Shown here piece after piece: positions 1 to 30,731 of a DNA stretch of 30,731 nt. The stretch is taken from positions 1 to 30,731 of the IMG/VR virus record IMGVR_UViG_3300046504_000166; one strand, given 5' to 3'. The DNA is from a virus. Position numbers and translations under genes: made by a program. How positions within the stretch are numbered: the first letter of the stretch is position 1; each line of letters starts with the position of its first letter. Under the pieces are notes generated by a model. It ran no database searches and had not been told where the DNA came from. It saw only the letters and a program-made list of their open reading frames with translations.

Positions 1-2
1 CA

Positions 3-302
3 ACTGAATATTATAGTAATACAATTATACAAAGTGATAAGATTGCAATACTTTCGCATAATGGCGATCCTCAATTCAAGGCAGTAAGACTAACACCTGC
101 AGATCGTCAGAGAATTTTTACTGATGGTCATCCTTTAGGACGAGCAGATTTAATTGTTGAAGCACTTAAAGTCATTAAAGATGCAATTATTCAGCACATA
201 CATCCGTATTCAAATCTTCCTGTTGATAAAACAGCAATAATTGATACTCTCAACAGTATTAATTTCGATGCCATTTTACAAAAAAACATTGTAATAAACT
301 AA
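3..302 (+). CDS. Partial virion-type protein, C-terminal about 99 residues
   Basis: An open frame enters from the left edge and stops with TAA at 300-302, so only the last 99 residues are visible. The readable part contains SHNGDPQFKAVRL, then LTPADRQRIFTDGHPLGRADLIVEA split over a helix-like stretch, and a short HIHPYSNLP motif. I do not recognise a family. Its position next to tail genes suggests a tail or baseplate component, which is inference only. It is followed after 21 bases by the nuclease gene on the same strand, which seems to have its own promoter overlapping this junction. The start and any N-terminal domains lie outside the window. Confidence 0.7.
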   Translation, partial: TEYYSNTIIQSDKIAILSHNGDPQFKAVRLTPADRQRIFTDGHPLGRADLIVEALKVIKDAIIQHIHPYSNLPVDKTAIIDTLNSINFDAILQKNIVIN

Positions 303-318
303 AATTATTGTACTTTTG
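288..318 (+). promoter_or_regulatory. Candidate host-type (Bacteroidota sigma) promoter for the nuclease gene
   Basis: ATTG at 288-291, a 19-nt spacer, then TACTTTTG at 311-318. This fits the Bacteroidota TTTG-N19-21-TAnnTTTG pattern apart from the first base of the upstream element. The ATG at 323 is only 4 nt beyond the -7 element, so the transcript would be leaderless or nearly so. Confidence 0.5.
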
Positions 319-322
319 CTTT

Positions 323-1108
323 ATGGAATTAATACCGAGTGAATTATTTACGGCATTTAATGATATTACGTTTTATGATAAACCGCACAAATATTTTATT
401 GACGGTAAAGAATTAATTTCCGTAACAACACTAATACATAAGTACCAAGAAGAGTTTGATGAAGGTTATTGGTCAGACTTTAAGGCAACACAGAAGAATT
501 TGACCCCTGAAGAGGTTTTAAGGGCATGGAAATTCATTAATAGAAAGGGGACGATAAAAGGTTCGGCAATCCATGACTATGCCGAGAACCTATTCCAAAA
601 CAAGGAATTTGAGTATCCTCTACAAATGATATTAAATGAATTTGGTTTTGATCCTGTCAGAATTGAATATGATATTACAAAAAAACATGTTGATGAGTTT
701 TATAATAAAGTTCAGGGCAAATTAATTCCAATCCGAACCGAAATGGTGGTTTATGATAAAGAAAGTCTTATTGGTGGAATGCTTGACATATTGTTTTATA
801 ATGTGAAATGGGGTGTGTTTCAAATATATGATTGGAAAACTAACAAAAAATTTACTACCGAAGAAAAGGAAAGGCATTTACTTAATGAATTATATTTAAT
901 AGAAGACTGTGATTTAGAAATATATTCTTTACAACTTAGTCTATATAAACATATTATAGAAAAAATTACGGGTCTTAAACTCGGTAAATCATATATTGTA
1001 TGGTTTTCGCACAACAATCCAACATATGAACTTATTGAAACAAAAGATAGATCATATTATGCTAAATTACTTGTTGACAACAGAATTAATGAATTTAAAG
1101 TTGCTTAA
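323..1108 (+). CDS. PD-(D/E)XK superfamily nuclease (RecB/Cas4-like exonuclease fold)
   Basis: Predicted 261-residue nuclease. In order it shows GSAIH with His84, Glu140 in TEMVVYD, GGMLD with Asp155, the DWKT core with Asp170 and Lys172, and a QLSLY helix at 204-208. This is the motif series of RecB/Cas4-type PD-(D/E)XK exonucleases, which cut or resect DNA with a divalent metal. Such phage enzymes usually work in recombination, replication or host DNA breakdown; which role applies here cannot be read from the sequence. I chose ATG at 323 over an upstream in-frame TTG at 308, because 308 lies inside the TACTTTTG promoter element. Its 3' end overlaps the convergent homing endonuclease gene by 14 bp. 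Confidence 0.8.
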   Translation: MELIPSELFTAFNDITFYDKPHKYFIDGKELISVTTLIHKYQEEFDEGYWSDFKATQKNLTPEEVLRAWKFINRKGTIKGSAIHDYAENLFQNKEFEYPLQMILNEFGFDPVRIEYDITKKHVDEFYNKVQGKLIPIRTEMVVYDKESLIGGMLDILFYNVKWGVFQIYDWKTNKKFTTEEKERHLLNELYLIEDCDLEIYSLQLSLYKHIIEKITGLKLGKSYIVWFSHNNPTYELIETKDRSYYAKLLVDNRINEFKVA

Positions 1109-1760
1109 ACTGATCACGTTTTCTATGTAAACCCATTTCTTCTTTATCATAATCTCCATAGATATAATTTTCAAATTTTATTAAATCTTTTTTATTACTA
1201 ATTCTTACTTGTGAAGATTTACCTCCCCGACTTTCAAGAATTCTTATTTTATAGTTGTTAATATTAATATTTTTAAATAATTCGATAATGAACTTCCAAT
1301 CTTGTTTTTCATGTCCAGTAAATGCAATAGAATGATGATCTTTATTTTTTATTGTCACAGACCCATCACCATCAAAAAATCCTCTAAACCAATATTGTTT
1401 TAATTCTTCGGGAATTTTATTTAATATTTGGTTAGGTGATTTAGTCTTATCACGATATTGATTTTCAATTAAAAATTCTCCGAAAATTCTACTTGATACC
1501 CAATTGATTGATATTGTCTTAGGTGTTTTTGCATATGATCCAACATTATTGCAGGTGAACGTGTTCCAATTTCCAGAAAACTGTAATATTTTTTTAAAAA
1601 TTTGATTATCGTCTTCCTTTGTACTATGCTTAACTATGGGTGTTTTTGACCGATTATTTGCAAAAGTAACATGACCATCTGCCCATAATAAACCTAATAT
1701 ATATGCAATTTCTTTATCTCTTATATTTTCAAATAAAGAAAACATTATTCTATTTTTCAT
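1095..1760 (-). CDS. LAGLIDADG homing endonuclease
   Basis: A 221-residue protein with two LAGLIDADG helices: YILGLLWADGH at residues 20-30 and YWFRGFFDGDGSV at 123-135. Each ends in the acidic residue that coordinates the metal. Two motifs in one chain imply a monomeric enzyme that cuts a long, asymmetric target and spreads its own gene. The C-terminal part (SRGGKSSQVRISNKKDLIKF) fits the second DNA-binding saddle. No intron or intein host gene surrounds it, so it is free-standing. It sits downstream of the tail tube terminator and overlaps the convergent nuclease gene by 14 bp. It has no late box; TATAATGGG lies about 20 bases upstream of its ATG. A later in-frame ATG (residue 6) is an alternative start. 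Confidence 0.88.
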   Translation of the reverse strand: MKNRIMFSLFENIRDKEIAYILGLLWADGHVTFANNRSKTPIVKHSTKEDDNQIFKKILQFSGNWNTFTCNNVGSYAKTPKTISINWVSSRIFGEFLIENQYRDKTKSPNQILNKIPEELKQYWFRGFFDGDGSVTIKNKDHHSIAFTGHEKQDWKFIIELFKNININNYKIRILESRGGKSSQVRISNKKDLIKFENYIYGDYDKEEMGLHRKRDQFKQL

Positions 1761-1795
1761 TTTATTTGTTTTAGTTTCCCATTATAATTATTTTT

Positions 1796-1819
1796 AAAAG
1801 CCACAACTAAGTGGCTTTT
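1796..1819 (-). terminator. Hairpin terminator after the tail tube gene
   Basis: A perfect 9-bp stem, AAAAGCCAC (1796-1804) and GTGGCTTTT (1811-1819), with a 6-nt loop. It lies 45 bases past the stop of the tail tube gene. On the minus strand the stem ends in TTTT followed by AT-rich DNA. Confidence 0.7.
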
Positions 1820-1863
1820 GAATTTCATTATGTATCTTTAACTAATTGATTACCAACCAACTA

Positions 1864-2355
1864 TTAGAGATTTAAGATGCAACGCCAAGGCTGTAAAGTC
1901 AAAACAATGTTTGTTAATGCATCTTCATCATAACTATTTTCTTGGAAGTCAATACTTGTAATCATACACTGTTCCAAGAACCATTTTTCAACTTCAATAC
2001 CTGTTGGATCAACTGCTTTCAATAGGATATTCTTTTTATATCCGGCTGCGTAACCCATACGACCTGTAAGAGATTCTGCGTGTAAACGAACCCATTCCAT
2101 CAATTGTTGTGAGGTTGAAGGACCAATTGGATCAAGGAATGTTACTTCCATTGCTTCCCAATTATAACGTCCTGCAACGTAGTTACGTTCGTTCATATAA
2201 TTTATTTCTACCGAGTTGATCTTCATGGTCGGTCTTTTAAATTTTTGAACCTTCCATACTTCGATACCTAATTCATCGGCAAATTCCGCAAAGAATCTAT
2301 TTTGTCTTTTTGGTTCGTATTGAAACGGGATACCCCTAATCATTTCTCCTGCCAT
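1864..2355 (-). CDS. Tail tube protein, T4 gp19 family
   Basis: A 163-residue protein, the same length class as T4 gp19 (163 aa). It forms the hexameric rings of the inner tail tube through which DNA is ejected. The segments RYNWEAMEVTFLDPIG and STSQQLMEWVRLH (residues about 64-92) are the gp19 signature, in which a beta-rich core is followed by the helix that packs between rings. A second beta half begins near GYKKNILLKAVDPTG. The first ATG, 43 bases downstream of a late box, is a good start. It is read in the same direction as the sheath gene, with one acidic protein between them. In T4, genes 18 and 19 are adjacent, so the pairing supports the call. Confidence 0.88.
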   Translation of the reverse strand: MAGEMIRGIPFQYEPKRQNRFFAEFADELGIEVWKVQKFKRPTMKINSVEINYMNERNYVAGRYNWEAMEVTFLDPIGPSTSQQLMEWVRLHAESLTGRMGYAAGYKKNILLKAVDPTGIEVEKWFLEQCMITSIDFQENSYDEDALTNIVLTLQPWRCILNL

Positions 2356-2397
2356 GTTTTTATCTGTTTAAATTTTAATACTTATTTTTTGTTTTAT

Positions 2398-2407
2398 AAT
2401 AAATACT
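2398..2407 (-). promoter_or_regulatory. Late box upstream of tail tube gene
   Basis: On the minus strand AGTATTTATT, 42 bases before the tail tube ATG. It belongs to the 15-member late-box set of this window. Confidence 0.7.
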
Positions 2408-2426
2408 CACGTATTTGAAAAATAAA

Positions 2427-2810
2427 TTATAGCAGAGGTAATATTCCGGTCTTATGATATATGTTAAGTTCACATGCGGTCAATTGTGCTAAAGTTTTTC
2501 TCTTTGGCGGTGCAGGTGCTGTAATAATTGGAACATCTGGAATTTTTTTAAATTCTTCAACTGCTTCCTCAATTTTAGCATCGGTTTCAGCATCAACCAA
2601 TTCCTTAATTTCTGCTTCACCGTCAACATTGTGAAATTTTTCAAGACTTTCTTTAATTTCTTCAGGAGTTTCAGCAGGTTCATTAATAAATTCTTCCTGT
2701 GCAATAACTTCTTCTTCACTCATAAGTTTTTCCTGTGGTTCTTCAAATACCTGTTTTTCTATTATTGGATTTTCGTGTGGTTCGACTTTCGGTCCTCTTC
2801 TTGTTGCCAT
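2427..2810 (-). CDS. Acidic linker-like protein between tube and sheath genes
   Basis: A 127-residue protein, unrecognised. The first 20 residues are mixed and basic, then about 70 residues are strongly acidic and Glu-rich (for example KLMSEEEVIAQEEF and AEIKELVDAETDAKIEE), with low complexity typical of coiled or disordered segments. A Pro-rich link, ITAPAPPKRK, leads to a compact C-terminal motif, LAQLTACELNIYHKTGILP. The C-terminal motif looks like the conserved functional part. It has its own late box, so it should be made together with the tail tube and sheath proteins. A role as a tail assembly factor or minor tail part is plausible but unproven. No signal peptide or membrane segment is seen. 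Confidence 0.75.
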   Translation of the reverse strand: MATRRGPKVEPHENPIIEKQVFEEPQEKLMSEEEVIAQEEFINEPAETPEEIKESLEKFHNVDGEAEIKELVDAETDAKIEEAVEEFKKIPDVPIITAPAPPKRKTLAQLTACELNIYHKTGILPLL

Positions 2811-2839
2811 AATATCAATATTTTAATATAATTATTTCC

Positions 2840-2849
2840 CATAAATACT
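2840..2849 (-). promoter_or_regulatory. Late box upstream of the acidic tail-region gene
   Basis: Minus-strand AGTATTTATG, 29 bases before the ATG at 2810. It lies just after the sheath-gene terminator, so this gene can be transcribed separately from the sheath gene. Confidence 0.7.
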
Positions 2850-2862
2850 CGCAATAAAAAAA

Positions 2863-2889
2863 GAGACCCACCAAAAGTAAGTGGGTCTC
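2863..2889 (-). terminator. Rho-independent terminator after the tail sheath gene
   Basis: A perfect 9-bp stem, GAGACCCAC (2863-2871) and GTGGGTCTC (2881-2889), with a 9-nt loop. On the minus strand it is followed by a run of seven T. It starts 19 bases past the sheath stop codon and is the best-formed terminator in the window. Confidence 0.9.
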
Positions 2890-2908
2890 CCATTTAAAAA
2901 ATCACAAA

Positions 2909-5725
2909 TTATGCACCAACATCGGCAAATGATGCACCAGAAGGAGTTATTGTAAACGTAATGCCGATAAATTCAACAGCACGTGTTGGCTTTAAGAATA
3001 TTTCGCCAAATAATTCATTTCTGTCAATTGTTTCAGGAGTATTAAGAGTATCATCCATTTTGATCCTGAAATCATATAGACCTCTTTCTCTCTGTATAGT
3101 ATCAAGAATTGGTGTTGCTTTTGATAAGAATTGGTCAATAGTTGTCTGATCATTCTGTTCAAATACCAATCTGATTGCGATATTAGCAATAAGAACTTTA
3201 AGTTGAAGTAACAATCTACGAACATTAATTCTGTTCAAAGCACTGTCTATAACCTGCAAGGTCTTCTGTCCAAAGATTGCTGTACCTGCATCTGCGAAGT
3301 CAGCCATTGGATTAATTCTACCTGCGTAAAGTATATCACGAGCAGCCAAAGACATTTTGTATTTTGATTTTCTTGCATCAGTTGTTCCACGTTGTAGACC
3401 AGCAGGTGCAAACCAAGGGAATGAAGTATTATCAGTAAATGCCATTGCTTTTACAACTTCACCTGTAGGTGGAATATAAACATTAACATTATTCTGAGTA
3501 TCTCTCATTTGTATCCAAGGGAAGTATGTACAAGCATAATTGGTGTCAATTCCTGCAGCATCAAGTAAGTCAACAATATCCTGTGCTGCCAATACATCTT
3601 GATTATTACCAATTGTCTGAGGTACTTCAATATCGGGAGCATCAATAACATAAAGTGTATCAGTTCTCTGTTTAGTTACCATTTCAATAGTGTCCTGAAC
3701 TAATATATTTTCATCTGACCAATTAATACCTGGAGTTGCAAGTACGTTAATTGTTACTGCTTCAGGATTACTGAGTGTATTAATTGCTGTCTGCCATGCA
3801 ACAAAATCGGTAACTGTTAAATCTAATTCAGTTGGTGCTACGCCATCAAAAATACCGCCCGGACGATATAAATCGCCATATGAACGTTGATCTCTGTTAA
3901 CATTCCATCCATCGAAACCACCAGATGGGGCAACGGTGAATTTTCTTGATGCTAATGTATAATAAGGATTTAATGGATCAAGTATATCATTAACATTTTC
4001 AAATGAACCTGCACCTGCTTCAAATTGCCATCCATTATATGAACTTCCTGTTGCATTTACATCCATGTGGAAACCTTTACTTTTTGTATATCCACTTGGA
4101 TCAGCACTTGAATTATTATAACCATTAAAATTAAAGAAGTTTTGATTAATACCGTCACCAACAATGCCTGGACCATCATAAGCACTTGCTGATTCACCTA
4201 AATATATTTTTGCAATTCTTTCATTTTGTGCATAGTATGTTTTATAGAATATTTTAGGAGTTATACCATTATAATTACTTGGAACACTACCATGAGTTGT
4301 TGCAGTTATTGCATAATCGTTGAAATAATAACCTTCAAAACCTGCAGGAAATGCGTCAGGTGGAATGCTATCTGCTAATTCAACCATAATGTACTTACTC
4401 TGAAGATCATATTCACCATCAACAGTACCAATGCGTTGTGCAATATAGTTTGTTGTACCTACGAATAATGTACATCTTGTATATGTTTCCAAGAAATTTG
4501 GATTTGCATCAGTATCATAAAAACTACGAACTTGTACATCAAATTCTAAAGTAATTGGATTGATGTTTGCTATACTGATTTTAATTTCTTCGTTTGCTGC
4601 ATCACCGTCTGATATGCTGACAAATTTAAATAGTCTGCTTACAGTATTACCTTTAAGTTGTGATACAATCCAAGGAGTTTCTGGTGTTTTGAATTGTGTT
4701 TTATAATCATTATATAAATTTGAATTACAATTAATCAATATGGTATTAATTGCATAACCATATCCTTCAGCATCGATTTTTCTAATCAAGTTTGGATAAA
4801 TTTCCTGAACCCAAATCTTTGTATTTTTATCTTTTGCTGATATACCAACTACATTTGGTAAGAAACTGCTTGCATCAGGATTTAATGATGCTGTATATGA
4901 TTCAGTACTTCCACTATAATTATTAGGTGCTGGAACTGCAGGTACTTTTAATCCGTAATTTGTTGCTCTCAATGTAAATAATCCAAACATATCACCAATT
5001 CCACTATTAGTATTATTACTTGTTACAGTAAGACCAAGTGGTGTTTGATATACGTCCCATTCAGTAATTGATGGTAGATTTAAATGATCTACAACATATC
5101 CTCTACTTCTGACCACAGCAAGTACCATGCCTTCATATTGATTATATGAAGTACCACTTAAAACACTTGCAACATCCCTAACAGTACCACTTGTACCCGT
5201 AAGAGTTAATACTCTAAAAGTATGTTTAATTCCACTAAAAGATGTTGAAGGGTATACTGCTTTTGTAAATCCGGTAAATGTTACACCCGTTTGACCTGTT
5301 GCATATATGATATTACCTAAGTAACTGCCACCAGTAAATGATACTGTTGATGCACCTGTTGATACAACTCCTTCGGTTGCAGGATCAACTCCCGCACTTA
5401 AAGTAATTGCCCATGCAGTACCTGCATCATATCCACTGAGACCCAATACACGTGTTACCCACATTTGATTGGATTCATTTAAATATGCATTTGCTGTATA
5501 TGGCAATTGAAACTGAAGTTGTCCGTTAGGAAACCTTTGTACATTTTGTGGTCCAAATCTATTTGAAAATTGAGTTTGATCTTGAATATAAATAGGTTCA
5601 AATGCCGGACCTTTTGTTGTTTCGCCAACAACACCCAATGTTGTTATGCCTACGTTACGTGTTACGAATGATAAATCACGTTCTTTAAATTTTACACCTG
5701 GAGAGGTAAATACAAATTCTGCCAT
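2909..5725 (-). CDS. Contractile tail sheath protein, T4 gp18 family
   Basis: A 938-residue sheath subunit; the sheath surrounds the tube and contracts to drive it into the host. The N terminus (FTSPGVKFKERDLS, then TTKGPAFEPIYIQ) is the conserved sheath start that forms the handshake strands. The C-terminal 200 residues carry the well-conserved core: APAGLQRG, SLAARDILYAGRINPM, FGQKTLQ, NRINVRRLLLQLK and the ending RAVEFIGITFTI. T4 gp18 is 659 residues. The extra length lies in the Ser/Thr/Gly-rich middle (about residues 110-650), as expected for surface-exposed insertion domains. It is the first gene leftward of a divergent late promoter region, with its late box 64 bases upstream and a strong terminator behind it. 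Confidence 0.97.
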   Translation of the reverse strand: MAEFVFTSPGVKFKERDLSFVTRNVGITTLGVVGETTKGPAFEPIYIQDQTQFSNRFGPQNVQRFPNGQLQFQLPYTANAYLNESNQMWVTRVLGLSGYDAGTAWAITLSAGVDPATEGVVSTGASTVSFTGGSYLGNIIYATGQTGVTFTGFTKAVYPSTSFSGIKHTFRVLTLTGTSGTVRDVASVLSGTSYNQYEGMVLAVVRSRGYVVDHLNLPSITEWDVYQTPLGLTVTSNNTNSGIGDMFGLFTLRATNYGLKVPAVPAPNNYSGSTESYTASLNPDASSFLPNVVGISAKDKNTKIWVQEIYPNLIRKIDAEGYGYAINTILINCNSNLYNDYKTQFKTPETPWIVSQLKGNTVSRLFKFVSISDGDAANEEIKISIANINPITLEFDVQVRSFYDTDANPNFLETYTRCTLFVGTTNYIAQRIGTVDGEYDLQSKYIMVELADSIPPDAFPAGFEGYYFNDYAITATTHGSVPSNYNGITPKIFYKTYYAQNERIAKIYLGESASAYDGPGIVGDGINQNFFNFNGYNNSSADPSGYTKSKGFHMDVNATGSSYNGWQFEAGAGSFENVNDILDPLNPYYTLASRKFTVAPSGGFDGWNVNRDQRSYGDLYRPGGIFDGVAPTELDLTVTDFVAWQTAINTLSNPEAVTINVLATPGINWSDENILVQDTIEMVTKQRTDTLYVIDAPDIEVPQTIGNNQDVLAAQDIVDLLDAAGIDTNYACTYFPWIQMRDTQNNVNVYIPPTGEVVKAMAFTDNTSFPWFAPAGLQRGTTDARKSKYKMSLAARDILYAGRINPMADFADAGTAIFGQKTLQVIDSALNRINVRRLLLQLKVLIANIAIRLVFEQNDQTTIDQFLSKATPILDTIQRERGLYDFRIKMDDTLNTPETIDRNELFGEIFLKPTRAVEFIGITFTITPSGASFADVGA

Positions 5726-5788
5726 GTTATTTAATTATTTAATTTTATATTATTATTTTATACTTTATAAGCCGTTTTGTGCTTTTCA

Positions 5789-5798
5789 AATAAATACT
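5789..5798 (-). promoter_or_regulatory. Late box upstream of tail sheath gene
   Basis: Minus-strand AGTATTTATT, 63 bases before the sheath ATG. It is the left-facing half of a divergent late promoter pair. Confidence 0.7.
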
Positions 5799-5993
5799 AA
5801 AAAATTATTGAAAAGGTGTTTTGCAGTAATTATTATCGCACTGCAATTCTTCTCCATAAAGTCAGATTTAGAGGTTTTTATATTTTTTGGTTTCAAATTT
5901 CCCGAAATTTCGATTTTTTTGCCTTAGATTTTCTTAAATTTTCGAGAAAAAAAATTCATATTTTTTTAAAAATTTTTTGAAATTTCACATATT

Positions 5994-6003
5994 AGTATTT
6001 ATG
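5994..6003 (+). promoter_or_regulatory. Late box upstream of the 716-residue virion-type gene
   Basis: AGTATTTATG on the plus strand, 21 bases before the ATG at 6025. It is the right-facing half of the divergent pair. Confidence 0.7.
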
Positions 6004-6024
6004 TGAAACACATTTTAATATCAT

Positions 6025-8175
6025 ATGAATACATCAGAACGCATTCAACTAATTACCGGAGTAACTGGAAATGATAAAACCATCATAGTAAAACTTGAAC
6101 AAGACGTTGAGCAACTTCAATTTATGACATTGAACATCTATACTAAAGATGCTTATCAGGATTTTAATGCAGACTATGGTGTATTAATTGGCAGAGTAAC
6201 AGCAAATGGTGGTGTAGGCATTCCTAATGCCAAGATCAGTATTTTTATACCCTTAGATAATGTTGATGCCCAAGATGGCGAAATATCAAGCATTTATCCT
6301 TATGTAACTCCAAGAGATAAAAATGCACAAGGCAAAAGATATAATTTATTGCCACGTGTTAGTCAATATAATTTCACAACAGGAACTTATAAACCAATTC
6401 AACCATTTGGTAGTTTTCCAATTAAACCAGAAATAGTTGCCAATCAGGACTTCTTAGGTGTTTATAAAAAATATTATAAATATACTGCATTAACCAATAG
6501 TGCTGGGGATTATATGATTTTTGGCGTACCGATTGGTACACAAACAGTTCATATGAGTGCTGATATTACCGATATTGGTCAATATAGCATGACTCCGGCT
6601 TCAATGGTAACAAATTTAGGATATTCACCAAATTTATTTTATGACAATAATTCCAAAATCAAGCCAAGTAATGATTTAAATGACTTGCCAAATATTGAAA
6701 CCCAAGAAATTACCGTTGATGTTGTCCCATTTTGGGGTGATGCAGCCAATTTTATAATTGGTATTACCCGCCAAGATTTTAGAATTCGTGCAACATTGGT
6801 AAATACCTTTACCATTTTTGGGAGTTCATTCACCGATGGTAGTGATGCTATGTGGGGTGAAGACACTGAAAGTGGAAGAAATGTTGATGAATTATATCGT
6901 GCAAGAGACGATGCGAATACTACAGTCGGAATGTTTTCAAAACGTATTGGAATTATAAGTGAACAGATTTACTATTATCCAGCAAGTATTAGTGATGCTG
7001 ATATTGATAGTGGCAATGTTGATCCAACTACTGATATGTTGTTATTGGCAAAAACAGAATATTCTGCATATAAAAGGGATGGTGATTTTGTGCTTTTAAT
7101 ATCTTGTAACAGAAATAAGGTTATTACAGATGACCAAGGCAATCAAATGCCAGTACCCTATACTTCTACAAACGGTATTTTCACAGAATTTCGAGGATTT
7201 GTAGTATTTGAAATTGATGGTCAAGCCATTCCGATGAATTTTAGTGGTAGTATTGGAGATAACACCACATTAACACCAATTAGAATGAAGTTAAAGTTTC
7301 CACAATATGCACCAATGGCACATAGTTTTGGAGTAACACATTCGGGTACTCCTGATCCAAATACACCAAATACTATTACATGGAGAAAACAAAATTATAG
7401 ATTTCAAGCAAACAAGTTTTATAGTGTTTCAAGATTTCAACCAATAGTATTTCATAGTTCAACAGGCGATGATAATAACGATACTACTCAGTTCTTTGAT
7501 AAAGATGCAATAAATGTACCGTATAATCAAGACCCATTTTGGTCTTCTGGTATTATTGTTACAAGTGATTATAGTGATTTTACAAACTCTACCGCACAAT
7601 TTCCAACCAATGTTCAGTTAGCAAGTGGTTTAAAGGGTTTTGGTTCAAACTGGATGAATTTAAGTATATATTTTCCACAAACAGGTTATTTAGGCAGAGG
7701 TTATTCTCATGTTAATTATGTTAGGTCGGCAACATTGGTCCAATTTCAATTTGCAAGTGGTGCTGGTGGTAGTGATGCGCATAATAACTGGTATTATTTC
7801 ACAAACAATACTCAAGCAATTGCAGGTGGTCAATTCAATACCATTTGGATGGCTCGTTCTGACCAGCATTGGACTGATTTTATTGAAGTGCCAACTAAGG
7901 ATATTAAAGCAATGGTAACTGTTACAAGCAAAGGATTTACCAATAATCAATTGGGCAGTTATACATTACAAGGTAAATATCGTAATGGAATTTATAAACC
8001 TACAGGTTGGTCACAACCTACACCATTTGCATATGATGGAAACGGTACTTATCCAATATCGGGTAAAATAGACGGAAAGCCTACAAATGGTCAAGACCCC
8101 AACAGTTATTTCTATAAAGGATTTAATACTTCTGATTGTATTAAATTTTTATTTGAATTAGGATTAATATTATAA
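6025..8175 (+). CDS. Large probable virion protein with a carboxypeptidase-regulatory-like domain
   Basis: A 716-residue protein. Residues about 50-180 read like a transthyretin/CarboxypepD-regulatory beta sandwich split by an insert: GVLIGRVTANGGVGIPNAKI at one end, then TALTNSAGDYMIFGVPIGTQ. The rest is Asn/Thr/Tyr-rich beta-type sequence without catalytic motifs, and there is no signal peptide. The late box, the divergent pairing with the sheath gene and the size argue for a tail, baseplate or adsorption component. Such sandwich domains are common in phage tail proteins and in Bacteroidota surface proteins, so glycan or receptor contact is possible; that is inference. The gene ends at a strong terminator shared with the lipoprotein gene. 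A baseplate wedge or fibre role cannot be separated from sequence alone. Confidence 0.8.
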   Translation: MNTSERIQLITGVTGNDKTIIVKLEQDVEQLQFMTLNIYTKDAYQDFNADYGVLIGRVTANGGVGIPNAKISIFIPLDNVDAQDGEISSIYPYVTPRDKNAQGKRYNLLPRVSQYNFTTGTYKPIQPFGSFPIKPEIVANQDFLGVYKKYYKYTALTNSAGDYMIFGVPIGTQTVHMSADITDIGQYSMTPASMVTNLGYSPNLFYDNNSKIKPSNDLNDLPNIETQEITVDVVPFWGDAANFIIGITRQDFRIRATLVNTFTIFGSSFTDGSDAMWGEDTESGRNVDELYRARDDANTTVGMFSKRIGIISEQIYYYPASISDADIDSGNVDPTTDMLLLAKTEYSAYKRDGDFVLLISCNRNKVITDDQGNQMPVPYTSTNGIFTEFRGFVVFEIDGQAIPMNFSGSIGDNTTLTPIRMKLKFPQYAPMAHSFGVTHSGTPDPNTPNTITWRKQNYRFQANKFYSVSRFQPIVFHSSTGDDNNDTTQFFDKDAINVPYNQDPFWSSGIIVTSDYSDFTNSTAQFPTNVQLASGLKGFGSNWMNLSIYFPQTGYLGRGYSHVNYVRSATLVQFQFASGAGGSDAHNNWYYFTNNTQAIAGGQFNTIWMARSDQHWTDFIEVPTKDIKAMVTVTSKGFTNNQLGSYTLQGKYRNGIYKPTGWSQPTPFAYDGNGTYPISGKIDGKPTNGQDPNSYFYKGFNTSDCIKFLFELGLIL

Positions 8176-8180
8176 AACAA

Positions 8181-8205
8181 AAAACCCCTCAAATTGAGGG
8201 GTTTT
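8181..8205. terminator. Bidirectional terminator between convergent genes
   Basis: A perfect 10-bp stem, AAAACCCCTC (8181-8190) and GAGGGGTTTT (8196-8205), with a 5-nt loop. The A/T ends make it work in both directions. It separates the 716-residue protein gene from the convergent lipoprotein gene. Confidence 0.9.
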
Positions 8206-8208
8206 AAG

Positions 8209-8679
8209 TTATCTCGTTAAGGTGTAAGTTCCACCAATCGGCATATCAGTATTTCCTTTAGTCATTTTTAATACTAAGTTAGTAGTAGTATAAGAAATTA
8301 TTTGGAATTTAAGATAGCCACTATCAATGTCAAGTACATCACCTGATATGGAATAGGTAAATGATACCGAACTCCAATTAGCATTATTATTAATATCGTC
8401 ATTAGCAATGCTACCAGTGTAATTTGTGTGAAGAACTACATTTGTACCAGTAAATGTAAAATCAAGACTTACAAAGTCTTTGGTTTTGTTCAAATCACAA
8501 AAATCGTCAATGGTAGACCAATGAGTTTGACTACCAAAAGCATAATCAAGAGATACACAAGTCCATTTAGCACCATTCAAATCGGTGGGAATAAGACCAT
8601 CATCAGTAGGTTTCGTGCAATTGGTATTCATAAGTACCATTGCAAACATCAAAGAAAATAAACAAATCAAATTTTTCAT
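8209..8679 (-). CDS. Phage-encoded lipoprotein, lipocalin-like beta protein
   Basis: A 156-residue predicted lipoprotein. From ATG at 8679 the N terminus is MKNLICLFSLMFAMVLMNTN followed by Cys21: a Lys, a 15-residue hydrophobic core and a lipid-attachable Cys. Asn at -1 is unusual for a strict lipobox. The longer frame reaching 8748 would bury this signal, so I reject it. The mature part (LNGAKWTCVSLDY, then alternating strands ending GGTYTLTR) resembles the small beta-barrel lipoproteins common in Bacteroidota. Inserted on the opposite strand between two virion-type genes, with a terminator and no late box, it looks like a moron gene expressed separately. Exclusion of superinfecting phage or a host surface change is possible but unproven. 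Confidence 0.82.
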   Translation of the reverse strand: MKNLICLFSLMFAMVLMNTNCTKPTDDGLIPTDLNGAKWTCVSLDYAFGSQTHWSTIDDFCDLNKTKDFVSLDFTFTGTNVVLHTNYTGSIANDDINNNANWSSVSFTYSISGDVLDIDSGYLKFQIISYTTTNLVLKMTKGNTDMPIGGTYTLTR

Positions 8680-8772
8680 AATTACAAGTTTTAAGTTAAA
8701 CATTATACCCATTATACGTATGCATTTTCTAAATGTTACATAAAACATGACTTTTTTTAAAAAAATTTTCAG

Positions 8773-8782
8773 GGTATTTATA
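8773..8782 (+). promoter_or_regulatory. Late box upstream of the 397-residue virion-type gene
   Basis: GGTATTTATA, only 4 bases before the ATG at 8787. If transcription starts 5-7 bases past the box, as for typical -10 elements, the message would begin at or near the start codon. Confidence 0.6.
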
Positions 8783-8786
8783 TTAT

Positions 8787-9980
8787 ATGGACGAAAAACT
8801 ACAAATATTACTTAACAGCAAGAAGAATATTGCTTCGGTTGATCAAGACAACTATCAAAAGTTAGAATTAGAGAATAAAGTCGGACAAATCATTGAATAT
8901 GATATTAGAAATGCTCTTAGTGCTACTGAAATATTTGATGCTGAACGAGAGGCAAATCCCATATATAGAATCTATGGCAGAATCGAATATCTATCACTTT
9001 TAAATGGACTTAGCAATAATTATAATAATGTCGGTAATTTCTTTATAAGTACAGGTGGAACAAATGTCAAAACCATTTTTAATTCATTTAAATTTTATCT
9101 TCTCAAGGCAGCAAGCAGTGGTTATACGCATATAACAGGTGGAAGCAGTACCATTAATTATGTCAGGTATTTTGAAGTAATTGCCGGACCTTCAGATTTT
9201 GAACTGTATAATGCCGGATATTCTAATAATGTCTACGGTGAACAAACATATGCGTTTAATTTTAACAAAGACTTCGATATTACTCCATATACTGATGCCT
9301 TTGGATTTCCGGCAACAGAATTATATTTGTATCCGCAATATCAAGTAGGAAAAAATGGAAATTCTCCACAAATACCTGAAACAATGTCAGGTACTTCTTG
9401 GGGAACAAACGGTATTCAGCATAAAGTATTATTTACTTCGCCATTGCCAACACTGAATATTGGTGATAGGGTTTATGGTGATTTAATTGAATATGCCAAA
9501 TCAGAATTTTTTCAAAATCAATTAACACCACAAACATATTATATATCAACGGCATATAAAGACGGAAGCACTCAAAAGTACTTGCAATGGAAATACAATC
9601 CATTTATTCCATTTATTCTAAGATATTTTAATGATGCACTGAATAATGTAAATACTGGAACTACTTCATACGGACAACAAATATCAATACCATATTATGC
9701 AACATTGTTAACGGGTGGAACTGTTGGCAATGGTAACTATGTGTGGAAAGATATTTTGCCACAAGGATTTATTGATCCTGTAACAAATCAAGGTGTTGAT
9801 TATCCTTTTGTAAATATGAGAAGATATTTATTTTCACCAATAATTCTTGATATATCTCCAAATCTCCAAGATAGTAATACTTTGCAAGTATTTACTCAGA
9901 TACAATTCGGTCCACCAACAATAATGAATACTGCACCACAGGCAGATAATTTAGGTAATATAGGAAAGCCATGTCAATAA
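8787..9980 (+). CDS. Probable virion protein, 397 residues
   Basis: Unrecognised 397-residue protein with late-gene control. A charged helical N terminus (KKNIASVDQDNYQKLELENK) leads to a long Tyr/Asn/Phe-rich beta-type body, for example PIYRIYGRIEYLSLL and ATELYLYPQYQVG. Near the end is NMRRYLFSPIILDISPNLQD. There is no signal peptide, membrane segment or enzyme motif. It overlaps the next gene by 10 bp, and the two share composition and style, so they are probably translated together and may form one sub-assembly of the tail or baseplate. The ATG lies very close to the late box, and no other nearby in-frame ATG competes with it. Confidence 0.75.
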   Translation: MDEKLQILLNSKKNIASVDQDNYQKLELENKVGQIIEYDIRNALSATEIFDAEREANPIYRIYGRIEYLSLLNGLSNNYNNVGNFFISTGGTNVKTIFNSFKFYLLKAASSGYTHITGGSSTINYVRYFEVIAGPSDFELYNAGYSNNVYGEQTYAFNFNKDFDITPYTDAFGFPATELYLYPQYQVGKNGNSPQIPETMSGTSWGTNGIQHKVLFTSPLPTLNIGDRVYGDLIEYAKSEFFQNQLTPQTYYISTAYKDGSTQKYLQWKYNPFIPFILRYFNDALNNVNTGTTSYGQQISIPYYATLLTGGTVGNGNYVWKDILPQGFIDPVTNQGVDYPFVNMRRYLFSPIILDISPNLQDSNTLQVFTQIQFGPPTIMNTAPQADNLGNIGKPCQ

Positions 9981-10825
9981 TCAAAGAAAAAATAAAATAC
10001 TTAATTGTTCCCACAGGTACAACTCAGATTAGAGTTTCTGGTCACACCACTACGGGATATACAGGTATTGTAAATATAAAATTTAATTTGGGTTCAAATG
10101 ATAATTTTTTAGGTTATCAGCAAGAAATTGACGATCTAACACAAGGTGTTTCCGATACTTTGATTAATCCAGATGTTGATCTTGAAGAACGTAGATTTAA
10201 ATATGCCTTTCATTCTCCTGCAGTTCAATTTAATTTTGGATTTGGCAGTCCGACACCAAGTAATGCATTTACTGCAGCAGGTTTTACACCTACTGAATTA
10301 GCACAACAACAACTCGATGTATTAAATAGTTTTTTTATTTTTGATTTATACGATAGTTATAATGTCAGTACTCAGGTAAAAATTCTAACAACATATATTA
10401 CTAAAATTGGCAATAGTCCTCAATATACACTTGATTCAAACAATCAAATCTATAATTTATACGTGCCAATACCATACATACAAGATATACAAGCACAAAG
10501 TGGTTCAACAGGAATAGCAACAGGATATACTAAAATTAGTTTCTACAATGCAAAAACTGGTAAGGTTACATTATTTTATAATCCAACTTACGCATTGAGT
10601 ACAACACCATTATTCATGTTCTTTCCGACAAGACTGAATGTTAATTTAAAAACTTGGGAATTTTTACCTTCGTCAACATCAGTATTTCAGGCAAATGAAA
10701 TATATCAAAACCAAGAATATATTACTAAGGTTAATGATACTGTTCAGAATTTTAACAATGAATCACAGAATTATCCAAGTGGCAGTACATTTAACTATCA
10801 GACAGGTAAATATTTTGGTGCTTAA
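9971..10825 (+). CDS. Probable virion protein, 284 residues
   Basis: Unrecognised 284-residue protein starting inside the last codons of the upstream gene (10-bp overlap), a sign of translational coupling. The N terminus, KYLIVPTGTTQIRVSGHTTT, then VNIKFNLGSNDNFLGYQQEI, suggests a beta-sandwich fold. The middle contains FNFGFGSPTPSNAF and a helix ELAQQQLDVLNSFF. The end, NNESQNYPSGSTFNYQTGKY, is Asn/Ser/Tyr-rich, as in phage tail proteins. No catalytic motif was seen. It is the last gene of the late unit that starts at 8787. Its stop codon and that of the convergent endonuclease gene share the palindrome TTAA at 10822-10825, and no hairpin terminator separates them. Confidence 0.75.
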   Translation: MSIIKEKIKYLIVPTGTTQIRVSGHTTTGYTGIVNIKFNLGSNDNFLGYQQEIDDLTQGVSDTLINPDVDLEERRFKYAFHSPAVQFNFGFGSPTPSNAFTAAGFTPTELAQQQLDVLNSFFIFDLYDSYNVSTQVKILTTYITKIGNSPQYTLDSNNQIYNLYVPIPYIQDIQAQSGSTGIATGYTKISFYNAKTGKVTLFYNPTYALSTTPLFMFFPTRLNVNLKTWEFLPSSTSVFQANEIYQNQEYITKVNDTVQNFNNESQNYPSGSTFNYQTGKYFGA

Positions 10826-11319
10826 TTATTAAATTTGTTTAAATATTTTATATATTCGTCTTTATATTTTTCATAAAAGCCAATGCCATAATTACACGGA
10901 TCACAAAGTAAACCACGAATTTGTCCCGTTTTATGATCATGGTCAACACAAAATATTTTACCATATTCATCCATATCTCTATGACAAATGGCACAACAAT
11001 TATTTTGTTCATTTAATTTTGCGTAAAATTCTTCAGGCGTTATACCATATTTTACTTTCCAATTAGTTGCTCTGGTTTTTTCGGGATATTTTTTTCGATA
11101 TTCACGAGCATATTTAACACGTTTTGCTTTATGTACTTGATATCTTTCTTTATCATATGCTCTTTGAGCATCCTTATTTTCTTGTCTATAATTCTTCTTA
11201 ATTTCACTTCTACAAGAACGACATGTTCTTAAAGTTTTTCCTTTCTCTTTTTTTCCGTTATAGAAATTAGAAATATCCTTTGAATTACCGCATATTTTGC
11301 ATATTCTTATTTCTTCCAT
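10822..11319 (-). CDS. Endonuclease VII-like HNH (His-Me finger) nuclease
   Basis: A 165-residue protein with the recombination endonuclease VII pattern. It has zinc Cys pairs at 109/112 (CAIC) and 139/142 (CDPC) flanking the His-Me core FCVDHDHKTGQIRGLLC, with DHDH at 126-129, then NYGIGFY. An extra N-terminal zinc knuckle has C7/C10 and C33/C36. T4 gp49 (157 residues) is the family model: it resolves Holliday junctions and branches during DNA packaging. The late box 41 bases upstream supports such a late role. However, many endonuclease VII-like proteins with an added N-terminal Cys knuckle are free-standing homing-type HNH enzymes, so the two possibilities stay open. It is convergent with the 284-residue gene, sharing TTAA. 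Confidence 0.85.
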   Translation of the reverse strand: MEEIRICKICGNSKDISNFYNGKKEKGKTLRTCRSCRSEIKKNYRQENKDAQRAYDKERYQVHKAKRVKYAREYRKKYPEKTRATNWKVKYGITPEEFYAKLNEQNNCCAICHRDMDEYGKIFCVDHDHKTGQIRGLLCDPCNYGIGFYEKYKDEYIKYLNKFNN

Positions 11320-11360
11320 AATTATGTAGTATTACGTTTTATTCTAAATGTTATAGTAAA

Positions 11361-11370
11361 TATAAATACT
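11361..11370 (-). promoter_or_regulatory. Late box upstream of endonuclease VII-like gene
   Basis: Minus-strand AGTATTTATA, 41 bases before the ATG at 11319. It overlaps the last bases of the methyltransferase stop codon, so the two genes can be controlled separately. Confidence 0.7.
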
Positions 11371-12247
11371 ACCTCAATGAGGAAAAGATAAAACTAATTA
11401 CATCGCATGTCCAACCATTGCCTAACATTTTATACCTTGCACCATCACTGACTATTGAAGTATAATCATCAGGAACTGTTTGCAGTCTTTCATATTCCCG
11501 TGGCGTGAGTTTACGAACTCTGAAATTCAATCCCCAATTACCAATTTGTTGGCTTTGTAACACCTTTTTTTGTTGATTACCACCGCATACTGCAGTCAAT
11601 GTTTGGCATTTATGCATTGATGAATTAACTCTTTTGAGTATATCGTGACCATTTATGTGTAATGTCGCACAAACCACTTTATCAAATCCATGAAAATCAT
11701 GTGACTCTTGATAAAAATACTTTTCATCTACATCTTGTTCAAGAATATCACCAAGTAATAAAGGGTTACTCAATGGTAAGTTACCAATTGGTATGTTGGT
11801 CCAATAAAGTCTTGATCGTGTCTGTGCAGAAAATAAATCTGAATTAATAAGAACTGGCAGAACTCCAATATGATCTGTTATTACATTTTTCCATTCGTCT
11901 TTCATTACCACATTTTCTAAAAGAAAATACTTTGGTTGGCATTCTTCTAATAAACGTAAGTATTCAAAAAATAATTTGGATTTACCGTCAAAACCAGTAT
12001 TAGAGTTTATCGTATAAGTGAATGATTGACAAGGACTTCCACCAATAAGCAGATCAATTTGTGGCAGGTCTGATCCTTTGATCTGGCAAATATCTCCGAG
12101 TTGTATTGTCTTAGGGTAGTTGTATTGTGTAACCTTTATAGCATTTGGCTCTATTTCAGAAGCATAATACTTATCATATTTAATGCCTGCCTTATTAAGT
12201 GCAATTTGTCCACAGGACATGCCATCGAAAAGTGACAATACATTCAT
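11369..12247 (-). CDS. DNA (cytosine-5-)-methyltransferase
   Basis: A 292-residue enzyme that moves a methyl group from S-adenosylmethionine to C5 of cytosine in DNA. Motif I is LSLFDGMSCGQ (residues 4-14), motif IV GGSPCQSF with catalytic Cys73, motif VI ENV at 111-113, motif VIII QTRSRLYW at 142-149, motif IX RKLTPREYERLQ at 245-256 and motif X GNGW at 276-279. All catalytic parts are present. The target recognition region between VIII and IX is short (about 95 residues). No restriction enzyme partner is visible, so it is an orphan that likely protects phage DNA from host restriction or marks it. A host-type promoter, not a late box, lies just upstream. Confidence 0.93.
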   Translation of the reverse strand: MNVLSLFDGMSCGQIALNKAGIKYDKYYASEIEPNAIKVTQYNYPKTIQLGDICQIKGSDLPQIDLLIGGSPCQSFTYTINSNTGFDGKSKLFFEYLRLLEECQPKYFLLENVVMKDEWKNVITDHIGVLPVLINSDLFSAQTRSRLYWTNIPIGNLPLSNPLLLGDILEQDVDEKYFYQESHDFHGFDKVVCATLHINGHDILKRVNSSMHKCQTLTAVCGGNQQKKVLQSQQIGNWGLNFRVRKLTPREYERLQTVPDDYTSIVSDGARYKMLGNGWTCDVISFIFSSLR

Positions 12248-12251
12248 AGTA

Positions 12252-12281
12252 CAAATGTAGCATTATTTATTTAACAACAAT
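12252..12281 (-). promoter_or_regulatory. Candidate host-type promoter for the methyltransferase gene
   Basis: On the minus strand, ATTG, an 18-nt spacer, then TACATTTG (12259 down to 12252), with the ATG only 4 bases further on. The spacer is one base shorter than the usual 19-21, and the message would be leaderless. Confidence 0.4.
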
Positions 12282-13031
12282 ACCAATTTTTACTTTTCTC
12301 ATTGCTTTCACAATTTCGAATTCTTTTTCATCCTGTATAAAGCCTAAAATTTTCAAAGCATATTTACTAACGAAGAACCTGTCACCATCAATATTTTCGA
12401 TAGGATTGGCTTCGGCAAAACCTTCAAAAGTCAAAGGCATTGGCGAACCCTTAATGAATACATATGCCTGACGACTTGCAAAGTTTTTAAGTACTTGTTC
12501 ATCATATTGATTAACGTCAACCCTGTACTTAGTAAAAAGTGTTGCTTCGTATGTCAGGTCAACATTAGTTGGTTCAGGCATTTTAAATAATAAATTAATT
12601 ACTTCACCTGCATCTAAAATAGGAACTGTAAAATATCTGAATTTGCGTGGTTGCGGTATACGGTATTTTGTACCAAGTCTTGTACCAGGTTGTTTATCAA
12701 TACGTCTGACTGTAATATATGGTGTTGGTACGTTCTTATCATTATCCATGAACTTCCATGTCTTTGAAAATTCTCCCCAACGGTCATTATCAAGATAAAA
12801 AGTCGGAACTAATTTATTTTCAATGACTGCCTTCATTCCATCTTGATTCACGTAGTCAAAAAGTATTTGATCAATATCTTCTAATAAAATAGTTCTTGGA
12901 AGATACTTGGTTCTTTCATCTGTGGCAAGCATCAGTTGTTCAATTCGATCAAAACCATATTTAAGATACTCACATCCGGGTTTAGGCGGATTAGTGTCAA
13001 TTGTATATTTTATTTTCTTCGGTAATGACAT
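12267..13031 (-). CDS. Probable structural protein, possibly tail/neck completion
   Basis: A 254-residue protein, not firmly recognised. Visible blocks are GFDRIEQLMLATDERTKYLP, ILLEDIDQILFDYV, then a beta-rich part with VPTPYITVRRIDKQPG, FRYFTVPILDAGEVINLLF and QAYVFIKGSPMPLTFEGF. The last third ends KMRKVKIGIVVK after a predicted helix. A strong late box 14 bases before its ATG places it among virion genes. Size and soluble, mixed alpha/beta style would fit a connector or tail-completion protein such as T4 gp15 or gp3, but no motif proves it. It is followed on the same strand, after 19 bases, by the methyltransferase, which appears to have its own promoter overlapping this gene's end. Confidence 0.75.
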   Translation of the reverse strand: MSLPKKIKYTIDTNPPKPGCEYLKYGFDRIEQLMLATDERTKYLPRTILLEDIDQILFDYVNQDGMKAVIENKLVPTFYLDNDRWGEFSKTWKFMDNDKNVPTPYITVRRIDKQPGTRLGTKYRIPQPRKFRYFTVPILDAGEVINLLFKMPEPTNVDLTYEATLFTKYRVDVNQYDEQVLKNFASRQAYVFIKGSPMPLTFEGFAEANPIENIDGDRFFVSKYALKILGFIQDEKEFEIVKAMRKVKIGIVVK

Positions 13032-13044
13032 TTACAAGTTTTTA

Positions 13045-13054
13045 TATAAATACT
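13045..13054 (-). promoter_or_regulatory. Late box upstream of the 254-residue structural gene
   Basis: Minus-strand AGTATTTATA, 13 bases before the ATG at 13031. It lies beside the -33 element of the rightward host-type promoter, so late and early units start back to back here. Confidence 0.7.
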
Positions 13055-13086
13055 CTTGCACTTTAATTGTTAATTGCTTATATTTG
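13055..13086 (+). promoter_or_regulatory. Host-type promoter of the nucleotide-metabolism operon
   Basis: CTTG (13055-13058), a 20-nt spacer, then TATATTTG (13079-13086), a full TAnnTTTG match. The first gene starts at 13106, giving a leader of roughly 14 bases. This is one of the two best Bacteroidota-type promoters in the window. Confidence 0.65.
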
Positions 13087-13105
13087 CCTACTTAAATAGT
13101 TTTAT

Positions 13106-13441
13106 ATGTTAGTTGAACACAAAGAAGTTCTTAATGAAGATGAAAGTATTGGATATATTGAAGCAGTCTTCAAATCAGATAATGTACTAAAAACCACATA
13201 CTTTCCTCAAGCACAAAGACTCTATATTGCATTTAGTAGAGGTCACACGTATTCATACGGTAACATTCCCCGTGAAATGTACGATGAATTCGAAAATGCT
13301 GACTCTCAGGGCAAATATTTTCATCAAAAAATAAACAATAAATTAAAATATCCGACTCGTAAAGAATTTACTTTATATCCAAATGAAGTAAAAGAACTTA
13401 AACAGATTGTGGAAGATAATAAACCAGAAGAAGATGAATGA
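13106..13441 (+). CDS. KTSC-domain protein
   Basis: A 111-residue protein containing the KTSC domain, a small beta fold named for its presence at the C terminus of some lysyl-tRNA synthetases and frequent in phages. The pattern is seen as LYIAFSRGHTYSYGNIP, MYDEFENADSQGKYFHQKI and NNKLKYP (residues about 36-80): F-x-x-G-x-x-Y-x-Y, a Pro-led helix, then S-x-G-x-x-x-x-x-x-I. An acidic tail (KQIVEDNKPEEDE) follows. The molecular role of the domain in phages is not established; nucleic acid binding has been proposed. It is the first gene of the rightward operon that runs to 18118 and overlaps the next gene by 8 bp. Confidence 0.85.
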   Translation: MLVEHKEVLNEDESIGYIEAVFKSDNVLKTTYFPQAQRLYIAFSRGHTYSYGNIPREMYDEFENADSQGKYFHQKINNKLKYPTRKEFTLYPNEVKELKQIVEDNKPEEDE

Positions 13442-13976
13442 CAAAAAAACTAAAAATTCGGAATTAAAACAACCAGAAATTGAGGCAAACAACATTGTAT
13501 TCACTATTAATTATAGTAAACAACCTGAAGAAGTAATAAGAATTAGTCCGGAAGGCTTTTTTTGGAAAGGCAAATTAGTTCAAGATGATAAAGAAATTTA
13601 TTTAAGATTCAAAGAATGGATGGATCAAGCATATCTCAAGATACTCAAACCTGAACCACAAAAATTAAATACAATTGAAGAACTTCAAAATCTCGTAGGA
13701 TTAATGCAGGAAGCATTGAAGTTCTATGCTGATGTAAGAAATTATGAAGGTCCAATGCAAACAATTGCACCAATTGATTCAGACGAGCATGGTTCACAGG
13801 CACGTTTTGCCTTAGACCTTGCAAAAAAACTTGCTGATAATAATCAGAAAATGCAAGACGAATACGATAAACTTGTAATGGAAACAGAATCAATGGACTT
13901 TTCCGATGGAGAAACAAATCCAATGGAATTACTAAGAGTATTTGTTGAAACACATAAAGATGATAAAAACATTTGA
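13434..13976 (+). CDS. Unknown protein of the early operon, 180 residues
   Basis: Unrecognised. ATG at 13434 gives 180 residues and an 8-bp overlap with the KTSC gene; an earlier in-frame start would overlap more. The first part (NNIVFTINYSKQPEEVIRIS, then PEGFFWKGKLVQDDKEIYLR) reads as a small beta domain. The second part has ALKFYADVRNYEGP, a spacer, and DEHGSQARFALDLAKKLAD, a pattern repeatedly seen in small phage proteins of unknown function. Its C terminus overlaps the MazG-like gene by 17 bp. Operon position suggests an early or middle accessory role. Confidence 0.8.
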   Translation: MNDKKTKNSELKQPEIEANNIVFTINYSKQPEEVIRISPEGFFWKGKLVQDDKEIYLRFKEWMDQAYLKILKPEPQKLNTIEELQNLVGLMQEALKFYADVRNYEGPMQTIAPIDSDEHGSQARFALDLAKKLADNNQKMQDEYDKLVMETESMDFSDGETNPMELLRVFVETHKDDKNI

Positions 13977-14334
13977 CGAATATCAAAAAGAAGCAAATTT
14001 TCTGAAAATATCTTTGGATAAATATTTGGAAAAGTATCCTGATACACCACTTGAAGTAAAAAAATTACTTGCAGTTGCTTATGATGGTTTGGGTTTAGGT
14101 GAAGCAGGTGAGGTTCAGGGCAAAATAAAGAAAATTATTAGAGATAATGGTGGATACATTAGTAGTGAAAATACAATTGAAATTAAAAAAGAATTAGGAG
14201 ATATTCTTTGGTATGTCGCATCTATGTGTGACAATCTTGGGATTAAAATGGAAGATGTTGCGCAAGGAAATATCGAAAAATTAAAATCTCGTAGAGACAG
14301 AGGTACATTACATGGAAGTGGAGATAATAGATGA
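13960..14334 (+). CDS. MazG-like nucleoside triphosphate pyrophosphohydrolase
   Basis: A 124-residue all-alpha NTP pyrophosphatase of the MazG/dUTPase-2 superfamily, expected to hydrolyse (d)NTPs to monophosphate and pyrophosphate. The metal site is read from GLGEAGEVQGKIKKIIRDN (ExxE, near residues 40-45) and KKELGDILWYVASM (ExxD). The C-terminal signature KSRRDRGTLHGSGDNR is typical of phage MazG-like enzymes. I chose ATG at 13960 (MIKTFDEYQKEA), which overlaps the previous gene by 17 bp. Together with dUTPase and thymidylate synthase it belongs to the dNTP-pool module. In phages such enzymes can also lower ppGpp or remove non-canonical dNTPs; the substrate cannot be read from sequence. Confidence 0.9.
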   Translation: MIKTFDEYQKEANFLKISLDKYLEKYPDTPLEVKKLLAVAYDGLGLGEAGEVQGKIKKIIRDNGGYISSENTIEIKKELGDILWYVASMCDNLGIKMEDVAQGNIEKLKSRRDRGTLHGSGDNR

Positions 14335-14335
14335 T

Positions 14336-14593
14336 ATGGAAGAAAATTTTATACCAATTAAATTTGATGACATATTTTGGGAAGTTCAAGTAGTTGAAAC
14401 CAATAAGAAAAATCGTGATGAACCCATAGTTGAACTCCAATGGGGTTGGTCTGCAGGTATGACAGATAAAGAACGCAAAGCAATGGACGAAGATTCACCA
14501 AGTGGATATAAATCGTTGCCAATAACTTTAAGTGCAGCAAAAAGATTAGCAAATAAAATCAATGCGTTAGTTGAAAAACTTGAAAATAAGTAA
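14336..14593 (+). CDS. Small unknown protein, 85 residues
   Basis: Unrecognised. From ATG at 14336, one base after the MazG stop, it has 85 residues; an in-frame ATG at 14312 would overlap the MazG gene by 23 bases. It is acidic at the start (MEENFIPIKFDDIFWEVQVV), then VELQWGWSAGMTDKERKAMD, and ends in a helix rich in Ala/Lys (LSAAKRLANKINALVEKLE). No known motif. It is likely co-translated with its neighbours in the operon. Confidence 0.75.
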   Translation: MEENFIPIKFDDIFWEVQVVETNKKNRDEPIVELQWGWSAGMTDKERKAMDEDSPSGYKSLPITLSAAKRLANKINALVEKLENK

Positions 14594-14596
14594 CAT

Positions 14597-15124
14597 ATGC
14601 CAAAAATAGTAAAATTTATAAGATATAAAAAGTTAGTGTCAGAAGCACAAGCACCTTATCAAAAATACGAAACCGATGCAGGTTATGACCTATCTGCAGT
14701 GTCAATCAATGAAACTGAAGATTATATTGAATACGGTACTGGCATTGCACTTGAAATACCCAATGGTATGGTAGGATTGGTGTTTCCAAGAAGTTCGGTA
14801 ACAGAAAGAGACTTAATATTAAAAAACTGCGTTGGAGTTATTGATAGTCAATATCGTGGAGAAGTACGTTGCAGATTTGCCAAAGTAATTAGTGGTATGT
14901 TTAAAAATGGCGAAATGAAGGGAAGAAATTTCTTTGGAAAAGCAACCATTCGTAAAATCATTGACATTATAATATTTTTACCACGTCATCTTAAAGTATA
15001 TGAAGTCGGTGATAGGGTTTGTCAGGTAATATTTTTAACATTACCCGAAATAAAATTAACTGAAGCACAAGAACTTTCAGAAACTGATAGAGGTCCGCAA
15101 GGTTTTGGACACACTGGAAAATAA
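14597..15124 (+). CDS. dut: Trimeric-type dUTPase
   Basis: A 175-residue deoxyuridine triphosphatase that turns dUTP into dUMP and pyrophosphate. This keeps uracil out of DNA and supplies dUMP to thymidylate synthase, encoded four genes later. All five motifs are visible: DAGYDLSA (27-34), PRSS (64-67), NCVGVIDSQYRGEV with catalytic Asp83 (77-90), GDRVCQ (138-143) and RGPQGFGHTG (165-174). Motif 5 deviates from the usual RGxGGFGSTG: Gln replaces Gly168 and His replaces Ser. About 35 extra residues lie between motifs 3 and 4, making it longer than E. coli Dut (151). T4 itself uses an unrelated dCTPase/dUTPase (gp56), so this is a different solution to the same need. Confidence 0.93.
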   Translation: MPKIVKFIRYKKLVSEAQAPYQKYETDAGYDLSAVSINETEDYIEYGTGIALEIPNGMVGLVFPRSSVTERDLILKNCVGVIDSQYRGEVRCRFAKVISGMFKNGEMKGRNFFGKATIRKIIDIIIFLPRHLKVYEVGDRVCQVIFLTLPEIKLTEAQELSETDRGPQGFGHTGK

Positions 15125-15146
15125 TTAAAATTAAAAATAGAATATT

Positions 15147-15521
15147 ATGAAAATAGTTTGTAAAACATTGAAAGAATTTGAAGATTTTGGACTATTAGCA
15201 GAACTTCCTGAAGACCGAAAACAAATGACAGTAGATTGCTATAATATTGCCATCAAATGGGTTACAGAACATTCACTTGTAGTTACTGATGACAGAATAG
15301 GAGAAATTGAAGTACTGATACTTCCACTATTTTATAGAATTGCAAAGATTGTCGATTTAACCGAAATACAAGTCTTAGAAACCTGTAAGGAATTCTGGCA
15401 TTCATGGTTACATGCTGATATGACAAGATATGCCAAATTGGTTGATCCTGAAGCAGCATTTCTTCAAGCATTTGCAGAAATGAAAATAAATCAATACAAA
15501 AATCAAAATAAATTACTTTAA
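15147..15521 (+). CDS. Unknown helical protein, 124 residues
   Basis: Unrecognised 124-residue protein, mostly helical by composition: TLKEFEDFGLLAELPEDRK, then DRIGEIEVLILPLFYRIAK and LETCKEFWHSWLHADMTRY. No catalytic or metal motif stands out, though it has one pair of His in WHSWLH. It begins 22 bases after the dUTPase stop, in an AT-rich gap with no recognisable ribosome-binding site, as is normal in this genome. Co-expression with dUTPase and thymidylate synthase is expected. Confidence 0.8.
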   Translation: MKIVCKTLKEFEDFGLLAELPEDRKQMTVDCYNIAIKWVTEHSLVVTDDRIGEIEVLILPLFYRIAKIVDLTEIQVLETCKEFWHSWLHADMTRYAKLVDPEAAFLQAFAEMKINQYKNQNKLL

Positions 15522-15537
15522 ATTTACTTAAAAGATT

Positions 15538-15741
15538 ATGAAGGGTACAACTGGAATCAAAAGTAGAAGGGATCGTGCTAAAAAACAATTGGAAGCACAA
15601 CTCTTACGTGGCACTAAGCCAGAAAAAATCAACGGCAGAACAACTGCAAACATAATACCGTTAACTCCTGCGGATATCACACGCATCAACAAAGAAATTG
15701 ATGCATTAAATAACACGAAAAAGAAAACGATTATGGTATAA
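15538..15741 (+). CDS. Small basic unknown protein, 67 residues
   Basis: Unrecognised 67-residue basic protein: an Arg/Lys-rich N-terminal half (GIKSRRDRAKKQLEAQLLRG) followed by NIIPLTPADITRINKEIDAL and a Lys-rich end. Its stop codon overlaps the thymidylate synthase start by one base (TAATG), so the two are probably translationally coupled. The charge would suit nucleic acid contact, but nothing proves it. Confidence 0.7.
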   Translation: MKGTTGIKSRRDRAKKQLEAQLLRGTKPEKINGRTTANIIPLTPADITRINKEIDALNNTKKKTIMV

Positions 15742-16847
15742 TGCATCAATATTTAAACTTATTAGAAAACATCATAGATAATGGTGTAGAAAAAGAAAGT
15801 GGTAGGGCAAATATGCCTAATACTATTGGTATATCTCACGGTGAGATAGAAATGAATTTATTGGAAGGTTTTCCACTTCTCACAACCAAAAAGATGTATT
15901 GGAAAGGTATTGTGCATGAACTTCTTTGGTTTCTCCGGGGAGATACGAACATAAAATATCTCGTTGATAACAACGTAAATATCTGGAATGATGATGCTTA
16001 TCGTTGGTATTTAAAATTTCGTGATGCAAATCCACCGATAATGAAAGACGGAAAAGAAATCAATAATTTAAATACTATTGAATATTTCACAGAAGTAATA
16101 AAAACCGGAATTGGTATTGCTCATTTGGATGTTAGGGGTCAAGATTGGTTTCCGGGTTACAAACTTGGCGACTTGGGTAAAGTTTATGGTTATCAATGGC
16201 GCAATCAGAACGGTGTTGACCAAATAAAAGAAGTCCTTGATGGCTTGAAGTCAAACCCTTACAGTCGTTATCATATAATTGATGCTTGGAACAAAGCAGA
16301 CTTTAAGGATATGGCATTACCACCATGTCACTTGCTTTATCAATTCATTGTAAGACCATTATCGCAATACGAAAGAGTTACATGGATTATGATTCAAGAG
16401 GGTGTTGATGAAACAAATCCAAATAGTAGTCTTTATGGATATAATATTAATAAACCATTGGATTTTGATAATCATCCAACATTAACCGTTCCAAAATTCT
16501 ATCTGGACTTAAATATGTACCAACGTAGTTGCGATACTTTCTTGGGCGTACCATTTAATATTGCCAGTATGTCATTATTATTGATGTTATTTGCCGAAGT
16601 ATCTGATATGATTCCCGGCATGGCTACATGGATTGGCGGTGATACACATTTATATGTTGATCATATACCAATGGTAATGGAACAACTTGGTAGAGCACCA
16701 TATGATTTGCCTAAGATGTTAATTAAGAAAGATTTAAATAGTCTTGAAGATATTTTAGCATTAACAATTGATGATTTTGAATTAGTTGATTACAAATGCT
16801 ACGATGCAATTAAAGCAGAATTATTTACAGGACTTAAAAAGAAATGA
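15741..16847 (+). CDS. thyA: Thymidylate synthase family enzyme, enlarged and divergent
   Basis: A 368-residue ThyA-family enzyme; the family methylates dUMP to dTMP using methylenetetrahydrofolate. Visible are Arg22, HELLWFLRGDTN (59-70), Trp82, VYGYQWR, the nucleophile Cys196 in ALPPCH, YQRSCD with Arg262, and FNIAS with Asn273, the residue that selects dUMP over dCMP. Oddities: a second phosphate Arg (SRR in E. coli) is Tyr177; the second Trp of the IWxxW segment is Asp; the usual NH after HLYS is DH at 307-308. The C terminus, IKAELFTGLKKK, extends beyond the usual end residue. An insert of about 50 residues follows Cys196 (E. coli ThyA 264). A dUMP-hydroxymethylase is the main alternative. 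It is fed by the dUTPase upstream. Confidence 0.9.
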   Translation: MHQYLNLLENIIDNGVEKESGRANMPNTIGISHGEIEMNLLEGFPLLTTKKMYWKGIVHELLWFLRGDTNIKYLVDNNVNIWNDDAYRWYLKFRDANPPIMKDGKEINNLNTIEYFTEVIKTGIGIAHLDVRGQDWFPGYKLGDLGKVYGYQWRNQNGVDQIKEVLDGLKSNPYSRYHIIDAWNKADFKDMALPPCHLLYQFIVRPLSQYERVTWIMIQEGVDETNPNSSLYGYNINKPLDFDNHPTLTVPKFYLDLNMYQRSCDTFLGVPFNIASMSLLLMLFAEVSDMIPGMATWIGGDTHLYVDHIPMVMEQLGRAPYDLPKMLIKKDLNSLEDILALTIDDFELVDYKCYDAIKAELFTGLKKK

Positions 16848-16848
16848 T

Positions 16849-17208
16849 ATGGAATCTGAAGCAAGTAAATATCTTACAAAGAACTATAGTGATTATTTTA
16901 TTGACTATTGTAATAGTATTAAAAACAAAAATATGGATGACAGATTGAAAAATGTCGATTTAATTGCAGAATTAGACGGCACATTTCGTGATGTTGCAAA
17001 ACAATTAGTTGAAGACGAGAAACGTTGGGGTGACACGTGGAAAGAAAGAGGCAAAATTTGGAATGGTATGTCACAAGAAGAACGTTTTATGGCTAAAATG
17101 CAAGAATATTATGCAGATTATCATGAAAACGGCACATCGTTTCCTTGGCTAAAAGTAATTGGCGAAGCACACATTGCGTTAGTTAGAGAAAAAAATTATA
17201 GTAGTTGA
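16849..17208 (+). CDS. Unknown protein, 119 residues
   Basis: Unrecognised. ATG at 16849, one base after the synthase stop, gives 119 residues. The N-terminal half is polar and helical. The second half carries EDEKRWGDTWKERGKIWNG, SQEERFMAKMQEYYADYHEN and FPWLKVIGEAHIALVREKNY, a block with conserved-looking Trp and Asp/Glu residues that I have seen in small phage proteins of unknown role. The next gene begins at the base after its stop, so this belongs to the same operon. Confidence 0.78.
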   Translation: MESEASKYLTKNYSDYFIDYCNSIKNKNMDDRLKNVDLIAELDGTFRDVAKQLVEDEKRWGDTWKERGKIWNGMSQEERFMAKMQEYYADYHENGTSFPWLKVIGEAHIALVREKNYSS

Positions 17209-17454
17209 ATGATTATACTATACATAGCAATAGCATTATTGGCTGCAATAATCCTATTTCTTTCTTTGACATTGTATCTTCTTTTAAAGAAAGGTGCATT
17301 TATATCAGATAAAGAAAAGGAATTTATTGTATTTGTTATTGATATTTTCATTCAATATGGCGATGATCTTGGCATTCAGTCAAAAGAAGAGCATGAGAAA
17401 ATTACTGCAGAATTAAATAAGATCAAAGATAAATATTTTAAAAAAAATGAATGA
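17209..17454 (+). CDS. Small inner-membrane protein, 81 residues
   Basis: An 81-residue protein with one N-terminal membrane helix (residues 2-27, IILYIAIALLAAIILFLSLT and following) and a charged cytoplasmic or periplasmic tail (KEEHEKITAELNKIKDKYFK) likely to be helical. No lysis-specific motif. Its ATG follows the previous stop directly, and it overlaps the next gene by 8 bp. Function unknown; an early membrane protein that alters the host envelope is one possibility. Confidence 0.78.
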   Translation: MIILYIAIALLAAIILFLSLTLYLLLKKGAFISDKEKEFIVFVIDIFIQYGDDLGIQSKEEHEKITAELNKIKDKYFKKNE

Positions 17455-18118
17455 TAATAGTGAGCCTAAGAAGGAATATGATAAAATGACCGAGAACTAT
17501 CAAAATGTTCAACATACTGAATTTTTGATGGTACATACTTTGAATTTAACCAGACCATATGCTTGGATTTGTGCGGGTTTAGTATTTGAAATAAGAGCAA
17601 GTCATCAATATGGAAAATACGATGCAATGCTTTGTTGGATTAAAGAAAATAGAGAAAAAAGAATCATAGTAAAAATCGAATTGGAATTTGGAAAAAATCA
17701 AAAAAATTGGGATACTGATATATCAAGAGAAGAATGGCGAAGAGGTATTTCACTCTTAAAACGTAAAGATTATGATGTTAGTCAACTTTTCATAAAAATG
17801 TCACCCACTTATAATAGTATTATATTGGTTAATACAACAGATAATTTCGTTCAAAATAATACTATAAGTGATACAACACCACATAATATGGGATTTGTTA
17901 CACATAAAGATTGCTATGTGTTTCCTTGGGAAACTGTGGACAAAAATCTTTTTATTATTGCAGGTGGAAGTATCTATCAGGATGGTAACATATTCCTTGT
18001 TCAAAAAGGAATATCAACTCTCGTTGAAGAACGAAAGAAAATGTACGAATTTATTAATCATAAATATTTTCTTTCAAATACTCTTAAAAACCTGATTAAA
18101 TCTTACGAACAGGAATAA
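17447..18118 (+). CDS. Unknown protein, last gene of the early operon, 223 residues
   Basis: Unrecognised 223-residue protein. After a polar start it has HTLNLTRPYAWICAGLVFEI, then YDAMLCWIKENREKRIIVKI and ELEFGKNQKNWDTDISREEW. The spacing Asp, then IxxELEFG on a predicted strand, loosely resembles the D...ExK/ExE core of restriction-type nuclease folds, but no full motif is present and I do not claim it. The C-terminal 80 residues include CYVFPWETVDKNLFIIAGG. It overlaps the membrane protein gene by 8 bp and ends just before a bidirectional terminator, so it closes the operon that began at 13106. Confidence 0.78.
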   Translation: MNDNSEPKKEYDKMTENYQNVQHTEFLMVHTLNLTRPYAWICAGLVFEIRASHQYGKYDAMLCWIKENREKRIIVKIELEFGKNQKNWDTDISREEWRRGISLLKRKDYDVSQLFIKMSPTYNSIILVNTTDNFVQNNTISDTTPHNMGFVTHKDCYVFPWETVDKNLFIIAGGSIYQDGNIFLVQKGISTLVEERKKMYEFINHKYFLSNTLKNLIKSYEQE

Positions 18119-18123
18119 AAAAG

Positions 18124-18149
18124 AAAGAGGAAGTCTTTGCTTCCTCTTT
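18124..18149. terminator. Bidirectional terminator after the early operon
   Basis: A perfect 10-bp stem, AAAGAGGAAG (18124-18133) and CTTCCTCTTT (18140-18149), with a 6-nt loop. T-rich on the plus side and A-rich before it, it serves the convergent early operon and the small late gene at 18172. Confidence 0.88.
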
Positions 18150-18171
18150 TAGTTTTTAGAGCATTAGTACC

Positions 18172-18324
18172 TTAGTAAGGGAACTGCAACTGACCTGAAC
18201 CTTCATCCAATAATGCAAGTTGTGTTGCAACTTCAAGATCGGTAGGAGTAAGTTGTACGCCTGCTTCTACTACATCAGGACCTATTCTTGCCCATAGTCT
18301 GTAATTGTCTTGTGTTAAAATCAT
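18172..18324 (-). CDS. Small late protein, 50 residues
   Basis: A short gene of 51 codons, on the minus strand, with ATG at 18324 and TAA at 18172. The protein starts MILTQDNYRLWARIGPDVVE and ends with the motif GQLQFPY. The middle, TPTDLEVATQLALLDE, would form a helix. It has a full late box 33 bases upstream and a terminator behind it, which together with the regular codon pattern makes it a real gene in spite of its size. It does not match a family I know. Its place beside the neck genes, and its separate late control, suggest a small virion or assembly component. Confidence 0.8.
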   Translation of the reverse strand: MILTQDNYRLWARIGPDVVEAGVQLTPTDLEVATQLALLDEGSGQLQFPY

Positions 18325-18356
18325 TTTCGTTTAGTTTTAAAATAATATTATTTATA

Positions 18357-18366
18357 TATAAATACT
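18357..18366 (-). promoter_or_regulatory. Late box upstream of the 50-residue late gene
   Basis: Minus-strand AGTATTTATA, 32 bases before the ATG at 18324. It lies in the 70-base gap behind the neck cluster. Confidence 0.7.
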
Positions 18367-18394
18367 GAATTTTTGATAGAAGTTCAAAATTTCT

Positions 18395-18952
18395 TTATTT
18401 AAAATCACCTTTTGTTTCATTTAAAAATGGAACAACGTCTTCCTTAACAGGTACACCTGTCACCAATTTCCAATAAGTTTTAAAACCACCAATAGTCTTT
18501 TTTGTTTCATCAGTAACATTATTGGCACTTGAAACTTCGTAAAATCTTCGTTTTTCACCACTCATGTTATATTCTATAAAATCACCACGATTAACTTCAA
18601 CTTGTTTTTCTTCTAATTCTTTAAGATATACACCAAAACGAATGCTTCCAGTATCATCCCTGACAATACCACCGGGATTTGGACCATAAAATTCCTGTTT
18701 GCCATCCTCAACATCAACCATAACACTCAATTTGACAGGCGGTAAGAATTTTTTATCTTTTGTTTTTGCCTGACCATATAATTTATGAACTTCTGTCTGA
18801 TTGATATTTATTCTATGAATAATAACAGTCTGAACATTATCAGTTTGCAAATAATTTCTACCATACATGATGTCCAGATCAAAAGAATTTTGAGTCATAA
18901 ACAATCCATATCTTTGATCCTGAATGTCTTCTATTTGTTTTTTCTTTTTCAT
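18395..18952 (-). CDS. Possible neck protein, gp14-like by position
   Basis: A 185-residue protein, the third of a late cluster. Blocks: FMTQNSFDLDIMYGRNYLQT, TEVHKLYGQAKTKDKKFLPP, then RGDFIEYNMSGEKRRFYEVS and KTIGGFKTYWKLVTGVPV. The 'GDFIEY..FYEV' stretch looks like the small beta-barrel of head-tail connector and neck proteins. T4 genes 13 and 14 are adjacent, and the gene two places upstream here looks like gp13, so gp14 is the obvious candidate, but the sequence support is weak. It starts in a TAATG overlap with the preceding gene, so it is translated with it. An alternative is another connector or completion protein. Confidence 0.75.
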   Translation of the reverse strand: MKKKKQIEDIQDQRYGLFMTQNSFDLDIMYGRNYLQTDNVQTVIIHRININQTEVHKLYGQAKTKDKKFLPPVKLSVMVDVEDGKQEFYGPNPGGIVRDDTGSIRFGVYLKELEEKQVEVNRGDFIEYNMSGEKRRFYEVSSANNVTDETKKTIGGFKTYWKLVTGVPVKEDVVPFLNETKGDFK

Positions 18953-19359
18953 TACTTCTTTAAATTTAATCGTCTAACAATATAACCATGCACTTGGCTT
19001 CCAACCATTGGATTAAAAACATCTAAATTGGTTTTAGTCAACAAATTATCAATATTAGTACCACCAAACTTTTCTTTCAATTTATCAATATAAAAATCAA
19101 ACTCAAATCTTGGTATTTTTGTACCCATTTGATCTTGTGGTGGTTCAATTTGAAAATCAACACGATTTTTAAGTCCAAGTTTTTCCAATTCGTTTTCAAT
19201 CACATGTATTTCTTTTGCTTCTTCAGTAGTATATTGATTTTGTTCCTTTCTGGCATTTTTCATTTGATTTATTTCACGAAAATGATCAGAAGATGTTTTA
19301 AAATCCGGATTTACTACTTCCATCATTTCAAAAAGTCGTTGTTTACCATATTTTGTCAT
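18952..19359 (-). CDS. Unknown neck-cluster protein, 135 residues
   Basis: Unrecognised. ATG at 19359 sits one base past the stop of the gp13-like gene; a longer in-frame start at 19434 would overlap that gene by 74 bases and is rejected. The N terminus, MTKYGKQRLFEMMEVVNPDF, is followed by a charged helical stretch and FYIDKLKEKFGGTN, and it ends VHGYIVRRLNLKK. Tight packing between two neck-type genes suggests a joint role in joining head and tail. Overlap with the next gene is one base (TAATG). Confidence 0.75.
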   Translation of the reverse strand: MTKYGKQRLFEMMEVVNPDFKTSSDHFREINQMKNARKEQNQYTTEEAKEIHVIENELEKLGLKNRVDFQIEPPQDQMGTKIPRFEFDFYIDKLKEKFGGTNIDNLLTKTNLDVFNPMVGSQVHGYIVRRLNLKK

Positions 19360-19360
19360 A

Positions 19361-20479
19361 TTAAATTGATATGATTGGGAACTGTGGTGGTTGATATCCA
19401 CGTTCTTTATTAACGTTTTCAGCAATATCTGCACGAATCTTCGTCTGATTTTCCTGAGTCAAATATGCCAATTGATCCATAAGTACTTTTATAGTATCGT
19501 CTTTTAATTTCTGACCTTCATCAAGCAAATGCCTGTAGTCCATAGTCAATTGTTTATCTGTAACACCAAGTTCACCAGTATAAAAGCCACGGACTCCACC
19601 AATAACTATTTTAACCTTTGCAATTAATAAATCACGGATTTGCTGATGTGCAACGTCATTCATTTTACTCCATTCCAATATTGTTGTTGGTGGATCAGAT
19701 GGTAATTTTATAATATCATTATTTTCTTCCAAACACTTATCTCTACTTTCATTAGTTGTATCGTAATACCAATACCAAACTTTTCTTCCGGCATAATGTG
19801 TGCCCCACTGTCCTGCAATTTCATAACGACCACCAGGAACTGGATATAAATGCAATATTTTTTCACCACTTGCCAAACCAGTAATACGATATGTTAAAAT
19901 TGATTGTAATACTCTTTGTTTCATCCTACGATCTTGTGCAGCAAGCAATGTTGAAAACGTTGGCTGTACATACATTGCAGGTCTGCCCAAATATGACCAA
20001 CCGACCATTCCCGGACTCCATGCATTAAGAGCAAATGGATCAACAAGACCACCATCAATTTCAGGTGGAGTTTCCCATAGAACTTCATTAATTTCTCTGC
20101 CTGCAGGTATAAGATAATGCTGTGTATGTGCAGATGTTACGATATAATCACGTTTTAATTCCCATCCTGTAGCAGCAGGAGCATTAGTGCCCTGTCCAAC
20201 TTGTCTTGAATAAGCATAGGTAAATGACTCCATATAATGATTCGATTTATTGGTAAAAGCACTTAGAAAGTCACCCGTTTCAGTGTCCATGCCTTCTAAG
20301 TAAATCCATTGCTGTTGAATCAACCAACTGTTTACCAATGAAGAGTAGTCTTCGACAACCATTTCAAGATAAGAATCTAACATTTCATCAAGAATTTCGA
20401 AGGGTCTTAAAGGAAATCCCAATTCATGTTTTACATGAAGGAATAATTTATTTTTATCAACTGTTGTTATTAATGCCAT
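19361..20479 (-). CDS. Probable neck (head completion) protein, gp13-like
   Basis: A 372-residue protein. The first part (KHELGFPLRPFEILDEMLDS) and the long middle rich in Trp and Tyr form the body. The C-terminal 110 residues read NDVAHQQIRDLLIAKVKIVI, then RGFYTGELGVTDKQLTMDYR and LLDEGQKLKDDTIKVLMDQL. This helix, glycine turn and 'LLDEG' helix arrangement is what T4 gp13-type neck and portal-adaptor proteins show. T4 gp13 is 309 residues, so this one is somewhat longer. A late box lies 27 bases upstream, and it heads a three-gene unit. The identification is by pattern and context, not by an unmistakable motif. Confidence 0.7.
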   Translation of the reverse strand: MALITTVDKNKLFLHVKHELGFPLRPFEILDEMLDSYLEMVVEDYSSLVNSWLIQQQWIYLEGMDTETGDFLSAFTNKSNHYMESFTYAYSRQVGQGTNAPAATGWELKRDYIVTSAHTQHYLIPAGREINEVLWETPPEIDGGLVDPFALNAWSPGMVGWSYLGRPAMYVQPTFSTLLAAQDRRMKQRVLQSILTYRITGLASGEKILHLYPVPGGRYEIAGQWGTHYAGRKVWYWYYDTTNESRDKCLEENNDIIKLPSDPPTTILEWSKMNDVAHQQIRDLLIAKVKIVIGGVRGFYTGELGVTDKQLTMDYRHLLDEGQKLKDDTIKVLMDQLAYLTQENQTKIRADIAENVNKERGYQPPQFPIISI

Positions 20480-20494
20480 AATTACTTATATTTG
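20464..20494 (+). promoter_or_regulatory. Host-type promoter of the helicase operon
   Basis: TTG at 20464-20466, a 20-nt spacer, then TATATTTG at 20487-20494. The same octamer occurs at 13079 before the other early operon. The first gene starts at 20530, giving a leader near 30 bases. It overlaps the start region of the divergent gp13-like gene. Confidence 0.65.
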
Positions 20495-20505
20495 CGTTTG
20501 TTTAT

Positions 20506-20515
20506 CATAAATACT
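20506..20515 (-). promoter_or_regulatory. Late box upstream of the neck cluster
   Basis: Minus-strand AGTATTTATG, 26 bases before the ATG at 20479. It lies just downstream of the rightward host-type promoter, so the two units overlap back to back. Confidence 0.7.
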
Positions 20516-20529
20516 TTAATACTCTTAAT

Positions 20530-21018
20530 ATGTTGGAAATCGAATATGAAATTAAACTAAATGAACGGGGAAGACCTTGCATTGACTTACCACCTGATTA
20601 TGCGCATAATCCTGAAGATAAATTTTTTTCACTTGAAATAGCAAGATATTACCTACAATCCGTGTATAATCGCATGGGTGATAAATATGATCAGCATACA
20701 AAAGAAATGATGGATATCAGTATTCGTTTAATGGGTCAAATTGGTGATGAAATGGCTGAACTCATATATAATGACATGAAAACTATGGGTGATGTCGCAG
20801 TGACTCTTGGTGGCAAGCATCACATACAGGTGAATTCAATTGAAGAACGTGATGCAATACCTGAAGTCGGATTTCTTTATAATAGAAAGATTTTCAACAG
20901 ACAAGAAGGTTTAAAGGTTCTTGTATTAGATGAAAACGGTAATGAATTTTCACAATACACATCGATTTATGTATTAAAAGATGGTGTAACGAATGATAAT
21001 TGGGTAAAAATAGGATGA
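20530..21018 (+). CDS. Unknown protein, 162 residues
   Basis: Unrecognised 162-residue protein, first gene of the helicase operon. The N terminus (KLNERGRPCIDLPPDYAHNP) looks conserved in style, followed by helices (FFSLEIARYYLQSVYNRMGD, DIGQIGDEMAELI-type) and a small C-terminal beta part with LDENGNEFSQYTSIYVLKDG. No enzyme motif. Its stop codon overlaps the helicase start (ATGA), indicating coupled translation; a replication or recombination accessory role is possible. Confidence 0.8.
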   Translation: MLEIEYEIKLNERGRPCIDLPPDYAHNPEDKFFSLEIARYYLQSVYNRMGDKYDQHTKEMMDISIRLMGQIGDEMAELIYNDMKTMGDVAVTLGGKHHIQVNSIEERDAIPEVGFLYNRKIFNRQEGLKVLVLDENGNEFSQYTSIYVLKDGVTNDNWVKIG

Positions 21019-22502
21019 GTTTCAGACCAACACCAGAACAAGAAAGAATATTTTTGTTCATAAAAAAACGTCCTGAGAATGTGTTAATTAAGGCATACGC
21101 AGGCACGGGCAAGACTTCAACGGTTGTTGAGGCAGTAAAACTATTGCCAAAAGATAAAAATATTATGTTTTTGGCATTTAATAAACATATTCAGGAAGAA
21201 CTTAAAACTAAACTTCCGGATTATGTTAGATGTTATACCACATATGGTCTTGGCACTTCAGCAATTAAAAGAAAATATGGTGATAAAATTCAATTTGATG
21301 AATTTAAAGCAGATAAAATTATTCTAAAGAAGTCTAAGACTTGGGATTTGCATGATGAATTCAAAAGTCAGGAGAAAATTGATTTTTATTTGAACTCAAT
21401 AAAAAAACTCTGCAATCTTTGTCGATTGACATTAACCGTCAAAGCAGAATTTATTCCATATATTGCTAATCGTTATGAAATCACCAATCTCGGCAAACCA
21501 AATGATATTAAAAGAGTACTAAAGGTTTTAGATGAAATGTCTACTGATAGAGAAACATATGACTTTACTGATATGATATACTTGCCTGCAATTGATAATG
21601 GCATTTGGATGTTTCCACAGGACTATGTTTTTGTTGATGAAGTACAGGATTTAAATCGTTGTCAGATAAAAATAATCGAAAAGGTCCTGAAAAGAGATAA
21701 AAAGACAGGCAAGGTCTTGGGCAGACTGATTACCGTTGGTGATTTTTTCCAAGGCATCTATGGATTTAATGCTGCAGACGAAAAATCCTTTGAATGGTTT
21801 GAAAAATTTCCAAATACTAAAGTATTGCCACTTTCAGTATCATTCAGATGTGCTAAAAATGTTATTATTGAAGCACAAAAAATCGTACCGGACATCAAAG
21901 CATTAGATGACGCACCTGATGGTATAGTAAGGGATGGCGATGTTTTAAGTGAAGCACAAAGTGGTGACTTTGTTATATGCCGGACCACAATGCCTTTGGT
22001 CAAATTATTCTTTCAATTTTTGATCCAACACAAAAAAGCAATTGTTAAAGGTTCAGATATTGGTATCCATTTGATAGAATTAATCGGCAAAATCAAAAAC
22101 ATCGAAGAATTGACAGAGTTTTGGGAACAAGAACTACAGAACTTTACAATCGATTTGAGATCAAAAGGTGTATTAAATCCTAATGAACATAGTGGATATG
22201 TCGCATTGGCAGATAAAGTTGCAACACTTATATTTCTTTCCAAACTTTCAAATGATATTGAAGACCTCAAACTTAAAATCAGAACAATTTTTACTGATGA
22301 AATTGTAGGTATTTGTCTGAGCACTGTACATAAAATCAAAGGTTTGGAAGCAAACCGAGTATTTATAGTACGTCCTGATCTACTTCCAATGAAAACAGTT
22401 AAAAGTGGTTGGCAATGGCTTCAGGAAAAAAACTTGGAATACGTGGCAATTACAAGAACTAAAACAGAATTAATTTATGACCGTAAATGGTCAGATGAAT
22501 AA
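21015..22502 (+). CDS. SF1 UvrD/Rep-type DNA helicase
   Basis: A 495-residue ATP-driven superfamily 1A helicase. Walker A AGTGKT lies at 29-34, motif Ia FLAFNKHIQEEL at 52-63, Walker B DEVQD at 208-212, motif III GDFFQGIYGF at 242-251, motif IV SFRCAKN at 276-282, motif V STVHKIKGLEAN at 436-447 and motif VI EYVAITRTK at 475-483. All catalytic residues are intact. It is shorter than UvrD (about 720), lacking most of the 1B/2B insertions, so a compact phage replication or recombination helicase is likely, filling a Dda-type role. I chose ATG at 21015, in a 4-base ATGA overlap with the previous gene, over an upstream in-frame TTG. Confidence 0.95.
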   Translation: MSFRPTPEQERIFLFIKKRPENVLIKAYAGTGKTSTVVEAVKLLPKDKNIMFLAFNKHIQEELKTKLPDYVRCYTTYGLGTSAIKRKYGDKIQFDEFKADKIILKKSKTWDLHDEFKSQEKIDFYLNSIKKLCNLCRLTLTVKAEFIPYIANRYEITNLGKPNDIKRVLKVLDEMSTDRETYDFTDMIYLPAIDNGIWMFPQDYVFVDEVQDLNRCQIKIIEKVLKRDKKTGKVLGRLITVGDFFQGIYGFNAADEKSFEWFEKFPNTKVLPLSVSFRCAKNVIIEAQKIVPDIKALDDAPDGIVRDGDVLSEAQSGDFVICRTTMPLVKLFFQFLIQHKKAIVKGSDIGIHLIELIGKIKNIEELTEFWEQELQNFTIDLRSKGVLNPNEHSGYVALADKVATLIFLSKLSNDIEDLKLKIRTIFTDEIVGICLSTVHKIKGLEANRVFIVRPDLLPMKTVKSGWQWLQEKNLEYVAITRTKTELIYDRKWSDE

Positions 22503-22525
22503 TAATTACATTTAAAATTAAAATT

Positions 22526-22786
22526 ATGGCAGACGAAAAAAAATTCACAGCAAAGGATTTCATTAATGAATCCAATTTGGAGTTCAAAGATTTATCTGAT
22601 GAACAGTACAGAGTGTACGAGTTTCCGGATATGTCAGTAAGAATTGACGAACCACTGAAACTTAATGTTTCAGCAAGTGGTGGTCATAGAGTTTTCGACT
22701 CAAAAGGACAATCAAACTATATTCCTGCAGGATGGAGAAGATTGTATTGGGTTGTAAAAGAAAACAAAACACATTTTGCATTTTAA
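22526..22786 (+). CDS. Small unknown protein, 86 residues
   Basis: Unrecognised 86-residue protein: an acidic helical start (AKDFINESNLEFKDLSDEQY), then a beta-rich half with PDMSVRIDEPLKLNVSASGG and a Trp-rich end (AGWRRLYWVVKENKTHFAF). The next gene starts two bases after its stop. It belongs to the helicase operon and looks like a widespread small phage protein, without known role. Confidence 0.8.
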   Translation: MADEKKFTAKDFINESNLEFKDLSDEQYRVYEFPDMSVRIDEPLKLNVSASGGHRVFDSKGQSNYIPAGWRRLYWVVKENKTHFAF

Positions 22787-22788
22787 TT

Positions 22789-23142
22789 ATGGAATGGATA
22801 GTAACAATTGAAGACAAACCGAACCAAAGAATAGTGGTTCGGTTTGATCCTCTCAATGAAATGATACATTTCATTGGTCAATATAAACCACATAACAGAA
22901 AATGGGTTGATTTTAGTGAAGAAACTCATGTGATGGACATTGATCTGGAAACCCTGCAGGACATGATGTCCAAGGTTTATGTTAAAATGAAAGAAAGACT
23001 TACTGCATACTATAATGTAGCAGAAGGTTTTACCCTCATTAAAGAAGTTAAAATAGATACGGGAGAATTAGTGCCCACCATTATTAGTGACAACTCCGTT
23101 TACGGGAGTCCCATTGAGAGCATTATTACCACCGACAGGTAA
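22789..23142 (+). CDS. Unknown protein, 117 residues, with an internal hairpin and antisense overlap
   Basis: Unrecognised. ATG at 22789 follows the previous stop by two bases; a longer in-frame start at 22732 lies inside that gene and is unlikely. The protein begins MEWIVTIEDKPNQRIVVRFD, then FIGQYKPHNRKWVDFSEETH, a helix (DLETLQDMMSKVYVKMKERL), and an end, GELVPTIISDNSVYGSPIES. A perfect 12-bp inverted repeat with an 8-nt loop lies 27 bases into the gene. The last 75 bases overlap the convergent membrane protein gene on the other strand. This is the last gene of the operon; no terminator hairpin follows it. Confidence 0.75.
   Translation: MEWIVTIEDKPNQRIVVRFDPLNEMIHFIGQYKPHNRKWVDFSEETHVMDIDLETLQDMMSKVYVKMKERLTAYYNVAEGFTLIKEVKIDTGELVPTIISDNSVYGSPIESIITTDR
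22815..22846 (+). repeat. Perfect 12-bp inverted repeat inside a coding region
   Basis: CAAACCGAACCA (22815-22826), loop AAGAATAG, TGGTTCGGTTTG (22835-22846). A perfect hairpin near the 5' end of the 117-residue protein gene. It has no T tract, so it is not a standard terminator; it may act on the mRNA. Confidence 0.8.
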
Positions 23143-23574
23143 AATATTGGTGTTTCCCCCGAATGAACCGCCTGTATTGGCAACTTGTTGACCATTTATT
23201 TTATCTTGAACAAGCACTTGGAGAGTACCTGTCAATGTACCAATTGAAGTATTAATCTTAATGAGTTCTTGAGAAGTCATAGTATTTTGTTCTTTTTGTG
23301 CTTGGAACATTTCTTGATAATGACTTTCAGTTGAACTAACCTTGGGTACTACGACAAGTTGATAAAAACCATAGAATAGTCCTAACATTGCTCCAATAAA
23401 AGCAAAGAATGTTTTTATTGTAAATACTATTTGTGTGCTTCCACTAATTTGTTTTAGTCCCATTGTCTTAATTTTCCTATTTTTCCATTTATTTTTCGCC
23501 CATTCATTTATCCCTATAATATCGAGAACTTTTCCAAGAAATTTTGATATTAATTGTATCCATGTTTGTATCAT
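23068..23574 (-). CDS. Membrane protein with Gly/Asn-rich tail, 168 residues
   Basis: A 168-residue protein. It has an amphipathic N-terminal segment (WIQLISKFLGKVLDIIGINE), a basic stretch (KNKWKNRKIK), one membrane helix at about 52-77 (TIKTFFAFIGAMLGLFYGFY and following), a charged helical part (SSTESHYQEMFQAQKEQN) and a low-complexity Gly/Asn tail. It starts inside the upstream exported-protein gene (71-bp overlap) and its end overlaps the convergent operon by 75 bp. The neighbour's late box should drive both. Membrane protein plus exported partner in overlapping late genes recalls phage lysis cassettes (holin or spanin), but no family match supports this firmly. An internal ATG at 23463 would avoid the upstream overlap. 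Confidence 0.72.
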   Translation of the reverse strand: MIQTWIQLISKFLGKVLDIIGINEWAKNKWKNRKIKTMGLKQISGSTQIVFTIKTFFAFIGAMLGLFYGFYQLVVVPKVSSTESHYQEMFQAQKEQNTMTSQELIKINTSIGTLTGTLQVLVQDKINGQQVANTGGSFGGNTNILPVGGNNALNGTPVNGVVTNNGGH

Positions 23575-23956
23575 ATCTATAAACGATTGTTGGTTCTGTA
23601 TTAATTATTGCTATAAATCCGTCCGGAGATTGTTCACGTGTTACTTCCAAAGTATCAATAAATACTTTTGCACCATAAATCCATGTTTTAGTTAATTTAC
23701 CTTCATAAATGCTATTGCTTTGCAACACTAATTCATATCGATATTTTGCTGAATTAGTAATGGCTTTTTCATTAGTATATGTCAGAATTTTTTGTTTTGT
23801 AACATATGATGAAATACTGATTTTGTTTGCAGGAGATACTTCTTTATTCCATGTTCCAAAATCTTCTACTTTACTTTTACTAACTGATTGAGCATTTAAT
23901 GCCAAAATTGAAGCAAACATCAAAACTATAAAAAATAAAGGTCTAAATTTGTTCAT
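23504..23956 (-). CDS. Exported late protein with signal peptide, 150 residues
   Basis: A 150-residue protein with a clear signal peptide: basic start MNKFR, a hydrophobic core (PLFFIVLMFASILAL) and a likely cleavage after NA at residue 22 (LNA|QS), the NAQ ending so common in Bacteroidota exported proteins. No lipobox Cys. The mature part (VEDFGTWNKEVSPANKISIS, then KYRYELVLQSNSIYEGKLTK, ending WKSSRYYRDK) looks like a small beta protein. I chose ATG at 23956 over an in-frame TTG at 23974. A late box sits 19 bases upstream. Periplasmic role, perhaps in lysis or envelope disruption, is inferred from export and late timing only. Confidence 0.8.
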   Translation of the reverse strand: MNKFRPLFFIVLMFASILALNAQSVSKSKVEDFGTWNKEVSPANKISISSYVTKQKILTYTNEKAITNSAKYRYELVLQSNSIYEGKLTKTWIYGAKVFIDTLEVTREQSPDGFIAIINTEPTIVYRYDTNMDTINIKISWKSSRYYRDK

Positions 23957-23975
23957 TATATAATAATATTTCAAC

Positions 23976-23985
23976 CATAAATACT
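23976..23985 (-). promoter_or_regulatory. Late box upstream of exported-protein gene
   Basis: Minus-strand AGTATTTATG, 19 bases before the ATG at 23956. It lies immediately after the capsid-gene terminator. Confidence 0.7.
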
Positions 23986-23997
23986 TTTATAAATAAG

Positions 23998-24023
23998 AAA
24001 GGCGGTCACATGTGACCACCTTT
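23998..24023 (-). terminator. Terminator after the major capsid gene
   Basis: A hairpin: AAAGG, C, GGTCACAT pairs with ATGTGACC, A, CCTTT; the central GGTCACATGTGACC is a perfect palindrome. On the minus strand CCTTTCTTATTT follows. It lies 25 bases past the capsid stop. Confidence 0.8.
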
Positions 24024-24048
24024 TCTTTTTCTTTATGAGGTTTATTGA

Positions 24049-25731
24049 TTATCTCAACTGACCAATACCGAAGGTTGTTAAACCATCGCAATAGATTCTT
24101 CCATAGTATCTGTTCAATACCATTTTCTTTGCATAACGTGTCATGATACCACGAATCGGTGTGAAATCGAATGGGTTGTACATAACAGGTGTTAACTGCA
24201 TTGGTACGTATGGAGCATAGATGTAACCCGTTTCCAAGATACTTGTTCCTTTATGACCAATAAGCACTGTGTTAGCAGGTGAATAAGGGTCACGATATAC
24301 TATGTAACGTCCACTAAGTGTACCGATTTTTTCAATACCCATGTTATACTTATCCTGTTCAGGAGCAGCATTTGATACATGGAAATATTCCAAATCATCG
24401 AATACAGCAGATATTTCGGGAGATACAACTATCCAAGATGCACCACCACGAAGGGTTGCTTTGTGAATCTGTGCTGAAATCTGATTGATCTTCATAATCA
24501 ATGTTTGATTCCAGTCTTTTTGTGTGCCGTAATATGGCTGTGATTGTCTACGAAGACCGTTCCAGTCCCAACGTGTTACCCATGCAGCACCACGTCTTAA
24601 GTCACGAAGAATTTCACGGTCAATTTCTGCTGCCATTTGTTCTGACAATAATGCTGTAAGTTCTGCTTCAGCATCAATGTTATGGAATGCAGATACGTCC
24701 TGTGCTAATTCAGGTGTCCACTGTGCACGCATCTTACGTGTTTCAACTGAAACAGTTACCTGATCAAGTTGGAATGTTACTTCAGCCATTCTTGAATCTT
24801 CTTCAAGGTCTGAATATACTCTGTAAGAAAAGTTGAATACAGGAGTTGGAGTACTTGCACTTAATGGTTGATAACCATCAGTTCCGGCATATGTAAGGTC
24901 AACTACGACAACAAGTTGTCCAAGTTTATTTACCATTGCCTGTCCATACTTCTGAACTTTTACGTTGTAAGGAAGTTGCTGACCAGCAAGTACACTTTCA
25001 GTTACGAAAGCAGCAGGTGCAACGAAGTTTGCGTTTGAAGTAATCTTCAAACCTGCAAGGAATGATTCAGTATCCATTGGAACGCCAGTAGGACCAATTA
25101 ATTTGCCTTCGAAAGTAGTACTGAAACCACTAACAATAAGGTTCATTGATTTAGTTACACCAGGTACGAATGGAGTAAGAGGATCAACACCAGTTGTACC
25201 AGTCAATACGGTGATTTCACCTTTTGAACGGTCAAACAATGATGTGCCTTCCTGTGCGTATTCGGTTGCATAGAAAGCATCGTATAATGAACGGCTTTCG
25301 AACTGTGTTCTTGCTGAAAGAGCAGTAGTTGCTGCATTTCCATATGCGCCATCAGGTGAGGTGTTTGCAAACTGAACAGGGTTGAGTTCAACTCTCTCAG
25401 ATGCTTTTGGATTGATGTAGTACAATTTACCAATCGGTAAGTTCAATGCCTGTACAGACACGATGTCATTTGCCAATAACTTAGCAAATACTCTACGGAT
25501 AACTGGGAATGCAACGGTTTCAAACTGACCACTTGAATATGATTCAGTTGATTCGTTGATCATATGTGACAACTGATTCTCAAATAATTGAGCACAGTTT
25601 TCTTTCACATTACCTTCAAGACCTTCCAAAAGTCCGATCTTTTCCCAACGGTTAGTAGTTATTTCTCTTTGTTCACGGAGTTGTTTTAAACCAATGTTAC
25701 CAACTTCCGCACTTTCTAATAAAAATCCCAT
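24049..25731 (-). CDS. Major capsid protein, T4 gp23 family
   Basis: A 560-residue major capsid protein (T4 gp23 521) with the HK97-type fold that builds the head lattice. The family signature is clear: RKMRAQWTPELAQDVSAFHN, then IDAEAELTALLSEQMAAEID, later YRDPYSPANTVLIGHKGTS and FDFTPIRGIMTRYAKKMV with NRYYGRIY near the end. T4 gp23 is cut after Glu65 by the gp21 protease at an (I/L)xE site. Here INE at 58-60, just before STESYSSG, is the best-placed candidate. No late box lies in the 20-base gap behind the scaffold gene, so it is probably co-transcribed from the scaffold promoter. A strong hairpin terminator follows. Confidence 0.97.
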   Translation of the reverse strand: MGFLLESAEVGNIGLKQLREQREITTNRWEKIGLLEGLEGNVKENCAQLFENQLSHMINESTESYSSGQFETVAFPVIRRVFAKLLANDIVSVQALNLPIGKLYYINPKASERVELNPVQFANTSPDGAYGNAATTALSARTQFESRSLYDAFYATEYAQEGTSLFDRSKGEITVLTGTTGVDPLTPFVPGVTKSMNLIVSGFSTTFEGKLIGPTGVPMDTESFLAGLKITSNANFVAPAAFVTESVLAGQQLPYNVKVQKYGQAMVNKLGQLVVVVDLTYAGTDGYQPLSASTPTPVFNFSYRVYSDLEEDSRMAEVTFQLDQVTVSVETRKMRAQWTPELAQDVSAFHNIDAEAELTALLSEQMAAEIDREILRDLRRGAAWVTRWDWNGLRRQSQPYYGTQKDWNQTLIMKINQISAQIHKATLRGGASWIVVSPEISAVFDDLEYFHVSNAAPEQDKYNMGIEKIGTLSGRYIVYRDPYSPANTVLIGHKGTSILETGYIYAPYVPMQLTPVMYNPFDFTPIRGIMTRYAKKMVLNRYYGRIYCDGLTTFGIGQLR

Positions 25732-25751
25732 TTTTTAATGTATTAATTTTT

Positions 25752-27329
25752 TTATTCGATTATTCTTTTACCTCTTTTTTCTACGTATTCGATTAAATGT
25801 CTCATCTTTTGGATGTGTTTATCATCTGCGTAGGCTGTTTTTTCCACTACTTCATCAAGTTTTTGTTTTGAAGACGATGCTACTGAGGTAGTAACTTTGG
25901 CTTCAACACTTTCAGTTAAAGTTTTCTTACCTTCCTTCATTTCTGTTAAGAAAGTCTTATACTTTTTCTGTGATTCAGCAATGCTATCAACTTTTTTAAA
26001 TTCGTTGATAATTTTTATTTTATCGTCTTGGGTCAATGCCAAACTTTCATTTACCAATAGATTATTGACGTGTGCCAAATTGGTATTGAAAACTGCCATT
26101 TCTTTTAATTGATTGCGATATTTCTCAAGTGCGGTCTTATAGTTTTCGAGTAATGTTCCAACACTGTTTTTGTATTTCTTAACCTCATTTAACTTTTTGG
26201 TCAACTGTTTGTTTTCGTTGATCAAACTACCAAGTTTTTTGTCAACAGATTCATTAGTTCTTGGATTGTTTACACTACCCAAACGTTTGTGTCTCTCTGA
26301 TCCAAACTCTACGCCAGGTAAATGATCACCTGCAACGCCTTTGCTTGTACTAAGAGCCATACCTAATGCTTCTTCAACTGGTTGTTCCTGAGATTGTTTA
26401 GCACCTAAAACTGCTTCAATGTCAGCATCGGTTATCTCGTCTTTTTCGTCAATTAATTTGGAATTATAAACTTCCGGACCTCTTGGGTCATTAACGACTT
26501 TACCTTGATGCATTTCATCAACCTGTTTTTCATCAATCATTGCATGTGTTGGTCCACCATCGTTTACACGATTAGCACCTTGTCCACCATGTTCTTTTTG
26601 TTCTCCAACTTGACCCATACCTTTAAGCATTTCGTCAATTTGATTTTTAATTCCAACAAGTTGTTTAAATGCGATTCCTTTGTTATCGCCTGATGGTGAT
26701 TCACCTGGAGCACCAAGTTCTTGATTAAGTCCTTCCATTGCTTTAATTTCTTCTTCAATGGCTTCCATAGTCAATACTTGATCTTCTGGACCTGCACCAC
26801 TCATGGCTGTATCCACACCACTCATATCAAGTTCTGTTAGGTCAATTTCTTCTTTCAGATTAGGCATTGGTGTACCTGAAGACGGACCTTTAAGTTTGTC
26901 AAGGAATGCATCGCCTTTTTCGGCAGTACCTTTACCCTGATTAGGTGTCTGTCCTTCAACATCACCCATAAACTCTTTTTCACGTTCTTCTTTAACCATG
27001 TCTGGCATGGTTGGTTTAACTGTAAAGTTATCACCACCTTTACCTGTGTCTTCTTTTACGACCTTTTTGGTCTCTTTTACTTCTTTTTTCATAACAGATT
27101 CTTTTATTGATTCAGTATTATCCTTTTCAGATTCTTTACCTTCATCCAATTTTTTATAGGACTCTTTTGCTGATTTTTTATTTTTATTTAGTTCTTCTTT
27201 TAACAAATTACTGAATTTCTCTGGAAATTCTTCTGCTAATTTCTTTTTAGCATTAGCATCCGCAGCATCCATAATTTCCTGATAATCTGTTAAAGCCTCT
27301 TTGATTATCGATTTTTTTTCGTCTTTCAT
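25752..27329 (-). CDS. Prohead core/scaffold protein (gp22-like)
   Basis: A 525-residue, highly charged, Lys/Glu-rich protein with long predicted coiled coils (INENKQLTKKLNEVKKYKNS, ENYKTALEKYRNQLKEM). Its position between the S77 protease gene and the capsid gene matches T4 gene 22, whose product forms the prohead core and is then cut to peptides. Many (I/L)xE sites are seen, for example LKE near 45, and INE, LTE, IAE and LIE in the last third, as expected for a core protein degraded by the protease. T4 gp22 is about 269 residues, so this one is roughly twice as long, with a Gly/Pro-rich, disordered middle. Late box 35 bases upstream. Identification is by position and composition. Confidence 0.85.
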   Translation of the reverse strand: MKDEKKSIIKEALTDYQEIMDAADANAKKKLAEEFPEKFSNLLKEELNKNKKSAKESYKKLDEGKESEKDNTESIKESVMKKEVKETKKVVKEDTGKGGDNFTVKPTMPDMVKEEREKEFMGDVEGQTPNQGKGTAEKGDAFLDKLKGPSSGTPMPNLKEEIDLTELDMSGVDTAMSGAGPEDQVLTMEAIEEEIKAMEGLNQELGAPGESPSGDNKGIAFKQLVGIKNQIDEMLKGMGQVGEQKEHGGQGANRVNDGGPTHAMIDEKQVDEMHQGKVVNDPRGPEVYNSKLIDEKDEITDADIEAVLGAKQSQEQPVEEALGMALSTSKGVAGDHLPGVEFGSERHKRLGSVNNPRTNESVDKKLGSLINENKQLTKKLNEVKKYKNSVGTLLENYKTALEKYRNQLKEMAVFNTNLAHVNNLLVNESLALTQDDKIKIINEFKKVDSIAESQKKYKTFLTEMKEGKKTLTESVEAKVTTSVASSSKQKLDEVVEKTAYADDKHIQKMRHLIEYVEKRGKRIIE

Positions 27330-27454
27330 ATTATAAAATGTCGTAACTAATACTATAATTTTTATATAAATACATTATTTTTATGAAAAAGTATAAAACA
27401 CCTTTAAAAATCTTGCTTATCTAAAATATTATAGTTATATTCTGCCATTGATTT
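27330..27454. other. Intergenic gap with scaffold late promoter
   Basis: 125 bases between protease and scaffold genes. The scaffold late box lies at 27365-27374. Close behind the protease stop is only a weak AT inverted repeat (ATTTTTA, CAG, TAAAAAT); no strong terminator. Confidence 0.6.
27365..27374 (-). promoter_or_regulatory. Late box upstream of scaffold and capsid genes
   Basis: Minus-strand TGTATTTATA, 35 bases before the scaffold ATG at 27329. Probably the promoter for both scaffold and major capsid protein. Confidence 0.7.
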
Positions 27455-28174
27455 TTACAGTAAAAATTTATCAATAGCAGTGATTATTTTATCTTCCTTA
27501 ATAAGAATACCGTTCTTATTTACATAATTTTCGCCAAAACTCATATCACCTTTATTTCCCGGAAACAAAAATGCACCTGGCGTACTTGGTGTTGCAACTA
27601 AGTCAAAACCAATTAATTCAAAGTCATTTTGAACAAGATTTTCGCCATTAATTTCCTTAAGTGTACCAACACCACGACTTGAAATGCCTAACCTGATTTT
27701 ATTTTGCAAATACAAAACAATCTTATCACCAATAACAGAACAAACACCATATTTAATAAATCCGGGAGTGATAATTATTTTAATTTGACCAAAAAGTACA
27801 TTTTCTTGTTCACCCTTTCCCCACCACATTTTTATAATTTTATGTGAGATATTTTGAAGTGATATAATAGATGAATCAGGGTGATCTGCTTCAGACACTG
27901 CACTGTCATTATCAATCATTAATTGATATTCAACAACTTGTGGAATCAGGACATCTTTAGGATAAGTACGACCATTCTTATTTTTGACACCCCATTTTTG
28001 AAGAATACAGTTAATTAAAACGGGTTCGTTTGGTTTAAGTTCAAATCCTTCATTAATAAATTGTGGATTTAAGTCAGAATTAATATATCCCGCATCATGT
28101 TCGATCAGAATACCGAATCCGGTCTGACCCGGCTGTAATATTTTACTTTCAACAAGTTGAAATATGCTACCCAT
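27455..28174 (-). CDS. Prohead core protease, T4 gp21 family (peptidase S77)
   Basis: A 239-residue serine protease that matures the prohead by cutting core and capsid proteins at (I/L)xE sites. Family signs: NGRTYP at 67-72, SEADHP with the likely catalytic His98, RLGISSRGVG with the likely nucleophile among Ser165/Ser166, and FDLVATPSTPGAFLFPG after it. T4 gp21 is 212 residues, so the length is normal. Gene order protease, scaffold, capsid matches T4 21-22-23. A late box lies 16 bases before its ATG, so the protease has its own promoter, separate from the one before the scaffold gene; this allows different dosing of the two. Confidence 0.93.
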   Translation of the reverse strand: MGSIFQLVESKILQPGQTGFGILIEHDAGYINSDLNPQFINEGFELKPNEPVLINCILQKWGVKNKNGRTYPKDVLIPQVVEYQLMIDNDSAVSEADHPDSSIISLQNISHKIIKMWWGKGEQENVLFGQIKIIITPGFIKYGVCSVIGDKIVLYLQNKIRLGISSRGVGTLKEINGENLVQNDFELIGFDLVATPSTPGAFLFPGNKGDMSFGENYVNKNGILIKEDKIITAIDKFLL

Positions 28175-28190
28175 ATAAGAATATCTTTAT

Positions 28191-28200
28191 TATAAATAGT
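28191..28200 (-). promoter_or_regulatory. Late box upstream of prohead protease gene
   Basis: Minus-strand ACTATTTATA, 16 bases before the ATG at 28174. Its second base is C instead of G, as at 28812-28821. Confidence 0.65.
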
Positions 28201-28205
28201 TTAGA

Positions 28206-28361
28206 TTATCGTTTTATTTCAACAATAACCTTTGGCTGTGATTCTTTTATCTTTTTCTTATCATCAACATCGATATTTTCAACGAAAATATATGTTTCCT
28301 TCTTTATCAGAATATCGTTAAGAGTCGCATTAATTTCCCTTAATTTTTCTAACTTAGTCAT
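28206..28361 (-). CDS. Small charged protein, 51 residues
   Basis: A 51-residue protein from ATG at 28361, ten bases after the upstream gene's stop; a GTG at 28406 in the same frame would overlap that gene. Helical start (TKLEKLREINATLNDILIKK), then ETYIFVENIDVDDKKKIKES and a basic end. Highly charged. T4 has small prohead core genes (67, 68) close to gene 21, so a minor core role is possible by position, but the sequence gives no proof. Confidence 0.65.
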   Translation of the reverse strand: MTKLEKLREINATLNDILIKKETYIFVENIDVDDKKKIKESQPKVIVEIKR

Positions 28362-28371
28362 ACTGAAAGTA

Positions 28372-28797
28372 TTAATCTTTTGGAGTAATTTTTTCAACCT
28401 TTTCACGGATTTCTTCCAATGTTTTTAATATTTTTTCAGATTCGTTCTTTTCAATTTTGTCATTTAAATCCAATAACATGGATACTCCATTTAATACGTG
28501 CAATGTTTCTCTCTCACTTTCCATCCATTGACGTGTACGTTCTTCTTCATGTTTAAGCATTTCAACTCTAATCTTTTCAAGTGTATCACCATGATCTTTT
28601 CTTATTAAATCAATTCTTGATACATATTGCTGTTGTAATAATTTGATTTCTGCAGTCTTTTTTCTTAGTGCTCTCATTGCAACTATAATAGACACCACAT
28701 AAAATATTGTAGTCGTAGCAATCATTCCAATAATAAGATGTTGATGGGCATTTGTTGCTGGCTCTATAATTTGTAATAATATTGATTGAATTAGCAT
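28372..28797 (-). CDS. Membrane-anchored coiled-coil protein, 141 residues
   Basis: A 141-residue protein with one membrane helix at about 20-42 (HLIIGMIATTTIFYVVSIIV) and a long charged coiled coil behind it (EIKLLQQQYVSRIDLIRKDH, then EMLKHEEERTRQWMESERET). I chose ATG at 28797: the ATG at 28812 in the same frame begins in the last base of the late box and so would probably precede the transcript start. A membrane anchor plus coiled coil is the layout of inner-membrane spanins, but also of T4-type prohead initiation or membrane-bound head assembly factors, and the position at the head of the capsid module fits the latter. Unproven either way. Confidence 0.75.
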   Translation of the reverse strand: MLIQSILLQIIEPATNAHQHLIIGMIATTTIFYVVSIIVAMRALRKKTAEIKLLQQQYVSRIDLIRKDHGDTLEKIRVEMLKHEEERTRQWMESERETLHVLNGVSMLLDLNDKIEKNESEKILKTLEEIREKVEKITPKD

Positions 28798-28811
28798 CGT
28801 TTTTAGTTTCA

Positions 28812-28821
28812 TATAAATAGT
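28812..28821 (-). promoter_or_regulatory. Late box upstream of the membrane coiled-coil gene
   Basis: Minus-strand ACTATTTATA. Its last base is the first base of an in-frame ATG, which argues for translation from the next ATG, at 28797. Confidence 0.65.
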
Positions 28822-28870
28822 TCTAAAAACTCAATCGGATTTTATTATTTTTATATATTTTTTATACTTC

Positions 28871-28880
28871 TGTATTTATA
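28871..28880 (+). promoter_or_regulatory. Late box upstream of the right-edge virion-type gene
   Basis: TGTATTTATA on the plus strand, 15 bases before the ATG at 28896. Divergent from the head-module late box 50 bases to the left. Confidence 0.7.
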
Positions 28881-28895
28881 GTAAAAATCAAAAGA

Positions 28896-30731
28896 ATGCC
28901 AGATAACATAGTAGTAAATAATGGAAACGTATTATTGATTGACCCTAATTTGGTTAATGTCAATCCAAATATGACCAATGCAATTCCTCAGTATCAAGAT
29001 ATGTTCATATTTGCTGAATTAACGGCAACAAGAAGAGCAAGAACAGTATTGGTTACAGGAATACAAGGCAGTGGTTCATATACAACCGAAAATACTGGTG
29101 CAAATAAAGCAATATCGGTAAACTTTTTAGGAAATAATCAAGACCCCGAATCGCCTAATTATTTGAGATTTACAACCAATTGGTATGACGGCAGTACTGG
29201 CGATAGGACACAATTCGAAGGTTTTGGTATTGGAAGTATTAAAGTTGTAATTAATTCATCATTTGTACCACAAGTAAATATACAATTCATTGATTTAAGA
29301 GGTTTGGCGTTCTTCAATCAGGAGAATTCACCATATAGAACTATTTTTGATTTTCCACCGCCAATATTCACACTTAAAATTAAAGGATATTATGGCAAAG
29401 CATTGGAATATCAACTACATCTTGTTAAATATACTACAGAATTTAAAGCAGAAAACGGAAATTTCATAATCGATGCTCAATTTGTTGCTATGACATTTGC
29501 ACCATTAGCCGATATACTATTTAGATATGTTGTAAACTTTCCATTGATGTCAGGCGGTACTTCAATGAATCCAAGTTCAAGTCAAGCACCACAGAATACA
29601 TATGATTTAATATTGAAATTAAAAAATCTATATTCGGGACTTACTGATAAACTAAAAAGCAGTGGTGATCAAAAAACATATGATAATATTATTGCCGAAA
29701 TTAGCAGTATTGACGAATTACTAACATCATTATCATTTTTTAAAGAAGATAGTGGATTAGGCATTCAAGGAACACCTATTTCTCTTGTAAGTTCATTCAA
29801 TAGTGTAACATCAGTTTTGGATATATCACCAATTGCTTCAATTGGTGATTATAATAGTGTTATTGGTATTTCTGCGGATAGTGGCGTGCCTGAGAATATA
29901 AATCAAAGACTCCTGATCGCATATCCAGGAAGTGTTTCGGCTCAAACAACACCATTTTTAGGCATAACACCTAATGATAATATGATTAATGCATTAAATG
30001 TATATAGACAAAAACTACTTACAAATCCAGTTGCTAATTTAATTGTAAATGAGAATGATATTCCAAAGTCTAAAGTAATTGCAGGTACTAATGCACCAAA
30101 TTTCGTTACTGTTAACAATAATAATTATGTTTCATTAGATGTAACATATTATTATACAAAATTATATAAGAAAAAAATCGACTTGCAGAAACAAAAAACT
30201 GCAGTAATGAATCAATTAAATACTATCATAAATAACATGATAGTCCAAAATTTGGGCATGATGCCAACAATTTATAACATATTCAAAGTAATATTGGATG
30301 ATGTTGATACTTTCTTCAGAACCTTAAGACAAACATCATTTAAAGCAGAAACTGAACATCATGTTAAGCATAGATCACAAATACTTACAGACAATTTTAA
30401 AGATGTTGGTGGTGGTAATAATGAAACAATATATGCATTTCCATTAGTTATACAACGAAAAAAAGAACAATGTGCTATTAAAGAAATAAGAATAGCACCG
30501 ATTGATTTAAGTAATAGTATTGTTGGCGATCCATTTCCAGAATTAGTTTTGGTTCAAAAATTTATTGATAGTTTTATAACACAAAGACAATTAACTGAAC
30601 AGGCAGAAATGAAATCAGCACAAAATGCTGATGGTACATACAAATGGATTCCAATATCACCACTTGATTCAATTCTTGGAACACCAGAAAACAAATCACC
30701 ATATTATGGTGTTGATTCCACTGGTGGTGGA
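28896..30731 (+). CDS. Large probable virion protein, N-terminal 612 residues (runs off the window)
   Basis: An open frame of 612 codons without stop to the window edge, starting with MPDNIVVNNGNVLLIDPNLV. Residues about 80-210 contain ordered beta-type blocks: GFGIGSIKVVINSSFVPQVN, IQFIDLRGLAFFNQENSPYR, FDFPPPIFTLKIKGYYGKAL and TEFKAENGNFIIDAQFVAMT. The later part is Ser/Asn-rich with helices (LYKKKIDLQKQKTAVMNQLN). No enzyme motif or signal peptide. Late box and size suggest a baseplate, hub or other tail protein; the compact 'FPPPIFTLKIKGYYGK' domain could be a protein-contact beta fold. I do not recognise the family. Full length and C-terminal domains are unknown. Confidence 0.82.
   Translation, partial: MPDNIVVNNGNVLLIDPNLVNVNPNMTNAIPQYQDMFIFAELTATRRARTVLVTGIQGSGSYTTENTGANKAISVNFLGNNQDPESPNYLRFTTNWYDGSTGDRTQFEGFGIGSIKVVINSSFVPQVNIQFIDLRGLAFFNQENSPYRTIFDFPPPIFTLKIKGYYGKALEYQLHLVKYTTEFKAENGNFIIDAQFVAMTFAPLADILFRYVVNFPLMSGGTSMNPSSSQAPQNTYDLILKLKNLYSGLTDKLKSSGDQKTYDNIIAEISSIDELLTSLSFFKEDSGLGIQGTPISLVSSFNSVTSVLDISPIASIGDYNSVIGISADSGVPENINQRLLIAYPGSVSAQTTPFLGITPNDNMINALNVYRQKLLTNPVANLIVNENDIPKSKVIAGTNAPNFVTVNNNNYVSLDVTYYYTKLYKKKIDLQKQKTAVMNQLNTIINNMIVQNLGMMPTIYNIFKVILDDVDTFFRTLRQTSFKAETEHHVKHRSQILTDNFKDVGGGNNETIYAFPLVIQRKKEQCAIKEIRIAPIDLSNSIVGDPFPELVLVQKFIDSFITQRQLTEQAEMKSAQNADGTYKWIPISPLDSILGTPENKSPYYGVDSTGGG

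Follow-up and report, generated by a model that had tools for sequence, protein, structure and literature searches.

Gene content and transcription signals of the locus

The window analyzed here is a 30.7-kb virus record taken at its full length, in which genes for the tail sheath, tail tube, major head protein and head protease are recognized by PHROGs. Between two late-type genes of this record, named A and B, lies a slot occupied by a small gene on the opposite strand, LIP. The slot and its borders comprise the following features.

6025-8175, plus strand: gene A, late-type, with a conserved N-terminal part and a hypervariable C-terminal part
6025-6804, plus strand: N-terminal part of A (residues about 1-260), which tracks the phage backbone by per-block identity and distance tests
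6817-8175, plus strand: C-terminal part of A (A_C, residues 265-716), a putative attachment or adhesin part that co-varies with the LIP ectodomain
8181-8205, no strand assigned: hairpin resembling a terminator, where the convergent genes A and LIP meet, from the hairpin scan and relatives
8209-8616, minus strand: mature domain of LIP with stop codon, a predicted lipocalin-like barrel (model and fold) that appears exchangeable (exchange tests)
8617-8679, minus strand: LIP signal peptide and lipobox cysteine, conserved and backbone-linked
8701-8707, minus strand: second TATAATG copy of the first-pass annotation, by eye not kept in relatives
8711-8740, minus strand: LIP promoter TGTAAC-N16-CGTATAAT, of a phage-wide and probably early class
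8774-8781, plus strand: late box GTATTTAT of gene B
8787-9980, plus strand: gene B, 397 aa, late-type, the right-hand border of the slot

The LIP reading frame is real. It encodes 156 amino acids from a minus-strand ATG at 8679 to a stop codon at 8209-8211, which bears out the first-pass annotation of an opposite-strand lipoprotein with a signal peptide between two late-type genes. A start at 8748 given by the ORF list (179 amino acids) was rejected because relatives begin at the MKK methionine that corresponds to 8679. The leader consists of the signal peptide MKNLICLFSLMFAMVLMNTNC followed by TKPTDD, and residue -1 of the lipobox is Asn, which is unusual by E. coli rules. A signal peptide and lipobox cysteine are predicted in 39/39 of the loci that carry the gene, a count to be read with the fact that the cysteine leader partly defined the carrier search. 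In one carrier, L196, no ATG was seen at the start.

Gene A is conserved up to about residue 260, with a mean pairwise identity of 0.53-0.83 per 40-residue block over residues 1-280, and is hypervariable beyond. The AF2 model of A is mostly confident over residues 257-716 with no clear fold match found; the fold search gave only low-scoring pilin-like matches with a best Z of 4.5, most of them falling in residues 48-260. No PHROG matched A, Pfam gave only a weak CarboxypepD_reg hit (E 0.005, below cut-off), BFVD held one match at E <= 0.001 (A0A8S5LA66), and a search of 50,697 phage records with A and B found nothing. By virtue of its position, late box and conserved-N/variable-C pattern, A is a putative attachment protein. 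Elsewhere in the window, an HNH-like ORF (by eye) and a C-5 cytosine methylase gene lie between C and D254 (10822-12247), the methylase being matched only in L003, L022/L023 and their overlapping loci L082/L085. A minus-strand ORF at 1095-1760, homing endonuclease-like by eye, sits between the exonuclease and tail tube genes, and a second ORF with a signal-peptide-like start and no clear family is found near the major head protein gene (23504-23974, minus strand).

The hairpin at 8181-8205 has 11 pairs and a T tail. Across the whole window the hairpin scan did no better than with shuffles (2 found, shuffle mean 2.2); among relatives, a hairpin beside the A stop codon is present in 34/38 minus-strand carriers against 0/23 empty junctions, and shuffled copies show one in 1% of cases. 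The element had been described as a strong bidirectional terminator; the hairpin stands, while bidirectionality is plausible only, since the scan reported it on the minus strand alone. The window contains 14 copies of the late box GTATTTAT where 3.7 are expected, a count that 0/100 shuffles reach, and by eye 11/14 copies lie a short way ahead of a listed start codon on their own strand, including those of the sheath, A, B and D254. The late box restarting at B was thus correctly identified, and its G/C-TATTTAT form is found upstream of B in 38/38 minus-strand carriers and 17/23 empties. The companion claim that LIP has no late box holds only for the word itself: no GTATTTAT was found on LIP's strand between LIP and B, but B's late box, taken as its reverse complement, gives TATAAATA there (8775-8782), which is the T4 late promoter word, so LIP could also be transcribed late.

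Two TATAATG copies had been pointed out upstream of LIP. Both exist, at 8701-8707 and 8710-8716, but the word is not enriched in the window (16 versus 12.4 expected), and the second copy is, by eye, not conserved in the upstream sequences of relatives. The motif TGTAAC-N16-CGTATAAT at 8711-8740 on the minus strand gave one match in the window search and none in 100 shuffles. Upstream of LIP in the 38 minus-strand carriers, a looser form of the motif is present in 30/38 and the strict form in 13/38.

The strict motif was found in 11/14 related records searched, with at most 30 sites in each and none for a reversed-pattern control. Four of these records, G002-G005 (299-340 kb; the records behind L020, L028, L039 and L058), hold 28, 30, 12 and 29 strict sites, respectively. 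The LIP promoter is isolated in G003 and G004, where 157 and 178 kb of the linear record separate it from the closest further strict site. The form TGTAAC-N(about 16-17)-CGTATAAT is seen genome-wide, often in tandem before small ORFs (G002-G005; L130-L135). In six regions chosen for being rich in sites, an ORF of at least 45 amino acids starts within 250 nt of 49/54 sites (median 26 nt), with some tandem sites sharing one ORF. Seven ORFs downstream of promoter sites, chosen by eye, were scanned for families: one matches RIIA (E 4e-61), one RIIB (8e-32), one a Nudix and one a helicase family, two fall in families whose function is for the most part unknown, and one matches nothing. RII genes are early in T4, and since the class precedes rIIA- and rIIB-like genes it is called probably early; it might serve to mark early genes in this phage group. 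Because its promoter belongs to this phage-wide class, LIP would be part of the phage's own, probably early, program, a timing read from promoter class only and with the T4-late-like word on the same strand. The proposal that LIP is expressed apart from the phage program is therefore not supported. The moron layout proposed with it survives in a promoter and terminator of its own, as predicted from sequence, its opposite strand and its absence from close relatives, but not in its independence.

The A-B slot in related phages

A search of IMG/VR with LIP's own peptides gave seven candidates, of which none was confirmed, and relatives were therefore reached through A (best 80 of 111 loci), B (8 loci) and D254 (64 loci), making 153 sequences with the window. 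The D254 search was added because the A-search loci lean to A alleles like that of the window; D254 is a conserved neighbor that selects for neither A nor LIP alleles. A closed A gene and a B gene were present in 131/153 loci, with the remaining 22 lacking usable A and B. The 131 loci reduce to 65 distinct junctions and to 64 after removal of L068, in which A is frameshifted and the junction equals that of L012.

A lipoprotein is found in 39/64 distinct A-B junctions, in a sample that includes the best 80 of 111 A loci. Carriers fall into 24 of type 1, 10 of type 3 and 5 of type 2, while 23/64 junctions are empty (gap under 60 bp). The two others are a relic resembling type 2 with its promoter retained (L024) and a different secreted protein behind a LIP-class promoter (L054). 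In the latter, the slot holds a 174-aa ORF with a signal-peptide-like start (12276-12797, minus strand). At least four carriers (L039, L055, L064 and L070) have extra ORFs in the slot. The L193 slot contains a type 3-like lipoprotein on the plus strand, the sole such case of 39. In L028, the type 1 gene (12211-12954, minus strand) has an extra stretch between the leader and the lipocalin-like domain, with a weak PKD-like match there.

Closely related phages differ in occupancy. By sheath, the closest relative is L007 (82% identity); its junction is empty, at 37-41 bp depending on which of two measurements is used, and the first 72 residues of its B are 85% identical to those of the window. L004 and L005 form a close pair, one filled and one empty, with B genes 92% identical, and the empty L034 and the type 1 carrier L035 have 85% of A_C in common. 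On quick trees, presence of the lipoprotein requires 9 changes on the sheath versus 13 on A_C. Some relatives thus have the block while close ones lack it, which agrees with the moron reading of the first-pass annotation. LIP is a presence/absence module, yet one that recurs in a fixed slot. With the type 1 model, no second copy was found elsewhere in a set of 20 records that includes many fragments. By eye, a type 1-like lipoprotein also occupies the slot of L201, a contig assigned by binning to a Bacteroidota MAG; the binning is weak evidence for a Bacteroidota host.

Lipoprotein types and their co-variation with gene A

The AF2 model of the window LIP (pLDDT 80, pTM 0.71) is a lipocalin-like barrel. 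Its best fold match is 4qrl of Bacteroides uniformis (Z 9.4, 91 aligned, 3.0 A), followed by 5byp of Bacteroides (Z 8.7), potempin E (Z 7.8) and a surface glycan-binding protein (Z 7.5); Foldseek against the PDB gave no match at E <= 0.001. In Pfam, Lipocalin_4 (PF13648) scores 12.4 bits for the window LIP, under the 22.4 cut-off. The same family matches 5/17 type 1 members at E <= 0.1 (best E 2e-4) and, weakly, the type 3 members L064 and L053, with L064 at 22.2 bits versus the 22.4 cut-off. No PHROG at E <= 1 and no match at E <= 1 in 50,697 phage records was found for the window LIP. The fold class of the ectodomain is thus lipocalin-like by prediction.

The types go back to a first set of 27 carriers among 49 junctions, in which the mature domains form three BLAST clusters. 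A scheme of three unrelated ectodomain families was dropped, as a match between L071 and L191 (E 6e-4) joins types 1 and 3. Since both also resemble Lipocalin_4, the two are regarded as lineages that share one fold. In profile comparison, types 1 and 3 aligned over 57 columns and types 1 and 2 over 30, hardly beyond the leader, with a longer stretch of 99 columns for types 3 and 2. New carriers were typed from best hits, except L070, which had grouped with type 3 in the first BLAST clustering, and L193, which had no match; both were placed by judgment.

The Bacteroidetes lipoprotein surface export signal is C-X-K-(D/E)2-X according to PMC5080379. LIP sequences resemble it: Lys follows at +3 after the cysteine in 31/39 carriers, and at least two acidic residues lie at +4 to +8 in 29/39. 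The window LIP itself, with CTKPTDD, has K at +3 and D-D at +6/+7 and is a weaker match. LIP is probably an outer-membrane lipoprotein, presumably facing the surface, and the surface role suggested earlier appears to fit the lipobox and the Lys at +3.

Distances among mature LIP domains follow those among A_C. With the near copies L052, L080 and L089 left out of the distance tests (though kept among the 64 junctions), the Mantel r is 0.545 (n=36), a value that 0/1999 permutations equal. It persists in partial tests given the sheath (0.530), B (0.537), the A N-terminus (0.511) or D254 (0.616, n=29). Across the 36 carriers, raw correlations of mature LIP are 0.119 with B and 0.015 with D254; those with the sheath (0.166, 1/1999) and the A N-terminus (0.222, 0/1999) are weak but above chance. 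Given A_C, mature LIP correlates at 0.073 with the sheath and 0.043 with B. In the same set, signal-peptide distances track the A N-terminus, B and D254, with an r of 0.569 for the A N-terminus and -0.164 for A_C given the A N-terminus.

In the first set of 27 carriers, mature LIP correlates with A_C at 0.645 (0.622 given the sheath), with the sheath at 0.271 (0.170 given A_C) and with the A N-terminus at 0.325. The 11 carriers new since that test give 0.662 for A_C, with partials of 0.60-0.67 (0.602 given the sheath), and a signal peptide correlation with A_C of 0.513 that becomes 0.062 given the A N-terminus. Type 1 alone gives 0.350 (n=22). In a genome profile of 26 carriers, the mature LIP correlation climbs at A residue ~241-281 (0.42-0.57), continues at 0.43-0.61 to the end of A and is 0.04-0.29 over B. 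On quick trees of 53 rows, the distinction between types 1 and 3 (28 rows) takes 1 change on A_C and 2 on the A N-terminus versus 7 on D254 and 5 each on the sheath and B. Agreement of type between nearest neighbors, out of 36, is 27 for A_C, 25 for the A N-terminus, 22 for the sheath and 20 for B against 15.8 expected, a milder contrast than that of the distance correlations.

At the DNA level, L014 and L017 are 98% identical over the signal peptide and 89% upstream but 53% over the mature part, where shuffles average 57% and reach 60% at most. L035 and L159 are likewise 97%, 90% and 59% identical. Taken with the distance tests, these near-identical leaders on shuffle-like mature DNA show that leader and ectodomain differ in history, the ectodomain for the most part sharing the history of A's C-terminal part. 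The coupling is usual but has exceptions: the A_C tree places L014, of type 1, and L017, of type 2, as starred sisters, and type 2 is present in both A_C clades. The A and LIP 3' ends usually lie 30-65 bp apart. None of nine pairs had a dN/dS value above 1. A slot filled in 39/64 junctions and an ectodomain that changes with its neighbor's C-terminus both go beyond the first-pass annotation. In the titles and opening abstracts searched, a scope with most subscription journals outside it, a co-varying lipoprotein of this kind was not described.

Candidate functions and comparison with known systems

The preferred reading, a tentative one on which we are close to evenly divided, is that LIP, a lipoprotein of Bacteroidota-type phages, acts like Llp in exclusion or in masking of the receptor and is matched to the attachment allele of A. 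An early-class phage promoter would drive LIP although the gene sits in the late structural region. The leader (promoter, signal peptide and sorting residues) would be a conserved part of the phage backbone, while the lipocalin-like ectodomain would be exchanged, usually jointly with the hypervariable C-terminal half of A. On the host surface early in infection, LIP may bind or mask the receptor of the matching A allele and thereby block re-infection by phages sharing the attachment type. After lysis, it could spare progeny from loss on debris, the part that Llp plays for pb5/FhuA in T5. We infer the early timing of LIP, A as the attachment protein, the surface side and exclusion itself; the reason for proposing exclusion has become more specific with the co-variation of the ectodomain and A_C. 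Adjacency, probable early expression, a predicted lipid anchor and co-variation would all fit a T5-like model. The same kind of gene in 39/41 non-empty junctions argues for a functional tie, short of proof. Against exclusion, A_C alleles are similar with and without LIP (L034/L035, 85%).

Since the variable parts of A and LIP adjoin, physical linkage provides the main rival. LIP would then be hitch-hiking cargo, a surface lipoprotein whose function, for instance ligand binding, protease inhibition or protection of the infected cell, has no relation to A, and would track A_C merely as a neighbor between two conserved homology arms. This has a substantial, if minority, share of our credence. Consistent with it are the contiguity of the A C-terminus and the LIP ectodomain, the similar A alleles without LIP (L034/L035; L004/L005), the different LIP types in the A_C sisters L014/L017, and potempin E and the glycan-binding protein as fold neighbors. 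Linkage alone, however, gives no reason for a location at gene A or for one kind of gene in nearly all non-empty junctions, and the type 1 model has no second copy in the 20 largely fragmentary records. Capture of a host gene that keeps a host-type promoter and acts independently of the phage program, the classical moron, is improbable even with the opposite strand, own promoter and hairpin, and presence/absence in its favor, for the promoter is of the phage's own genome-wide class and many lineages have kept the leader and the slot. This conservation suggests that any capture is old; the source of the ectodomain could nevertheless be a host.

Tail-fiber chaperones are exchanged together with the fiber tip, and co-variation with the distal part of an adjoining putative attachment protein would also be expected if LIP were a folding or assembly partner of A. 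Such a helper is distinctly improbable: the signal peptide and lipobox would direct LIP out of the cytoplasm, where virions are assembled, 23/64 junctions keep A without LIP, and the gene has an opposite strand and a phage-wide non-late promoter class. LIP is a small phage lipoprotein, as is an outer-membrane spanin, but a lysis role is very hard to credit given the lipocalin-like barrel of the model, the phage-wide promoter class, A and B as flanks, and absence from 23/64 junctions.

A bolder extension of the preferred exclusion reading, which we consider rather unlikely as it stands, is a polymorphic self-recognition system in giant phages, in which a constant leader and recombined ectodomains, usually paired with a cognate tip, would tag the cell against phages sharing that tip. 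If so, exclusion groups would be legible from sequence, as in polymorphic toxin-immunity or conjugal entry-exclusion pairs. This one slot offers dozens of natural variants whose outer domain tracks the neighbor's variable half more closely than it does the remaining genome. If A is an attachment protein, the matching of exclusion to attachment specificity becomes directly testable, and the variants would offer a way towards the receptors that uncultured giant phages of the Bacteroidota type use.

To our knowledge, exclusion lipoproteins are known from few cultured phages. According to PMC9586334, the gene for the T5 exclusion lipoprotein Llp directly follows that for the receptor-binding protein pb5, and exclusion proteins, which many phages make early, prevent re-infection and adsorption to debris. 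Llp (beside pb5/oad) and Cor of T1-like phages resemble LIP as small lipoproteins adjoining an attachment gene, which for LIP is putative. Llp acts at the periplasmic face of FhuA, whereas LIP has an export-signal-like N-terminus. LIP further differs from Llp and Cor in its larger, lipocalin-like domain, in lying on the strand opposite A and in having several exchangeable ectodomain types; PHROG and phage-record searches, on which the sequence comparison is based, gave it no described phage family. Ltp of Streptococcus phage TP-J34 is described in PMC3952083 as a surface-exposed exclusion lipoprotein that is spread by exchange and likened to morons. LIP is similarly a phage lipoprotein spread by exchange, for which exclusion and the surface side are inferred. 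Ltp differs in being from a Gram-positive system, belonging to a lysogeny module, being expressed from the prophage and blocking DNA injection (PMC3952083). The Pfam listing for LIP includes no Ltp-type family. Bacteroidota lipocalin-like lipoproteins (Lipocalin_4, PF13648; 4qrl, 5byp) share their fold with the LIP model, although the window LIP is below the profile cut-off (12.4 versus 22.4 bits). LIP may work like an exclusion lipoprotein but is placed in no described family, and it is set apart by its modular architecture, a backbone-linked leader with a neighbor-tracking ectodomain. In cassettes of a tail-fiber tip and its chaperone, a variable attachment tip is likewise exchanged with its neighbor between conserved bounds; in the LIP slot, the partner is a predicted secreted lipoprotein rather than a cytoplasmic chaperone.
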